A DNA stretch of 62,543 nt. It comes from Paenibacillaceae bacterium ZCTH02-B3. Its GTDB lineage: Bacteria > Bacillota > Bacilli > Paenibacillales > Paenibacillaceae. The translations under genes and the position numbers were made by a program. Positions 1 through 62,543 of this stretch are shown piece by piece; within the stretch, counting starts at the first letter, position 1, and the number at the start of each line of letters is the position of its first letter. The stretch is taken from assembly GCA_002159065.1 (NCBI GenBank), contig LZRV01000100.1:1-62543 (forward strand), in the 5' to 3' direction. The notes under the pieces are model-generated. The model saw only the letters and a list, made by a program, of their open reading frames with translations. It did no database searches and was not told the DNA's origin.

Positions 1-587
1 CCGTTCTGGACATGCGTGCTGCCTTCCCGCAGTTCGACGTTGACGCCGTAACCCTCCTGGCCCAGGTAAGCAAATATGGGCGCGTAGCCGTCGAAACCTT
101 TGTAGGTGCGGCAGACGCCTTCTTTTCGGGTGCCGGAATTGTCAAAGGGAGAAACGTCGATGTCCAGCGGTACGCAGACGACCGAACCGGCCTGAACACC
201 GGTAAGCGGCGCCTGGACGCGGCGAATCAGATCGGCGGATTCCTCCAGAAGAATCTCGTTCCATCCCGCCGCTTCTGTCGCAGCACGATCCAGGCGTTGC
301 CGAAGCGTCGGGCTGGAGGGCACTTTTTGCAGTTGCAAACAGATCGGAAATACATCGTCGTTCCGAAACGGCTCAATATGGTCGAAATCGCTCTTGCCTT
401 GGCAGAGAAGCCCGATGTAACTTTTCATCACGTCGGCATGAGAATGATAGGGGTTCTCCATCTCCGAAAGGCGTGTATGGTTTAAACGCTGGGCTAATCT
501 GGTATGTGCAAGCAATGCCCCTACGGTTGCAAGACCGGCATGGGTGGAAAGGATAAGCTCCTTGGAGCGGACGAACTTGATTTTCAT
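1..587 (-). CDS. IS1380-family transposase, N-terminal part (cut by window edge)
   Basis: DDE transposase of an IS1380-type insertion sequence; catalyses excision and reinsertion of the element. About 195 N-terminal residues are present, beginning MKIKFVRSKELILSTHAG and including the conserved stretch DIDVSPFDNSGTRKEGV followed by TYKGFDGYAPIFAYLG, which is a hallmark of IS1380 transposases and contains the first catalytic aspartate region. The reading frame is open to base 1, so the gene is cut by the window rather than by mutation. The start at 587 is the first ATG of this frame and matches the usual N-terminus of the family. Expression would run leftwards, in the same direction as the large NTPase operon to its right. 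Confidence 0.93.
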   Translation of the reverse strand, partial: MKIKFVRSKELILSTHAGLATVGALLAHTRLAQRLNHTRLSEMENPYHSHADVMKSYIGLLCQGKSDFDHIEPFRNDDVFPICLQLQKVPSSPTLRQRLDRAATEAAGWNEILLEESADLIRRVQAPLTGVQAGSVVCVPLDIDVSPFDNSGTRKEGVCRTYKGFDGYAPIFAYLGQEGYGVNVELREGSTHVQN

Positions 588-695
588 ATATGACACCCCG
601 CAGGTGAATGTTATCTTGTTTATGTCATTCGCCTTCGGAAGTGTATTTGCCTGCTTTTTCTCGCATTTTCATCAGTTGATGATCACGGATTCAGG
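1..695 (-). mobile_element. IS1380-family insertion sequence, one end, cut by the window edge
   Basis: The element is recognised from the transposase it carries. Its outer end is placed tentatively at 695, because on the minus strand the sequence there reads CCTGAATCCGTGATCA, which resembles the CCT-beginning terminal repeats of IS1380 elements such as ISEcp1. The other end and the target duplication lie outside the window, so the boundary is inferred. The position matters because it falls inside a short open gene stub (683-868). Confidence 0.6.
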
Positions 696-868
696 TCTCG
701 CCATTCAAACCCATCGTTTTCCAGCCATTTTTCTTTCAAATAGGTTTTGAACCGCTTGGGGGGGTTTTCGGGAAAACGTACAAACACCTGTTTGCCGTCA
801 GCCAAATCAGCGCTGATTCTTTCCAAAAAACGGGCTGGTCCTGGAAGCGACCACCAGAGAAAACTCAA
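683..868 (-). pseudogene. stub of a second operon gene, apparently interrupted by the IS1380 element
   Basis: Short frame of 61 codons whose ATG overlaps the stop of the giant NTPase gene (ATGA, 865-868), so it is translationally coupled and probably encodes that protein's partner. It begins MSFLWWSLPGPARFLERI and continues with a hydrophobic strand (KQVFVRFPENPP), which looks like the N-terminus of a larger folded protein rather than a complete product. The final three residues and stop fall where the IS1380 end is inferred (about 695), so the natural gene probably continued and was cut by the insertion; the rest would be beyond the element, outside the window. I do not recognise the family. 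Alternative: a complete small protein, less likely given the IS junction. Confidence 0.55.
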
Positions 869-3800
869 ATTGAATCACCGGCTTCAAGCACCAACTTGGC
901 GACCAGCGGATCCGCTTTCCAGATTCCTTTGCCCGCTTGTCTGGCGGTTCCTAGTAATTCGGCGCAGACCAGGATTGACCTCACCATTTCCGCCGGAATC
1001 TTGAGCGTATCGGATATTTCTTGGAAATGGACATCACCGAGCGCTACATACTGCAGTACACTCTTCACTTCGTCGCGTGAAGCGCCGAATTCGCTCAGGA
1101 TCACGTCCATCAGGTCTTTTTCCAGAATGTTTGTTTCGAATTCCTGAATGAAATGCTGCAGTTGATGGGGATTCTTTCGGGCTTTATCGTACAATCGGTA
1201 AAGCAGGCTCGACCAGTTCCCCGTCGCGTTTTCAATCTTTTCAATGACCGGACGGGTATTTTCAAATTCGCAATCGCTGAGCCACAGCCCCACCGTAGAA
1301 GGATGCCAAGGTTTTAACTGCAGGATCAGGATGCCCGCTTCCAGCAGATCATCCACAAAATCGGGATTTTGCCGCGCCAGAGCCAGCGTGTGTTCGGCAT
1401 CCGCTAAAAAGATGACGTACAGCTTATCATAGCGCTTCGAAGAATCGAGGAACTCCCTAATCTCCTTGACCCATTCCGTTGTCCAGGGACAATCAAAATC
1501 CACCAAGATGAACACTTTATCGGCGCGCGTTTCGCCCATCTCCCGCAATTGACGGAGGAATGCGGATTTTTCCATTACGCCGCTGATGACCCGCAATTGG
1601 AATTGACCCGCGTCTTGTCGATCCCGCAGGTATTCCTTCACTTCGCCGATACCCGCCGCTTGATGGCCGAAGATGATCGAAACTCTTTTCGGCGATTGCA
1701 TCAGTTCCGACTCCTGCTCGGCCGTCAACGGGCTGCGCCGGGAATTGGGCGGGACTCCTTCAACTCGGTAGGAAGGCCTGAAGTGCGCCGCATCGTATTC
1801 CGTCAAAATTACACGGTCGGTCCTGAGCAACTCCTCTTCGATTTCATTTTTTGTACCCATCAGGGAAACCAGATTGGGGCTGCGGAGGCAGTAATATCCT
1901 TCCCGGACCCGCCGGAGCACCCCGAGATCCACCATCTCATCCAGCAGGACACGGAAAGAGTCCATCGCCATATTGGAAAACCCTTCCGACCAATAATCCA
2001 CGGAATGTCTCAGAATCTCCTTGACGGGAATACCGTTCTTCGGTACATCGTCATCTCCCAGAGATTCGAGGGCGATGACATGGGCGATCACTTTGTACCT
2101 CGGGTCGAGTTGAAGCGTCAGGTTGAATCGATGCTTGATCGCCTGTTGCAACTCACGGTCCTGGTAAGCTTCGTCCACCTGCCGGGCAGTGATGATATAA
2201 GGCGGCGTTTTGGCCGAGAACGACATGAGCGAACGATGGTCCAGCAAATGGCGAAGCAACTGATGGCAATACAATTGAATCAGGCTCGGATAATAGTTCG
2301 TTTGCGACAAAATCTGCAGGACCAAGTCAGGCGTTTCGAAGAAATAGCCTAGCGCTGCAAGCGGTTTGGTGATCAGCTCATAGGCATCTTTCCATTCCCC
2401 TTTAGACATGAGGGGACCGACGCAGATGGCCTGGCCCAGATGCGCCAATGGGTCGTTCTGGTTTTTGAATGACCGTTGCACGTTATGAAGACCGGCGAAA
2501 ACCACATGGAACCGCTTGTTGGTTTTTTCCATGAAACCTTTGATTTTCGAGCAGCGGATGAAACCATTGCCGCTCCGATTCCGTTCATCGGCTGAAATTC
2601 CGTAATCTTTTGCGTCCATTTCCAAAAACCGGTCAGCTTCATCAAGCAGCAGCAGGATCCGCCGCCTCCAGTCCTTATCCAACCAGTCCTGGATTTGCTG
2701 GAACAGTTTGTCCGCCGAATTGACATTCGGTTTGATTTCGGAAAGGCCGACGCGATTCAATTCCCGAGCGATGACGTTCCAGATTTCGTCAATGGATTTG
2801 TTCAAACCGATCCCTTCGGCCTTTAAATCGATCCAGACCGCAAGCCGTCCGTCACCCGGCGAATGGAACCGCCGCTCCGCTTCGCGAAGAAGCACCGTCT
2901 TTCCCAGTTGCCTGCCACCGTAAACCAGCCCCGAGCGTCCTTCCATGATGGCCTGCAATTCGGCCTTCCGCCCAAAAAACATTTCCGACGGCAGAAGGGA
3001 AGCGGTGGTTTGATAAGGTTCCAGATACGTAAATGGCAAAGCTAGTTTGAAAAACACCGGCAGGCGGGAACCCCTCTCCCCACACAGATACAGGAGCAGC
3101 ACTTCGTCCAGCACGATGAACGTCCGTCTGCGCTCCCGGCACAGTCTCGCCAGTTCACGTCGGTTTTGGGCGCTGAGGCGACCGAAAAAGAATACGATGG
3201 CCGGCAAATGCCCGTCTCCGATATTGCTGATTTCATTAAGCATGTCCTCCGGAGACAACCTGTCCCAGAACGCCACAAGCCGATAATGGCCTTTGGCCTG
3301 CGAACCGTAGAAAGGAACCGGGCATCGATTGGGATCCGACAGAACTTCCGTCTTGATAATCTGATAATCACGGGATGTTTTGGAAGTAGGGGTTCGATCC
3401 ACAGATTTAACCGAAAGACCGATATTGTTCAAGATCACCCGGATGTCCCGCTCTTCCACCACTGTCCGGCTGGAGGACTTTTTGGCGCGTCTCCACGCTT
3501 CCAACATTTCGGCCGCCTGGCGGCGCTGGGCGCTCGGCAATTGCCCCATGTCCAACGGACCGACATTTTTGCCGTCCTTGATCATATTGATGATTCTGCT
3601 CAAATCCGTACTATTGAGCGTTTTGATCAATTCCTGAAATACGGTGGCATCCGGATCAAAAAATTCACGGAAAGGTTCGCGTTCCTGCTCTTTGGATGAC
3701 AGCGACTCAAAAACAATTTCCTCATTGTTCTGAATACGGCTTAACAATTCTTCGGCCGTGTACAAATTCCCGGTTTCCAAAATTTTCTTTATCTGGTCAT

Positions 3801-6240
3801 AATGCGGGTGGGATTCGGTCACACCGGCCTCCCGGAACCGCCGTTTCATGCGTTCCCGGGCTTCGTTCCGTTCCCTTTCAAGGTCGGAACGCAATTGTTC
3901 CAGTTTGCCCAATGCTTCAGGGAAATAAAGGATCTCGTCTATCGACCGTTCCAGAGGTTCCAGTTCGGTCAAATATTTATTTCGCTTATGATCATCGATC
4001 AAATTGTGGGTAAACGCGGTTTCAATCTGTTTGACAGCATCCCGGATGCTGTGCCGCAGCGAATCCCTGTATTCTTTCAGACGGATGTCTAACCGTTCCT
4101 CAAGTTTGTCCCGGTTAAGCCCAAGCGTCAACAGTTCCTCGTCTCCGGCCGTCTCCAGCATCAGTCGGCAGCCTTCCACATCCCTCCGGTCCAGCCGGGC
4201 ATTGAACGCTTCTTCAAAAGACGGCAGACCGTCTTCCATCGTACGGACCAGTTCTTCAACGGGAAATCCGCCGGCCGCATCATACAGGGTCCAGTCGGAC
4301 CGGATGCCGATGGCGGGAATCTTCAGCAGGGGATGGTTGAGGATAAAATCGGCTTTCGGTTCTTTATTGGGAACGGGAGTGTTCGGGTCGAACAGAGCGA
4401 AGACTTCCCGGACGGCCCACTCCAGCAGGACGAAGGCGGACTTTGCGGAAGCCTCTCCGGCGCTGGCGGCCTGCTCACGCAATTCGCCGATCACCTCCTC
4501 GTAGCGCGGCCGGATTCCTTTCTCCAGTCTCTTGGCGATTTGCTGATGGTATTCATTGCTGTGACCAGGCTGGCTGTTTACAAGCCGGATCCATTCCCTG
4601 ACCAGCTCCATCGCTTCGTCGAAATTGGAACGCAGTTGCTGCAAAGCCCGCGCCGTGATATCCTTGCCCGACTGTCTGCCGAGTTCAAACCGGTCCGTAT
4701 AATGAACCCGGCTCCTGAACTCGTTGGGATCCATGTATTTGTCGAGGAAGGTACGGGCTTCTTCCACTTTTTCGGTTCGATTCTGCAAAATACAATCCAG
4801 CCAAAAATGCACCCAACCTTGGGGTTCCATCCATTTCATCCAAACCTTGGATGCAGCCTGGAACAAAATGGTGGACGAAGAAAGCTTGCGGATCGCTTGT
4901 TCCGTGTCTCGTCTCAGTTTTGCCTGTTCTTCCTTCCAGGCGGCTTCCGTTTTCAGATTGTGCAGAACATAAGGATCCAGAGGGATATAATGGGACGCAA
5001 AGTCCTTCACGTGATCGATGAAGTTGTACATCCGCCCCCTGAAATTGATCTTTTGGAGGATTTGGAGCGCGTTGGTGCCCGGAGCCAATATCGCGGGCTT
5101 CAGAGCGGCAGCCGCCATCAAAAGGCCGTATACATGGTCTTTGAACTTTTCGGCAAATCCTCCGCTAAGCCAGCTTTCGAACATCCCTTTCAAACGATTG
5201 GCGATTTCCCCGACATCGAAACGTATATATTGTGCAAGAAGGGTCGCCTGGATCAGATCGGGCAGAACGCGCCGGTCGTCTTCGCTTTGCCCGTAAAGAT
5301 GTTCGGCCAGCCTGTAGGCTTGGGACAACCGATTTTCTTGCATCCACTTCCACAACAAACGTTCCCATTCCGAGGCATGCGGTTCGCCGGCAGCGTCGGA
5401 ATCTATCTTTTCTGACGGAAATTCCGATTGGGTCTGAGTCTGATCGGCGGTTATTGTTTCGGGTATTTTTTCTTCCGGTATGGTTTCTTCCTTTTGTTCC
5501 TTTTCTTCTTTTACTTCCTTTTCTTCCGTTTGAACAGCGACGCGATTTTCTTCCGGTTCAATACGCGTCAGCGGAACTTCGTCAACGTCAGCCTCGCTCA
5601 AAAATGCCGCAGCGATTTGGTCGGTATGACGCTCCTCCTGTGAAGAATGTTCGAGGGAAGGAGGCTCGAGATAAAGCCTTTTGCGCAATAAGGCTGCGGC
5701 AATTTTTTCATTCAGTCTGCCGCGCACCAATTCTTCGAATTTTAGCCATTCGTCATCCGCAAGGGATTGACCCTCGTGCAGCATCCGGACCAAAGCCATG
5801 TACGGTTCAATCTCTTTTAAATAATTTTTTTCATAAAAATCATGATTTTCCATATCATTAATGAGCAACTGTACTCGGGAATACAAATCTGACAAAACAG
5901 CTTCATCAGCCGGTGATGTGGATTTGATGTTCAGGCACATTCTCAGCCATTTTTCGTATTCTCTTTTCAGATTTTGGGCGTGAATTTTTTCTTCGGCAAA
6001 ATCAAAAATTTCTTGCAGGGTTCGAAAAGTCTTTTCTTCATTGTGGCATTCCAATAATATTAAATTCAACAATTGGTCAACAGACGAGCGAAAATGTTCA
6101 ATCTTCCCACTCAGATGGTCGGGAGGAAGGATCCCTTCATCCTTCAGTTGGGTACCGGTCTGAATCAGCGTGTCAGCCAACTGTTCCGACTCGGTCCGCA
6201 AATCATTTATTAGCTTTCGAACTTCGTCCATGTTTTTCAT
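865..6240 (-). CDS. giant multidomain STAND/AAA-like NTPase (1791 aa), putative conflict-system protein
   Basis: No named family recognised. Seen in order: helical N-terminus (1-230), a Glu/Lys-rich linker (about 237-290), a long helical region with predicted coiled coil around 740-820, a compact alpha/beta segment (about 980-1085) ending LPFTYLEPY, then an NTPase domain with Walker A YGGRQLGKT (about 1108), Walker B LLLLDEADRF (about 1195) and a sensor-like strand FHVVFAGLHNVQR, followed by winged-helix-like sequence. A further module (about 1518-1650) has a Walker A-like but degenerate loop FGHQAAGIGE and a strand VFILVDFD, then helices to the C-terminus. No TM segment is seen. This architecture resembles large STAND/AAA sensors in bacterial defence loci; that role is inferred. 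The first ATG at 6240 has only a distant GAGG. The gene is clearly more AT-rich than the rest of the window, suggesting transfer. Confidence 0.8.
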   Translation of the reverse strand: MKNMDEVRKLINDLRTESEQLADTLIQTGTQLKDEGILPPDHLSGKIEHFRSSVDQLLNLILLECHNEEKTFRTLQEIFDFAEEKIHAQNLKREYEKWLRMCLNIKSTSPADEAVLSDLYSRVQLLINDMENHDFYEKNYLKEIEPYMALVRMLHEGQSLADDEWLKFEELVRGRLNEKIAAALLRKRLYLEPPSLEHSSQEERHTDQIAAAFLSEADVDEVPLTRIEPEENRVAVQTEEKEVKEEKEQKEETIPEEKIPETITADQTQTQSEFPSEKIDSDAAGEPHASEWERLLWKWMQENRLSQAYRLAEHLYGQSEDDRRVLPDLIQATLLAQYIRFDVGEIANRLKGMFESWLSGGFAEKFKDHVYGLLMAAAALKPAILAPGTNALQILQKINFRGRMYNFIDHVKDFASHYIPLDPYVLHNLKTEAAWKEEQAKLRRDTEQAIRKLSSSTILFQAASKVWMKWMEPQGWVHFWLDCILQNRTEKVEEARTFLDKYMDPNEFRSRVHYTDRFELGRQSGKDITARALQQLRSNFDEAMELVREWIRLVNSQPGHSNEYHQQIAKRLEKGIRPRYEEVIGELREQAASAGEASAKSAFVLLEWAVREVFALFDPNTPVPNKEPKADFILNHPLLKIPAIGIRSDWTLYDAAGGFPVEELVRTMEDGLPSFEEAFNARLDRRDVEGCRLMLETAGDEELLTLGLNRDKLEERLDIRLKEYRDSLRHSIRDAVKQIETAFTHNLIDDHKRNKYLTELEPLERSIDEILYFPEALGKLEQLRSDLERERNEARERMKRRFREAGVTESHPHYDQIKKILETGNLYTAEELLSRIQNNEEIVFESLSSKEQEREPFREFFDPDATVFQELIKTLNSTDLSRIINMIKDGKNVGPLDMGQLPSAQRRQAAEMLEAWRRAKKSSSRTVVEERDIRVILNNIGLSVKSVDRTPTSKTSRDYQIIKTEVLSDPNRCPVPFYGSQAKGHYRLVAFWDRLSPEDMLNEISNIGDGHLPAIVFFFGRLSAQNRRELARLCRERRRTFIVLDEVLLLYLCGERGSRLPVFFKLALPFTYLEPYQTTASLLPSEMFFGRKAELQAIMEGRSGLVYGGRQLGKTVLLREAERRFHSPGDGRLAVWIDLKAEGIGLNKSIDEIWNVIARELNRVGLSEIKPNVNSADKLFQQIQDWLDKDWRRRILLLLDEADRFLEMDAKDYGISADERNRSGNGFIRCSKIKGFMEKTNKRFHVVFAGLHNVQRSFKNQNDPLAHLGQAICVGPLMSKGEWKDAYELITKPLAALGYFFETPDLVLQILSQTNYYPSLIQLYCHQLLRHLLDHRSLMSFSAKTPPYIITARQVDEAYQDRELQQAIKHRFNLTLQLDPRYKVIAHVIALESLGDDDVPKNGIPVKEILRHSVDYWSEGFSNMAMDSFRVLLDEMVDLGVLRRVREGYYCLRSPNLVSLMGTKNEIEEELLRTDRVILTEYDAAHFRPSYRVEGVPPNSRRSPLTAEQESELMQSPKRVSIIFGHQAAGIGEVKEYLRDRQDAGQFQLRVISGVMEKSAFLRQLREMGETRADKVFILVDFDCPWTTEWVKEIREFLDSSKRYDKLYVIFLADAEHTLALARQNPDFVDDLLEAGILILQLKPWHPSTVGLWLSDCEFENTRPVIEKIENATGNWSSLLYRLYDKARKNPHQLQHFIQEFETNILEKDLMDVILSEFGASRDEVKSVLQYVALGDVHFQEISDTLKIPAEMVRSILVCAELLGTARQAGKGIWKADPLVAKLVLEAGDSI

Positions 6241-6478
6241 TGTACTGCCAGCACCTCAATGAACACTCGATTTTTTTCGATTCTGTGGGTGGACCTAGGA
6301 AAAAATGCCTATAAAAAATTACGACAAGACGAGTCGAGTTTCCTTCATTTTTGCATAAAATTTGTCGATTTAAAAAATCAGACCGCCAGATAAATTTCGA
6401 CTGTCCAGTTTGATAAAATGTGACTTTCTCATGCGAGCCACACGGCTGAAATTTACCATCCGCCGGGTCAATCCCGCT
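6241..6478. other. AT-rich intergenic region upstream of the giant NTPase
   Basis: No gene seen. The stretch is markedly AT-rich with several A/T runs (for example around 6300-6375), and should hold the promoter of the leftward NTPase operon, but no -35/-10 pair with good spacing stands out. It also marks the right-hand edge of the low-GC segment; the next sequence is the decayed transketolase fragment. Confidence 0.5.
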
Positions 6479-7082
6479 TCAACCCGTCAGCGAGGCGAGG
6501 CTCTTCTTTTTGCGGATCGCCCGGCGCGCAACGTCGGCGATCGCTTCCGGGGTCATGCCGTATTTCTTGAGCAGCGCGTGGGGTTTGCCGGATTCGCCGA
6601 AGGTGTCCTGGGTCCCGACGCGGACCACCATCACCGGATAATGCTCCGCCAGCACCTTCGCCACCGCGCCGCCCAAACCACCGTAGATGGAATGCTCTTC
6701 CGCGGTCACGACGCAGCCGGTTCTTTTCGCCTCGGCGATGATGGTTTCCTGGTCGATCGGCTTGATTGTGTGCATGTTGACGACGGACGCGGAGATGCCT
6801 TCCCTCTTCAGCATGTCGCTCGCTTCCAGCGCCATACCGACCATGATGACGCTCCCCGCCGGTGCGCAGCGTGCGCGCCTTGCCGATCAAAAAGGGCTCC
6901 CGGATCCTGTCTGTCAAATGCGGGAAAGCCAACCGGGTGAGCCGCAGATTGACCGGTCCCTGCATTTCGGCCGCCGCGATGGTAGCCAGGCGCGTTTCGG
7001 GTCCGTCCGGCGGCACGATCACCGTCATGCCCGGCATGAGGCGCATGGCCACGATGTTGTCAACAAAAAAGCGATCTGCCCG
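6479..7082 (-). pseudogene. transketolase C-terminal fragment, truncated and frameshifted
   Basis: Remnant of the C-terminal half of a transketolase (pyrimidine-binding plus C-terminal domains). The upstream part (about 7080-6860) reads IVAMRLMPGMTVIVPPDGPE and later PFLIGKARTLRTG in one frame; the downstream part (6844-6479) reads MVGMALEASD, VVNMHTIKPID, TAEEHSIYGGLGG and GTQDTFGESGKP in another. Between them, near 6850, a frame change together with loss of several codons joins the two. The first 130 or so residues expected of a TktC subunit are absent, and the sequence runs straight into the terminator of the globin gene. It cannot make a functional enzyme. It is a relic, probably left by the rearrangement that brought in the neighbouring accessory segment. 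Confidence 0.85.
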
Positions 7083-7104
7083 GCCTCCTTCTTCGTGGAA
7101 GGAA

Positions 7105-7135
7105 CAAAAAAACGGGCTTGCCCGCGCAAGCCCGT
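7105..7135 (-). terminator. Rho-independent terminator of the globin gene
   Basis: Perfect 10-bp inverted repeat ACGGGCTTGC / GCAAGCCCGT with a 4-base loop, followed on the minus strand by a run of seven T. It lies 37 bases after the globin stop. Confidence 0.9.
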
Positions 7136-7171
7136 CGGTTTCGTGCATTATGCCGCCGCCGGCCGGTCCGG

Positions 7172-7597
7172 TCAGCTGTTGACGAAATGGTACGCCGGTC
7201 CTTTCAGCCGCTCGAGCACCAGCTCCTGCAGCTCCAGAGAAAGCCCGGTTTCCTGCAGCGCCCGGCGCATGCAATCCAGCCAGGCCTCTGCCCGTTCGAC
7301 GGTGATCGGAAACGGCAGATGGCGGGCGCGCATCATCGGATGGCCGTACTTCATGGAATAAAGGGGCGGACCGCCGAAAAACTGCGAAAGAAACATGAAC
7401 TGCTTCTCCATGAGCGGCCGGATGTCGTCCGGAAAGAGCGGCCCGATGAGCGGATCGGCCTTCACCTTCGGATAGAAGGCTTCCACCAGACGGCGGATCG
7501 TCGGCGCTCCCCCGATTTTTTCGTAAATCGTCTGTCCGTCTTCCTCGAATGCAAACGGCACGGCTCTCCCACCCGTTTTCTTTTCTCCCGTGCGCAT
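7172..7597 (-). CDS. truncated (2/2) haemoglobin, GlbO/YjbI type
   Basis: Small haem protein that binds O2 or other diatomic ligands in the cytoplasm; in Bacillales the YjbI relative is linked to protection from oxidative and nitrosative stress. Family marks: YEKIGG near the N-terminus, KQFMFLSQFFGGPP, and the proximal-histidine region RARHLPFPITVERAEAWL. Length about 141 residues, slightly long at the N-terminus. I chose the ATG at 7597; an ATG at 7621 would add eight charged residues and has no better ribosome site. The gene is divergent from the MFS transporter and ends at a strong terminator, so it is a single-gene unit. Confidence 0.88.
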   Translation of the reverse strand: MRTGEKKTGGRAVPFAFEEDGQTIYEKIGGAPTIRRLVEAFYPKVKADPLIGPLFPDDIRPLMEKQFMFLSQFFGGPPLYSMKYGHPMMRARHLPFPITVERAEAWLDCMRRALQETGLSLELQELVLERLKGPAYHFVNS

Positions 7598-7701
7598 CCT
7601 GTTTTCTTTCTCTTTATCCATGATAACATTAAAGTTATTGATGGCAAAAAAAGCTTTTTCCAAAACGACGAAACGCATGTGCCTTGGACCCGGAGGAAAA
7701 C

Positions 7702-9018
7702 ATGGACCGACCCGACGACCATCCTTCGCATTCGGGAGACGCCCGCGGATCGGCACGCGCCGCGTTTTCCCGCCAAATGCCCGCCGGATTCGGCGCCCAC
7801 GCCCTGTTCGCCGTCGTCACGATGCTGTATTGGTCTTCCATGTACATTTATGTTCCCGTTCTGAGCCCTTACCTGGAATTCCGAGGCCTGTCCATGGGCC
7901 TGATCGGCTTTGTGCTCGGCAGCTACGGGCTTACGCAGCTCGTCATCCGGCTGCCCCTCGGGCTTTGGTCGGACCGGGTGAACCGGCGAAAGCCGTTCAT
8001 GCTGCTGGGCCTGCTGACCGGGGTGGTCAGCTGCTGGCTGATGATCGCCGGCGGAGGCTGGGGAATGCTGCTCGCCGGGCGGATCCTGGCCGGCGTCTGC
8101 GCATCCACCTGGGTGGCCTTCACCGTCCTGTACGCGTCCTATTTCCCGCCGCAGGACGCCACCAAGGCGATGGCCGACGCCAGTTTCCTGACGAACACGG
8201 GCCGGCTGTTCAGCATGGTCGCCGGCGGCTGGCTGCTGGAAGCGGGCGGATATGACGCCGTGTTTCTGACCGGCGCCGGGCTGGCCGCGGCCGGACTCGC
8301 CGCCGCGTTTTTCATCCGCGAGCCCCGCGCGGGCCGGGCCGGTCCCCCATCCGCCGCCAGGGCTCCGGAGGACCGGGCGTCCGGAGAGGAGCGGCCTTCC
8401 TGGATACAGGTGCTTGCTTCCTCCAAACTGGTCTGGGCGTCGAGCCTGTCCCTTCTGGCGCAGGGCGTGACTTTCATCACCATGTTCGGGTTCACCCCTC
8501 TCATGGCGGAAAGGATGGGCGCGTCGGGAACGGAGCTTGCCTGGCTGACCTGCGCCTTCATGATCCCGAACGCTTTTTGCGCCTTTGCCGCGGGCCGCTG
8601 GCTGGAGCCGAAATTCGGCGCGCGGAAGCTGATCGTCGCCGGTTTTCTGGGCAGCGCGGCGTTTACGGCGCTGATTCCTTTGAGTCCAAGCCTCGAATGG
8701 CTGTACGTCACCCAGGCGCTGAACGGCGCTTCGCAGGGAGTCTTCGCCCCGCTTTTCCTGGGCCTGGCGATCCGCGATTTTCCCGCGCGGCAGCGGGCCA
8801 CCGCCATGGGCTTCTATCAGGCCTTCTATTCCCTCGGCATGTTTTCCGGGCCGTTCATCGCCGGCTGGCTGAACGAATGGGGCGGCCTCACCGCCGGCTT
8901 CATGTTTGGCGCGGGTCTCGGACTGGCGGGCGGACTGCTCGCCGCCGTCTGGAACGGCCGGCTGCCCCGTTTGCTGCGCGCGGCCGGCGCGGAGCGGAGC
9001 CACCGGCTCGACGCCTGA
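7702..9018 (+). CDS. MFS transporter, 12-TM drug/metabolite exporter type
   Basis: Major facilitator of about 438 residues with two six-helix halves separated by a polar loop (around residues 210-240, rich in Arg/Pro/Glu). Each half begins with a typical motif; loop 2-3 contains GLWSDRVNRRKPFM, the canonical MFS motif A (G-x-x-x-D-R-x-x-R-R). Substrate cannot be read from sequence; the overall form is that of small proton-coupled exporters. The ATG at 7702 is preceded by GGAGG at 7692-7696 with good spacing, which decides it over an in-frame TTG at 7684. It is divergent from the globin gene and convergent with the ECF transporter fusion. Confidence 0.88.
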   Translation: MDRPDDHPSHSGDARGSARAAFSRQMPAGFGAHALFAVVTMLYWSSMYIYVPVLSPYLEFRGLSMGLIGFVLGSYGLTQLVIRLPLGLWSDRVNRRKPFMLLGLLTGVVSCWLMIAGGGWGMLLAGRILAGVCASTWVAFTVLYASYFPPQDATKAMADASFLTNTGRLFSMVAGGWLLEAGGYDAVFLTGAGLAAAGLAAAFFIREPRAGRAGPPSAARAPEDRASGEERPSWIQVLASSKLVWASSLSLLAQGVTFITMFGFTPLMAERMGASGTELAWLTCAFMIPNAFCAFAAGRWLEPKFGARKLIVAGFLGSAAFTALIPLSPSLEWLYVTQALNGASQGVFAPLFLGLAIRDFPARQRATAMGFYQAFYSLGMFSGPFIAGWLNEWGGLTAGFMFGAGLGLAGGLLAAVWNGRLPRLLRAAGAERSHRLDA

Positions 9019-9059
9019 AGTTCACGGCTCACGGGCATGGGTCCCGGACTTCCCACGGA

Positions 9060-11783
9060 TTACGCGGAAGTCCACCACCAGAGGGCGGCCGCCGCCAGCG
9101 CCGCACCCGCCGCGAGGACGGTGTCACCCGTTCCCCATCGCAGCCGGACGGGCGCCGGACCCGGCCGGCCCCGCCCGACGCCGCGGCTCTCGAGGGCCGC
9201 GGCGGTTTCTTCCGCCAGCCGCAAGAGCGCCAGCAAGAATGGCAGGGTCTGTTCACGCAAAGCGCGCACGAACGCCCCGGGGGCAAGGCGCGGCGTTTTC
9301 CCGCGGGCCAGGGACAGCCTGCCGAAGCGCTCCCATTCCGCCAGGAGCAGCGGCACGAAGCGCAGCGTCATCGCCGCCGCCAGGGCCGCCCAGCGAAGCG
9401 CATCCGGCGCGCGGCCCCGGAAGGGGACCGGCCGCTCCAGGGCCAGCTTGAGCCGGTAAGGCGAAACCGCCGTCAGGATGCCCAGGCCCGGCAGCATGGC
9501 GATCAGCGTGGCGGCGAACACCCGCAGCGTCCGGTCGCCCTGGGCGGCCGCCGCCGTGATGTCCGTCCCGCCCGCCGCCAGGCCGGCCGCCGCCGACACC
9601 AGCAGCGCCGCCAGGGTCCAGCCGGCGATCAGGCCGCGCCAGCGCCACACCGGAATGCGGCCCAGCACCGCCAGGGCGGCGACGATGACGGCTCCCGCGG
9701 CCAGTTCCCGCCATTCCCCGAGCCGCGCCAGGCCGGCCGCCAGCAAGGCGTAAGCCAAAAGCAGGGCGCGGGGATCAAGCTGCGCCAGCCCTTTTCCGTT
9801 TTTCATCGGGCGGTTTTCGGCTTTTTTTCGGCGTTCCGGTTCCACATCCGGAACGACTGGTGCGGTTTCCCGCTTTGACGCGATCTCCCGCTCTGCCGAG
9901 ATCTTCCCCTCCGGACACATCGAACCGCCGCCGGGGAGCAGCCCGTCGAAAGCAAGGCCGTTGCGGGCGGAAAGTCCGAGGACCTTCGCGTGATGCGCCA
10001 GCTTGCCGGGCTCCCACACCTCATGCTCCGGAACGCCCTTTAGCCACGCTTCCCTGGCCAGGAAGAACCATTCCGGCGGCTCAAGCCCCGCTTTCGCCAA
10101 CAGTTCCGGCCTCTCGAGCAGGTCCCGCCGACTGCACCACACCGGCGGCCTGTCCGGCCCCGGGAGGAGGAGCAGACGGTCCGCCAACGGCAGAGCCCAT
10201 TCCCAATCGTGGGTCGCCACCACGACGCCCCGGCCTTCCCTTTTGCACCGCGCCAAGGCGGCGGCCAGCGCCCGCTGTCCTTCGCCGTCGAGCCCGGCGG
10301 TCGGTTCGTCCAACAGCAGCCAGGGGGCGGGCGTGGCCAGCGCGGCCGCCAGCGCGGCCCGCCGCTTTTCCCCTTCGCTCATGTGAAACGGATCGCGGGC
10401 AAGATCGGACGCTTCCCAGCCGAACACCGCCAGCGCCTCTTCGATGCGCCGGTCCCGCTCGCCGGACGGAAGCCGGTACGGACGCAACGAATACCGCATT
10501 TCCTCCCCCAGCGTCCGGAGGAACAGCTGTGATTCGGCGTCCTGCGGCGCATATCCGTATTGAAGGAGCGCCTCCCGCCTCGGCCGCCGCCGGCCGAAAA
10601 GACCACCCGGACGCCACAGCGGCCGCCCGTTCCATAAAATGGCCAGCTTGCCGGGGGGACGCAGTCCGGCCAGCTGCTCAAGCAGATGGGTTTTGCCCGC
10701 TCCGTTGGGACCGGCGATCACCGTTACCGTGCCCGGAACCAGGCGCACCGGTCCGTCCGGAATCAGGCCGCGGACGGCGATTCCCCGTTCTCCGTCCATC
10801 GTGTCCGGCGTCGGGACCATCGAAGGAATCCCTTCCTCCGCGGCGGTCGCTGATACGGCAGACGGGATCTCCTTCCGGCGCATCCCGGTTGCAAGAGCGG
10901 CGGAGAACGGCGGACGCAGCCCGCACCGCTCGCAGGGAGACCGGCCAAAACCTTCGCGGTCAGTGCCAAAAAACCCCCGCACCGGACCGTCATACAGGAT
11001 GCGGCCGTCCTTCAGCGCGATCACGCGTTCATCCGGTCCAAGTTCATCCAGCCGCTGCGTCACCCAGACGACGGCCGTTCCCGCTGCATGCCGCCCGCGG
11101 GCGATCTCCAGTACCTTCCGCCTGCTCCGCTCATCCAGCCTGGAAGTCGCTTCGTCAAAGACGATCAGGGGCGCTTCGCCCGCGATTGCCGCCGCCACCG
11201 CCGTCAGCTGGAGCTGTCCGCCGGAGAGCCGCTCCCAAGGCGTGTCCGCCAGCGCCTCCAGACCGACCTCGCGAAGCGCTGCGGAGGCAGCCCACTCCGC
11301 TTCCTTCGTCGGATGCGGCCGCCCCTCCAGCGCGAGGAGCACTTCTTCCCGGGGAGTCGCCCCGAACAGCTGCGCTTCCGGCCGCTGCAGGACGACGGGC
11401 GCCGGCCCGTGGCCGGCAAAACCCCGTTCGATCCGGCCCAGCGTCCCTTCGCAATGCAATCCGGCCAGCAGGCGGGCCAAGGTCGATTTGCCGCTGCCGT
11501 TGACGCCGGCCACATTCAACCACTCGCCGGGCGCCAAGCGGACATGCACGTCTTCCAGCAAGGCGTGCAAATCGCCGTCCGCGCCTTCCCGGATCACGGT
11601 CACCCCCAGGAGTTCCAGGTCCCGCCGGTTCCCGGCGTTTTCCCGGTTCGCCGAAGCCGCGGACCCGTCAGGAATCTCCGCAACCTTCGGTCCGCCCGGG
11701 ACTATTTGCCTTTCCGAAACCTCGGACCCGTCCGAAGGAGCCGGTCCGCCCAAAGATTTCTGCCGAAATTCCGCCTCCGCCAA
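9060..11783 (-). CDS. biotin ECF transporter: fused EcfA-EcfA'-EcfT energy-coupling protein
   Basis: One 907-residue polypeptide combines all non-substrate-specific parts of an energy-coupling-factor transporter. First ATPase (about 55-275): Walker A GVNGSGKST, signature LSGGQLQL, Walker B LIVFDEATSRLD. Second ATPase (about 335-575): GPNGAGKTH, signature MSEGEKRR, WLLLDEPTAGLD. After a polar linker (575-655) comes an EcfT-like membrane domain with about five helices and both coupling motifs, SLARGK and ALESRGVG. It should pair with the BioY protein encoded divergently across a BirA operator, importing biotin. The start is TTG at 11783 with GAGGG seven bases before. Fusion of two ATPases is known in ECF systems; fusion with EcfT as well is uncommon. 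A separately initiated EcfT (ATG within the linker) is possible but lacks an obvious ribosome site. Confidence 0.9.
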   Translation of the reverse strand: MAEAEFRQKSLGGPAPSDGSEVSERQIVPGGPKVAEIPDGSAASANRENAGNRRDLELLGVTVIREGADGDLHALLEDVHVRLAPGEWLNVAGVNGSGKSTLARLLAGLHCEGTLGRIERGFAGHGPAPVVLQRPEAQLFGATPREEVLLALEGRPHPTKEAEWAASAALREVGLEALADTPWERLSGGQLQLTAVAAAIAGEAPLIVFDEATSRLDERSRRKVLEIARGRHAAGTAVVWVTQRLDELGPDERVIALKDGRILYDGPVRGFFGTDREGFGRSPCERCGLRPPFSAALATGMRRKEIPSAVSATAAEEGIPSMVPTPDTMDGERGIAVRGLIPDGPVRLVPGTVTVIAGPNGAGKTHLLEQLAGLRPPGKLAILWNGRPLWRPGGLFGRRRPRREALLQYGYAPQDAESQLFLRTLGEEMRYSLRPYRLPSGERDRRIEEALAVFGWEASDLARDPFHMSEGEKRRAALAAALATPAPWLLLDEPTAGLDGEGQRALAAALARCKREGRGVVVATHDWEWALPLADRLLLLPGPDRPPVWCSRRDLLERPELLAKAGLEPPEWFFLAREAWLKGVPEHEVWEPGKLAHHAKVLGLSARNGLAFDGLLPGGGSMCPEGKISAEREIASKRETAPVVPDVEPERRKKAENRPMKNGKGLAQLDPRALLLAYALLAAGLARLGEWRELAAGAVIVAALAVLGRIPVWRWRGLIAGWTLAALLVSAAAGLAAGGTDITAAAAQGDRTLRVFAATLIAMLPGLGILTAVSPYRLKLALERPVPFRGRAPDALRWAALAAAMTLRFVPLLLAEWERFGRLSLARGKTPRLAPGAFVRALREQTLPFLLALLRLAEETAAALESRGVGRGRPGPAPVRLRWGTGDTVLAAGAALAAAALWWWTSA

Positions 11784-11795
11784 ATGTCATCCCTC

Positions 11796-11824
11796 TTCAA
11801 AGCCGGATGATTTCATGGTAGAAT
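11796..11824 (+). promoter_or_regulatory. probable sigma-A promoter of bioY
   Basis: TTCAAA at 11796-11801 and TAGAAT at 11819-11824 are separated by 17 bases. The expected start point (about 11831) coincides with the first base of the BirA operator, so bound repressor would block initiation. Confidence 0.6.
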
Positions 11825-11830
11825 CCAAAA

Positions 11831-11863
11831 TGGTTAACCGCGAATCTAATTTTAGGTTAACAT
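11831..11863 (+). promoter_or_regulatory. BirA operator (biotin repressor box)
   Basis: TGGTTAACC, 15-base spacer, GGTTAACAT. This matches the Gram-positive BirA consensus of inverted GTTAAC half-sites spaced by about 15 bases. It lies between the bioY promoter and the bioY ribosome site, in the 98-base region shared with the divergent ECF fusion gene. Confidence 0.85.
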
Positions 11864-11881
11864 TAAGGAGGAGTTTTGCCA

Positions 11882-12538
11882 ATGAAAAAAACAGACGTTC
11901 CCGTGCCACATCCCGGCGAACCGGCGGCCGCTCCCGCGCCGGCCCGCGCCCTGCGGGCGGTGGTGTTCACGGCGCTTTTCGCCGCGTTGTTCGCCGTGTT
12001 GAGCAGCATCGCCATTCCCGTCGGACCCGTGCCGGTGACGCTGCAAACCTTTGGCGCCATGATCGCCGGCGGCCTTCTCGGCGCCCGCTACGGGTTCGCC
12101 AGCGTGTTGCTGGCCGTGGGGCTGGCCGCCGCCGGATTGCCGATCTTTCACGGCAAAGGCGGCTTGGCCTACGTGCTGGGTCCCACGGGCGGATACATCT
12201 TTTCCTTTCCCCTCGCCGCGTTGCTCGTCGGCTGGGCTTCGGACCGGCTGTTTCCGGGCCGCGTCCGTCCGGCCCGCCTGACGCCGTCCCGGCTCTTGCT
12301 GCTGTTTGCGGCCATGATCGCCTTCGGCGTGGCCGTTCCCTACCTCTTCGGCGTACCGTGGCTGGCCTTCCGGGCGGACATGGGCCTGGCGGAAGCCGTC
12401 GCCGCCGGCCTTGTGCCCTTTCTTCCCGGGGATGCGGCCAAAGCCGCAGCAGCCGCCCTCGTCGTAGCCGCGCTGCGCCCGTATATGCCGAAGCTGGGCA
12501 ACTTGAACCTGCGCGCCGCAGACCGGGGCCAAACCTGA
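11882..12538 (+). CDS. bioY: BioY, biotin-binding S-component of an ECF transporter
   Basis: Membrane protein of 218 residues that binds biotin and, with the EcfA-A'-T protein encoded divergently, imports it. Visible marks: about six hydrophobic helices, GPVPVTLQTFGAMIAG near the N-terminus, and the family signature GPTGGYIFSFPLAALLVG in the middle. An N-terminal extension of about 20 residues rich in Pro/Ala precedes the first helix. ATG at 11882 follows AAGGAGGAG at eight bases. The preceding BirA box indicates repression when biotin is sufficient. Confidence 0.95.
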   Translation: MKKTDVPVPHPGEPAAAPAPARALRAVVFTALFAALFAVLSSIAIPVGPVPVTLQTFGAMIAGGLLGARYGFASVLLAVGLAAAGLPIFHGKGGLAYVLGPTGGYIFSFPLAALLVGWASDRLFPGRVRPARLTPSRLLLLFAAMIAFGVAVPYLFGVPWLAFRADMGLAEAVAAGLVPFLPGDAAKAAAAALVVAALRPYMPKLGNLNLRAADRGQT

Positions 12539-12676
12539 ACCCTGTACGCAAGCCCCCCTCCTTCACGGCAAGACTTGCCCCGCCCGCCGCCGGCGGACAA
12601 TCATCCAGACCGCGCAGGCGGAAGCCGCATATGATAAAGCACCCGGGCCAAATGAAGGAGGGCGGGCTGCACGACC

Positions 12677-13354
12677 ATGCTGGGCGGCACGACCACGCTG
12701 AGCGGCACGCTGGACATCTGCATCGCCGACATCCCGGACGACACCGTCTACCTCACCGAAAGCGGGCCGGGAAACGAAAGTCCGGGGCTGGGTTCCATCG
12801 GGGACGGCAGCGTCATCGAACTGGTCCACGGCAGAGAACGAAGCACGGTCACCATACGGCATCGGGAAAAAAGCGAAATGTTCACCGACCTCATGGAGAT
12901 CGGCGCGGATCTGGCCCGCAGGATAAAACTCAGGCACCAGTGCCGTTACGAATGGTTCTTCGCGCCCGGCCAGGGGATCCTCGTATTAAAGGCGAAACCG
13001 GTCAGCTCCTGCACGGCTATCCTCGCCGGCAACCGGAGGCTGGGAAAAGGGTTCGTGTCCATCGGTTCCGAACTGCTGGCCAGACTCGGCGTGCCGGAAA
13101 ACAAGGGGATGCCGGTTCGCATTGTTTACGGCTCCCGCGCCAGGACGTTGAAACTCTACATCCCCTCCAACCTGCTCGAAAACCGCCTTCAGCTGGCGCC
13201 GCCGGCTTTCCGGTATTGGGGGCTAGTCCCGGGCAGGCCCTACCGGCTGCGTTACGACCAGCGCAGCGGCACGCTGACGGTGGTGCCCTTCTTCAACGCC
13301 CCGATTTCCGGGATCTCCCGGGAAACGACGGACCGCCCGACGAACCAAGCCTGA
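12677..13354 (+). CDS. unknown protein resembling the N-terminal domain of YheC/YheD, with an internal repeat
   Basis: 225 residues, no signal peptide or TM segment. Two tandem beta-rich halves can be matched by eye: VIELVHGRERSTVTIRH ... LARRIKL ... GILVLKAKP, and VRIVYGSRARTLKLYIPSNL ... NRLQL ... GTLTVVPFF. The second half has the pattern of the N-terminal domain of YheC/YheD spore-associated proteins (strand-G-S-R, a helix with an L-x-L turn, then a polar strand), but the ATP-grasp domain of those proteins is missing. This link is my inference. The ATG at 12677 lies 15 bases after GGAGG, a long gap, so the exact start is uncertain. The gene follows bioY at 138 bases and converges on the ricA terminator. 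Confidence 0.55.
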   Translation: MLGGTTTLSGTLDICIADIPDDTVYLTESGPGNESPGLGSIGDGSVIELVHGRERSTVTIRHREKSEMFTDLMEIGADLARRIKLRHQCRYEWFFAPGQGILVLKAKPVSSCTAILAGNRRLGKGFVSIGSELLARLGVPENKGMPVRIVYGSRARTLKLYIPSNLLENRLQLAPPAFRYWGLVPGRPYRLRYDQRSGTLTVVPFFNAPISGISRETTDRPTNQA

Positions 13355-13382
13355 CATGGCGGAATCGGACGGCCAACCGAAC

Positions 13383-13409
13383 AAAAAAAGAACGGCCCGC
13401 ACAGGGCCG
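13383..13409 (-). terminator. terminator downstream of ricA
   Basis: CGGCCC / GGGCCG stem with a 5-base loop, followed on the minus strand by seven consecutive T. It lies about 100 bases after the ricA stop; a smaller perfect hairpin AGTCGA-aaaa-TCGACT (13497-13512) overlaps the stop codon itself. Confidence 0.8.
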
Positions 13410-13510
13410 ATGGAGACCGTTGACAAAGGTTTGCCGACGGTGAGTAGTAAAAAATCGACTATAAACACTCACGAGGCGTTCTCGGCGGGCCAACGCAGTC
13501 GAAAAATCGA

Positions 13511-13939
13511 CTACGATGGCCCCCGGGCCGCTTCCAGATCCACGATCTCGGCCAGCGTATCGCGGATGATGCCCACCACCGACTGCAGCATATAGTTGAC
13601 GTCTACCTGGCTTTGCTGGAATTGCCGGACGAGGGGGATCTCATCCAGCTCATCCTGCAGCGCCTCGATTTCCTTTTCGATCTTCTCCACCATCTGCTGG
13701 TTGCGGAACGTCGTCTGGAACGCCACGAGTTCCTTTTGCTTTTTCTTGAGCCGGGCGATGAGGTTTTGGACGCGCTCGTTTTCCCGGATTTTCCGCTCGG
13801 CTTCCTGGTACAGGCGGACTTCCTCCGTGCTCGCCAGCAGATTGGCCAGTTCCCTGGCCCGCTCCAGGATGTCCTCGCGGAGGATCAGTTCCCGGTTGTC
13901 CAGCCAGAATTTTTCTTTTTCACCATGCTCATGAGACAT
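13511..13939 (-). CDS. ricA: RicA (YmcA), YlbF/YmcA-family RNase Y-associated regulator
   Basis: 142-residue, mostly helical protein of the YlbF/YmcA family. In B. subtilis RicA forms a complex with RicF (YlbF) and RicT (YaaT), carries iron-sulfur clusters with them, and redirects RNase Y processing; it is needed for competence, biofilm formation and sporulation. Visible: a central amphipathic helix pair (ARELANLLASTEEVRLYQEA and LIARLKKKQKELVAFQTTFR) and a conserved C-terminal helix with QSQVDVNYMLQSVVGIIRDT. It is next to miaB, as in B. subtilis, and rny lies in the same cluster. ATG at 13939. Confidence 0.92.
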   Translation of the reverse strand: MSHEHGEKEKFWLDNRELILREDILERARELANLLASTEEVRLYQEAERKIRENERVQNLIARLKKKQKELVAFQTTFRNQQMVEKIEKEIEALQDELDEIPLVRQFQQSQVDVNYMLQSVVGIIRDTLAEIVDLEAARGPS

Positions 13940-14151
13940 GACGTATGATCCCCCTCGGGTGTTCCGAAAATTCCTTTCGCGGGCGGCAAGAGGACCGGCG
14001 CCTTGCGGGCGGCATGGAACCCGTGACTTCCTCGGGGCAAGGGAGCCCGTCCCTCTCGAGCAGCCAGGGAACCCGTGCCGTCACGGTCGGGCAATCCGCC
14101 CGCTTCCGGACGCGGGCAGACAACCCGCGCCCCCATCCCGCGCGGCCAAGG

Positions 14152-15726
14152 TCAGGCGCCGCGCGCTTCTTTCACGGGCGCATCACCGAACGCCCCGCCC
14201 GGACCGGCGACCGCCTCCGCGCGGATGTACCAGGTCTGCGGATCGGTGACCCGCACCTGCACGAATTCGCCCACCCATTCCTTCGGCCCCTCGAAATGGA
14301 CGAGCTTGTTGGTCCGGGTCCGGCCGGACAGCACGCCCGGCTTCGTCTTGCTTTCGCCTTCCACCAGCACCTCGACGGTCTGCCCGGCCAGGCGCCGGTT
14401 GCTCTCCAGGCTGAGGCGGGCGACCAGCTCGTTCAGGCGCAGTAGCCGGTCGCGTTTTTCTTCATACGGCACATTGTCGGGCATTTCCGCCGCCGGCGTG
14501 CCTTCCCGGGGCGAATAGATAAAGGTGAACGCCGAATCGAAGCCTACTTCTTCCACCAGCGACAGCGTCTCCCGGAACTGCTCCTCCGTCTCGCCCGGGA
14601 AACCGACGATGATGTCCGTCGTCAGCACCACGTCCGGAATGGCCGCGCGGATGCGGCGCACCAGGTCCAGATACTGCTCGCGGGTGTACCGGCGGTTCAT
14701 CCGCTTCAGGATTTCCGTGCTGCCCGACTGCACCGGCAGATGGATGTGCTCCACCAGATTGCCGCGCATGGCCAGCGTTTCGATCAGGCGGTCGTCGAAA
14801 TCCCGCGGATGGCTCGTCATGAAGCGGACCCGGGGAATGTCGATCTTGCGGATCTCGGCCATCAGGTCGGCGAACCGGAAATCGCGATCCGCAAAGTCCT
14901 TCCCGTACGCGTTCACGTTCTGGCCGAGCAGGGTGATTTCCTTGTACCCCTGGCGGGCCAAATCGCGCACTTCCGCGATCACGTCCTCCGGCAGGCGGCT
15001 GCGCTCCTTGCCCCGCGTGTACGGCACGATGCAGTAGGTGCAGAACTTGTCGCAGCCGTACATGATGTTGACCCAGCCGCGCAGCCCTTCCCGCCGCTTC
15101 GGCAGGTTTTCGATGATGTCGCCTTCCTTGGACCAGACCTCCACCACCATTTCCTTGCCGAACAGCGCGTCCCGCAAAAGATACGGCAGGCGGTGGATGT
15201 TGTGCGTGCCGAAAATGAGGTCCACATAAGCGTATTTGCGCATGATGCGGCTGACCACCGACGCTTCCTGGGACATGCAGCCGCAGACGCCGAGGATGAG
15301 GTCCGGCTTCTCCAGCTTCAGGGACTTCAGATGCCCGAGCTCCCCGAACACCCGGTCCTCCGCATTTTCGCGGACGGCGCACGTATTCAGCAGAATGACG
15401 TCGGCCTCCCGCCGGTCGTCCGTCCGCTCGTAGCCCATTTCCTCCAGCAGGCCGCGCATCACTTCCGAGTCGTGCTCGTTCATCTGGCAGCCATACGTAT
15501 AGATCAGATATTTGCGGCCCTTGCCGAGGCCCCTCAATTCCTCGGGCACGGCCGTCTCGTAAAGGACGCGGACCTCTTCCCGGCCGCGCCGCCTTCCCTT
15601 CAGGTAGTCCGGTTCCGACAAAATGTGGATGTCGCGGCCGCCGATGCGGATGATCTTCCCGCGTTCGTCCTCGGCGATCACCTTGGCATCCGAAAAATCG
15701 AAGTATTTGCTGTAATCCTTCGCCAA
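14152..15726 (-). CDS. miaB: MiaB, tRNA-2-methylthio-N6-dimethylallyladenosine synthase
   Basis: Radical-SAM methylthiotransferase converting i6A37 to ms2i6A37 in tRNAs. Domains: N-terminal UPF0004 domain with the auxiliary-cluster cysteines ([28 protein letters not shown]), radical SAM core with the CxxxCxxC motif in [20 protein letters not shown], and a C-terminal TRAM domain. About 524 residues from TTG at 15726, which follows AAGAAGGG at seven bases and starts the conserved AKDYSKYF sequence; the frame is open further upstream but that part is not coding. An extended -10 promoter sits 40 bases before. Followed by ricA after 212 bases. Confidence 0.96.
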
Positions 15727-15765
15727 CCTTCGTCCCTTCTTTCCGTCTGAAGTGGCGTTCGCCGT

Positions 15766-15774
15766 ATTATAACA
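15766..15774 (-). promoter_or_regulatory. extended -10 promoter of miaB
   Basis: On the minus strand TGTTATAAT, a TGn-TATAAT extended -10, 40 bases upstream of the miaB start. No good -35 is visible, as is usual for this promoter type. Confidence 0.6.
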
Positions 15775-15811
15775 TGTTCGGGACGATCCTGCACCCCTGA
15801 TCTTTCCGCCG

Positions 15812-16384
15812 TCAGTCGTCCAAGATTTCCCCGTAGTCGCCCGTCGTGACCCCCGCCGCGTTGCCCTCGTCCGTGTCGATGTGCATGTCCAGGGCAAAAT
15901 CGGGGGACACCCGCGCGATGACGTTCTCGAACACGAGTCCCCGCTCGCCGCCGACGCGCACGCGGAGCCGCTGCTTGTCCCGGATGCCCCACCGGGCGGC
16001 GTCCTCCGGATGGAAATGGATGTGGCGCGCGGCGATGATCACGCCTTCGTCCACGGTCACCTCGCCCGCCGGACCGACGATCCGGATGCCGGGGGAACCC
16101 GCGATGTCGCCCGATTCCCGCACCGGGGGATTCAGGCCGAGATGCAGCGCGTCCGTCCGGGACACTTCCAGCTGCGTCGCCTTCCGCACGGGACCGAGAA
16201 TGCGCACCTTTTCAAAAGCGCCTTTCGGGCCGTATACGGCCACCGTTTCGTTCGCGGCAAACTGCCCGGGCTGCGACAAGGGCCGAAGCACGGTCAGCCG
16301 GGCGCCTGTCCCGAACAGGATCTCCAGATGTTCCTGCGTCAGATGGATATGGCGCGCGGACACGCCGATGGGTACGCGTTTCAC
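15812..16384 (-). CDS. pduL: PduL-type phosphate acyltransferase (phosphotransacetylase)
   Basis: Zinc-dependent enzyme interconverting acyl-CoA plus phosphate with acyl-phosphate plus CoA. About 190 residues made of two PduL repeats; metal-binding histidine motifs are visible as [10 protein letters not shown] near the N-terminus and [14 protein letters not shown] in the second half. No N-terminal encapsulation peptide and no microcompartment genes nearby, so a housekeeping role in acetyl- or propionyl-phosphate metabolism is likely. Start: GTG at 16384 with GGGAG eight bases before. It lies just after korAB but behind a terminator, which suggests related function (acyl-CoA made by KorAB could be converted to acyl-phosphate) with separate transcription. 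Confidence 0.88.
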
Positions 16385-16445
16385 TGCGATTGCTCCCTTC
16401 CGCCGGTTGCGTCTGGCCGCCGCGCAAGGCGGCGCCCCATTTTCC

Positions 16446-16475
16446 ATTATAATGACAAAACATCCGGTTTCCCAA
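16446..16475 (-). promoter_or_regulatory. possible promoter of the pduL-type gene
   Basis: Minus strand TATAAT (16451-16446) with TTGGGA 18 bases upstream (16475-16470). The -35 lies inside the loop region of the korB terminator. Confidence 0.4.
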
Positions 16476-16482
16476 CCGGATG
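16457..16482 (-). terminator. terminator of the korAB operon
   Basis: Perfect 9-bp stem CATCCGGTT / AACCGGATG with a 4-base loop, followed on the minus strand by TTTTG. About 20 bases after the korB stop. Confidence 0.85.
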
Positions 16483-16502
16483 TCGTCTGGCGTTTGTTGC
16501 GA

Positions 16503-17369
16503 TTATCTGAACTCGGCGACCAGTTCTTCGAACGCCTCGCGGGACAGGGTCAGATCCTGGTTTGCCAGCCCCTCGGGCCTGAAGCCCTTCACCCTGTCCT
16601 CGTAGGAAGGACGGCTCTTGTCCTGGTAAATGAGCCCCGTGAGCAGCCCGTTCGTTTCCATGATTTTCTGCATCGCCAATACCCGGTTGCCCGGATCGTA
16701 ATCCGGGAATTCGTCCAGATTGACGATGTTTTCCTTGAACCATTCGTAGGTGTTGATCTTGTTGAACGTCACGCATGGGCTGAACACGTTGATGAAGGCG
16801 AAGCCCTTGTGTTTGATGCCTTCCTCGATGAGCCACGTCAGCTGCTTGAGATCGCTGGAGAACGACTGCGCCACGAAGGTCGCGCCCGCCGCAAGGGCGA
16901 TCTCCAGCGGCGAAAGCGCCGATTCGATGGAGCCTTCCGGCGTGGACTTCGTCTTGAATCCTTCCGGGCTCCGCGGGGATGTCTGCCCTTTGGTCAGGCC
17001 GTACACCTGGTTGTCCATGACGATGTAGGTGATGTCCATGTTCCGCCGGATGGCGTGAATCGTATGGTTCGTGCCGATGGCGAAGCCGTCGCCGTCGCCG
17101 CCGGCGGCGATGACGGTCAGCTCCCGGTTGGCCAGCTTGATCCCCTGCGCAATGGGCAGGGCCCGGCCGTGGATGCCGTGAAAACCGTAGGCGTGGATAT
17201 ACCCCGAAATGCGCCCGGAGCAGCCGATGCCGGACACAACCACCAGCTGTTCCGGTTCCAGCCCGACGTTCGCCGCCGCCCGCTGAATGGCCGACTGCAC
17301 GGAGAAGTCGCCGCAGCCCGGACACCAGTTGGGCTTGATGTTGTTGCGGAAGTCCTTGAACGTCGCCAT
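16503..17369 (-). CDS. korB: 2-oxoacid:ferredoxin oxidoreductase, beta subunit
   Basis: 288-residue thiamine-diphosphate subunit. With KorA it oxidatively decarboxylates a 2-oxoacid (2-oxoglutarate is the usual substrate in Bacillales with this pair) to acyl-CoA, reducing ferredoxin. Visible: WCPGCGDFSVQSAI at the N-terminus (cluster-ligand and TPP region), GIGCSGRISGY, and the TPP motif GDGDGFAIGTNH. Its ATG (17369) lies one base after the korA stop, so the two are co-translated. Ends at a strong terminator. Confidence 0.95.
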   Translation of the reverse strand: MATFKDFRNNIKPNWCPGCGDFSVQSAIQRAAANVGLEPEQLVVVSGIGCSGRISGYIHAYGFHGIHGRALPIAQGIKLANRELTVIAAGGDGDGFAIGTNHTIHAIRRNMDITYIVMDNQVYGLTKGQTSPRSPEGFKTKSTPEGSIESALSPLEIALAAGATFVAQSFSSDLKQLTWLIEEGIKHKGFAFINVFSPCVTFNKINTYEWFKENIVNLDEFPDYDPGNRVLAMQKIMETNGLLTGLIYQDKSRPSYEDRVKGFRPEGLANQDLTLSREAFEELVAEFR

Positions 17370-17370
17370 C

Positions 17371-19107
17371 TCAGATCAGCTCCTTGCAGCCTTTTTCCAC
17401 TTCATGCGGCAGGAACGGCGTACCGTCGTATTTCAGCATGCTGTGGATCTTGTCGTGGTGCTCTCCGATATGCGTCTTGATGATCGACGCCAGCTGGCCG
17501 GTGGCGTTGTTTTCGATGACGACGACTTTCCGGGCTTTCGCCAGATGCGGCCGGACAAGCTCCGCGGGGAACGGGTGCACCTGGCGGATGAACAGGCGGT
17601 TCGTCCGGACGCCTTCCGCGGCCAGCCGCGAGCGCACCTCGTCGATGGTTCCCGAGGAAGACCCCATGCCGATGAGCAAAAGGTCGGGTTCTTCGTGCGG
17701 CGCGTCCGCCTTCACCGCGTCCCGGATGCGCAGGCCCTGCAGCTTGCGCAGCCGTTTGTCCATCATTTTGCGGCGGTTTGCCGCCTGCTCGTTGGGGCTG
17801 CCGGTCTCCGCGTGTTCCACGCCCGTGACGTGGTGGATGCCGTATTTCGTACCGGGCAGCACCCGCGGCGATATGCCGTCTTCCGTGAAGGCATACCGCT
17901 TGAACATCTCCGGATTTTCCAGCGGAGGCAGATCCCGCGTGAGCTTCCCGCGGCGGATCTCGATCCGGTCGTAATCCAGCGGCTCGCAGGTCTGCTTGCC
18001 GAGGGCCAGCTGCAGGTCCACCGCCAGGATGACCGGCATCTGGTATTCCTCCGCCAGGTTGAACGCCTCGATGGTGTCGTAGAAGCATTCCTCGATGGTG
18101 CTCGGCGCGATGACCGCCTTCGGAATTTCCCCGTGGGTGCCGTGGATGAGCGCCATGAGGTCCGACTGCTCCACCTTCGTCGGCAGGCCGGTGGACGGTC
18201 CGCCGCGCATCGTATCCACGATGACCAGAGGCGTCTCCGTCATCCCGGCGAGGCCGATGCCTTCCATCATCAGCGACAGCCCGGGTCCGGCCGACGCCGT
18301 AAAGGCGCGGACGCCGGCGTAATTGGCGCCGATGGCCATCGTCACCGCGGCGATTTCATCTTCGGTCTGCAGCACCGTACCGCCGAATTTCGGCAGCTGC
18401 TTGATCAGATATTCCATGATTTCCGACGCCGGGGTAATCGGATAGGCGAACATGAGCCGACAACCGGCGGCAATGGCGCCAAGGCCGATCGCCTCGTTGC
18501 CGATCATGAACAGCTTCTGCCTGCCGTCCGCCGGCGCCAGGCGGAATTCCTCCAGCGGACCTCCGGTTTGTTCCAAAACAAAAGCCGCACCGCGCCGGAC
18601 CGCTTCGATGTTTTTCTCCACCACGAGAGGTCCCTTGCGTGCGAACTCCTCTTCCACCGCTTTGCCCAGCACTTCCAGCGGCAGGCCGAGCAAGGCCCAG
18701 GAAGCGCCGGAAGCGACCATGTTTTTCATCAGGGAAGTGCCAAGCTCTTCGGCGATTCCGGTGATCGGCATCGCGATCAATCGCACGTTCCGGTCTTCGG
18801 GAACCGTGGGGTTGAACTTTGCATCCGCCAGGATCACCCCGCCCGGTCTCAATTCATGCGCGTTCAGGTCGATGGTTTCCTGGTCAAACGCCACAAGAAT
18901 GTCGAGATCGTCCGAAATGGCGCGTTTCGGCTCGGTGCTGATGCGAATTTTGTTGTTGGTGTGTCCCCCTTTGATGCGCGACGAGAAATGCCGGTAACCG
19001 TACAGATAATACCCAAGCCGGTTCAGCGCCGTGGAAAAGATCCGGTCGGTGCTTTCCACCCCTTCGCCCTGTTGGCCCCCGATCTTCCAGGACAGCTGAC
19101 TGATCAT
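17371..19107 (-). CDS. korA: 2-oxoacid:ferredoxin oxidoreductase, fused gamma-alpha subunit
   Basis: About 578 residues. The N-terminal 190 form the gamma domain (begins SWKIGGQQGEGVESTDRIF; includes SSRIKGGHTNN), followed by the alpha pyrimidine-binding domain (GNEAIGLGAIAAGCRLMFAY, TASAGPGLSLMMEGIGLAG) and a transketolase C-terminal-like domain. Forms the complex with KorB. I chose ATG 19107 because AAAGGAG lies eight bases before it; an ATG nine bases further up would overlap that site. Transcribed first in the korAB operon. The substrate is assigned by family, not from a diagnostic residue. Confidence 0.95.
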   Translation of the reverse strand: MISQLSWKIGGQQGEGVESTDRIFSTALNRLGYYLYGYRHFSSRIKGGHTNNKIRISTEPKRAISDDLDILVAFDQETIDLNAHELRPGGVILADAKFNPTVPEDRNVRLIAMPITGIAEELGTSLMKNMVASGASWALLGLPLEVLGKAVEEEFARKGPLVVEKNIEAVRRGAAFVLEQTGGPLEEFRLAPADGRQKLFMIGNEAIGLGAIAAGCRLMFAYPITPASEIMEYLIKQLPKFGGTVLQTEDEIAAVTMAIGANYAGVRAFTASAGPGLSLMMEGIGLAGMTETPLVIVDTMRGGPSTGLPTKVEQSDLMALIHGTHGEIPKAVIAPSTIEECFYDTIEAFNLAEEYQMPVILAVDLQLALGKQTCEPLDYDRIEIRRGKLTRDLPPLENPEMFKRYAFTEDGISPRVLPGTKYGIHHVTGVEHAETGSPNEQAANRRKMMDKRLRKLQGLRIRDAVKADAPHEEPDLLLIGMGSSSGTIDEVRSRLAAEGVRTNRLFIRQVHPFPAELVRPHLAKARKVVVIENNATGQLASIIKTHIGEHHDKIHSMLKYDGTPFLPHEVEKGCKELI

Positions 19108-19291
19108 GATGCCCATCTCCTTTGGTGATCCGTTGCGACAAAAAAAACGGTTCCACGCAATAAAAGATTTTCATCAGCCATATAAAATATTATGTTGACC
19201 ACTGAAAAAAAGCAAGGTTCTGAGCAGCTTTCCTGCATAGTTGTTTTCGATGGAACCGATGCCTCAGCGCGAATGTTTCGGGTGGGGTCCG

Positions 19292-20239
19292 TCAGGACGG
19301 GAGAAAATTCCGCAAAAACCGACGGACATTGCCGCCCAGGAACCGCCGCACCAGGTCTTCCGGATAACGCTTGAGCAGCGCTTCCGCCAGAACCGGGTAA
19401 CGGCCGGGATGCTCAAGGCCGGCCACATGGCGGTCGATCCCGTCGAAATCCGATCCGAATCCCAGATGGTCCGCGCCGCCGAGCTCGCAGATCCGTTCCA
19501 CGTGCCGGATCACGTCGTCGACGGTCGCAACGCCCCGGTCCGTCAGGAAATCCGGGACGAACGTGACCCCGATCACGCCGCCGGCGGCGATGACCGCCCG
19601 GATCTGGTCGTCCGTCAGGTTGCGCGGATGATCGCACACCGACCGCGCGTTTGCATGGGACGCGAAAAAAGGACGGGCCGCCATATCCGCCAGATCCCAG
19701 AAGCCGCGCTCCGACAGGTGCGACACGTCCAGCAGGATGCCCAGCGCCTCGCATTCCCGGACGAGCTGGCGGCCGGCCGCCGTCAGTCCCCCGCCCCGCG
19801 GTTCCTTCACCCCGTCCGCGGCCCAGTTGGCGTGGTTCCACGTCAGCCCGAGGAGCCTGAGACCCAGGCGGTGCAACAGGCGCAAGGCCCACCACTCGCC
19901 CCGCAGGCTGTCCGCGCCTTCCAGGGAAAGCAGCGCCGCAATGTCCCCCGCGCGCGCCGCCTCGTCGAGATCGGCCGCGGTGCGCACCAGCCGGAACCCC
20001 GGAAGGGACAGCACGTTTTCCCAAAACAAATCGGCGGCCCTGAGCGCCGTCTCCGGCCGGAGGGACAGCGGTTCTTCCAGGTAGATGGCGAACACCTGCA
20101 GATCCACGCCCCCCGCCCGCAGACGTTCCGCGGTCACGTCCAAGCCGCCGGAATCCGTCCCGCCGGCGCCCGGGAAGGACAACCGGGGGTCCATCATCAT
20201 TTTGTACAGCGCGTCGCAATGCAAATCGGCCGTCTTCAA
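19292..20239 (-). CDS. membrane-dipeptidase (renal dipeptidase) family protein, peptidase M19
   Basis: 315-residue TIM-barrel metallodipeptidase homologue; members hydrolyse dipeptides, including some with a D-residue at the C-terminus. Zinc motifs visible: ADLHCDAL at the N-terminus, SLEGADSLRG (bridging Glu), LLGLTWNHANWAAD, LLDVSHLSERGFWD and FASHANARSVCDHPRNL, and GSDFDGID near the end. No signal peptide, so probably cytoplasmic. Start is TTG at 20239 with GAGGG seven bases before. It stands alone between the spoVS terminator and korA. Confidence 0.92.
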   Translation of the reverse strand: MKTADLHCDALYKMMMDPRLSFPGAGGTDSGGLDVTAERLRAGGVDLQVFAIYLEEPLSLRPETALRAADLFWENVLSLPGFRLVRTAADLDEAARAGDIAALLSLEGADSLRGEWWALRLLHRLGLRLLGLTWNHANWAADGVKEPRGGGLTAAGRQLVRECEALGILLDVSHLSERGFWDLADMAARPFFASHANARSVCDHPRNLTDDQIRAVIAAGGVIGVTFVPDFLTDRGVATVDDVIRHVERICELGGADHLGFGSDFDGIDRHVAGLEHPGRYPVLAEALLKRYPEDLVRRFLGGNVRRFLRNFLPS

Positions 20240-20302
20240 AAAAAGCCCTCTCCCCTCCGTTCCAATCCTCTCCGATCCTTGTTTCGGGACCCCGGACCCA
20301 AC

Positions 20303-20329
20303 AAAAAACCTGTTTACGGGGTAAACAGG
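20303..20329 (-). terminator. terminator of spoVS
   Basis: 9-bp stem CCTGTTTAC / GTAAACAGG with a GGG loop, then six T on the minus strand; 53 bases after the spoVS stop. Confidence 0.9.
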
Positions 20330-20381
20330 CAGACGCGCATGTTCCTGTCCTTTCTACTTTTTCCGGTTTTCCGGGATTCCT

Positions 20382-20642
20382 TTACCGGGGTTCCACAATC
20401 AGCTTGATGGCGGTTCGGTCTTCACCGTCGATGACGATGTCGGTGAAGGCCGGGATGCAGATCAGATCCACCCCGCTCGGGGCCACGAACCCGCGGGCGA
20501 TGGCCACGGCTTTGATCGCCTGATTGAGCGCGCCCGCGCCGATCGCCTGGAGCTCTGCCGAGCCCCGTTCGCGCAGTACCCCCGCCAAAGCGCCTGCAAC
20601 GGAATTTGGATTGGACTTTGCGGAAACCTTTAATACTTCCAT
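20382..20642 (-). CDS. spoVS: SpoVS, stage V sporulation protein S
   Basis: 86-residue Alba-like protein, one of the most conserved sporulation proteins; needed in B. subtilis to progress past stage V and to relieve a block to sporulation. Sequence begins MEVLKVSAKSNPNSVAGALA and contains the conserved GAGALNQAIKAVAIARGF. Exact family length. ATG at 20642 follows GAGGAGG at eight bases. A sigma-H-type promoter lies 50 bases upstream, and a terminator follows, so it is transcribed on its own as well as possibly by read-through from rny-ymdB. Confidence 0.98.
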   Translation of the reverse strand: MEVLKVSAKSNPNSVAGALAGVLRERGSAELQAIGAGALNQAIKAVAIARGFVAPSGVDLICIPAFTDIVIDGEDRTAIKLIVEPR

Positions 20643-20691
20643 GACCGGTACCTCCTCGGGGATCGGAAAGGATAGGCCTACTATGGAGATA

Positions 20692-20721
20692 CTATTCGTT
20701 GAGTCGTGAGAAAATTCCTTC
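20692..20721 (-). promoter_or_regulatory. sigma-H-type promoter of spoVS
   Basis: On the minus strand GAAGGAATT (fits RnAGGAWWW), a 12-base spacer, and AACGAATAG (fits RnnGAATWW except the last base). B. subtilis spoVS is known to be sigma-H dependent, and the site is at the expected distance. Confidence 0.7.
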
Positions 20722-20785
20722 TTTTCTTCGCACGGAATTGCGGCACTTTGCACGGAATTGTTCGCACGGGGTCGCAACGGAACGA

Positions 20786-21583
20786 TCATCTGGAGATCCA
20801 GTCGTCTTCGCTGACGCGGATCATCCGGATTTTGCGGGCAAATCCCGTCTTTTCGTCAATTTCGGCAAAAAGCCCGCTGAACTGCCATTTCCCTCCTTCC
20901 TCCACCTCGAAACGCGACGGCAGTCCGGTCAGGAATTTGCGCAGCACCTGGTCGCGCTTCATGCCGATGATGCCGTCCAGCGGCCCGGTCATGCCCACGT
21001 CGGTCACGTACGCCGTGCCGCCCGGCAGGATGCGGCCGTCCGCGGTCTGCACATGGGTGTGCGTGCCCAGCACCACCGAGACGCGCCCGTCCAGATGCCA
21101 CCCCATGGCAATTTTCTCGCTGGTGGCCTCGGCGTGGAAATCCACGAGAACGCACTTGCGCTGGTCCTTCAACTCCTCCAGGATGGCGTCCGCGGCGCGG
21201 AACGGACATTCCGCGGGAGGCAGGAACGTGCGTCCGATGAGGTTCACGAGGACGAGTTCCTTGCCGTTTGCCCGAATCACGGTGTATCCGCGTCCCGGCG
21301 TTCCCGGGGGGAGATTGGCCGGACGCACCAGCCGCGGCTCGTTGTCAATGAAGTCGAAAATCTCCCGCTGGTCCCAGGTATGGTTGCCCATCGTGATGCC
21401 GTGCACACCCGCCTCGAACAGTTCCTGGGCGATCGCGGCGGTGATGCCCCGGCCGCCCGCGGCATTTTCCCCGTTGGCGATGATGAGATGCGGGCGGTAT
21501 GTCTCCCGGAGCCAGGGCATCACCCGCTTTACCGTTTCCCTTCCCGGACGGCCGACAATGTCTCCGATAAAGATCACGTTCAC
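20786..21583 (-). CDS. ymdB: YmdB, metallophosphoesterase / 2',3'-cyclic nucleotide phosphodiesterase
   Basis: 265-residue calcineurin-like phosphoesterase. In B. subtilis YmdB hydrolyses 2',3'-cyclic nucleotides and affects biofilm/motility decisions and RNA turnover together with RNase Y. Metal-binding motifs are clear: FIGDIVGRPGR, IANGENAAGG, TMGNHTWDQ, LVDFHAEATSEK and GTHTHVQTAD. GTG at 21583 follows GGGAGG at eight bases and gives the family length; the frame is open for 17 more codons upstream but these overlap a terminator. Placed between rny and spoVS as in B. subtilis. Confidence 0.96.
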   Translation of the reverse strand: MNVIFIGDIVGRPGRETVKRVMPWLRETYRPHLIIANGENAAGGRGITAAIAQELFEAGVHGITMGNHTWDQREIFDFIDNEPRLVRPANLPPGTPGRGYTVIRANGKELVLVNLIGRTFLPPAECPFRAADAILEELKDQRKCVLVDFHAEATSEKIAMGWHLDGRVSVVLGTHTHVQTADGRILPGGTAYVTDVGMTGPLDGIIGMKRDQVLRKFLTGLPSRFEVEEGGKWQFSGLFAEIDEKTGFARKIRMIRVSEDDWISR

Positions 21584-21602
21584 TGTTATTTCCTCCCTGC
21601 CG

Positions 21603-21637
21603 GAAAAGAAAGTGGCCGCCTGCTGTGCAGCCACTTT
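21603..21637 (-). terminator. terminator between rny and ymdB
   Basis: 8-bp stem AAAGTGGC / GCCACTTT, followed on the minus strand by CTTTTCC. The T-run is short, so read-through into ymdB is likely. Confidence 0.65.
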
Positions 21638-21660
21638 CAGCTTCTCCCGTATGGCGGATC

Positions 21661-23205
21661 TTATTTGGCGTATTCGACCGCGCGCGTCTCGCGGATGACC
21701 GTGACCTTGATCTGGCCGGGATAATCCAGTTCGGCTTCGATTTTTTTCGTGATTTCCCGGGCCAGCCGGTACGCTTCCGCGTCGTCGACCTTGTCCGGCA
21801 GGACCATGACGCGCACTTCGCGGCCGGCCTGGATGGCGTAAGACTTTTCCACGCCCTCGAACGATTCGGAGATTTCCTCAAGCTTCTCCAGCCGCTTGAG
21901 ATACGCCTCCAGCGTCTCCCTTCTGGCGCCGGGCCGCGCCGCGCTGAGGGCGTCCGCCGCGCCGACCAGGAAGGAGATCACGCTGTTTGGTTCCACATCC
22001 CCGTGGTGGGACGCGATGCTGTTGATGACCACGGGATGCTCCTTGTATTTCTTCGCCAGCTCGACGCCGATTTCCACGTGGGAGCCTTCCACCTCGTGGT
22101 CCAGCGCCTTGCCGATGTCGTGGAGCAAACCCGCGCGCTTGGCCAGGGCGATGTCCTCGCCCAGCTCCGCCGCCATGAGTCCGGCCAGATGGGCCACTTC
22201 CATCGAATGCTTCAGCACGTTCTGGCCGTAGCTGGTGCGGAACTTCAGGCGGCCGAGAATCTTGATCAGATCCGGATGGAGGCCGTGCACGCCCACTTCA
22301 AACGTGCACTGCTCCCCGTATTCCCGGATGCGCTCCTCGATTTCCCTGCGGGATTTCTCCACCATTTCCTCGATGCGGGCGGGATGGATTCTTCCGTCGG
22401 CGACCAGCTTTTCCAGTGCGTTACGGGCAATTTCCCTTCGGATCGGATCGAATCCCGACAGGATGACCGCTTCCGGCGTATCATCGATGATCAGGTCGAT
22501 CCCCGTCAGCGTTTCCAAGGCGCGTATGTTGCGTCCTTCGCGGCCGATGATGCGGCCTTTCATTTCTTCATTGGGCAGCGTCACCACCGAGACGGTCGTC
22601 TCCGCCACGTGGTCCGCGGCGCACCGCTGGATGGCCAGGGTGATGATGTTTTTCGCCCGCCTGTCGGCTTCCTCCTTGGCCTGCTGTTCGATTTCCTTGA
22701 TGCGCTGCGCGACCTCCTGGCGGACTTCCTGTTCCGCCGCCTGGAGGATCTGCTGCTTGGCTTCTTCCATCGACAAATTGGATATTCTTTCCAATTCGTT
22801 CAATTGCTTGCGGTAAAGCTGTTCAACCTGTTCGTGCAGTTCTTCGATCCGTTTTTCCTTGTTGGCTATCTGCTCCTCTTTGCGTTCCAAGGCTTCCAGC
22901 TTTCGATCCAGCGACTCTTCCTTCTGCAGCAGCCGTCTTTCCAGACGTTGGACTTCGTTTCTTCGCTCGCGAATGTCGCGCTCCGCTTCGCTGCGGAGTT
23001 TGAACACTTCGTCCTTGGCTTCCAGCAGCGTTTCCTTGCGGATGGCTTCGGCGTCCTTCCGAGCTTCCTCAACGATCTGCTCCGCGGCCTTCCTGGCGCT
23101 GGAAATCTGGGCTTCCGCGATGGATTTGCGCACGTAATAACCGATCCCAAAGAAAAGCGCGCCAACAACGACAAGGATCGAGACCCAGATCAGGTTTTCG
23201 ACCAT
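21661..23205 (-). CDS. rny: RNase Y (ribonuclease Y)
   Basis: Membrane-anchored endoribonuclease that starts decay of many mRNAs in Firmicutes. 514 residues: N-terminal TM helix ([20 protein letters not shown]), a long coiled coil to about residue 200, a KH domain ([19 protein letters not shown]), and an HD domain with the metal motif [17 protein letters not shown] at 23205 with GAGGAGGTGA upstream. It has its own strong promoter and a 5' leader of about 200 bases, then ymdB follows. RicA, a modulator of RNase Y, is encoded in the same cluster. Confidence 0.98.
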
Positions 23206-23417
23206 CTGGTCTCACCTCCTCGTTGCATCGCCAAGGCAACGCTTGGGACACCGATGTGAAATTGTCCGTTTCGCCGATCCGTCCTTCGCCTTCGCCTCCC
23301 GCCGGGCGAAAACGAAGCTGTCAGAAGTTTCCGGTTTTAATTTTCCTTTAAGGAACGACCTCTCCGAATCGTCTCGAGGCAAAAAAATTCGGAAATGGGA
23401 GAATGAAATACAAAAAC

Positions 23418-23447
23418 ATTTTATCTTTTGCAAAAACCGATTGTCAA
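23418..23447 (-). promoter_or_regulatory. strong sigma-A promoter of rny
   Basis: Minus strand TTGACA (23447-23442), 18-base spacer, TAAAAT (23423-23418), just after the recX stop. It implies an rny 5' leader of about 205 bases with no gene in it. Confidence 0.8.
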
Positions 23448-23460
23448 GGCGCGAAACGGG

Positions 23461-24168
23461 TCACCGGTCCGGTTCTTCCCCTTCGCCGTCCGCCCGCGAA
23501 GCCTCGCTCATGGCCTCATGTACCGCCTCGCGGGCCAGGCTTTTGGGAAAACCCCGCCTGAGGAGCATGGCCATCAGCTTGTGTCGGCGTTCCAGGGCGG
23601 ATTTCGCCCGCACTTGCGGCAAGCGTTTGCGCGCAAAAGCGAGTGCGGCTTCCCGCTCTTCTTCCTCGCTGACGCCGGCGAGGGCCGCTTCGGCGTCCTC
23701 GCGGGCGACGCCCCGCTCCAGAAGTTCATGGCGCACGAGCAGGCGCCCTTTCCGCTGGCCGGTCACCCGGTACGCCGCGATCCGTCCGGCCAGAGCCGCG
23801 TCGTCCAGGAAACCGCCGCGAACCAGGCGTTCCAGGCAAGCCGCCGCCGCTTCCGGCGCGTATCCTTTGCGGCGGAGCGCCTTTGCCATTTCCTTGCGGG
23901 TGCGCGGCCGCACGGCGAGCATCGCCAGCGCCGCCCGGTAGGCGCCCTCGGCCGCTTCCGCCGCCAAGAGCTCCCGCCATTCCGCCTCGCTCAGCCGGCG
24001 CCCGGGAACGAGGCGCCAGGCCACCACCGTGTCTTCGTGCAGGGTAAGCACGCGAGCCTCGTCGTTCGGTTCCGTCCCGCCGGTGACTGTCACCCGGTAC
24101 ACGTCAGGAATTTTGGCTTCCGGCTGTAGCGCCGCAACCGTCCATCCCCCGGCTGCGTTTTCCGCCAT
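23461..24168 (-). CDS. recX: RecX, regulator of RecA
   Basis: Helical-repeat protein that binds RecA filaments and tunes recombination and the SOS response. About 235 residues with three-helix RecX repeats: AYRAALAMLAVRPRTRKEMA, LVRGGFLDDAALAGRIAAYR and a C-terminal repeat KLMAMLLRRGFPKSLAREAV. The acidic C-terminus is typical. Start uncertain: ATG 24168 (a G-rich stretch seven bases before) is preferred over ATG 24198. It lies directly downstream of recA, a common arrangement outside B. subtilis. Confidence 0.9.
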   Translation of the reverse strand: MAENAAGGWTVAALQPEAKIPDVYRVTVTGGTEPNDEARVLTLHEDTVVAWRLVPGRRLSEAEWRELLAAEAAEGAYRAALAMLAVRPRTRKEMAKALRRKGYAPEAAAACLERLVRGGFLDDAALAGRIAAYRVTGQRKGRLLVRHELLERGVAREDAEAALAGVSEEEEREAALAFARKRLPQVRAKSALERRHKLMAMLLRRGFPKSLAREAVHEAMSEASRADGEGEEPDR

Positions 24169-24316
24169 GCGAAAACCCCCCGCCCGACCGGCCATCACGA
24201 TCGGCCACCCTGGTCATGACCGGTCGGCATGATGACGACCTGCCGCCCCGTTCCCCGGACCTCCGGTCTCCCGCCAGGCTTCCAGGCCCGCATAAAAAGG
24301 AAGGGGATCCGCCCGC

Positions 24317-24337
24317 GGGGCGCTTCTGCGGCGCCCC
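24317..24337 (-). terminator. hairpin after recA
   Basis: GGGGCGC / GCGCCCC with a 7-base loop 24 bases after the recA stop; the T-rich stretch (CCTTTTTATG on the minus strand) begins about 13 bases later, so termination may be partial and allow recX expression. Confidence 0.4.
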
Positions 24338-24360
24338 GGCCACGCGAATCCCCGCGCCGG

Positions 24361-25410
24361 TCAAAGGTCCGGATCGTAATCTTCGTCGTCCGCGGCTCCG
24401 AAGGAAGCCGATCTGGCCCGGTATTCCCCGCTCAGGCTCTTCTCGCGGATCTGCTTCTCGATTTCCGCCGCGATTTCGGGGTTGTCCTTCAAAAACTGCC
24501 GGGCGTTCTCGCGGCCCTGCCCCAGCCGCTCGCCGTTGTAGGAGAACCAGGCCCCGCTCTTCTGGATGATGTCCAGCTCGGTGCCAAGGTCGAGAATGCT
24601 TCCCTCCCGGGAAATGCCCTCGCCGTACAGGATGTCGATGTCCGCCTGCTTGAAGGGCGGCGCCACCTTGTTCTTGACCACCTTGATCCGCGTCCGGTTG
24701 CCCACGATCTCGTTGCCCTGCTTCAGGGCTTCCAGACGGCGCACGTCCAGCCGGATGCTGGCGTAGAATTTCAGCGCGCGGCCGCCCGGCGTGGTCTCCG
24801 GATTGCCGAACATGACGCCGACTTTCTCCCGCAACTGGTTGATGAAGATGGCGATCGCCTTGGACTTGCCGATGGCCCCGGACAGCTTGCGCATCGCCTG
24901 CGACATCAGGCGCGCCTGCAGGCCGACGAAGGAATCGCCCATCTCGCCCTCGATCTCCGCCTTGGGCACGAGGGCCGCCACCGAGTCGACCACGATGATG
25001 TCCACCGCGCCGCTGCGCACGAGGGCTTCCGCGATTTCCAGCGCCTGTTCTCCCGTGTCCGGCTGGGAGATGAGCAGTTCGTCGATGTTGACGCCAACCT
25101 TCCGGGCGTACAGCGGATCCAGGGCGTGCTCCGCGTCGATGAACGCCGCCTGCCCGCCCGCTCTCTGCACCTCCGCGATGGCGTGCAGGGCGACGGTGGT
25201 CTTCCCGGACGATTCCGGGCCGAAAATCTCGATGATCCGCCCCCTCGGCAGTCCGCCGATGCCCAGGGCGATATCGAGGGCCAGCGAACCGCTGGAGACC
25301 GTCTCCACCTGCATGCCGGCCTGTTCGCCGAGCTTCATCACGGAGCCCCGGCCGAATTGCTTCTCGATCTGGCGCAACGCCATTTCCAACGCCGCTCGCC
25401 GATCCGACAC
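24361..25410 (-). CDS. recA: RecA recombinase
   Basis: ATP-dependent strand-exchange protein and co-protease for LexA cleavage. 349 residues: begins [21 protein letters not shown]; Walker [13 protein letters not shown]; Walker [14 protein letters not shown]; loop region [21 protein letters not shown]-terminal acidic tail DEDYDPDL. Start GTG at 25410 with GAAGG nine bases before; this matches the family N-terminus, and the open frame further upstream crosses the promoter. A sigma-A promoter and a LexA box lie immediately upstream. Confidence 0.99.
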
Positions 25411-25441
25411 GTTCCCACATCCTTCTTCGTCGTTACTTTCA

Positions 25442-25470
25442 TCATAACGGTTTTTTCCGGTTTTCACAAG
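25442..25470 (-). promoter_or_regulatory. sigma-A promoter of recA
   Basis: Minus strand TTGTGA (25470-25465), 17-base spacer, TATGAT (25447-25442), 30 bases before the GTG start. Confidence 0.8.
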
Positions 25471-25478
25471 CATTTTTC

Positions 25479-25492
25479 GAACATAGGTTCGC
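25479..25492 (-). promoter_or_regulatory. LexA (DinR) operator of recA
   Basis: CGAACATAGGTTCG: perfect CGAAC-N4-GTTCG palindrome, the Gram-positive SOS box. It ends nine bases upstream of the recA -35, so LexA would occlude RNA polymerase. Confidence 0.9.
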
Positions 25493-25527
25493 TTTCTTCG
25501 TCCGCGCGGGAAAAACGGCGAATCAAC

Positions 25528-25562
25528 AAAAAAACCGCGGCAAAGACATCCCTTCGCCGCGG
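25528..25562 (-). terminator. terminator of cinA
   Basis: Stem CCGCGGC / GCCGCGG with a 14-base loop, followed on the minus strand by seven T. It insulates recA from cinA, in contrast to organisms where cinA and recA are co-transcribed. Confidence 0.85.
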
Positions 25563-25620
25563 TGCTTCCGCATTTGTCATCCATATTATACCATCCAGGC
25601 TCCGTTCCGGCAATCCCCCG

Positions 25621-26874
25621 TCAGCGTTGCGCCAGCACCCGCCACAGCTCGTAGAGGGCGCGCTTCGCGGCGCGCAGGCGGATGCCTTCCCGGTCCCCGG
25701 CGAGCTGCAGCCTCACCGCCCGCGCGGCCAGGTCGCGCCCGGCCAGGCCGACAAACACAAGGCCCACGGGTTTGCCCTCGTCTTCCGACGGCCCCGCCAC
25801 GCCGGTCACGGATACCGCGAAGTCGCTCCCGGTCAGCCGGAACGCCCCTTCCGCCATCGCCGCCGCCGTTTCCGGGCTCACCGCCCCGGGCGCGTCGGCG
25901 CCTTCCAGGAGCCGGGCGGGAACGCCGAGCACCGACTTTTTCACCGGGATGGTATAGGCGACGACGCCGCCTTTGAACACCTTCGAGCTGCCGGGCACCC
26001 GCGTGAGGAGTTCCGCAAGCAGCCCGCCGGTGCAGCTTTCCGCCGCGCTCACCGTCCGGCCCGTCTCCGCGAGTCTGCGGACCACCGCTTCCTCGAGGGC
26101 GATGTCCTCTTCGGCATACAGATGATCTCCCAGCCGCGCGCGGATTTCCTCCAGTACGGGAGCGATTTTGCGCCGCGCTTCTTCTTCCGTGGCCGCCTTC
26201 GTCGACAGCCGGAGGGCGACTTCCCCTTCCTTGGCATAGGGCGCGATGGTCGGGTCGCTCTGCCTTTCCACGAGATCCTTGAGCCGCTCCTCCACGGCCG
26301 ATTCGCCGATGCCGGCGAATTTCAGCATGACGCTGTGCAGGGCGTTTTCTTCCCCGAGCAGTTTCCGGATCCAGGGGCGGGCGTATTTTTGGAACATCGG
26401 GATGAGTTCCCGGGGCGGCCCGGGCAGCAGCATATAATGGGTGCCGTCCGCCTCAAAGGCGCATCCCACCGCCCAGCCGGTTTCGTTCGGGAACGGGTCG
26501 GCCCCCTCCACCATGAGCGCCTGACGTTTGCCGCTGTCCGCCGCCACATTCCGGCCCTGGGACGCCGCAAAGGCTTCCCACCTGGTCAGCGTGGGCCAGT
26601 GGTACGCGAGACTGCGTCCCGTAAGCTGCGCCACCGCGTCCCTCGTCAGGTCGTCCTGCGTCGGCCCGAGGCCTCCCGTGAGGATGATCAGATCGGCGCG
26701 CTCCCGGGCGATCTCCAGCGCGCGGACGATGCGCCCCAGATTGTCGCCGACGACCTGCCGGTGGTACACGTCGACGCCCAGCGCCGCAAGTTCCTGCGAC
26801 AGGAAGCGGGCGTTGGTGTTCAGGATCTGCCCGAGCAAAAGTTCCGTCCCAACCGCCACGATTTCCGCTCTCAT
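25621..26874 (-). CDS. cinA: CinA, competence/damage-inducible protein (NMN amidohydrolase family)
   Basis: 417 residues. N-terminal MoaB/MogA-like domain (begins IVAVGTELLLGQILNTNARF; contains LTGGLGPTQDDLTRDAVA) and C-terminal amidase domain with the catalytic region SAAESCTGGLLAELLTRVPGS and SVTGVAGPSEDEGKP. Relatives deamidate nicotinamide mononucleotide and hydrolyse ADP-ribose; in Firmicutes it is co-regulated with competence. ATG at 26874 follows GGGGAG at nine bases. Downstream of pgsA, as in B. subtilis. Confidence 0.96.
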   Translation of the reverse strand: MRAEIVAVGTELLLGQILNTNARFLSQELAALGVDVYHRQVVGDNLGRIVRALEIARERADLIILTGGLGPTQDDLTRDAVAQLTGRSLAYHWPTLTRWEAFAASQGRNVAADSGKRQALMVEGADPFPNETGWAVGCAFEADGTHYMLLPGPPRELIPMFQKYARPWIRKLLGEENALHSVMLKFAGIGESAVEERLKDLVERQSDPTIAPYAKEGEVALRLSTKAATEEEARRKIAPVLEEIRARLGDHLYAEEDIALEEAVVRRLAETGRTVSAAESCTGGLLAELLTRVPGSSKVFKGGVVAYTIPVKKSVLGVPARLLEGADAPGAVSPETAAAMAEGAFRLTGSDFAVSVTGVAGPSEDEGKPVGLVFVGLAGRDLAARAVRLQLAGDREGIRLRAAKRALYELWRVLAQR

Positions 26875-26925
26875 GCTGTCATGCTCCCCTTTTGTCCGTT
26901 TCGGCCGCGCGGCCGGATGCCTTCC

Positions 26926-27498
26926 TCAGAGGGACATCAAATGCTTGTTTTTCACGAAATAGTCGATTCCCGAATAGACGGTGACCGCCGAAGCCGCCCA
27001 GACGAGGACTTCGTCCATGGGAAGGCCGACGAGCTCAAAGGGAAAATTGTTGAGCAAAAGCACGATGATCATCGCGATCTGCGCCGCCGTCTTCCACTTG
27101 CCCCATTGGCTCGCGGCGATGACCGATCCTTCCAGCAGCGCCACCTGCCTGAGTCCGGTTACGGCCCATTCGCGGCCGATGATCACGATGGCCGCCCAGG
27201 CGGGCAGCTTCCCCATGTCCACCAGCGAAATGAGCACCGCCGCCATCAGCAGTTTGTCCGCCAGCGGGTCCAGGAGCTTGCCGAGATTGGTGATGATCTT
27301 GCGCTTCCGCGCGATGTATCCGTCCAGCCCGTCGGTGCTGGCGGCCACCACGAAGAGCACAAGGGCCAGGATTTGATTGAGGGTAATGGAAAATTCCCCG
27401 AAGGTCAGGGTGGGAAGATTCAGCCGGGCCAGCAAAAAAAAGGCGATCAGCGGCACGATGAAAATGCGCGCCAGCGTGATCCTGTTGGCCAGATTCAC
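26926..27498 (-). CDS. pgsA: PgsA, CDP-diacylglycerol-glycerol-3-phosphate 3-phosphatidyltransferase
   Basis: Integral membrane enzyme making phosphatidylglycerol-phosphate, first step to PG and cardiolipin. 190 residues, about four to five TM segments, with the CDP-alcohol phosphotransferase motif DGLDGYIARKRKIITNLGKL ... DPLADK. GTG start at 27498 overlaps the rimO stop (GTGA), so translation is coupled to rimO. Confidence 0.97.
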   Translation of the reverse strand: MNLANRITLARIFIVPLIAFFLLARLNLPTLTFGEFSITLNQILALVLFVVAASTDGLDGYIARKRKIITNLGKLLDPLADKLLMAAVLISLVDMGKLPAWAAIVIIGREWAVTGLRQVALLEGSVIAASQWGKWKTAAQIAMIIVLLLNNFPFELVGLPMDEVLVWAASAVTVYSGIDYFVKNKHLMSL

Positions 27499-28823
27499 GC
27501 GATTCCCTCCCCGGACAGGTCATACTCGAAGGCGTGCGTGATCCGTACCTTGACGATGTCGCCGATTTCCGCCCGGATGCCGCTCACGAAGACTTCGCCG
27601 TCCACTTCCGGGGCGTCGTACTGGCTGCGACCGACGTAGACGCCGCTTTTTTCGTCGTAGCGTTCCAGGAGCACGTCCAGCGTCCGGCCCAGGTATTTGG
27701 CGGCGTTCTCCCGGGCGACCTCCCGCTGCACTTCCATCAGCGCGTGGGCGCGGTATTCCTTGACCTCTTCCGGCACCTGGTCCGGCAGGCGGGCGGCCGG
27801 CGTGTCCTCCTCCCGCGAGTAGGTGAACACGCCGAGCCGGTCGAATTTCATTTCCCGCACGAAATCGCACAGGCGTTCGAACTCTTCCTCCGTTTCCCCC
27901 GGAAAGCCGACGATGATGGAGGTGCGCAGGGCCACGTCCGGGATGCGCGAGCGGATTGTCGCCACCAGTTCCCGCACGTCTCGCTGGCGCCCCGGCCGGC
28001 TCATGAGTTTCAGGATCCGGTCTTCGCTGTGCTGCAGCGGCATGTCCACGTACTTGCAGATTTTCGGGTTGGACGCCATCACGTCGATCAGCTCGTCCGT
28101 AAAAAAGCCCGGATATGCGTAGTGAAGCCGCACCCAGGCGATTCCCGGCACTTCGCTCACCCGCCGGAGCAGCTCGGGCAGCTTGTGGTCTTCGTACAAA
28201 TCCGTTCCGTAGTTGGTGGTGTCCTGGGCGATCAGGCTGATTTCCTTGACGCCTTGTTCCGCCAGCCGTTTCACTTCGTCGACGATCGTCTCCATGCGCC
28301 GGCTCCGGAAGGCGCCGCGCATGAGCGGAATGCTGCAGAAGGTGCAATTGTTGTCGCAGCCTTCCGCGATCTTGACATACGCCGTATACCTGGGCGTGCT
28401 CAGACGGCGCGGGAGCAGCTCTTCGTAGGCGTAAGCCGGATGGCCGACATGAACGGGCCGGCGGCCGCGCAGGGTCTCCTCGACGATATCGGCCATGCGG
28501 ACGAAATCGCCGGTGCCGACGACGCCGTCGATCTCCGGCAGTTCCTTCATCAGTTCCTCTTTGTACCGCTGCGCGAGGCACCCCGCGACGATGAGGGCCT
28601 TCAGGCGGGCGGTTTTTTTCAGTTCGGCCAGATCGAGAATGGTGCGGACCGACTCTTCCTTGGCGGCGTCAATGAACGCGCAGGTGTTGACGATGACCAC
28701 CGTGGCGTCCTCCGGGCTGTCGACCAGCTTGTAGCCCCGCTCGTGAAGGAGACCGGACACGATCTCCGAATCCACCAGGTTTTTCTCGCAGCCGAGCGTG
28801 ACCACGCTGACTCTCTCCGGCAT
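27495..28823 (-). CDS. rimO: RimO, ribosomal protein S12 methylthiotransferase
   Basis: Radical-SAM enzyme that methylthiolates the conserved aspartate of ribosomal protein S12. Domains: UPF0004 with VTLGCEKNLVDSEI and VNTCAFIDAAKEES, radical SAM CxxxCxxC in AEGCDNNCTFCSIPLMRG, TRAM at the C-terminus. It is distinguished from MiaB by the GCEKNLVDSE motif. B. subtilis has no rimO at this place. Start: ATG 28823 is preceded by GGGGG at eight bases; an ATG at 28838 would add five residues but has no ribosome site. Couples to pgsA by a 4-base overlap. Confidence 0.95.
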   Translation of the reverse strand: MPERVSVVTLGCEKNLVDSEIVSGLLHERGYKLVDSPEDATVVIVNTCAFIDAAKEESVRTILDLAELKKTARLKALIVAGCLAQRYKEELMKELPEIDGVVGTGDFVRMADIVEETLRGRRPVHVGHPAYAYEELLPRRLSTPRYTAYVKIAEGCDNNCTFCSIPLMRGAFRSRRMETIVDEVKRLAEQGVKEISLIAQDTTNYGTDLYEDHKLPELLRRVSEVPGIAWVRLHYAYPGFFTDELIDVMASNPKICKYVDMPLQHSEDRILKLMSRPGRQRDVRELVATIRSRIPDVALRTSIIVGFPGETEEEFERLCDFVREMKFDRLGVFTYSREEDTPAARLPDQVPEEVKEYRAHALMEVQREVARENAAKYLGRTLDVLLERYDEKSGVYVGRSQYDAPEVDGEVFVSGIRAEIGDIVKVRITHAFEYDLSGEGIA

Positions 28824-28907
28824 TTCCGTTTCCCCCATGCGTTTCGCCGTTTTGTCCAGAACAGTATATCCAATGCCCGCCCGGGTGTCAAAACGGTTCG
28901 AAACCGG

Positions 28908-29399
28908 TCAGCGATAGTTCACGAACTGCAATTCCAGCGGCAGATCGGCGCTCCTCAGGGCGGCGATGACCGCCTGGAGGTCGTCCTTGCTCTTGCCGCT
29001 CACGCGGATCTGGTCGCCCTGGATCTGGCTTTTGACCTTCAGCTTGGTGTCCCGGATCAGGTTGTTGATTTTCTTGGCGTTCTCCTGGTCGATGCCCTGT
29101 TTCAGCCTGATCTGTTGGCGCACCGTGCCGCCCGCGGCGGGTTCCGGCTTGCCGTACTCCAGGTTGCGCAGGGGTACGCCCCGCTTGACCAGTCTGGACT
29201 GGAGGATGTCCAGGACGCTTTTCAGCTTGTGTTCGTCGTCGGAAACGACGACGAGGACATCCTTTTCGAGCCGGATGTCGCTTTTGCTGCCCTTGAAATC
29301 GAAACGGGTGCCGATTTCCTTGAGCGTCTGCTGCACGGCGTTATTGACTTCCTGCATGTCCACCCGAGACACGATGTCAAAGGAATGTTCCGAGGCCAT
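28908..29399 (-). CDS. YajQ-family nucleotide-binding protein
   Basis: 163 residues, two ferredoxin-like domains. Begins [20 protein letters not shown], with the conserved [12 protein letters not shown] and C-terminal [17 protein letters not shown]. YajQ relatives bind RNA or cyclic di-GMP in Proteobacteria; the role in Firmicutes is not settled. ATG 29399 with GGTGAT upstream. It lies upstream of rimO, transcribed in the same direction, 70 bases apart. Confidence 0.94.
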
Positions 29400-29540
29400 G
29401 GGGATCACCTTTTCGCCAATTGAAAATGGTTTTCTACAATTATATACCAGCCCAAAAACAAAGAAAAACCCCGGGGAGGTCAGACGCTTGGCCAGTCTAT
29501 GCGCCGCGGCGTCCCGCAGCCCTGTCCGTCAAAAAGATAA

Positions 29541-29593
29541 AAGTGCGCTGATTTTTCCGGATAAACAAGGTTTCCGGGAAAACCAGCGCACTT
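29541..29593. terminator. large bidirectional terminator after the rodZ-type gene
   Basis: 10-bp outer stem AAGTGCGCTG / CAGCGCACTT with T-rich tracts on both strands (TTTTATCTTTTT on minus, TGTTTTTG on plus) and a smaller inner hairpin around TTTCCGG. It separates rodZ from yajQ; no gene is seen in the 295 bases between the two. Confidence 0.8.
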
Positions 29594-29694
29594 GTTTTTG
29601 TCGCGATTCCGTCTGGTCCGGGGGGAGTCCGGCGGCCGGACCGGAGCGGCGCGGGCCCCCGAACGGATAGGAGTCTGCCGTGCGGCCTTCGGTT

Positions 29695-30537
29695 TCAGCC
29701 CTGAGGGGCGTCCACCGGCGTGATGAGAAATTTCTCCGATCCCTTGGTATTGTTGTCGGGAAGCTCCACGCCGCCCACCGTGATCGTGACGTAATCGGCG
29801 CGGCCGACGTTGACGAAGACCGGTCCGGTCACCTCGAAGGTCAGACGGTCGCCGTCCTTCGCGTTGCCGCTGTGCATGCTGTAGTCGTTGATCGCCTTCC
29901 CCACGCCGATCCACGCCACGCCGCCCGAAACCTCGATTTCCAGCGTAAGGTCGTTCTTCGGTGACACTTCATAAAGGGACACGACGCCGTTTTTGCCCTT
30001 GAATTCCAGCGTCACCGGCTGGACCGAAGGCACGGCGACGGAAGGCGTCTGGGACGGCTCCGGCGTAACGGAGGGCGATGGAGACGGCGGAAGCGTATCA
30101 TTGGTGATTTTTTTGTCAATGTCGACTTCATCCGGATTGGAGGCGAAATGATTGGTGGCAAAATAATAGATGACGACGCCGATCAAAATCGGAAAGGCCC
30201 ACATGAGGACGGAGACGATGATTCTTCCCACGCGGTGGTCGCTTCTGCGACGCCGCCTCGGCCGGATCAGCGGTTCCTGAACGGCAACGTCCGTCATCGG
30301 GGGGTGGGGCAGCTCCCGCTGGTAGAGGCGCAGGACTTCTTCGGCGTTGAGTCCGACGGCTTCCGCGTAGTTCTTCACGAAAGCGCGCACGTAGAACGAG
30401 CCGGGGAGAACTTTGTAATCGCCTTCTTCGATCGCTTCCAGGTAACGCTTGCGGATTTTGGTGAGATCCTGGATGTCGTCCAGGGTGTAGCCGCGTTGTT
30501 CCCTGGCTTTGCGAAGCAATTGGCCGAGATCCGACAA
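29695..30537 (-). CDS. rodZ: RodZ-like helix-turn-helix membrane protein (YmfM)
   Basis: About 280 residues. N-terminal Cro-like HTH (LGQLLRKAREQRGYTLDDIQ ... KRYLEAIEEGDY), an Arg-rich stretch, one TM helix (ILIGVVIYYFAT, about 110-130), a Ser/Pro-rich extracytoplasmic linker, and a C-terminal beta-rich DUF4115 domain. RodZ links MreB to the elongation machinery and cell shape. Start: TTG 30537, eight bases after GGAGG; a GTG three codons earlier overlaps that site. Position beside pgsA/cinA agrees with ymfM of B. subtilis. Confidence 0.92.
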   Translation of the reverse strand: MSDLGQLLRKAREQRGYTLDDIQDLTKIRKRYLEAIEEGDYKVLPGSFYVRAFVKNYAEAVGLNAEEVLRLYQRELPHPPMTDVAVQEPLIRPRRRRRSDHRVGRIIVSVLMWAFPILIGVVIYYFATNHFASNPDEVDIDKKITNDTLPPSPSPSVTPEPSQTPSVAVPSVQPVTLEFKGKNGVVSLYEVSPKNDLTLEIEVSGGVAWIGVGKAINDYSMHSGNAKDGDRLTFEVTGPVFVNVGRADYVTITVGGVELPDNNTKGSEKFLITPVDAPQG

Positions 30538-30652
30538 CCCCTTCACCTCCGTGACGAAAGTCCGCGACGAATCGTCTCACACCAACAGATTCTACATGGA
30601 GAGCCAATCTCCTGCCATTTCGCCGAACTTTCGACATCCCCGAAAAAGGCGG

Positions 30653-30674
30653 AAAAGCCTCCCGGCGGGGAGGC
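30653..30674 (-). terminator. terminator after ymfJ
   Basis: 7-bp stem GCCTCCC / GGGAGGC, 4-base loop, then TTTTCC on the minus strand; 45 bases after the ymfJ stop. Confidence 0.65.
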
Positions 30675-30718
30675 TCTCCGGAACTTCGGAACCCGGAACT
30701 TCGGGAACCGCGCAGCGC

Positions 30719-30967
30719 TCAGCCCTTTTCGACCCATTTCACCATGAGCCGGGCGATGGTGCGGCGTTCCTCCTCGTCTCCGACGTCCCAAAGCTCTTTC
30801 AGCACCCGCTCTTCCGTGTTTTTCGGATCGACTTTCTTGTCGAGAAATTCGCCGATTTCGAATGCGAGGTTGGCGATGGTCTTTTCGCTCATGCCCGCTT
30901 TTTTCGCTTCCTGCACGCGGTCGCCGAGGAACGCTTTCCAGGTTTCAAAATCGGTCAAAATGGACAT
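30719..30967 (-). CDS. ymfJ: DUF3243 protein, YmfJ
   Basis: 82-residue helical protein, begins MSILTDFETWKAFLGDRVQE and contains GMSEKTIANLAFEIGEFLDKKVDP, the DUF3243 hallmark. Function unknown; conserved next to ymfI and rodZ/ymfM across Bacillales, so its position supports the assignment. ATG at 30967 with AAGGAGG about 11 bases before. Confidence 0.93.
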   Translation of the reverse strand: MSILTDFETWKAFLGDRVQEAKKAGMSEKTIANLAFEIGEFLDKKVDPKNTEERVLKELWDVGDEEERRTIARLMVKWVEKG

Positions 30968-31089
30968 GGCATGCAATCCTCCTTGCGGGTTCAGGGTTAC
31001 ATGGCTAATATGCCCTCCGCACCCGCAAGGTATGCGCGGCGGGGCGCCGGCGCCGGGATGCGGACGGCTCACCGGACATGCCCTTCGTC

Positions 31090-31824
31090 CTACCGGTACC
31101 AGCCGCCCGTTACCGCCACCACCTGACCGGTGATGTACCCGGCTTCTTCCGACGCGAGAAAACGCACCACTTCGGCCACTTCTTCCGGCCGTCCCAGCCT
31201 GCCCAGGGGAATGTTCCGGCACAGCTCGGCTTTTTCCTCTTCCGTCAGGCCGGCCAGCATATCCGTATCCACCGCGCCCGGAGCCACCGCGTTGACGGTG
31301 ACGCCGGAAGGGGCCAGCTCCCTGGCGAGGGCCTTGGTGAAGCTGTCCAGGCCGCCCTTGGCCGCCGAATATGCCGTTTCCCCGGCTGCGCCGGCCTGGC
31401 CCCAGACGCTGGACAGATGGATGATGCGGCCCCACCGCCGCCAGATCATGTGCGGAGCGAACAGCCGGGCCAGGAAATACGCCGCCTTGAGGTGGACATC
31501 CATCATTTCGTCCCAGACCGCTTCGGCCGTATCCTCCAGCATGCCCTGCCAGGCCACGCCCGCGCTGTGGACGACGATGTCCGGACGGAAGCCGGATCGT
31601 TCCAGCGTTTCCTTCATGACCGCCAGATCCGCGGGAGAGCGCATGTCCGCCCGCACGAGGAGCGGCTCCTCCCCGCCCGCCCGCCGAATCGCTTCGGCCG
31701 TCTGTCGGGCCCGTTCCTCCGAACGATGGTAATGGAGACAGACCCGGCAACCGTCCGCCGCCAGCAGCCGCGCGACGGCGGCGCCGATGCCGCGGGAAGC
31801 GCCCGTGACGAGGGCTGCCCTCAA
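31090..31824 (-). CDS. ymfI: YmfI, short-chain dehydrogenase/reductase (FabG-like)
   Basis: 244-residue NAD(P)-dependent SDR. Rossmann motif VTGASRGIGAAVARLL, NAG-equivalent VHSAGVAW, catalytic Ser in HLSSVWGQ and Tyr/Lys in YSAAKGGLDSFTKAL. Resembles 3-oxoacyl-ACP reductase, though its substrate in Bacillales is not established. TTG start at 31824 overlaps the ymfH stop (TTGA), so translation is coupled. Confidence 0.92.
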   Translation of the reverse strand: MRAALVTGASRGIGAAVARLLAADGCRVCLHYHRSEERARQTAEAIRRAGGEEPLLVRADMRSPADLAVMKETLERSGFRPDIVVHSAGVAWQGMLEDTAEAVWDEMMDVHLKAAYFLARLFAPHMIWRRWGRIIHLSSVWGQAGAAGETAYSAAKGGLDSFTKALARELAPSGVTVNAVAPGAVDTDMLAGLTEEEKAELCRNIPLGRLGRPEEVAEVVRFLASEEAGYITGQVVAVTGGWYR

Positions 31825-33107
31825 GAGGCGTCCCCCCGCACCACCGAAACGGCGCGGTGGGAGGGATGCACGTGGGCCCGCAGCCAGCCGTTCGCTTCCT
31901 CCAGCGTGAGGCTTTCGTACAGCTCGACCACCCGGAACAGGTCGCCGCCGCGATGGCGGAAGCGCACGAATTCCCCGGCGACGGCTTCCGGACTGTTCCA
32001 CAGGCGCAGGTGGGCGCCGATCTTTTTCCGCCGGATTCGTTCGAAGACATCCGCATCGAGCCCGCGCTCCGCCGTCCGCTCCATCGCTTCGGTCACCCGC
32101 CGGGCCATCTCGCCCGGGTCCCGCGTATCTCCGCCGATGACGGAAAACGCGTAACCCGGCCCGGAGGTGAATTGCGCGCCAAAGGAGTCAAACACGAGAT
32201 GCTCGTCGTACATGTCCTGATACACGGGCGAGCTGCGGGAAAACAGCGCATCCAGCACGATGCGCGCCACCAGGTCGCGCCGGATCGCCCGTTCGCCGAC
32301 CAGGGCGACGTCCGTTTCCTTGAAGCCGACGTAGCATTTCGGCATGGCCACCGCAAGCGTCGCCTGGCGCATCGGCTCTTTCGCGTTTTCCGGCTCATCG
32401 GCGGGCACCCGTTCGAAAACCGCCGGCGGATCGAACCGCTTGCGCGCCTGGTTGGCCCGCACCGTCTCCAGCGTCCGCTCCGGATCGACCCCGCCGACCA
32501 CGAACAGATGCATGTTGGAGGGATGATAAAACATCCGGTGGCATTCGTACAGCAGTTCCTTCGTGATGGAGCTTACGCTTTCCGGCGTGCCCGCGATGTC
32601 GATGCGCACCGGATGGCGGTGGTACAGCGCCTCGAGCAGGCCGAAATAGACCCGCCAGTCCGGATTGTCGCGGTACATGTGGATTTCCTGGATGATGATG
32701 CCTTTTTCCTTTTCCACGTTGGCGTCGGTGAAATAGGGGCTCTGGACGAAATCGAGCAGGATATCGAGGCACCGGTCCACGTTCCGGGTGGCCGAAAACA
32801 GATACACGGTCTGGTCGAATCCGGTGTAGGCGTTGGCGGACGCGCCGTTTGCGGCAAACCGGGCAAACACGTCTCCGTCCGGCTCCTCAAACATTTTATG
32901 CTCGAGAAAATGGGCCAGACCGTCCGGCACGGCGAATTCGCGGCCGTCCGCCAGGCGGAAGCGGTTGTCGGCCGATCCGAAGCGGGTCGCCAGCACCGCG
33001 AACGTCTTGGTGAAGCCGGGCTTGGGCAGCACGAACACGTCCAGCCCGTTGTCCAGGCGTTCGTGGTGCAGCGTCTCCTCCAGGCGGGGGTACTCAAGCG
33101 CCGGCAT
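31821..33107 (-). CDS. ymfH: YmfH, M16-family zinc metallopeptidase (active type)
   Basis: 428 residues. The inverted zinc motif is intact in LAHFLEHKMFEEPDG (HxxEH), with the downstream glutamate region in DANVEKEKGIIIQEI. Two M16 halves. YmfH pairs with YmfF, which lacks the motif, in a processing-peptidase-like arrangement; substrates unknown. ATG 33107 with AGGAGG nine bases before; it overlaps the end of ymfF by 14 bases. Confidence 0.94.
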   Translation of the reverse strand: MPALEYPRLEETLHHERLDNGLDVFVLPKPGFTKTFAVLATRFGSADNRFRLADGREFAVPDGLAHFLEHKMFEEPDGDVFARFAANGASANAYTGFDQTVYLFSATRNVDRCLDILLDFVQSPYFTDANVEKEKGIIIQEIHMYRDNPDWRVYFGLLEALYHRHPVRIDIAGTPESVSSITKELLYECHRMFYHPSNMHLFVVGGVDPERTLETVRANQARKRFDPPAVFERVPADEPENAKEPMRQATLAVAMPKCYVGFKETDVALVGERAIRRDLVARIVLDALFSRSSPVYQDMYDEHLVFDSFGAQFTSGPGYAFSVIGGDTRDPGEMARRVTEAMERTAERGLDADVFERIRRKKIGAHLRLWNSPEAVAGEFVRFRHRGGDLFRVVELYESLTLEEANGWLRAHVHPSHRAVSVVRGDAS

Positions 33108-34398
33108 GGACGGTCTCCTCCTTCCGGTCCCTGAGGAAATAGACGGTGTCGAGACCGACGGTTTGCGCGACCCGCGCCACATCATCCGGCGCGACGGCGC
33201 GGACTTTGGCGAGCAGCTCTTCCGCCGTATGTTCCGCCCCCGCCACGGACGCGTTGAAATCGAACCAGATCCGTTCGAAGGGATTGTCCTGCAGGGCGGT
33301 GAGCTGGTTCGCCAGCATTTCCTTCGTCTTCGCCAGATCGTCTTCGGTAAAATCGCCGCGGCGCATCGCCTCGAGCTGTTCCCGGATGATCCCGAGCGCC
33401 TTCGCGTAATTGGCGATCTCGATGCCCGTCTGGATCATGATGACGCCCTTGTGGCCGTCCAGGCGGGAAGAGGCGTAATACGCCAGGCTCGCTTTCTCCC
33501 TTACGTTGACGAACAGCTTGGCGTGCGGGAAGCCTCCCAGCAGGCCGTTGTAGACGAGCAGGGCCGGATAGTCCGGTCCGGCGTAGGTGACAGGCGTTCT
33601 CAGGCCGATGTTGAGCTTGCCCTGGGTGACGTCCAGGCGCTCCTCCACGGTGCGGGGCTCCGGCGGCGCCTGCCTCGGGAGGGATGGCGCATAGGTCCCG
33701 GGCGGGCCGTCCGGCAGGCGGAACGCCCCCTGCACAAGCGTCGTCACTTTCTCCAGGCACGTGTCGCCAACCACATACAAATCGAAAGCCGCATTCCGAA
33801 GCCAGCGTCGGTAGGTCTCATGCAGGGAAGTCGCGTCGATTCCATCGAGATCCTCCTTGCGCCCGAGAGCGGGCAGTCGGTAGGGCTCGCCCCGGAACAT
33901 TTCTTCCAGGCAGCGCTTTTCCGCGTAGCGGATTTTGTCGTTGATGATGGCGTCGAGCTTTTGGGCCACCGTCTTCTTTTCCGATTCCACGTAGCGCGCC
34001 ACAAACCGCCCGTCTTCGAGCGCCGGCGCCGTCAGCACCTCGCCCAGCAGGGCCAGCGCTTCCCTGAGCAGCGGCGTGTTCGAAGAAACAAAACGGTCAT
34101 TGATGACGTCAAGCCGGAACTGGACGACCTGGTGGTCGCCCCGCTTGCCGACATCGTATCCGAAATGGGCGCCGTACATGGAATCCAGCTTTTCCCGCAA
34201 GGCCAGCGTCTCCGGGAAGCTCGCCGTTCCCCTTCCGAGCACGAAGGGGATGAGCGCCACGCGGGTGATTTCCGCTTCGGAGAGCGGCACGCCCGCATAC
34301 AGCACGATGGCGTAAGTCTTGAATTTCTTCGTCGGAAGGACATGCAGCCGGATCCTGCCGCTTTGTCCCCGCGCAAACGGCTCGGCGTTCAAGGACAT
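33094..34398 (-). CDS. ymfF: YmfF, M16-family peptidase-like protein without the zinc motif
   Basis: 434 residues with the two-domain M16 fold pattern (AIVLYAGVPLSEAEITRVAL; C-terminal ASLAYYASSRLDGHKGVIMI) but no HxxEH in the expected N-terminal position (GTASFPETLALREKLDSMYG instead), so it is predicted to be the non-catalytic partner of YmfH. The 14-base overlap with ymfH supports a heteromeric complex. ATG 34398 with AAGGAG close before. Confidence 0.93.
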   Translation of the reverse strand: MSLNAEPFARGQSGRIRLHVLPTKKFKTYAIVLYAGVPLSEAEITRVALIPFVLGRGTASFPETLALREKLDSMYGAHFGYDVGKRGDHQVVQFRLDVINDRFVSSNTPLLREALALLGEVLTAPALEDGRFVARYVESEKKTVAQKLDAIINDKIRYAEKRCLEEMFRGEPYRLPALGRKEDLDGIDATSLHETYRRWLRNAAFDLYVVGDTCLEKVTTLVQGAFRLPDGPPGTYAPSLPRQAPPEPRTVEERLDVTQGKLNIGLRTPVTYAGPDYPALLVYNGLLGGFPHAKLFVNVREKASLAYYASSRLDGHKGVIMIQTGIEIANYAKALGIIREQLEAMRRGDFTEDDLAKTKEMLANQLTALQDNPFERIWFDFNASVAGAEHTAEELLAKVRAVAPDDVARVAQTVGLDTVYFLRDRKEETVHAGA

Positions 34399-34501
34399 CC
34401 GCTCCTTTGCCCGCGTTCCTCGCCTTACAGCCCCATTCTACCCGCAGGACGGGGGGAAAAGCAAACAGCCCGGAAGCGCCCATCTGCGCCATCCTGCGCT
34501 T

Positions 34502-35251
34502 TCAGCGGCAGAAGATGTGCTTGCCGATTTTCTTGTACTGCGGCCGGGACCAGATCCACTTGTTCGTCGCCGTCGCGGGGTTGAAATAGTAGAGGCACCC
34601 GTCCGTCGGATCCCATCCGTTCACCGCGTCCTGCGCCGCCCGCAGGGCCGTTTCGTTCGGCGTCATCCAGATCTGGCCGTCGCTGACCGCGGTGAACGCG
34701 CCGGGCTGGAAGATGACCCCCGGCACCGTATCGGGAAACAGCGGGGAACGCACCCGGTTCAGGATGACCGCAGCCACGGCCACCTGACCCTCGTAAGGCT
34801 CCCCGCGGGCTTCACCGTACACGGCGTTGGCCATCAGCCGGATGTCGTTCTCGGAAATGTTGCCCGTTCCCGCCGGTCTCGGCGTACTGCTGGCGGTCGC
34901 CGTGCCGCCGCCTCCCTGCTCCTCGAGCCCCGGCCGCCAATTTTTCGTCGCTTCCCAAAGTTTCAGCTTCGTTTTCGGTCCGACGATGCCGTCGGCTTTC
35001 AAGCCGAACCGCCATTGGAACCAGGTGACGGCGTTTTTCGTCTTCGGTCCGAACACGCCGTCCACCTTGCCGTCGTAATAGCCGAGATATTTCAAACGTC
35101 CCTGCAGTTCATACACGTCGTCGCCCCTGGCGCCTTCGGTGAGCACCCAGTCGCTGAATACCGCCCGGTCGGCGCCGATCTTCGCCAGAAATCCCAGGGC
35201 GGCGATGAACAGCGCCAGGCTGACCGCCACGATTCCCACGCGATTGTGCAT
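34502..35251 (-). CDS. SleB-type spore cortex-lytic enzyme / cell wall hydrolase
   Basis: 249 residues: N-terminal hydrophobic segment (VGIVAVSLALFIAALGFLA; signal or anchor), a peptidoglycan-binding domain (DDVYELQGRLKYLGYYDGK ... VFGPKTKNAVTWFQ), a Gly/Ser/Thr linker, and a Hydrolase_2 domain with NAVYGEARGEPYEGQVAVAA, where the first Glu of GEARGE is the likely catalytic residue, and C-terminal DPTDGCLYYFNPATATN. SleB lytic transglycosylases open the cortex during germination. A ypeB partner gene is not present here. A sigma-G-type promoter lies upstream, consistent with forespore expression. In B. subtilis sleB is at another locus, so this copy is either relocated or a paralogue. Confidence 0.85.
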   Translation of the reverse strand: MHNRVGIVAVSLALFIAALGFLAKIGADRAVFSDWVLTEGARGDDVYELQGRLKYLGYYDGKVDGVFGPKTKNAVTWFQWRFGLKADGIVGPKTKLKLWEATKNWRPGLEEQGGGGTATASSTPRPAGTGNISENDIRLMANAVYGEARGEPYEGQVAVAAVILNRVRSPLFPDTVPGVIFQPGAFTAVSDGQIWMTPNETALRAAQDAVNGWDPTDGCLYYFNPATATNKWIWSRPQYKKIGKHIFCR

Positions 35252-35313
35252 CGCTCATGTCACGCCTTTCCCATACTGTCGTGCATCGGGACAGGTCGCC
35301 CGAGTTTCCCGAT

Positions 35314-35344
35314 TAGTATGGGAAAGGAAAAGTGCGGTTATGCG
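35314..35344 (-). promoter_or_regulatory. sigma-G-type promoter of the sleB-like gene
   Basis: Minus strand -35 CGCATA (35344-35339; consensus TGMATA), 18-base spacer, -10 CATACTA (35320-35314; perfect to the sigma-F/G consensus). It is 63 bases before the gene; B. subtilis sleB is sigma-G dependent. Confidence 0.6.
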
Positions 35345-35367
35345 GGAAGACGCCGGCGCAAGGCATG

Positions 35368-35407
35368 AAAAAAGGAGCGGACGTCAGGAAGTAAAGCGTT
35401 CCGCTCC
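35368..35407 (-). terminator. terminator overlapping the 3' end of spoIIIE
   Basis: 8-bp stem GGAGCGGA / TCCGCTCC whose left half on the minus strand lies within the last eight codons of spoIIIE, followed by six T. The stop codon is in the loop. Confidence 0.85.
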
Positions 35408-38032
35408 CTGTTCGTACTGCTCCAGCGTCATGAGCACCTCGCGGGGCTTGCTGCCTTCATAGGGCCCGACGATGCCCTTTGCTTCCATCGCGTCGATCAG
35501 GCGGGCCGCACGGGTGTAGCCGATGCGCAGCCGCCGCTGCAGAAGCGAGACGGACGCCTGTTTTGCCTCCAGCACGATGCGCACCGCCCTGTCAAACAGC
35601 TCGTCCAGGGGCTCGTCCTCTTCCGGCCCGGCCGCGTCCCCGTTTTCCGGCACCAAATCTTCCCGGTAGACGGCGGATCCCTGGCCGCGGACGAACTGAA
35701 CGACTTTCTCCACTTCCTGGTCCGATACGAAAGCGCCCTGGACGCGGATCGGCTTGGTCGCGCCCATCGGCAGGAACAGCATGTCCCCCCGCCCGAGCAG
35801 CTTCTCGGCGCCCGCCATGTCGAGAATGGTGCGGGAGTCGACCTGCGACGAGACACCGAAGGCGATGCGGCTCGGAATGTTCGCCTTGATGACCCCGGTG
35901 ATGACATCCACCGAAGGGCGCTGCGTGGCGAGAATCAAATGGATGCCGGCCGCCCGCGCCATCTGCGCCAGCCGCGTGATGGCGTCTTCCACGTCGCCCG
36001 CCGCCACCATCATGAGATCCGCCAGCTCGTCGACGATGACGACAATGTAGGGAAGCGCCTCCTCCGGCCGGCCCCTGTCGGCCATGAGGGCATTGTACCC
36101 CTCGATGTTGCGGGTGCCGGTGGCGGAAAAGCGCTCGTAGCGCTTCTCCATCTCCGCCACGATTTTCTTGAGGGCGAGGGAAGCCCTCCTCGGATCGGTG
36201 ACCACCGGCGCGAGCAGGTGGGGGATTCCGTTGTAGACGTTGAGCTCCACCATCTTCGGGTCGATGAGGAGGAGCTTGACTTCATCCGGCTTGGCCTTGT
36301 ATAGCAGGCTGATGATAATGGCGTTGATGCACACCGATTTGCCGGAGCCGGTGGCGCCGGCCACCAGAAGGTGCGGCATGCGCGCCAGGTTGCCGACGAT
36401 GGGCTGGCCGGAAATATCCCGTCCGAAAGCGATGGTGAGTTTGCCCGGGGCCTCCCGGAACACGTCGGTTTCCAGCACCTCGCGCAGCGTGACGATGCTG
36501 ATTTCCGGGTTCGGCACTTCGATGCCGATGGCGGACTTGCCGGGGATGGGAGCTTCCATGCGGATATCCTTGGCCGCCAGCGCCAGGGCGATGTCGTCGG
36601 TGAGGCTGACAATCCGGCTCACCTTCACGCCCACGTCCGGCTGCACCTCGTAGCGGGTCACCGCGGGTCCCCTCGACACGTCCAGCACCTTGGCGCGGAC
36701 GCCGAAGCTCTCCAGGGTCGCCTCCAGCTTGCGCGCCGTTTCCAGCACGTCCTGCGATGCGCCCTTCTTTCCGCCGGCGGGCTTGTTCAAGAGATGAAGC
36801 GGCGGCATCCGGTAAGGCTTGTCTGTCGCGGCGCCGGAAGGGGGAGCGGCTCCGGAAACGGCGGAATCCGCCGCGGAATCACCGGTTTCGCCGGTCGCTT
36901 TATCCGGCCCCGGCACGGGCTCGGTGAAGGCGTCTTCCTCAAGTATCCCGTCTGCAGACGTCGCATCAGGCCTGTCCGCTTCGCGGGACGCGGCCTCCGG
37001 ACCCGCGTCTCCGGCGTCGCCCGGTTCGCCGGAAAGCGGCGCTTCGGCGTCCGGGTCGTCCGGCGTGGAATCGGCCGGAAACACGCCGGCGGCTTTCCCG
37101 GCGGCTCCCCGCTCCCGGTCCCCGGAAGGCCCTGCCCCGTAACCGTACAGAATCGGCTGATCGTGCTCCCAGTCCTCTTCCAAGGACGTTTCCGCCTGTT
37201 CCGGCTCCACCTTGCCGTGGAACAGCTGAAAGAAAAGCGGCGTTTTCCCCCTTCGGGCCGGCGTCCGGGATTCATCCGCCGTCTCCGCGACTTCCGCCAA
37301 ATCCGGTTCCTGCGCGGCATCCGCCGGGAACGGGTCCGCCGCCGCCTTGCCCCGTTTGCGGTTCACGGCTTCCGCCCTGGCGCCGAGCGGCCCCCGCCCG
37401 GAAGCAAGGCGGATGGCCAGCCGCGGCGCAAGGCGTCGGAAAAACAGATGAACCGCCCGGACCATGTCCACCAGCGAGCGGTTGGAAATGAGCAGCACGG
37501 AAATGCCCAGCTGGACAAACATCATCAGCCTGGCTCCGTGATACCCGAACAGCCAGTACAGGACGGCGTATTCCAACGCTCCGGCCATGCCGCCGCCGTT
37601 GTGTTCGTCGAAAAGCTGAAGGCCCCGGCTCGGCGGCCTGTTCAGCACGTTGTGGTACAGGTCGTCCCACGTGGTCGTGACGATGGCCGACGGCGTAAGC
37701 AGGTCGAACGACTCCAGGTGCTCGTCGACGACCGTCATCGTGCTCCAGCACGCCAGGCCGCAAGCCAGAAGGACAAAGCCGGTGCGCCGGGTGGTCCAGC
37801 CGATCGGCCAGGACCGCTTGATCATCACGTAGAGGCCCAGCCAGATGCCGAGAAACGAGAGCAGATAGTGGTAGTTTCCGAGAATGAATCCGAACAGCTT
37901 GGAAAGGGACCGGCCGACCGCCGCTTCCCCGGAAAAGGCGATGACGGAAAGCGTGATCAGAATGATGCCGTACACTTCGTATTTGATGCTTTTCCGGTAC
38001 ACGTCCCGTTTCCTGCGGCGGCGTCTGGCCAT
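35384..38032 (-). CDS. spoIIIE: SpoIIIE/FtsK-family DNA translocase
   Basis: 882-residue DNA pump that moves the chromosome through the septum; in spore-formers SpoIIIE fills the forespore. N-terminal basic tail (ARRRRRKRD), four TM helices up to about residue 190, a long Pro/Ala/Glu-rich linker (about 230-430, longer than in B. subtilis), then the motor with Walker [17 protein letters not shown], Walker [13 protein letters not shown], and a C-terminal winged-helix gamma domain ([20 protein letters not shown]) that reads orienting sequences. An extended -10 promoter precedes it. Confidence 0.96.
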
Positions 38033-38055
38033 TCTCCGGCACCTCCCGGTTTCCC

Positions 38056-38064
38056 ATTATATCA
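38056..38064 (-). promoter_or_regulatory. extended -10 promoter of spoIIIE
   Basis: Minus strand TGATATAAT (TGn-TATAAT), 24 bases before the ATG. No clear -35. Confidence 0.55.
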
Positions 38065-38088
38065 CAGTTTCGGTCCCGGAAGGCGACC

Positions 38089-38124
38089 GGGCGGAGACGG
38101 CGCCCGCGGCATCCGTCTCCGCCC
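38089..38124 (-). terminator. hairpin after araA
   Basis: Perfect 12-bp stem GGGCGGAGACGG / CCGTCTCCGCCC with a 12-base loop, seven bases after the araA stop. There is no T-run, so it may act as an RNA 3'-end stabiliser or a Rho-assisted terminator. Confidence 0.55.
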
Positions 38125-38130
38125 GCAAGT

Positions 38131-39615
38131 TCAGCGATATGCCAGTTCGCCCAGCGCCAGCCATTGCCTAAATTCCAGCGGATCGGTCCGCTCGCCGATC
38201 ACCAGGCACTCCACGCCGGCCATTTCGGCGAAATCGGCGATCTGCCCGGCGGTGACGCCATAGGAAAAGACGGTGTGGTGCGCTCCGCCGGCGCGGATCC
38301 ACATTTCGACGCCGTCCTTGAGATTCGGCAGCACCTTCCACAGCACGCGCGCCACCGGCAGCTTGGGCATGTCGCGCCGGACTTCCGCCGCCTCGACCTC
38401 ATTGACCAGCAGGCGGAACCGGTTGCCCAGATCGATGACGGAGACGTTCACCGCCCGGCCGGGGCGGCCGTTGAACACCATGCGCGCGGGGTCTTCCTTG
38501 CCGCCGATGGAAAGCGGATGCGCTTCGATGCGCGGCCTGTGCGCCGCGATCGTCGGGCAAATCTCCAGCATGTGGGCGCCGAGCACGAGCGGGTCGGCCG
38601 GGTCGAGGTGGTAGGTGTAGTCTTCCATGAACGAGGTGCCGCGGCCATTGTCCATGATCTTCACCAGACGCGTAAGGGCCGCCGTCTTCCAGTCCCCTTC
38701 GGCGCCGAAGCCATACCCGTCTTCCATGAGGCGCTGCACGGCCAAACCCGGAAGCTGGCGAAGCCCGTGCAGGTCCTCGAACGTCGTGGTAAACGCGGAA
38801 AATCCGCCTTCTTCCAGGAACGAACGCAGGGCGAGTTCGACCCGCGCCTGGTAGCGGATCGCGTCGCGCACGGGACCTTCGGAACGGCCGTCCGGCGCGA
38901 TCTCGTACCGCTCCTCATATTCCTTCATCAGGCGGTCAACGTCCGCGTCGGACACCGCGTTCACGCGCTGCACGAGATCGCCGACGCCGTAGCCGTTCAC
39001 GGACCAGCCGAAAACGATTTCCGCCTCCACCTTGTCGCCTTCCGTCACCGCCACCTGCCGCATGTTGTCGCCGAAACGGGCCACTTTGAGCCGCCGGCTT
39101 TCCGCAAAGGCGGCCGCGGTGCGCATCCATCCGGCGATTTCTTCCCGCACCGTACCGTCTTCCCAATGGCCGAAAATCACCTTGCGGGCCAGGCGCATCC
39201 TCGCGTGGATGAAACCGTGCTCCCGGTCGCCGTGGGCCGCCTGGTTCAGGTTCATGAAATCCATGTCGATGGTGTCCCACGGGATATCCCGGTTGAACTG
39301 CGTCGCGAAATGGAGAAGGGGTTTCTTCAGCTGCGACAGGCCGCCAATCCACATCTTCGACGGCGAAAACGTGTGCATCCAGGTGATGACGCCGGCGCAG
39401 TCGTCGTCGGCATTCGCGTCCAGCATCAGGCGGCGGATGGCGTCCGGCGTCGTCAGCACGGGCTTGTAAACCAGTTCAAACGGCAGCGCGCCGCTTTGGT
39501 TGAGGCCGTTCACGATGGCCTGCGAATTCCGCTCGACCTGCGCCAGCGTCTCCGGTCCGTACAGATGCTGGCTTCCCGTGGCAAACCAGAATTTGTAGGG
39601 TCTGAGTTTCAGCAA
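38131..39615 (-). CDS. araA: L-arabinose isomerase
   Basis: 494 residues; converts L-arabinose to L-ribulose in the cytoplasm, Mn2+-dependent. Recognisable sequence: [16 protein letters not shown] at the N-terminus, [15 protein letters not shown], the conserved [36 protein letters not shown] and [20 protein letters not shown], holding the metal-binding Glu/His residues. TTG start at 39615 with GGAGG eight bases before. Last gene of the araDBA operon. Confidence 0.98.
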
Positions 39616-39668
39616 GTTCCATTCCTCCCCGTTCCGAGTCCCTTTTCAGCGAGCGGCAGCCGGCGCCC

Positions 39669-41336
39669 TCAGCGAACGCTGTCGCGGATGTCCTTCAGAC
39701 GCTTCATGACGTCGTTGCCGCCGCGGCCGAAATAATCGTGCAGCAATGTATACTCCCGATACAGTTTGTCATAGACGGCGACGTTCTCCGGAATCGGCTT
39801 GAATGTCTCTTCCCGGATCCGCGCCAGTTTCGCCGCTTCGAAGATGGAATCGAAGCCGCCGGCCGCCTTGCCCGCAGCCACCGCGCCGAACATGGCCGCC
39901 CCCACCGCGGGCGTCTGCTTCGAGGCGGCCACCTTGATCTCCCGGCCCGTGACGTCCGCGTAGATCTGCATGAGGAGCCGGTTTTTCTGCGGAAGTCCGC
40001 CGCAGGCGTAAAGTTCGTTCACTTCCACGCCGCCGCTGTGGAACGCTTCGACGATCTTCCGCGTGCCGAACGCCGTCGCCTCCAGCAGCGCGCGGTAGAT
40101 TTCCTCCGGCTTGGTCAGCAGCGTGCAGCCGATGAGAAGTCCGGTCAGGTCGGTGTCGACGAGCACGGAACGGTTGCCGTTCCACCAGTCGAGGGCCAGA
40201 AGCCCGGTCTGCCCCGGCTTGTAAGCGGATGCGCGTTTCTCCAGCCATTCGTGCACGCCGACGCCTTCCCTGGCCGCCTGTTCCTGCACGTAGCCCGGCA
40301 CCGCCTGCTCCACGAACCATTCGAAAATGTCGCCGACCGCCGACTGGCCCGCTTCATATCCGTAATAACCCGGAATGATGCCGTCCTCGACGACGCCGCA
40401 CATGCCCTCGATCATTTTTTCTTCCGTGCCGAGCAGCATGTGGCAGATCGACGTCCCCATCACCATGACCATCTTGCCCGGCGTGACGACGCCGACCCCC
40501 GGCACCGCGGCGTGGGCGTCCACGTTGCCGACCGCCACCGCCGTGCCCGGCAACAGCCCCATGGCTTCGGCCATTTCCGGCGTGAGTCCTCCCGCCCGGG
40601 TGCCCAGCGGCACGACCTCGCCCCGCAGCTTCGTGTCCGTCAGGTTCTCCAGCCTGGGATCCAGCGCCTTGAAGAACTCCCGACTCGGATACCCTTCCCG
40701 CTTGTGCCAGATCGACTTGTATCCGGCGGTGCAGCTGTTGCGGACGAGACGGCCGGTCATCTGGAATATCACCCAGTCCGTCGCTTCGACGAAACGGTCG
40801 GCCGCGTCGTACACCTCCGGCGCTTCGTTGAGAATCTGCCAGACTTTCGCGATCATCCACTCGGACGAAATCTTCCCGCCGTAACGCGGCAGGAACCGTT
40901 CCCCGCGCTCGGCGGCGATGGCGTTCAGCCGGTTCGCCTCATCCTGGGCGGCGTGGTGTTTCCACAGTTTCACCCAGCTGTGCGGATTGTCCTTCCACTC
41001 GGGCAGAAAACAGAGCGGCACGCCCCGGGCATCCACCGGCAGCATGGTGCACGCGGTAAAGTCGATGCCCACTCCGATCACGTCGGCGGGGTTCACCCCG
41101 GACTGCCGGAGCACCTCGGGCACCGAACGCCGCAGCACCTCCAGATAGTCGCCGGGATGCTGCAGGGCCCACTCGTGGTCGAGCCTCGTCCCGCTTTCCG
41201 GCAAGGTTTCGTCAATGACTCCGTGCGGATAGGGCGTGACATGGTCGGCCACTTCCGAGCCGTCGGTCAGGTCGACCAGCACGGCCCGACCGGATTGCGT
41301 CCCGAAATCGATGCCGATCGCGTACTTCCTGCTCAT
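39669..41336 (-). CDS. araB: L-ribulokinase
   Basis: 555-residue FGGY-family sugar kinase; phosphorylates L-ribulose to L-ribulose-5-phosphate. Begins [20 protein letters not shown] (phosphate-1 motif); contains [47 protein letters not shown] and the adenosine motif [23 protein letters not shown] 41336 with GGAGGGAG before. Middle gene of the operon. Confidence 0.98.
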
Positions 41337-41423
41337 CAGTCTCCCTCCGCTCTCTCTTTGAATCCGCTTTCTCGCGGAAAAACGGGCGGCCGCGCCGCCT
41401 GTCCCGCGTCCTTTCCGTTCCTC

Positions 41424-42113
41424 TTACCGCTGTCCGTAATAGGCTCCCGCCCCGTGCTTGCGCAGATAGTGGCGGTCCAGGAGATTCTGGTCCATCGGCC
41501 CTATGCGGGGATTGATGGCGAAGGTGCGGGCCGCGATCTTGGCCACTTCCTCCAGCACGACGGCGTTGTGAACCGCTTCATGCACATCTTTGCCCCAGGC
41601 GAACGGCGCGTGGGACCGCACGAGCACGCCGGGAATCGCCAGCGGATCCCGGCCGCGGAACGTCTCCACGATCACGTTGCCCGTCTCCCGCTCATAATCC
41701 CCTTTTATCTCCGCTTCCGTCATCGCCCGCGTGCACGGGATTTCCCCGTAAAAATAGTCGGCGTGCGTCGTTCCCAGGGCGGGGATGCCCCTTTCCGCCT
41801 GGGCCCAGGCCGTCGCCCACGGGGAATGGGTATGCACGATGCCGCCGATGTCCGGAAACGCCCGATACAGCACCACGTGGGTCGGCGTATCGGATGAAGG
41901 TTTGTATTTGCCTTCCACCACGCGGCCCTCGAGGTCCGTCACCACCATGTCCTCCGGCCGCAGCTTCTCGTAGGGAACCCCGCTCGGCTTGATGACGACG
42001 AGCCCGCGTTCGCGGTCGATGCCGCTGGCGTTGCCCCAGGTGAACGTCACAAGCCCGTACCTGGGCAAATCCAGGTTGGCTTCCCACACAGCGCGCTTCA
42101 ATTCTTCCAGCAA
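41424..42113 (-). CDS. araD: L-ribulose-5-phosphate 4-epimerase
   Basis: 229 residues, class II aldolase fold; makes D-xylulose-5-phosphate. Zinc histidines visible in [15 protein letters not shown] (HTH) and in [20 protein letters not shown]; the acidic residue is in [16 protein letters not shown] start at 42113. First gene of araDBA, preceded by two AraR boxes. The order araD-araB-araA with araR upstream matches that of Geobacillus rather than B. subtilis. Confidence 0.97.
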
Positions 42114-42205
42114 ACGCGTTCCGCCCCTTTCCTTCCCGCGGGCGGACGCGCCCCGCCCGCAGCGGTTCGTTGCTTCGGAAAGATTTTGCCATTCTCATCT
42201 TATCA

Positions 42206-42221
42206 CATTGTACGTACATGA
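42206..42221. promoter_or_regulatory. AraR operator 1, proximal to araD
   Basis: CATTGTACGTACATGA contains the palindromic core TTGTACGTACAA-like sequence of AraR boxes. It is about 100 bases upstream of araD and overlaps the likely promoter. Confidence 0.75.
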
Positions 42222-42237
42222 ATCATTATATTTTTTT

Positions 42238-42253
42238 ATTTGTATGTACTATT
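42238..42253. promoter_or_regulatory. AraR operator 2
   Basis: ATTTGTATGTACTATT, an AraR-like box whose centre is 32 bases (about three helical turns) from box 1, an arrangement suited to co-operative binding or a small loop, as known for B. subtilis AraR. Confidence 0.7.
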
Positions 42254-42358
42254 TTTCTGTCATTGCTCTTGCGTTTGCGGACCGCAGGACACGCACGAAA
42301 GGTTTCGGGTCGTCTCTTGCGTCGTTTCGCGACCGGCCGGTTCCTCCGCCCGGGAGGC

Positions 42359-42405
42359 AAAAAAAGACCGCCTTCAACACGGTTCCATGCCGACGTTGAA
42401 GGCGG
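42359..42405 (-). terminator. terminator of araR
   Basis: 11-bp stem CCGCCTTCAAC / GTTGAAGGCGG with a 16-base loop, then seven T on the minus strand. The 308-base gap between araD and araR holds this terminator, the two AraR boxes and an A/T-rich promoter area. Confidence 0.92.
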
Positions 42406-42421
42406 CCAGACAGTCAGCCGT

Positions 42422-43513
42422 CTATGGCGATGGAGGCGCTGCCGTGGAATCGCGAACGACCAGCTTCGGTTCGTAGACGATGTCCTCCCATTCGGCCTGC
42501 GGCCGTTCGACCAGGTCCAGCAGCAATTCGGCGGCCCGCATGCCCAGTTCCTCTTTCGGATGCGTCAGGGTGGTCAGTTTGACCTCCGTGGCCGTCGCGA
42601 GGGGCGAATCGTCGAAACCGACCACGGATACGTCGCCGGGAACGGTGAAACCGGCCTGCCGCAAGGCATCCAGCATTTTCACCGCCAGCTGGTCGTTGTA
42701 GCAAAACAGGGCGGTCGGCCGGTCGGGCCGCCGGAGCAATTCCAGCGTCGGCGCGATCGCCTCTTCTTCCACCGTCTCGGTCGCGTAGCGCACGACAAAC
42801 GACGGATCGACGGCCAATCCGCGTTTCCGGTGGGCTGCGAGGTATCCTTTCAGCCGTCCGACGCCCTGCAGGTCGTCCGTCTTGAAAATGCCGGCCACCC
42901 GCGCATGGCCCAGTGACAGCAGATGCTCCGTGGCGAGCGCGCCGCCGCGCTCGTCGTCGACCAGGACGCACGGCCCGTACCATTCCGGATAGCGCGCATG
43001 GAGCATGACAATGGGAACGCCCTGCCGCTGAAGCTCCAGATAATAGGGCAGATTCGCGTTGCCCGTCGCGCTCTTGGTCGGCTCCACCAGGAGACCGCAC
43101 GGAGACTGGCCGAGAATCCGGCGGAGGCATTCCAGTTCCCTGGTCTTGTCGTTGTCGGTGCTCGAAAGGAGCAGACTGTATCCCCTTCTGCGGACGACGG
43201 CTTCCGCGCCTCGAACGATATGGGGAAAAATGTAATCGGATATATAGGTCGTCAGCATCCCGATCCTTTTGCCGTCGCGGTTGCCGGGACGCGGCGGCGA
43301 GACGAACGTGCCCTTTCCCCGCATCCGGTGCAGCCAGCCCTCCGCCTCCAGTTCACCCAGGGTCTGGCGCACGGTCTGTCTGCTGACCCCGAAATGTTCC
43401 GCGATTTCGTTTTCCGACGGAATCCGTTCTTCCGGCTTGTACTTCCCCTCTTGCAGCCAGCGCAAAATTTCCTGCTTGAGCCGAATATACTTCGGCGTTC
43501 TGGTCTCGTCCAT
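42422..43513 (-). CDS. araR: AraR, arabinose-responsive repressor (GntR DNA-binding, LacI-type sensor)
   Basis: 363 residues. N-terminal GntR winged helix (KYIRLKQEILRWLQEGKYKP ... SENEIAEHFGVSRQTVRQTL) and a periplasmic-binding-like sensor (IGMLTTYISDYIFPHIVRGA, DDERGGALATEHLLSLGH, SVVGFDDSPLA). This chimera of GntR HTH and LacI-type core is characteristic of AraR, which represses arabinose genes until L-arabinose binds. ATG 43513 with GGGGTG before. Separated from araDBA by its own terminator, so araDBA can be controlled independently. Confidence 0.95.
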   Translation of the reverse strand: MDETRTPKYIRLKQEILRWLQEGKYKPEERIPSENEIAEHFGVSRQTVRQTLGELEAEGWLHRMRGKGTFVSPPRPGNRDGKRIGMLTTYISDYIFPHIVRGAEAVVRRRGYSLLLSSTDNDKTRELECLRRILGQSPCGLLVEPTKSATGNANLPYYLELQRQGVPIVMLHARYPEWYGPCVLVDDERGGALATEHLLSLGHARVAGIFKTDDLQGVGRLKGYLAAHRKRGLAVDPSFVVRYATETVEEEAIAPTLELLRRPDRPTALFCYNDQLAVKMLDALRQAGFTVPGDVSVVGFDDSPLATATEVKLTTLTHPKEELGMRAAELLLDLVERPQAEWEDIVYEPKLVVRDSTAAPPSP

Positions 43514-43546
43514 CTGCGCACCCCGTTTTTTCTGTCAACAAGCACC

Positions 43547-43555
43547 ATTATAGCA
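43547..43555 (-). promoter_or_regulatory. extended -10 promoter of araR
   Basis: Minus strand TGCTATAAT (TGn-TATAAT), 34 bases before araR. No AraR box is obvious in it, so strong autoregulation is not indicated. Confidence 0.55.
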
Positions 43556-43760
43556 CAGGCGCCGCGAAAGAACCCGCCCGCGTCAGGTTGCCCCGCGCTA
43601 CAGCCTTGTGGGCATCGGAAAAAGGTCCGTTCAATCGTTCCGCCGCGGCTTCCCGACAAGCCGGATGCGCTTGACGGCATCTTTTCAATCACCGGTTATT
43701 GGTATATTCTAACTATTGTTGACGAAATTTTGAAAAAAATCGCAGGCAAGGAGGTTCGTC

Positions 43761-45008
43761 ATGCGAAAAACGTTGTGCGCATTGCTGGTCATGGGCATGA
43801 TCTTCGCCGGTTTCGCCGGAATGGCAAGCGCGAACTCGTCCGAAACGATTTCGGTGACCATCAACGGAAAAAAACAGCAATATTCCGTCAGTCCCATCCT
43901 GCGGAACGGAACCGTGCTGGTGCCGCTTCGCGCCATCTTCGAATCCCTTGGAGCGTACCCGACCTACGATCCCAAAACGAAGGAGATCACGGCCTCGAAA
44001 GGAAACACGCAGATTTACCTGCAGGTGGGCAACAACATCGCGAAGGTGAACGACCAGACGGTGAAGCTGGATCAGCCGGCCATCGTCTTAAGCGGTTCCA
44101 CCTACGTTCCGGTGCGGTTTGTCAGCGAAGCGCTGGGCGCGAAGGTGGAATGGGATCCGAAAACCAGGACCGTCATCATCGAATACGTGGACATCTATTT
44201 GATTGACGCCGCCCTCAGGGAAGACAATCTGGACAAATTTGCCGCCCTCATCAAACGGAACGGCGATCCGTCCCTTGGCAACGATGCGATAAGGCTTGCG
44301 CTCAACCACCAAAAAGGAGTCCCGTGGATTTCCGCGGCTTTGGAAGCGGGCGCGCCTGTCGTGGGAAAAGATAACATGTTTGCTGAAGCGATCACCCAGA
44401 AACGGGCGGATGTGGTGAAATTCCTGCTGGACGAAGGCTATGTCGACCCTTCCATCGGAACGCCGGAAGAGACATCCCCGTCCGCCTTCATGCGTGGATT
44501 TTCCTATATTGGGCTGGCCTATCGCAGTTCCATCCAATATCTGCGCGACGCCAACGGACAACTTTTGGCCACGATCCAGGCGGAACCTTCCTTCGAAATC
44601 GCGGAAATGCTGTACGGGAAAGGTTTCCGGGCAACGACCCTCGACGCTTATTATTCGCTGGCCCAAAGGCAAACGGATTGGTTCGACTGGATGCTGGGCC
44701 ACGGGGCGGACCCCGACGGGGAAATCCCGAAACTCGTGTATGGCGACGAAAAGGGGATCTACTTCTATACGGTCTCGGACCTGCCGGAACCAGAAGCAAG
44801 GGAGAAACTGATTCAATCTGCCTATACGCTTGCCGACAAATTGACCACTCCCGAGACCATGCAAAACCTGGAAACGCTGATCGTGAAGTACGGCGCCAGC
44901 CTCGATCCGCTCACCCAGGCCCAAAAAGACCGCCTTCTGCAGCTGGCCAGATTTATGGAAAGGCCGATTCTCGCCGACGCCCTGATCAAAGCCGGAGCCA
45001 AAGAATAG
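43761..45008 (+). CDS. secreted stalk-domain protein (copper amine oxidase N-terminal-like) with ankyrin-like repeats
   Basis: 415 residues. Signal peptide 1-25 (RKTLCALLVMGMIFAGFAGMASA). Residues about 28-150 form the 'copper amine oxidase N-terminal' stalk domain: PILRNGTVLVPLRAIFESLG and LSGSTYVPVRFVSEALGAKV followed by WDPKTRTVII. The rest is helical with ankyrin-like units (AIRLALNHQKGVPWISAALE, AEAITQKRADVVKFLLDEGY, WFDWMLGHGADPDGE, LIVKYGASLDPL). No enzyme motif. Stalk domains are common in Paenibacillaceae surface proteins; the combination with ankyrin-like repeats suggests an extracellular binding protein. ATG follows AAGGAGG at eight bases. Divergent from araR; no clear link to it. 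Confidence 0.8.
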   Translation: MRKTLCALLVMGMIFAGFAGMASANSSETISVTINGKKQQYSVSPILRNGTVLVPLRAIFESLGAYPTYDPKTKEITASKGNTQIYLQVGNNIAKVNDQTVKLDQPAIVLSGSTYVPVRFVSEALGAKVEWDPKTRTVIIEYVDIYLIDAALREDNLDKFAALIKRNGDPSLGNDAIRLALNHQKGVPWISAALEAGAPVVGKDNMFAEAITQKRADVVKFLLDEGYVDPSIGTPEETSPSAFMRGFSYIGLAYRSSIQYLRDANGQLLATIQAEPSFEIAEMLYGKGFRATTLDAYYSLAQRQTDWFDWMLGHGADPDGEIPKLVYGDEKGIYFYTVSDLPEPEAREKLIQSAYTLADKLTTPETMQNLETLIVKYGASLDPLTQAQKDRLLQLARFMERPILADALIKAGAKE

Positions 45009-45015
45009 ACATGAA

Positions 45016-45050
45016 CGCCGCCGCGGCACGTCTTGCCGCGGCGGCGCGTT
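45016..45050. terminator. shared hairpin between convergent genes
   Basis: 12-bp GC-rich perfect stem GCCGCCGCGGCA / TGCCGCGGCGGC with a 5-base loop, between the stops of the stalk protein and the WYL regulator; short T-rich flanks only. Confidence 0.6.
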
Positions 45051-46066
45051 CATTTCGGCGCGGCGGCCCGGCCGGAATCATACTTCTCCGCCCACCGGGC
45101 CAGCTGCCGGCGCACGTGTTCCCGCATCTCCTTCGGTTCCAGGATTTCCGCCTCCGGTCCGTACTGGAACAGCCAGTGCAGAAATTCCCTCTCGTGATTG
45201 ACGGTCACTTCGAACAGCAGCCCCCCGTCCGGCAGATCCGTCATCACCGGCCGGACGAACATTTCCTCTTCCTTCACATAACGGGCCGCCTCCGGCGAAA
45301 AACGGACCTTGAAGCGGATCAGCCGGTTGCCGCGCTCGATGGACCACGTGTGTTTCAGGTAGGATTCGATGTCGAAATCGCCCCGTTCAAAACGGCGGCC
45401 GGTGATCTCCACCTTGCGGAACCGGCTGAGGCGGAATGTCCGCACTTCCCCGGTAAGATGGCAGTAGCCGATCACATAGAACCGCTGTTCCCTCGGCACC
45501 AGGTAGTACGGATCGATCTCCCGCTCGGTGGTTTCGTTGCGGTACTGCGTGTGGTAGACGGCGGCGATCGTTTTTTGCTCCAGAATAGCCCGGATGACGG
45601 GCTCCAGAAAATTGTCGCTTTCCTCGCGGTAGGCGGGCGTGCCCATGCGGATGATGTCGGCGATGCGCTCCAGTATGTCCCGTTCCCGGGCTTTCGCGGC
45701 ATAATGCGCCGCCATCACCTTGTCATGGGCCGATGCGAACCCCGGCAGTTTCGAGCCGTCCACGACGGAAGGAAGAAGGGAAAAGGTAAGCGCCTCCTGC
45801 TCCGTGAAATTGAGAGGATACATCGCGAATTTGCCGGCGAACCGATACCCTTTCCCGTATCCCTCGCTCACAATGGGAGCGAACAGGTCGAGCAGGCGCA
45901 AATCGCGGTAGATCGTCCGTTCCGTCGTTTCGCACAGCTGCGCCAGCTCCTTTGCGCCGATGCCCGGACGGGCCTGGATCGCGTTGAGAATTTTCAGAAT
46001 GCGAATGAGACGTTCGTTCACCCCGGCAGCACCCGCCATGCCCAGACGTTTCTTCGCCTTTTTCAT
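45050..46066 (-). CDS. WYL-domain transcriptional regulator (YafY/DeoR-like)
   Basis: About 338 residues. N-terminal winged helix (NERLIRILKILNAIQARPGI ... CETTERTIYRDLRLLDLFAP), then a WYL sensor domain (REIDPYYLVPREQRFYVIGY, LTGEVRTFRLSRFRKVEIT) and a WCX C-terminal extension ending in LARWAEKYDSG. WYL regulators bind nucleic-acid-related ligands and often control DNA-damage or defence loci. Start ATG 46066 (46078 also possible). It neighbours a HIRAN-domain gene (25 bases) in the same orientation, which makes that gene a candidate target. Confidence 0.88.
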   Translation of the reverse strand: MKKAKKRLGMAGAAGVNERLIRILKILNAIQARPGIGAKELAQLCETTERTIYRDLRLLDLFAPIVSEGYGKGYRFAGKFAMYPLNFTEQEALTFSLLPSVVDGSKLPGFASAHDKVMAAHYAAKARERDILERIADIIRMGTPAYREESDNFLEPVIRAILEQKTIAAVYHTQYRNETTEREIDPYYLVPREQRFYVIGYCHLTGEVRTFRLSRFRKVEITGRRFERGDFDIESYLKHTWSIERGNRLIRFKVRFSPEAARYVKEEEMFVRPVMTDLPDGGLLFEVTVNHEREFLHWLFQYGPEAEILEPKEMREHVRRQLARWAEKYDSGRAAAPK

Positions 46067-46090
46067 TGTAGGTCCCATCCGAAAATTCCG

Positions 46091-46471
46091 TCAACGTCCG
46101 GGCATCCAGGCCGAGCCGGACAGTTGGAAGGCGTCGTGCACGGCGTCCATGCCGATGTTCCGCCAGGTTTCCGCCTGGGGAACCAGCCTTGCGACTGCCA
46201 TATCCCTGGCAACCAGCAAAATCTCCGCAAAAATCGCCTCTTCAAACGTGTCGTAAATCCGCCCCGCGCTGCGGCATCCCCTTGGAACGGTATGCGGACT
46301 GTTGGCGACGTAGCCGATCCTTCCGAGCGGCATAAGCTCCACCCGGATCGCCTCGCCGTCGAACGGATTCTCCGGTTCTTTCACCAGGCGCACCAGCTGT
46401 CCCGGCCGGAGAAAATCGGTGCCGAAGTAATGTTTCGTGCCCGCCACCGCGATCAGGACGTCTTCCTTCAC
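46091..46471 (-). CDS. HIRAN-domain protein
   Basis: 126 residues made almost entirely of one HIRAN domain: AVAGTKHYFGTDFLRPGQLV, RLVKEPENPFDGEAIRVELM, LGRIGYVANSPHTVPRG. HIRAN domains recognise 3' ends of single-stranded DNA or related structures and usually sit in helicases such as HLTF; free-standing small versions occur in bacteria with no assigned role. GTG start at 46471 with GGAGGG eight bases before. Followed directly by the WYL regulator, so a DNA-stress link is plausible but unproven. Confidence 0.82.
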   Translation of the reverse strand: MKEDVLIAVAGTKHYFGTDFLRPGQLVRLVKEPENPFDGEAIRVELMPLGRIGYVANSPHTVPRGCRSAGRIYDTFEEAIFAEILLVARDMAVARLVPQAETWRNIGMDAVHDAFQLSGSAWMPGR

Positions 46472-46541
46472 GGTTTGCACCCTCCCGACAGATTGGTTGC
46501 CCGCAAATCCCATTCTATCGGGAGAAAATGACGACAGGTTG

Positions 46542-47207
46542 TCAGTGAACATCCGTTCGCGTGTCGTTCAGCCGGGTGGCGAGAACCAGCAAAAAAGCCG
46601 AAAGAAACGCGGTCATCGCCAGCGCTTCCACGATCTCTTCGACGGATTGCAGGAGGCGTTCCATCGCCAGGTTCAGGCTTCGGACGTCCACCGTGTCCAT
46701 GGCCGCGGCGCAAAACGCGAGGACGAGGGCCGCCGCGAAAAACCGCCGCGCCTGCGGACGGTCCAGCAGCCGCCAGATGCCCCACGCCACCGCAAGGCCT
46801 GTCAGGGCGTACAGCGGAATGAGCCAGTCCCCTGCTTCCATCCAGGGAAACAGCCGGATTCCCGTCGGCTTCAGGAACCGGTCGCGGATCCGCTCATGCA
46901 CGGCGAATCGCTCGTCCAGCGCCAGCAGGGCGAATCCCGCGGCCACCGTGAGCCACCCCGCACGGACTGTCCGACGCTCCTCCCGTACCCATGCATCCCA
47001 AGCGAGCAATAGGCACGTGAACGAAGACAGCGCGAGCAGCACGCTTTCCCACCAGGCCAGCGGGGATGTTTCGGGCGCCACGTATCGCCAATATTCCGGC
47101 CAGGCGACGGTGACGAGCAGCAGGCAGAAACCCGACGTCGCTCCCCATATGACCGCGAGCAGCGTCGTTTCGGCCCGTGTCCGGTTTCCACCTTCTCCCG
47201 GTTTCAT
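46542..47207 (-). CDS. uncharacterised multi-pass membrane protein with DE-x5-HE and EExxE motifs
   Basis: 221 residues, about six TM helices. Polar residues are placed within or beside helices: LLALDERFAVHERIRD between helices 3 and 4 and QSVEEIVEALAMTAF in the last one. Such paired acid/His motifs in an all-helical membrane protein hint at a metal-binding enzyme, but the family is not one I can name. Its ATG (47207) overlaps the stop of the hydroxyacid dehydrogenase gene (ATGA), so the two are translationally coupled and probably act together. Confidence 0.7.
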   Translation of the reverse strand: MKPGEGGNRTRAETTLLAVIWGATSGFCLLLVTVAWPEYWRYVAPETSPLAWWESVLLALSSFTCLLLAWDAWVREERRTVRAGWLTVAAGFALLALDERFAVHERIRDRFLKPTGIRLFPWMEAGDWLIPLYALTGLAVAWGIWRLLDRPQARRFFAAALVLAFCAAAMDTVDVRSLNLAMERLLQSVEEIVEALAMTAFLSAFLLVLATRLNDTRTDVH

Positions 47208-48196
47208 CGGCAGAGTTCCTTCCTTTCCTCCCATTGCACGAGATTGCGCGGATTGCCGGTGGCAAATCCGCACAGATTGTCGATCCACGTCTCATGGCCC
47301 CGCCGGATGGCTTCTTCCGAATACCAGGCCGTGTGTCCGGTTTGCAGAATGCGACCTTCTGCGATTTGCCGGTCGGCCCTTTCATCCTTGCCCATCAGCG
47401 GAAAAACGTCGTCCACCGCGTAGCCGCGGAGCCTCCCCGCGTCGATCGCCCCGACGACCGCCTCCGGGTCCACCAGCATGACCCGGGAAACGTTGATCAG
47501 CGTCGCGCCCGGCTTCATGGCGGCCAGTTCCCGGCGGCCGATCAGGGGTCCGCCTTGCCATGCCGCGGGCAGGTGCAGGCTGACAACATCGCTGGAAGCG
47601 AGCAACTCGTCCATCTCCACCCGAATGACGCCTTCCGGGCACCTGCGGGGATCGCAGCCGAGGACACGCATGCCGAAGGCGCGGGCGAGCTCCGCCACCC
47701 GGCTGCCGATCCGGCCGAGGCCGACCAGACCCAGGGTGCGTCCGCGAAGTTCCCAGCCGAGCACCGACGTGCCTGCGGGCACGCGCCCGCGCACCCGGTC
47801 CTGGCTGAGATGAATGCGGCGCGACATCGCTAACATAAGCCCGATCGTATGCTCCGCCACCGATTCCGTCGAATAGTCCGGCAGCCGGCTCACGGCAACG
47901 CCGTGCCGGTGAAGCCATTCTAAATCAATATGGTCCACCCCCGTGGCAAACACGGCGATACCCTTCAGGCGCGACAATCGAGACAGCCAGCTCCCGTCGA
48001 TGACCGGCACCGAACGGGGCGTAAGCCCCGCATAATCCATACCGTCCAGCCTGTTGACGAGCTCGTCCGCGGACAATGGCCCCTCTGCCGTGCTGAACGT
48101 CACGTCCGCCACCGCCTCCAGCCGCCGGACCTGTTCCTCCGTGAACGACCCGCGGCCCCGCACCGTGATGACGGAGATTTTGCACCGCTCATGCAT
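47204..48196 (-). CDS. D-isomer-specific 2-hydroxyacid dehydrogenase family protein
   Basis: 330 residues, NAD-dependent. Rossmann motif LGLVGLGRIGSRVAEL, active-site Arg in LINVSRVMLVDPEAV, and a His in QTGHTAWYSEEAIRR. The usual third catalytic residue (Glu of DVFxxEP) is not seen; the position reads AVDDVFPLMGKD. Substrate unknown; the form resembles phosphoglycerate dehydrogenase or CtBP relatives. First gene of a two-gene operon with the membrane protein. ATG 48196 with GGAGGGATCC upstream. Confidence 0.88.
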   Translation of the reverse strand: MHERCKISVITVRGRGSFTEEQVRRLEAVADVTFSTAEGPLSADELVNRLDGMDYAGLTPRSVPVIDGSWLSRLSRLKGIAVFATGVDHIDLEWLHRHGVAVSRLPDYSTESVAEHTIGLMLAMSRRIHLSQDRVRGRVPAGTSVLGWELRGRTLGLVGLGRIGSRVAELARAFGMRVLGCDPRRCPEGVIRVEMDELLASSDVVSLHLPAAWQGGPLIGRRELAAMKPGATLINVSRVMLVDPEAVVGAIDAGRLRGYAVDDVFPLMGKDERADRQIAEGRILQTGHTAWYSEEAIRRGHETWIDNLCGFATGNPRNLVQWEERKELCR

Positions 48197-48273
48197 CTGG
48201 GATCCCTCCGCTGCTACTGGTTTTCATACTCTAACATTTTTCCCATCCCCCGCGCAAACCGACGTCCGGCCAT

Positions 48274-48299
48274 AAAAAAAGACCGCAATAAACGGTCCG
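48274..48299 (-). terminator. terminator of the alpha/beta hydrolase gene
   Basis: Short stem GACCG / CGGTC with a 7-base loop and seven T on the minus strand; 46 bases after the hydrolase stop. Confidence 0.75.
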
Positions 48300-48344
48300 A
48301 AAGTTGCGCGCAAGATTCCCGGAAAAACGTCGTTCCGCACGCTC

Positions 48345-49157
48345 TCAACCCGCACCCAGACTCCCTGCACCCTGCCATCCCGCGAAAAACGCCAGTTCCG
48401 CGTTGAACCGGTCGCGTTCTTCCCAGAACAGGCCGTGGCCGCTGTGCATGAATGGAACGAGCTGCGAATGCCGGATGGCACGGTGTTGCGCCAGCGCCTG
48501 CGAGAACGGCACCACCCGGTCGTGCACACCATGCAGGATGAGCGTCGGAACGCGGATTTGCGGCAAATCGGCGTCCAGCCGCTCGTCCCTCAGCATGCGA
48601 AGGACGGCCGCGGTCGACCACCCCGCCGCTTCGAGCCCGATCCGCGAAAACCAATCCATGAACGCGGGAGTGGCAAACTGAAAGAAAAACGTTTCCGTTA
48701 TGCCGCGCATCATATGGGGCCGGTCATTCAGGGTTTCCATAAGCAGCCGGTCGGCGGTTTCCCTCGCAAGCCCGACGGGCGCGGCGGCGGCAATGAGCGC
48801 CAGCCGCGATACGCCGTGTCCGCTGTGGCGGGACATGTAGCGGATCGCGATGGCCCCGCCCGTGGAATGGCCCGCGAGGGTGAAGTCCCGCAATTCCAGG
48901 GCGTCCACCACCGCGCGCAAATCGTCCGCCAGCCGGTCGAAATGATAGCCGTGAAACGGTTTGTCCGCCTGCCCGAACCCCCTCCAGTCCACACCGATGC
49001 ACCGGAAACCCCAGCCGGGAAGCACATTGAACTGGTATTCAAACTGCCTGTGGCTGAGCGGCCAGCCGTGCAAAAACAACAAGGCCCTGGAACCTTTGGG
49101 ATTGACATCCTCCACATACCAGCGAACCCCCTCCTCCACCCGGACAAAGAATCCCAT
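48345..49157 (-). CDS. alpha/beta-fold hydrolase
   Basis: 270 residues, cytoplasmic. Oxyanion motif LLFLHGWPLSHRQFEYQ, nucleophile elbow LAGHSTGGAIAIRY (Ser), acid in LILHGVHDRVVPFSQ and His in MHSGHGLFWEERDRF. Resembles haloperoxidase/esterase-type hydrolases that act on small esters or lactones; substrate not readable. ATG at 49157 with GGAGG seven bases before. Single-gene unit. Confidence 0.92.
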   Translation of the reverse strand: MGFFVRVEEGVRWYVEDVNPKGSRALLFLHGWPLSHRQFEYQFNVLPGWGFRCIGVDWRGFGQADKPFHGYHFDRLADDLRAVVDALELRDFTLAGHSTGGAIAIRYMSRHSGHGVSRLALIAAAAPVGLARETADRLLMETLNDRPHMMRGITETFFFQFATPAFMDWFSRIGLEAAGWSTAAVLRMLRDERLDADLPQIRVPTLILHGVHDRVVPFSQALAQHRAIRHSQLVPFMHSGHGLFWEERDRFNAELAFFAGWQGAGSLGAG

Positions 49158-49346
49158 GGCGACACCTCCGCGCTCCGAATGTGCTGTCGCCTACAGGATA
49201 CTCGCCCGGGCGGCCAAGGGTGCCTGGTTTCAGGCGAGGCTTCCGGAACGGTCTGCCGTTTGCCGTCGCAAGGATGCCCGCCGTGTCCGGCGACGAGATC
49301 CGTCATTCGCACGGACAAGATGCCCTGGGGGCGGAATCCTCCAAAT

Positions 49347-50089
49347 TCAAACCGGTTCGACTTTCACCCACCCCACATAATGCCGATCCTGAGCGCCTTC
49401 GACATTGAAAGCGACAAACAGCCGGTCGCCGGAAGGCGCCCATTCCATGCAGCCGATACGGGCGTAATCAGGCGTGACGAAGGCCGGTTCCCTGCCGTCA
49501 TCGCGGCTAGACGCTCAGGATCTGTTTCTCCGTTTGGTCCTTCAGGTTAACCACTTTCACCGCGTTGGCATCGTCGAAACCGTTGCAGGCCACGATGCTT
49601 CGGTCCGGATCCAGTCAGGCGATGCGGCCCCAGTATCCCCGCTCAAACGGCAAAATCTCCTCGGTCCCCGTACGGATGTCGTAATAGGCAAGGGCGTGAA
49701 CGGGCCCGGCCCCGTCGCCCAGGTCCTCACCCGTGTCGTGCAAATAGCAGAAGCCGCTGCCGTCGCTGCACCAGATCGGACTCCAGTCCATTTCGCCCTG
49801 CGTCCGTTGGACCTTCTCGCCGGTGCGGGCGGACACTCCCCAGATGCCGGGTGTTTGCCGGTCCCACGCCGCCGTCCACTCCCCGGTCGGGCTGGCCCTC
49901 TCATAGCCGGTTCTGTCCGGGATTTCGCCCCACGCGGTGACGGTTCGCGCTTCCATGTCCACCCGGTACTCGTACCACCGACCAACGCCCCTTTCCCGCA
50001 CGGTGACCAGCGTTTCCCGATCACTCAGCGGCTTCATTCCTTCGACATAATGATGAAGGGGCGGGCAGCTGCCGGAACTCCGGGTTCAT
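49347..50089 (-). pseudogene. broken beta-propeller (TolB/WD40-like) gene
   Basis: Three frame pieces of one decayed gene. The longest (50037-49615) encodes MKPLSDRETLVTVRERGVGR and repeated blade-like strands with W/Y-D turns (GTEEILPFERGYWGRIA) and ends in TGA at 49615. The same frame continues past this stop as LDPDRSIVACNGFDDANAVK to TAG at 49507. Then, one base out of frame, RIGCMEWAPSGDRLFVAFN runs to a stop at 49347. Upstream of 50037, coding-like sequence (LHHYVEG before MKPLSD) is also out of frame with any good start. Original length and role are unknown; similar propellers occur in secreted Paenibacillus proteins. Confidence 0.75.
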
Positions 50090-50254
50090 GCGTCGGATCG
50101 CCGCCCTCCGAATCCGCCGACGAGGCCGGCGCGGCATCGGACGGCGCGTCCGGCAGTTCCGACGTTGGATCGCTCATCGGATGAATTCCGGATTTACGGC
50201 CACCCATCCGCTTACCGTCGTATTTCCCGGTCATTTCCCTGATCCGCGGTTACT

Positions 50255-50393
50255 GAAAAAACAAAGAACCCCTCCATTGGCGGTGGGGCCGCCCGTTGTT
50301 TGCATGTGCCAAAGAGAGGGTTTTCTTTTTGTTCCGCCAAATAGAAAGGAGCGGTCCCTTTGTCTTATGTGACTTTCGGGACAGCTCCTTTTT
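50255..50393 (-). terminator. terminators downstream of rnjB
   Basis: Main hairpin at 50345-50391: 14-bp stem AAAGGAGCGGTCCC / GGGACAGCTCCTTT with one mismatch, followed on the minus strand by TTTCTATTT. A second, CCCCTCC / GGTGGGG (50269-50288), is followed by TTCTTTGTTTTTT. Both would stop transcripts leaving rnjB. No gene is seen between them and the broken propeller gene. Confidence 0.75.
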
Positions 50394-50427
50394 GGCAGTT
50401 GCGAGTGCAGGGTGATGCGCAAATTGC

Positions 50428-52107
50428 TCAGACTTCCATGATGATCGGCAGAATCATCGGTCTTCTTCTTGTCTGTTCATACAAAAATCTTCCGACCGCT
50501 TCCCTGACGTGGTTCTTCAGGGAAGCCCATTCGCTGATGTTCTCGCCCGCCAGCTTCTGCAACGTCTGCGCCACGATCCGGTTCGCTTCCTCCAGCAGCC
50601 CTTCCGACTCCCGCACGTAAACGAAGCCGCGGGAAATGATGTCGGGTCCGGACAGGATCGAACCGTCCTGTTTGCTGAGCGTCACCACGATCACCAAAAT
50701 GCCGTCCTGCGACAGGAGCTTGCGGTCCCGCAGGACAATGTTGCCCACGTCGCCGACGCCGAGGCCGTCGATCATCACGTTCCCCGACGGCACCCTGGCG
50801 CCCTTGCGGGCCTGGCCGTTCTGGATTTCCACGGTGTCGCCGTTCTCGATCATGAAGATGTTTTCCTTGTCGATGCCCACCGCTTCGGCCAGCATCGCAT
50901 GGTGACGAAGCATCCGGTATTCGCCGTGCACCGGAATGAAGTATTTCGGGCGCATCAGGTTCAGCATGAGCTTCAGGTCTTCCTGGCTGCCGTGCCCCGA
51001 CACGTGCACGGGCGAGGCGGGGCCGGGGCCGTAGATGACATGCGCCCCGAGGCGCATGAGTTCGTCGACCGTCCGACCGACGTAGCGTTCGTTGCCCGGA
51101 ATGGGCGTGGCGGCGATGACCACGGTGTCCCCGGGCAGGATGTCCACGGTGCGGTGGGTGGATCGGGCCATGCGGGTCAGGGCGGACATCGGTTCGCCCT
51201 GGCTCCCCGTGGACAGGATGACGACCTTGTCCGCGGGGAGTTTGTTCACGTCTTCCGGATCGATCAGCATGCCGTCGGGGATGTCCAGATACCCCAGGTC
51301 CGAGGCGATGGTCACCACGTTGACCATGCTGCGGCCGACCACCGCCAGCTTGCGGCGTGTTTCGGCGGCGGCATAGATCACCTGCTGGATCCGGTGGATG
51401 TTCGAGGCGAAAGTCGCCACGACCACGCGCTGCTTCGCCGCGCGGAAAATCGAAGCGAGCTCCTTGCCGATGTTGCTTTCCGAGGGCGTGAAGCCCGGTC
51501 GCTCCGCGTTGGTGCTGTCCGACAGCAGCGCGAGCACGCCGCGGCGGCCGATTTCCGCCATCCGCTGCAAATCCGCATACTGGCCGCCGACCGGCGTGTG
51601 GTCAAACTTGAAGTCGCCGGTGATGACCACGGTGCCTTCCGGAGTGTCGAGACAAATGCCGACGGAATCCGGGATGCTGTGGTTGGTGCGAAAAAACGCG
51701 GCGCGAATCGAGCCGAACCGGAGCTGCGAATCGGGATGGATCAGGTGGCGTTCCGTCTCGCCCAGCAAACCGGCCTCTTTCAGCTTGTGCTCCACCAGCC
51801 CGAGCGTGAGCCGCGTTCCGTACACCGGGACATTCAGGCTCTTCAGGATGTAGGGCAACCCGCCGATGTGATCCTCGTGGCCGTGCGTCAGCAGGATCGC
51901 CCGCACCTTCTCCCGGTTCTCCACCAGATACGTAATGTCCGGGATGACGACGTCGATGCCGAGCATGTCTTCTTCGGGAAACTTGAGACCCGCGTCCACC
52001 ACGACGATGTCGTTGCCGTACTGTACGACGTACATGTTCTTGCCGATCTCGCCGACACCGCCCAGTGCGAAAATGAGCAGTTTCTCCTGGCTGTTCTTTT
52101 TTGGCAA
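50428..52107 (-). CDS. rnjB: Ribonuclease J (RnjB-type)
   Basis: 559-residue beta-CASP metallo-beta-lactamase ribonuclease with 5'-3' exo and endo activity in RNA decay. Zinc motif LTHGHEDHIGGLPY, further His in FRTNHSIPDSVGI, Asp in VITGDFKFDHTP, beta-CASP region SGHGSQEDLKLMLNLMRPKY and FIPVHGEYRMLRHH. Location beside dapA identifies it as the B. subtilis rnjB (ymfA) counterpart. TTG start at 52107, eight bases after GGAGG. Downstream, B. subtilis has tepA and then spoIIIE; here 12 kb of other genes intervene. Confidence 0.95.
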   Translation of the reverse strand: MPKKNSQEKLLIFALGGVGEIGKNMYVVQYGNDIVVVDAGLKFPEEDMLGIDVVIPDITYLVENREKVRAILLTHGHEDHIGGLPYILKSLNVPVYGTRLTLGLVEHKLKEAGLLGETERHLIHPDSQLRFGSIRAAFFRTNHSIPDSVGICLDTPEGTVVITGDFKFDHTPVGGQYADLQRMAEIGRRGVLALLSDSTNAERPGFTPSESNIGKELASIFRAAKQRVVVATFASNIHRIQQVIYAAAETRRKLAVVGRSMVNVVTIASDLGYLDIPDGMLIDPEDVNKLPADKVVILSTGSQGEPMSALTRMARSTHRTVDILPGDTVVIAATPIPGNERYVGRTVDELMRLGAHVIYGPGPASPVHVSGHGSQEDLKLMLNLMRPKYFIPVHGEYRMLRHHAMLAEAVGIDKENIFMIENGDTVEIQNGQARKGARVPSGNVMIDGLGVGDVGNIVLRDRKLLSQDGILVIVVTLSKQDGSILSGPDIISRGFVYVRESEGLLEEANRIVAQTLQKLAGENISEWASLKNHVREAVGRFLYEQTRRRPMILPIIMEV

Positions 52108-52221
52108 ATGAAGTACCTCCCAAACCGTCTCGACGATCCCGAACCATTATGGAGTTGTCAAACAGCAATATGGCCGCACCCAATCACTCAGCAACTATTA
52201 TACATGATCGGAGGAAAAAGT

Positions 52222-52251
52222 AAAAACCGGCGCTCCGCAAGGGACACCGGT
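52222..52251 (-). terminator. terminator of the dpaA-dpaB-asd-dapA operon
   Basis: Stem ACCGG / CCGGT within a longer imperfect hairpin, then TTTTTACTTTTT on the minus strand; 25 bases after the dapA stop. Confidence 0.75.
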
Positions 52252-52275
52252 CGGGATGCGAAAGCGCTCCCCCGC

Positions 52276-53151
52276 TTAGGCGAGCAATTGGCGGAGAAAT
52301 TCCGCCTCCTTCTCGCTCACATCCGCCAGCGGCGGCCGGACGCCGCCCACCGGGATGCCGCGCAGGGACAGGGCGTATTTGACCGGCACCGGATTGGGCA
52401 CCGGATGCGGACAATTGAACAGGCCGTGGAACACCGGATAGCATTCCAGGTTCAGGCGTGCCGCCTCCTCCACCCGGCCGTCCAGATAGGCGTTCATCAT
52501 CGCTTTCATTTTCCGGCCGATAATGTGGCTGGCCACGCTTACGATGCCATAGCCGCCGATGGCCAGGGTCGCCAGCGTCAGGCTGTCTTCGCCGCTGTAC
52601 ACCCGGAAGCGTTCCGGTTTGCGGCGCAGGATGGCCGTCATGTGATCAATGCCGGCGCATTCCTTGACGGCAAGGATATTGGGGATTTCGGCCAGGCGCA
52701 ATGTCGTTTCCACGGAGAGGCTGGTGACCGTCCGGCTGGGCACGTTGTACATCATGACGGGAAGCGAAGTCGCTTCGGCGACGGCGCGGAAATGCCGGTA
52801 CAATCCTTCCTGGCTCGGCTTGTTGTAATAGGGCACCACGACCAGCACCCCGTCCACGCCGATCTTCTCCGCTTCGCGGGTAAGATGCACGGAATGCGCC
52901 GTATCGTTGCTGCCGGTGCCGGCGATGATGCGGCACCTGCCGGCGGCGCGCTCCACCGCGTAGCGGAACAGGGCCAGCTTTTCCTCGTCGGTCAGCGTCG
53001 GCGATTCGCCGGTCGTGCCGCTGACAACGATGCTGTCGGTCTGTTGTTCCTCGATCAGGTAGTCGATGAGCCTTCCCGTCGTCTCCCAGTCGATCTCGAG
53101 GTTTTCGTTGAACGGGGTAACCATCGCCGTGATCAGCCGGCCGAACTCCAT
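52276..53151 (-). CDS. dapA: 4-hydroxy-tetrahydrodipicolinate synthase
   Basis: 291 residues, TIM barrel; condenses aspartate semialdehyde with pyruvate, first step toward diaminopimelate/lysine and also toward spore dipicolinate. Motifs: VVSGTTGESPTLTDEEKL, VVPYYNKPSQEGLYRHF (Tyr), NILAVKECAGI (Schiff-base Lys). ATG at 53151 with GGAGGAGG upstream, 16 bases after asd. dapG, which lies between asd and dapA in B. subtilis, is absent. Confidence 0.98.
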   Translation of the reverse strand: MEFGRLITAMVTPFNENLEIDWETTGRLIDYLIEEQQTDSIVVSGTTGESPTLTDEEKLALFRYAVERAAGRCRIIAGTGSNDTAHSVHLTREAEKIGVDGVLVVVPYYNKPSQEGLYRHFRAVAEATSLPVMMYNVPSRTVTSLSVETTLRLAEIPNILAVKECAGIDHMTAILRRKPERFRVYSGEDSLTLATLAIGGYGIVSVASHIIGRKMKAMMNAYLDGRVEEAARLNLECYPVFHGLFNCPHPVPNPVPVKYALSLRGIPVGGVRPPLADVSEKEAEFLRQLLA

Positions 53152-53167
53152 GGGTGTTCCTCCTCCG

Positions 53168-54199
53168 TTACCGGGCCGCAAGATGCTCCGCGATTTGCAC
53201 CGCGTTCCAGGCGGCGCCCTTCAGCAGGTTGTCGGAGACGATCCACAGGTTGAGCGCGCGCGGATTCGTCAGGTCGCGCCGGATGCGCCCCACGAACACT
53301 TCCTTCCGGCCGGCCGCGTGAACGGCTTGCGGATAAAGCTGGCTTGCCGGGTCGTCCTGCACGATGACGCCGGGCGCCTTGGACAAGAGTTCCCTGACCT
53401 CGTCAAGGTCGAAATCGCCGGCCAGCTCCACATACACCGATTCGGAATGGCCGCGCAGGACCGGAATGCGCACGCAGGTGGCGGACACCCGGATCCGGTC
53501 GTCGCCCATGATCTTTTTCGTCTCGTTGACCATTTTCATTTCTTCGAAGGTATAGCCGTTGTCCTGGAACTTGTCGATCTGGGGAATCGCGTTGAAGGCG
53601 ATCGGGTGCTTCACCGGCAGGGAAGCCACGGGCAGCACGTCCGGATCGAAGGAGTTGCCGGCCAGTTGCTCCCGCGTCTGCCGCAGCGTTTCCTCCACCG
53701 CGCGGGCGCCGGCTCCGGATACGGCTTGATAGGTGGAAACGATGACGCGCTCGATCCCGTATCGGTCGTACAACGGTTTCAGCGCCACCACCATCTGGAT
53801 CGTGGAGCAGTTCGGATTGGCGATGATGCCGTTGTGTTCGGCGATCTTGTGCGCGTTGACCTCCGGCACCACCAACGGAACAGCGGGGTCCATACGGAAG
53901 GCGCTGGTGTTGTCGATGCAGACCGCGCCGCGTTCCACCGCTTGCGGCACCAGCTTGCGGCTGACGTCGCCTCCGGCGCTGAACAGCGCGATGTCGACGC
54001 CCTCGAAGCTCTCCGGCGTCGCTTCCTCCACTGTCAGTTCCTCGCCGCGAAACTTGAGCCTTTTGCCCGCGGAACGCGCCGAAGAGAGCAGCTTAAGTCT
54101 CTCAATCGGAAAATCGCGCTCGTCCAGCATGTTCAGCATCTGTTCCCCGACGGCGCCCGTCGCGCCGACGACGGCGACGTTGTACCGTGTCTTCGCCAT
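53168..54199 (-). CDS. asd: aspartate-semialdehyde dehydrogenase
   Basis: 343 residues, NADPH-dependent; makes aspartate semialdehyde for lysine, threonine and methionine and for dipicolinate. Motifs: VAVVGATGAVGEQMLNML (nucleotide binding), IANPNCSTIQMVVAL (catalytic Cys), SGTGS-equivalent YQAVSGAGARAVEE, and RIPVLRGHSESVYVEL. Start given as ATG 54199; ATG 54217 (MGEPKT...) has GGAG at six bases and may be the true one. Part of dpaA-dpaB-asd-dapA. Confidence 0.97.
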   Translation of the reverse strand: MAKTRYNVAVVGATGAVGEQMLNMLDERDFPIERLKLLSSARSAGKRLKFRGEELTVEEATPESFEGVDIALFSAGGDVSRKLVPQAVERGAVCIDNTSAFRMDPAVPLVVPEVNAHKIAEHNGIIANPNCSTIQMVVALKPLYDRYGIERVIVSTYQAVSGAGARAVEETLRQTREQLAGNSFDPDVLPVASLPVKHPIAFNAIPQIDKFQDNGYTFEEMKMVNETKKIMGDDRIRVSATCVRIPVLRGHSESVYVELAGDFDLDEVRELLSKAPGVIVQDDPASQLYPQAVHAAGRKEVFVGRIRRDLTNPRALNLWIVSDNLLKGAAWNAVQIAEHLAAR

Positions 54200-54305
54200 G
54201 GTTTTCGGTTCCCCCATCTCTTGCTCCGCCAAAATTGCAGCCGGTTCCGCTCGCGCCCCGCCGTCTCCGGACGTTCGTTTTTTCCGGCATCGTTTCTTTC
54301 GTCAT

Positions 54306-54404
54306 CCGTTCCGCCGCGGCATCCGTTCGCCGTAACGTCCGTTCCGCCGCGGCATCCGTCCGTCATGACGTTCATTCCGCCGTGACGTTCGTTGCCGCCG
54401 TCGT
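54306..54404. repeat. three imperfect 33-bp tandem repeats between dpaB and asd
   Basis: Units at 54306-54338, 54339-54371 and 54372-54404. The first two share their first 21 bases (CCGTTCCGCCGCGGCATCCG and one more), the third is diverged (TCATTCCGCCGTGACG). All end in a CGT. The unit length is a multiple of three but no credible coding frame runs through it; the stretch lies just after the dpaB stop. Confidence 0.7.
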
Positions 54405-54422
54405 CCGTCCCCTCTTGCGTTC

Positions 54423-55019
54423 TCAGGCATACCGGAACCGTTCGATGAGCAGCGGCTGGATCTGTTTCCCCTGCAAGGCCGCTTCGCAGGTCTCCAGCAG
54501 GAGATCCATGCGCGCCACCAGCGAATTCGGTTTCTGGTGCGGATTGTCCTGCCCGAAGGGTACGAAATAAATGTTTTTCGTCACCAGGAGCTTTGCGATG
54601 TTGGCGGCGTTCAGGCCGAGCCCGTCGTTGGTCGAGATCGCCAGGACGAGCGGGCGGCCGTTGCGCATCTGCGCCTTGGCGGCCATCAAAACCGCGCTGT
54701 CGGTAATCGCGTTGGCCAGCTTGCTGGTCGTGTTCCCCGTGCACGGCGCGATCACCAACAGGTCGAACCTCTTGGTGGGGCCGAGGGGTTCGGCTTCCAC
54801 GATGGAACCGATGAGGTCGTTGCCCGTGATTTCCTTGAGCTCGCGTTTCCACTGCTCCGCCGTGCCGAAACGGGTGTCGGTCGTCATGACGCTGTGGGAG
54901 ACGACCGGAACCACCTCGGCGCCGGCTTCCACGAACCGACGGATCTGGGGCATCACTTCAGGCAGGGTGCAATGCGAACCGGTCACCGCGTAGCCGACGA
55001 CAATCCCTTGCCAGTTCAT
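54423..55019 (-). CDS. dpaB: dipicolinate synthase subunit B
   Basis: 198-residue flavoprotein-like subunit (SpoVFB) that, with DpaA, makes dipicolinic acid in the mother cell. Contains VVGYAVTGSHCTLPEVMPQI, VVPVVSHSVMTTDTRFG, DLLVIAPCTGNTTSKLANAI and VLAISTNDGLGLNAANIAKL, typical of this family. ATG at 55019 overlaps the dpaA stop (ATGA). Confidence 0.98.
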   Translation of the reverse strand: MNWQGIVVGYAVTGSHCTLPEVMPQIRRFVEAGAEVVPVVSHSVMTTDTRFGTAEQWKRELKEITGNDLIGSIVEAEPLGPTKRFDLLVIAPCTGNTTSKLANAITDSAVLMAAKAQMRNGRPLVLAISTNDGLGLNAANIAKLLVTKNIYFVPFGQDNPHQKPNSLVARMDLLLETCEAALQGKQIQPLLIERFRYA

Positions 55020-55912
55020 GACGCATTCCCCCGCTTCCGGTAGTCCTCCAGGATGACCCGGGCAAGGCTGTTCGCCATGATGCGTCCCGCCGTTTTCGGA
55101 GCGACAATGCCTGGCAGGCTGGGCGCCAGCATCGCCTTGATGCCCCGTTTCTCGGCGTAGCGGAAATCCGTTCCGCCGGGCTGGGAAGCCAGATCGATCA
55201 CGACCGCGTGCGGGGGAAGCGCCGCGATCACTTGCGCTGTGACTATCATAGTCGGAATCGTGTTAAAAAGCAAGTCGACATCCTGCGCCTGCCTGGCGAG
55301 ATCATCCAGGTAGAAAGGCTCGAAGCGCATCTCATGAGCCCGCGCAAATGATTCCGCCCGGCGCACCCCGACCTTCACGGACGCGCCCAGTCCCATGAGC
55401 GCCCGCGCCAGCGTCAGACCGGTCCGGCCCATGCCAAGCACCATGCAGCGGGAACCGTGGATGGTGATGTCGGTGTGCTGCATGGCCATCATGATGGCCC
55501 CTTCCGCGGTGGGGATGGAGTTGTAGATGGCCACGTCGTCCCGGTCGAACAGCTCTTCCAGCCCGATCCGGTGCTTCTCGCACAGCCGCCGCAAATACGG
55601 CTTGGCCAGCCCCGTATAAATCTTGCCGCTGGGCGGCATGGCGGCCAGGTGGGCGTCCGTGAGCACCATTTCCCGCTCGCTGTACCTGGCGGTAATGACG
55701 CCGTGGTCGTCCGTGCCCACCGCCGGCAGAACCAGCGCGTCCGCGGACGCCAGCACCTCCGGCGTCCATTCCGCCTTGACGGCGCCGGGAGGCGTTTCCG
55801 CCCGCTCGAAACCGGCCACGGTCACGGACGCGTCCAGTTCGGTGAGCTTGCGGATCACCTCCAGCTGCCTTGCGTCCCCGCCGGCCAACACGATCTGCAC
55901 GCCCGTCAGCAT
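55016..55912 (-). CDS. dpaA: dipicolinate synthase subunit A
   Basis: 298 residues (SpoVFA), Rossmann-fold dehydrogenase-like subunit. Motifs: IVLAGGDARQLEVIRKL, PTAEGAIMMAMQHTDITIHG, MVLGMGRTGLTLARALMGLG and IDLASQPGGTDFRYAEKRGI. ATG 55912 with AAGGTGG eight bases before; the open frame extends 39 codons further but crosses the promoter region. A weak sigma-K-type promoter lies upstream, in keeping with mother-cell expression. Co-transcribed with dpaB and probably asd-dapA. Confidence 0.97.
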   Translation of the reverse strand: MLTGVQIVLAGGDARQLEVIRKLTELDASVTVAGFERAETPPGAVKAEWTPEVLASADALVLPAVGTDDHGVITARYSEREMVLTDAHLAAMPPSGKIYTGLAKPYLRRLCEKHRIGLEELFDRDDVAIYNSIPTAEGAIMMAMQHTDITIHGSRCMVLGMGRTGLTLARALMGLGASVKVGVRRAESFARAHEMRFEPFYLDDLARQAQDVDLLFNTIPTMIVTAQVIAALPPHAVVIDLASQPGGTDFRYAEKRGIKAMLAPSLPGIVAPKTAGRIMANSLARVILEDYRKRGNAS

Positions 55913-55947
55913 CCGGCGAACCACCTTCCGGTTTGGAGGCTTTGTCA

Positions 55948-55976
55948 CATGGTATGCAGCCGCCCAGCGCGGGGTG
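55948..55976 (-). promoter_or_regulatory. candidate sigma-K promoter of dpaAB
   Basis: Minus strand CACC (55976-55973), 16-base spacer, CATACCATG (55956-55948), compared with sigma-K mAC-N16-CATAnnnTA; the final A is G. B. subtilis spoVFAB is sigma-K dependent. Confidence 0.4.
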
Positions 55977-56049
55977 CGGGCGGGACCGGCCGGACGGCTT
56001 ACGCGCCGTCTTCGTTCCGGAGGCGGCACGGCCGTCCGTCATGCAACAA

Positions 56050-56071
56050 CCCCGGCTCGAGAGAACCGGGG
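56050..56071 (-). terminator. terminator of dut
   Basis: CCCCGG / CCGGGG stem with a 10-base loop, 18 bases after the dut stop; weak TTGTTG tail on the minus strand, better T-run on the plus strand. Confidence 0.55.
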
Positions 56072-56089
56072 TAGGTTTTGTTTGCCGTA

Positions 56090-56533
<444 letters not shown>

Positions 56534-57776
56534 CGAATTCCCTCCCGATTCCGTCCAGCGCCGATTCCTCCGCCCCCACCAGGGCGATGGCGCAGGGTTT
56601 CGACAGCAGACGGCCGATCATTTCATTTATATCGTCAAGGGTGACGCTTTCGATTTTGTCCAGCAGCTCGTCCAGCGTGTCGTGGCGGCCGAGCATGAGC
56701 TCGTTTTTCCCGAGCCGGTTCATGCGGCTGCCCGTGCTCTCGAGACTGAGGATGAGATTGCCCTTGAGCTGTTCTTTCCCCCGCTTCAGTTCCTCTTCCG
56801 TGAGTCCCGCGGCCGCCAGTTCGCCCAACAGTTCCAGCGTCAGCTCGTAGACATCGCGGGTGTGTTTCGGGGCCGTACCGGCGTAAACCGTCAGGGTGCC
56901 GACGTCGGAATGGGCGGAATGATAGGAATAGACAGAATAAGCCAAACCCCGCTTCTCCCGGATCTCCTGGAACAGCCGGGAGCTCATGCCGCCGCCGAAC
57001 ACGTTGTTGAGCAGAATCATCGCGTACAATTTCGGATCGGTGATGGCGCAACCGGGAAACATGAGGCACAGATGGTTTTGTTCCGTCGCCTTGGGATGGA
57101 ACAGGGAGCCGGACCGGAATTCCGGGCGGCTCACCTTCGGCTCGCCGGCCTTCCGGCTGAAACCGCCGAAGTGGCGTTCGATCAGCTCCGTCACGGAATC
57201 GTTCACGTTGCCGGCGATGCTGATGACCGTCGTGTCGACGCCGTACCGGCGCGCCATGAAGCCGCGCAGGTCCTCCGCCTTCGCCGCCCTCAACCGTTCG
57301 GCGGACCCCAGCACGCTGAAAGCCAGCGGATCGTCGCCAAAGGCCGCGCGGACGGCCAGGTCGTGAACCGTATCGTCCGGCGTATCCTCGTACATGGCGA
57401 TTTCTTCGATGATGACGTTTTTTTCTTTCTCCAGCTCTTCCTCCGCGAACAAGGACTCGAAAAACATGTCCGCCAGCATGTCCACCGCGATGGGCAGATG
57501 TTCGTCCAGCACCTTGGCGTAATAGCAGGTATATTCCTTGGAGGTGAAGGCGTTCACGTTCCCGCCGATGCCGTCGAACCGGTCGGCGATCTGCCGGGCG
57601 GTGTGCCGTTTGGTTCCCTTGAAAAGCATGTGTTCGATAAAATGGGAAAATCCGTTCGTCTCCGGGGTTTCGTGGCGGGAACCGGCTTTGACCCAGATGC
57701 CGAAGGACACCGAACGGCAGGTCGGAATGGATTCGACAAGGACGCGAAGGCCGTTGTCCAGCACAAATTTTTTCAC

Positions 57777-58101
57777 CCGTTTTCCTCCCTTGCCTGATTA
57801 GTAACCACTATATCAAAAGTCGACATCCGCCACAACCAAACGACATCCCGGTCCGCTTCCGCCCTCCGCCCGGGAGGAACGAAATGTCGCCGCATCCGGG
57901 CCTCGACCGGCGTTCCCGCAATATCGTTTCCTCGTGTGCCATGCCGTGCGTTTCATCTCCGGCACCCGAGGCGGCTTCCGTCGCGCCCCCAACGCGTCCC
58001 TTTCCATGAATCCGCCGTCGTCCTGCCGCCCGTTGCACGCTTTGCTTCGGGCACATGTGGCGGCGGCTGTCCTTCCTTTGGGCTGAGGCCGTCTTTCCGG
58101 G
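57777..58101. other. intergenic region between ylxY and mlpA, no gene seen
   Basis: 325 bases, GC-rich. Frames of 64 and 82 codons are open on the minus strand, but their composition (many Arg/Gly, no family resemblance, no good ribosome site) argues against coding. No terminator with a T-run and no clear promoter was found. Confidence 0.5.
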
Positions 58102-59112
58102 TCAGGAAGGCGGTTCGATCCGCTCGCTGGACAAGGTGTGCGACACCGTGCCGGGAACCAGCCCCTTCCCGCGAAGCGCCCGGATGATGCCGGGCAGGGC
58201 CCGCTTCGCGCTGTCCGTCGGATGCATCAGGATGAGCACGCCCGGCTCCGCCCGGCGGGCCACCTTTTGCACCACGGCGTCCGGCGGCGGGTTTTTCCAA
58301 TCGATGGTGTCCAGCGTCCACAGCACGGTTCTCAGGCCCAGCGAGTGGGCGATCCGTACCGTCCGCTGGTCGTAATCGCCGGACGGCGGCGCGAACCAGC
58401 GGTTTCCCGCTCCCAGTTCCTTCAGCAAATTTTCTGTTTTGACGATTTCCTCCCGCTGGCGGCTGTCCGCAAGACGGCTCATCATGGGATGGGACCAGGC
58501 GTGGTTGGACAGCTCGTGCCCCCGCGCAAGGATTTCCGCGGCCAGATCCCGGTGTTTGGACAGCCAGGTGCCGTCCAGGAAGAACGTCGCCGCCACGCCT
58601 TCTTCCTCCAGTGTGTTCAGCATGGCCGGCAAATGTTCGTCGCCCCACGCCACATTGATCATGATTGCCGCGGCGGGCTTGGCGGGATTGCCCCGGTATA
58701 CCGGCGCCGGCGGCAGGTCGTCAAGACCAACGGCCGGATGGACCGGCCTGTACACCCATGGAATCCCCGCCTTGCGCGCAACGTCTTTCCCCATGCTCCG
58801 AATGCGTTCACAGGTGGCTTCCACGTCCGCCTCCCGGCCGTCGTAGCCTGGAATGGCCTTCCACACCGGATCGATCCGCGCATCCACCGGCTCGACACGC
58901 TGCTCCGGCGCTTCCCGTGCCGCTTGTTCGCACAAGTCCTCCGACGGGGCGAAGACGGGCACTGCGCCGCCGGACGGTGCGCCGGGCGGAGCGGCGGTCC
59001 GTGCCTGCACCGCGTCGGCAAACGCGCCGACGGGCCCCCATTTGCCCAGCGCCAGCACGGCGGCAAAACAGAAGATCACCCCTGCGTAAACCACGGGCGA
59101 AGGACGTTTCAT
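58102..59112 (-). CDS. ylxY: YlxY, polysaccharide deacetylase-like protein
   Basis: 336 residues. N-terminal hydrophobic anchor (VVYAGVIFCFAAVLALG), a long linker, then a NodB-homology domain (about 145-330). The first NodB motif, normally TFDDG with the catalytic and metal Asp, reads IMINVAWGDEHLP here; the His pair is kept in SNHAWSHPMMSRLADSR, and WFAPPSGDYDQRT and ILMHPTDSAKRALPGI match motifs 3 and 5. It may therefore be inactive or altered. ATG 59112 with GGAGG nine bases before. Sits between pnp and mlpA as in B. subtilis. Confidence 0.92.
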   Translation of the reverse strand: MKRPSPVVYAGVIFCFAAVLALGKWGPVGAFADAVQARTAAPPGAPSGGAVPVFAPSEDLCEQAAREAPEQRVEPVDARIDPVWKAIPGYDGREADVEATCERIRSMGKDVARKAGIPWVYRPVHPAVGLDDLPPAPVYRGNPAKPAAAIMINVAWGDEHLPAMLNTLEEEGVAATFFLDGTWLSKHRDLAAEILARGHELSNHAWSHPMMSRLADSRQREEIVKTENLLKELGAGNRWFAPPSGDYDQRTVRIAHSLGLRTVLWTLDTIDWKNPPPDAVVQKVARRAEPGVLILMHPTDSAKRALPGIIRALRGKGLVPGTVSHTLSSERIEPPS

Positions 59113-59203
59113 CGCCGATTCCCTCCGCATCCGGACGGCTCCGGATAAGATGTCCGATCCGACGGAACCATCCTATGTAGGGAAACGGGCTTTTAAGACA
59201 AAC

Positions 59204-59245
59204 AAAAATGGCGTGTCAAATTGTTGCCAATTTGCATGCCATTTT
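59204..59245 (-). terminator. terminator of pnp
   Basis: Long imperfect hairpin AAATGGCGTGTCAAATT / AATTTGCATGCCATTT, followed on the minus strand by TTTTTGTTTG; 75 bases after the pnp stop. Confidence 0.8.
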
Positions 59246-59320
59246 GCCCGACGGGATATGAAGTTGCGGCACCCCGCGGAAGGACCGCGAAGCGCTTCGG
59301 AATGCGCCTCCCCGAAGGGG

Positions 59321-61438
59321 TCAGCGACGCCTTCTTCCGGACGCGGCCGCCGGAACCGGTTTGAGCAGGGCCTTGCGCGACAGGTTGATGCGGCCCATGC
59401 TGTCGATTTCGGTGACGACCACCTGGATCCGGTCGCCGATCTTGACCACGTCTTCCACCCGCTTGACCCGCTCGTGGGCCAGCTGCGAAATGTGCACCAG
59501 ACCTTCCTTGTTCGGCAGGATCTCCACGAACGCCCCGAATTTCTCGATCCGCTTGACGGTGCCGGTGTAGATTTCGCCCGGCGCCACCACCTTGACGATG
59601 CCCTCGATGATCTCCTTCGCCTTCTGGTTGGCCGCCTCGTCCGGGGACGTGATGTAGATGGTGCCGTCCTGTTCGATGTCGATCTTGACCCCGGTGTCGT
59701 CGATGATCTTGTTGACGACCTTGCCGCCGGTGCCGATGACATCGCGGATCTTCTCCGGATCGATCTTGAGGGTGATGATCTTCGGCGCGTACGGGCTGAG
59801 CTGCTTGCGCGGCTCGGCGAGCACTTCCAGCATCTTGCCCAGGATGAACAGGCGCCCTTCGCGGGCCTGCGCCAGGGCCTTGGCCAGAATGTCGCGGTCG
59901 ATGCCGTCGATCTTGATGTCCATCTGGATGGCGGTGACACCCTTGGCCGTGCCGGCCACCTTGAAGTCCATGTCGCCGAGATGGTCTTCCATGCCCTGGA
60001 TGTCCGTCAGGATGGATACGTGGTCCCCGTCCTTGATCAGGCCCATGGCCACGCCGGCCACCGGGGCCTTGATCGGCACGCCCGCGTCCATCAGGGCCAG
60101 CGTGCTGGCGCAGATGCTCGCCTGGGACGTGGAGCCGTTCGACTCCAGCACTTCCGAGACGAGGCGGATCGTGTACGGGAATTCTTCTTCCGGCGGAATG
60201 ACCTTGAGCAGGGCGCGTTCGCCCAGCGCGCCGTGGCCGATTTCGCGCCGGCCGGGTCCGCGGATCGGCCGGGCTTCTCCGACCGAAAACGGCGGGAAGT
60301 TGTAATGGTGCATGAACCGTTTCGATTCTTCCCAGTCGATGCCGTCCAGAATCTGCATGTCGCCCAGCGCGCCGAGGGTGCAGACGCTGAGGGCCTGGGT
60401 GTTGCCGCGGGTGAAGAGGGCCGAACCGTGGGTGCGCGGCAAAAGGCCGACCTGGCAGGTGATGGGCCGGATTTCGTCCAGCCTGCGGCCGTCGGGACGG
60501 ATTTTCTCGTGGGTGATGAGACGCCGCACTTCCTTTTTCACGATGTCATGCAGCGTTTCTTCCACGTCGGCCATCTTCTCCGGCGTCTCGGCGTAGAGCG
60601 CGGCAAAGTGTTCTCTCGCTTCGGCGTTGATGGCGTCGATCGCGTCCTGGCGTTCCTGTTTGTCGGGAATGCGCACCGCTTCGATCAGCCGCTGCCCGCA
60701 GAACGCCCGGACCGCCTCCGCCACTTCGGGGTCGGTCTCATGCAGCCGGACTTCGATTTTCGGCACGCCGGCCAGCCGGACCAGCTCGTCGATCAGATCC
60801 ACGACCCGGCGGATTTCCCCCTGCGCGAACATGATCGCTTCCAGCATGTCTTCTTCCGGCACTTCGTTCGCTTCCGCCTCGACCATCATGATCGCGTCCC
60901 GCGTGCCGGCAACCACGACGTACATGTCGCTTTTGAGTTCCTGCTCCACCGTCGGATTGATGACGAACCGTCCGTCCACGCGTCCGACGATGACGCCGCC
61001 GATGGGGCCGTTGAACGGCACGTTGGAAATCGACAGCGCCGCGGAGGTGCCGATCATGGCGGAGATTTCCGGTGAGCAGTCCTGGTCGACGCTCAGCACG
61101 AGGTTCACGATCTGCACTTCGTTGCGAAAGCCTTCCGGAAACAGGGGACGGATCGGCCGGTCCGTCAGGCGGCTGGCCAGAATCGCCTTTTCGCTGGGAC
61201 GGCCTTCCCGTTTGATGAACCCGCCCGGAATCTTGCCGACGGAATAGAGACGCTCTTCATAGTTGACGGTAAGCGGAAAGAAATCAAGGTCTTTCGGTTC
61301 CTTGGACATGGTGACGGTGGACAGCACCGCCGTGTCGCCGTAGCGCACCAGCACCGCGCCGTTTGCCTGCTTGGCCAATTCTCCCGTTTCCAGGATCAGT
61401 GGGCGGCCGGCCAAATCCATTTGGACAACGTGTTTCAA
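59321..61438 (-). CDS. pnp: polynucleotide phosphorylase
   Basis: 705 residues; phosphorolytic 3'-5' exoribonuclease. Two RNase PH domains ([39 protein letters not shown]), KH domain ([20 protein letters not shown]) and S1 domain ([20 protein letters not shown]), ending in a basic tail. TTG start at 61438 with GGGAGGG eight bases before; the open frame further upstream passes through the rpsO terminator and is not coding. Follows rpsO as in most bacteria. Confidence 0.99.
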
Positions 61439-61551
61439 GGAATTCCCTCCCAAAAACGCCTGTCTGGCGGTGATCGGCAAACCGAGGTTGACTTTTCGAC
61501 AAGCTTCGCCGTTTTTCCTGCAAGGCTCCAGGCAAGGCCCGAACCAATGGC

Positions 61552-61596
61552 AAAAAGCAACCCGCCGGCCGGATCTCCGATCGGTCAGGTTGCTTT
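61552..61596 (-). terminator. terminator/attenuator between rpsO and pnp
   Basis: 9-bp stem AAAGCAACC / GGTTGCTTT with GC-rich inner pairing, then TTTTTG on the minus strand, directly after rpsO. Probably limits read-through into pnp. Confidence 0.85.
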
Positions 61597-61608
61597 CTTT
61601 GACGCGGG

Positions 61609-61878
61609 TTAGCGGCGCAAACCGAGTTTCTCGATCAGCGCGGTGTAACGGTTGATGTCCTTTTTCTTCAGGTAGGCGAGCAATTTCCTGCGCTGCCCGA
61701 CCATTTTGAGCAAACCGCGCCTTGAATGATGGTCTTTCTTGTGGACGCGCAAATGCTCCGTGAGATTGTTGATGTTTTCCGTCAAAATCGCGATTTGCAC
61801 TTCCGGGGAACCCGTATCCGACGGATGCGTGCGATGCTCCTGGATGAGTTCCCGTTTGCGTTCCTGCGTCAAAGCCAT
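61609..61878 (-). CDS. rpsO: 30S ribosomal protein S15
   Basis: 89 residues, primary rRNA-binding protein of the small subunit platform. Begins [20 protein letters not shown] and contains [20 protein letters not shown] and [19 protein letters not shown], the family signature. ATG 61878 with AAGGAGGTGG upstream. Own sigma-A promoter about 120 bases upstream. Upstream, where B. subtilis has ribC and truB, an ISNCY-like element is found. Confidence 0.99.
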
Positions 61879-61996
61879 CCGGCCCACCTCCTTGATCACC
61901 AATCGCCTCTGGCCTCGCCGGCGGCGGTGACTCGTCCGGCCAAGCCAGGGTTAAGCTTCGGCAAACGCTTTGGGCGTCTGCCTCTGCAACAGAGAT

Positions 61997-62026
61997 AGTA
62001 TAGCATATGACCGGGCCGCCGTTCAA
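61997..62026 (-). promoter_or_regulatory. sigma-A promoter of rpsO
   Basis: Minus strand TTGAAC (62026-62021), 18-base spacer, TATACT (62002-61997). It gives a leader of about 110 bases, where S15 autoregulation could act; the nearby IS lies just beyond the -35. Confidence 0.75.
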
Positions 62027-62116
62027 GAAAATCGACAACGCATGTTGTTGTTCTGTGATATTGTCAGGGTGTAACTGTTCCGAGAAAATGTCAGTATGAG
62101 CAAGGAGCAGATCACC

Positions 62117-62543
62117 TTGACAAAGAGCGAACTGAAACGTGCTATGGTTGTCGAGAAGTGGATGGAGGGCTGTCTCACGGAACAGGATGTTGCGCGCACG
62201 CTCGGCATCAGCATCCGGCAAGCGTATCGGCTCAAGGCCAAATATCGTCACGGAGGTGCAAAGGCCATCGCTCATGGGAATCGGGGCCGAAAGCCCGTTC
62301 ACACCTTGGCCGACTCGCTCAAACAACGCGTGATGTCCCTGTACCGGGATCGCTACTTCGGAAGCAATTCCACCCACTTTGCCGAGCTTTTGGCCGAACA
62401 CGAGGACATCCATTTAAGCGTCTCTTCGGTCCGCCGCATTCTGCTGGAAGGCCGCCTTCGTCCCGCACGCTTGCGCCGTCGTCCAAAGGCTCACCGATCG
62501 CGGCCCCGTAAACCTCAAGCGGGCATGCTGTGGCAGACTGAAA
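62117..62543 (+). CDS. ISNCY-like transposase, N-terminal part (cut by window edge)
   Basis: About 142 residues present; frame open to the last base. N-terminal HTH ([40 protein letters not shown]), then [13 protein letters not shown] and [20 protein letters not shown], typical of ISNCY-type DDE transposases with a GNRGR linker. Catalytic residues lie beyond the window. TTG 62117 with AAGGAG nine bases before is preferred; an ATG at 62096 is in frame. Divergent from rpsO; the element's outer end should lie between about 62027 and 62095 but no boundary can be fixed. Confidence 0.85.

What the first reader, a model, noticed from the sequence alone, without database searches (positions are those of the whole stretch)
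683..6240. Interrupted operon with a giant NTPase: candidate undescribed conflict system
A 1791-residue protein with coiled-coil/helical N-terminus, a compact alpha/beta segment, an intact NTPase (YGGRQLGKT, LLLLDEADRF) and further C-terminal modules is translationally coupled (ATGA overlap) to a second gene of which only a stub remains. The block is AT-rich against a GC-rich background and is flanked by an IS and a decayed gene, as expected for an acquired defence-type island. I cannot assign it to a named system; similarity to STAND/AAA sensors is by architecture only.
Basis: partly seen in the sequence, partly recalled or inferred. Interest (0 to 1): 0.8.

Follow-up and report, generated by a model that had tools for sequence, protein, structure and literature searches.

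The report
Giant STAND sensor with HEPN partner
This is a widespread but apparently unnamed two-gene bacterial operon, a giant ATP-switch protein coupled to an RNA-cutting partner, which most likely senses invaders and shuts the cell down; the copy in this genome has its cutting gene split in two by a jumping element.

Summary
The 1,791-residue NTPase is real and intact. The downstream gene is not a lost stub. It is a conserved ~380-residue gene split by one IS1380 copy, and its other half lies on contig C131 of the same genome. Relatives in many bacterial phyla carry the same pair, tightly coupled: the partner follows the giant in about 63 of 81 informative loci. In reverse, all 15 genomes found by searching with the partner alone have the giant next to it. 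The giant contains an active STAND/Cdc6-type NTPase and a second STAND module without a P-loop. The partner is a P-loop-less STAND fused to a HEPN RNase domain (Arg 42/42, His 41/42). In some Alphaproteobacteria the giant is fused to pPIWI_RE; in Cyanobacteria to a complete sigma-70 factor, usually beside a PLD-helicase. Best explanation: an NLR-like sensor that activates a HEPN RNase, probably abortive anti-invader defence. Activity, defence and sensing are inferred, not shown. The organisation was predicted before (nSTAND2 two-gene system, eLife 2021), but the nSTAND2 profile does not match this family. It has no PADLOC model and no name that I could find.

The parts
865..6240 (-). Giant STAND NTPase gene, 1,791 aa, intact
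   Evidence: ORF; AAA_22 E 1.4e-7; 35% relative in G058; 563 related stretches in genome contigs
4444..6240 (-). Residues 1-599: variable helical N-terminal part with charged linker (about 206-290); position taken by sigma-70 or pPIWI_RE in some relatives
   Evidence: No Pfam match in the window; sigma-70 in 8 of 48 N-termini scanned and 12 cyanobacterial giants; pPIWI_RE in L006
3454..4443 (-). Residues 600-929: helical (solenoid-like) region
   Evidence: AF2 model m0c97331723e1, mean pLDDT 89
3019..3453 (-). Residues 930-1074: compact alpha/beta domain, conserved G979-S980 and D1045; fold not assigned
   Evidence: AF2; conservation
1816..3018 (-). Residues 1075-1475: active STAND/Cdc6-type NTPase with winged-helix region
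   Evidence: VIA-align: 2qen Z 20.0, rmsd 4.2, 323 aligned; ORC2 1w5t Z 18.9; plant NLRs Z about 16
2896..2919 (-). Walker A, GGRQLGKT (1108-1115)
   Evidence: K1114 61/61, G1113 61/61
2638..2655 (-). Walker B, LLLLDE (1196-1201)
   Evidence: D1200 and E1201 61/61
868..1770 (-). Residues 1491-1791: second STAND-like module without a P-loop
   Evidence: CED-4 8jol Z 15.2, rmsd 4.9, 272 aligned over model 892-1192; no conserved GK[ST] at the P-loop position
696..868 (-). 5' part of the iSTAND-HEPN partner gene (TTG start overlapping the giant's stop as TTGA); the rest is on G000:C131 3567-4541 (-), outside the window
   Evidence: 37% identity to the L002 partner N-terminus; other half, E 6.9e-50
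1..695 (-). End of the IS1380 element that splits the partner gene (contig ends inside it)
   Evidence: IS1380 transposase E 4.1e-43; 8 matching places in the genome; IR CCTGAATCCGTGA
696..701 (.). GCGAGA, candidate target-site duplication, repeated at the C131 junction

Best explanation
The operon encodes a two-protein, NLR-like switch. The giant is the sensor and motor. Its variable N-terminal half and helical region receive the trigger, its active STAND/Cdc6-type NTPase drives an ATP-dependent change or oligomerisation, and its second, P-loop-less STAND together with the partner's P-loop-less STAND completes a mixed ring. Assembly brings the partner's C-terminal HEPN domains together, switching on RNA cleavage that stops or kills the infected cell (abortive anti-invader defence). 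Shown: gene pair, domain content, motif conservation, linkage, co-variation of the two proteins, fusions. Inferred: complex formation, RNase activity, trigger, defence. In this genome the effector gene is interrupted by IS1380, so the system is probably disarmed.
For: Partner directly downstream in about 63 of 81 informative loci across many phyla. All 15 genomes found with the partner profile alone have the giant upstream. Active NTPase motifs conserved 61/61 and second P-loop lost. HEPN Arg 42/42 and His 41/42; weak Pfam matches concentrate on HEPN families, HEPN_Swt1 in 12 and DUF4145 in 5 of 42 members. Structures: giant NTPase matches STAND/ORC/NLR at Z 16-20 and its C-terminus CED-4 at Z 15; partner residues 1-268 match ORC/STAND/Avs5/NLR at Z 10-11. 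Giant and partner distances correlate, r 0.85, 0 of 5000 permutations as high. Fusion to pPIWI_RE inside a REase/helicase island. Patchy presence (5 of 395 genomes in the order, 11 of 398 in the phylum), plasmid carriage and anomalous GC.
Against: No experiment. No PADLOC model matches the window protein or the partners (three marginal hits in other giants). Neighbourhood enrichment for defence genes against matched control regions was inconclusive. Sigma-70 fusions in Cyanobacteria, mostly without HEPN, fit a regulatory role as well. No match in phage records. The correlation of distances is partly common ancestry. HEPN assignment rests on motif, context and weak profile hits; the structural comparison did not test that part well.
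Confidence: 0.6

Rival explanations
1. Transcription or stress regulator: the STAND ATPase works on RNA polymerase or promoter DNA, and HEPN or other partners process transcripts. Sigma-70 fusion would be the telling form.
For: 12 cyanobacterial giants carry a complete sigma-70 (regions 1.2-4) at the N-terminus. The NTPase also resembles DNA-binding Cdc6/ORC, MuB and TnsC.
Against: Sigma fusion is confined to Cyanobacteria here. The same core is fused to pPIWI_RE elsewhere. Distribution is patchy and partly plasmid-borne, unlike a core regulator.
Confidence: 0.15
2. Toxin-antitoxin or plasmid-maintenance pair: the giant holds a HEPN toxin in check.
For: Tight two-gene coupling; plasmid carriage in 27 records; partner never found without the giant in the survey.
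Against: A 1,791-2,450 aa ATP-driven protein is far larger than any known antitoxin (established knowledge). The giant also occurs without HEPN (Cyanobacteria, some Actinomycetota). In this genome the giant stays intact although the effector is broken.
Confidence: 0.12
3. A direct restriction system: the STAND/Cdc6-like ATPase scans invader DNA (as BrxC or TnsC do) and HEPN is only a back-up; nucleases such as the PLD-helicase or pPIWI_RE do the main work.
For: pPIWI_RE with REase and helicase in Alphaproteobacteria; PLD-SNF2 helicase beside cyanobacterial giants; Cdc6/ORC/TnsC likeness.
Against: Most loci have only the giant and iSTAND-HEPN, with no conserved DNase or methylase in the operon.
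Confidence: 0.13

Closest known systems
nSTAND2 two-gene counter-invader system (PMC8195603, Fig. 6C)
   Same: Two-gene mobile operon; one active STAND, one with eroded NTP motifs fused to an effector that is often HEPN.
   Different: The Pfam nSTAND2 model matches none of 9 giant cores at E<=10 (nSTAND1 and NB-ARC match 2 each) and none of 10 carrier genomes; here the active protein is giant, with helical region, alpha/beta domain, a second iSTAND, and pPIWI_RE or sigma-70 fusions; GT4 effectors not seen.
BREX BrxC-BrxB and DUF499/Hma (BREX-related) systems (PMC12839542)
   Same: ORC/Cdc6-type ATPase with an inactive STAND partner (BrxB); HEPN fused to the DUF499 ATPase.
   Different: No BrxC, DUF499 or BrxB profile match; no conserved methylase, PglZ or helicase in the common two-gene form.
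Avs (STAND) and plant/animal NLRs
   Same: STAND switch, helical sensor region, effector activated by assembly (mechanistic analogy; Avs5, Roq1 and CED-4 appear among fold matches).
   Different: Effector is a separate gene with its own inactive STAND; no PADLOC Avs match.
pPIWI-RE three-gene system (PMC3702460)
   Same: Alphaproteobacterial relatives carry the whole pPIWI-RE, REase-Y and Z-helicase set, with the giant as C-terminal extension.
   Different: The 2013 paper mentions neither ATPase nor HEPN; the window operon has no pPIWI_RE; Cupriavidus and Tolypothrix pPIWI-RE lack the extension.

Membership tests
STAND NTPase class | Walker A/B plus STAND-type helical and winged-helix region after the NTPase | tested here: met
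   K1114 and DE1200-1201 61/61; 2qen Z 20, NLRs Z about 16 over model 475-875
HEPN superfamily (partner) | RxxxxH active-site motif in a C-terminal helical domain | tested here: met
   R 42/42, H 41/42; helical C-terminus; weak HEPN_Swt1/DUF4145/Csx1_HEPN matches
HEPN superfamily (partner) | Fold match to solved HEPN structures | tested here: inconclusive
   Fold search filled by the STAND part; residues after 268 barely tested
nSTAND2 two-gene system | Operon of an active and an inactive STAND, the latter fused to GT4 or HEPN | tested here: met
   definition from the paper read
nSTAND2 two-gene system | NTPase matches the nSTAND2 profile PF20702 | tested here: not met
   0 of 9 cores at E<=10; 0 of 10 carrier genomes at E<=0.01, while the model does find 3 of 398 other genomes
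BREX / DUF499 (Hma) | BrxC, DUF499 or BrxB profile | tested here: not met
   No match in Pfam, PADLOC, NCBIfam
Avs | PADLOC Avs profile with fused effector | tested here: not met
   No PADLOC match of the window giant; effector is a separate gene
pPIWI-RE system | pPIWI_RE protein in the locus | tested here: not met
   Absent from the window operon; present only as a fusion in some relatives
Anti-phage defence system | Protection against phage in an assay | not testable with these tools
   Needs experiment

The most novel reading that the evidence does not exclude
A distinct, unnamed, cross-phylum defence platform in which one giant STAND/iSTAND core is plugged to interchangeable recognition modules (helical N-termini, the guided nuclease pPIWI_RE, or a complete sigma-70 factor) and to interchangeable effectors (iSTAND-HEPN, perhaps a beta-CASP RNase or a PLD-helicase), so that guided-nuclease or transcription-linked recognition triggers NLR-like cell shutdown.
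Probability: 0.4. Interest if true: 0.8.

Novelty: new variant of a known kind. Interest (0 to 1): 0.62.

Why it matters
It would add a widespread family to bacterial NLR-like immunity, one that keeps sensor and killer in separate proteins joined by inactive STAND modules. The natural fusions are the most useful part: a PIWI-RE nuclease or a whole sigma-70 factor attached to the same STAND core suggests directly testable triggers (guide-matched nucleic acid; hijacked or altered transcription), which are unknown for most such systems. The PIWI-RE fusion also offers a function for a family whose biological role is unsettled.

Tried and rejected
Viral contigs and phage records: no relative. PDB sequence search: none. 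PADLOC and NCBIfam naming: none for the window protein. Defence-gene enrichment of neighbours against control regions of the same genomes: both sets give about 30 families at E<=1e-15; the case set holds a cognate-looking type II R-M pair, Dsr2, DruE, E1-E2/JAB and mad2, but the counts do not separate the sets, so I make no enrichment claim. Beta-CASP RNase as a swapped effector rests on one locus (Frankia L102, 4-bp overlap) and is only a lead; the downstream genes of L093 and L109 were not resolved. Alpha/beta domain 930-1074 looked restriction-endonuclease-like by topology, but no catalytic motif was evident and it was not folded alone, so it is left unassigned.

Full report
Observation. 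The window ORF at 865-6240 (-) encodes 1,791 residues. Pfam sees only AAA_22 at 1101-1208 (E 1.4e-7); PADLOC and NCBIfam see nothing useful. The gene is AT-rich for its surroundings: GC 51% and GC3 0.59, against 63% GC for the rest of the window and GC3 0.83-0.84 for two neighbouring genes. Downstream, a TTG start overlaps the stop as TTGA.

The broken partner. The 61-residue stub resembles the first 60 residues of a conserved ~380-residue protein encoded directly downstream of relatives (37% identity). A search of the window's own genome with that protein finds a second piece on contig C131: an open frame of 324 residues covering the rest, with the motif RNHLAH. Both junctions carry opposite ends of the same IS1380 element, which matches 8 places in this genome. 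The genome also holds one full copy with inverted repeats CCTGAATCCGTGA (L018). The same six bases, GCGAGA, flank both junctions. A single IS insertion splitting the gene is the simplest reading; contig adjacency is inferred, not assembled. After the partner on C131 comes a convergent gene that looks like tryptophan synthase beta (by eye), so the operon has two genes.

Distribution and linkage. tblastn finds 27 plasmid records and no phage. A pattern scan of about 85,000 genomes confirms 563 related stretches; the best 80 (L023-L102) come from Bacillota, Cyanobacteria, Pseudomonadota, Acidobacteria, Nitrospirae, Verrucomicrobia, Planctomycetes, Myxococcales, Deinococci, Gemmatimonadota, Latescibacteria, Actinomycetota and others. 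Of 89 loci, 60 have the partner on the same strand downstream, 56 of them with a tight junction as called; three more count once ORF starts or a frameshift are allowed for, and eight end too early to tell; so about 63 of 81. A 4-base overlap is the commonest spacing (12 loci). The independent test is the reverse search: a profile of the partner hits 5 of 395 genomes of the order and 11 of 398 of the phylum, 15 distinct genomes in all. Every one has the giant next to it (for G000 the two halves lie on two contigs). Pairwise distances of the two proteins correlate (r 0.85, 0 of 5000 permutations), part of which is shared ancestry.

Domains. The AF2 model of residues 600-1791 has mean pLDDT 89. 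Residues about 1075-1475 match STAND/Cdc6 proteins: 2qen Z 20.0 (323 aligned, rmsd 4.2), ORC2 Z 18.9, plant NLR resistosomes Z about 16. Residues 1491-1791 match CED-4 (Z 15.2, 272 aligned) but have no P-loop lysine. The Walker lysine and the DE pair are invariant in 61 sequences. The partner model has pLDDT 94.5; residues 1-268 match ORC/Cdc6, CED-4, Avs5 and NLR modules at Z 10-11, again without a Walker A motif. The C-terminal part carries R-N-x-L-A-H with Arg 42/42 and His 41/42, and weak Pfam hits concentrate on HEPN families.

Fusions and swaps. In Azospirillum, Bradyrhizobium and Microvirga plasmids the giant is the C-terminal half of a 3,100-3,400-residue protein. Pfam confirms pPIWI_RE_X, MID and RNaseH domains in the Azospirillum protein, beside REase-Y and Z-helicase genes and a WYL regulator; the other two share the gene order and resemble its pPIWI_RE half. 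The partner there has an extra AAA_33 kinase-like domain in Bradyrhizobium. In 12 cyanobacterial loci the N-terminus is a complete sigma-70 factor, usually without HEPN and usually next to a PLD-SNF2 helicase. One Frankia locus has a beta-CASP RNase overlapping the giant by 4 bases. In two genomes of the window's own family (G291, G340) the giant stops before the second STAND yet keeps the HEPN partner.

Mechanism. The anatomy is that of an NLR-like switch divided over two proteins: active STAND plus inactive STANDs that could form a mixed ring, with HEPN domains, which work as dimers in known RNases (established knowledge), brought together on activation. RNA cleavage and cell shutdown would follow. 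The trigger is unknown. Steps shown are architecture, conservation and linkage; steps inferred are assembly, cleavage and defence.

Known or new. An operon of this logic was predicted in 2021 as nSTAND2 (PMC8195603). The Pfam nSTAND2 profile finds none of our giants though it works in other genomes. BREX uses a comparable ATPase/iSTAND pair, and BREX-related systems fuse HEPN to a DUF499 ATPase (PMC12839542), but no profile of those families matches. The pPIWI-RE paper has no mention of ATPase or HEPN (PMC3702460); a PIWI-RE from Pseudomonas stutzeri was reported as a guided nuclease (PMC10991935). Literature search was limited to the held open-access library, so an existing name elsewhere cannot be excluded. 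I rate it a new variant of a known kind.

Noticed in passing
L030 5357-12730 and 11 other cyanobacterial loci (L003, L024, L026, L027, L034-L038, L043, L059): Complete sigma-70 factor fused to the N-terminus of the STAND giant, usually next to a PLD-SNF2 helicase gene and without the HEPN partner.
   Followed up: partly
L006 6532-16302, L010 5485-14787, L108 5200-15384: pPIWI_RE nuclease fused to the STAND giant inside a pPIWI-RE island, followed by a HEPN-family gene that in L010 has an extra AAA_33 kinase-like domain.
   Followed up: partly
L102 4741-6993: Beta-CASP metallo-beta-lactamase RNase overlapping the end of a Frankia giant by 4 bases: possible swapped effector, one case.
   Followed up: no
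L137 and L139 (G291, G340): Shorter giants that end before the second STAND module but keep the HEPN partner.
   Followed up: partly
window 6468-7274: Two ORFs in different frames that read like a frameshifted transketolase C-terminal half (by eye, no search).
   Followed up: no
L018 564-2195: A full IS1380-family copy (about 1.63 kb) in the same genome with a 5-base target duplication TACGA.
   Followed up: yes
L008 14943-21219: On an Agrobacterium plasmid the pair is followed by ThiF-like and patatin-like genes, reminiscent of CBASS parts.
   Followed up: no
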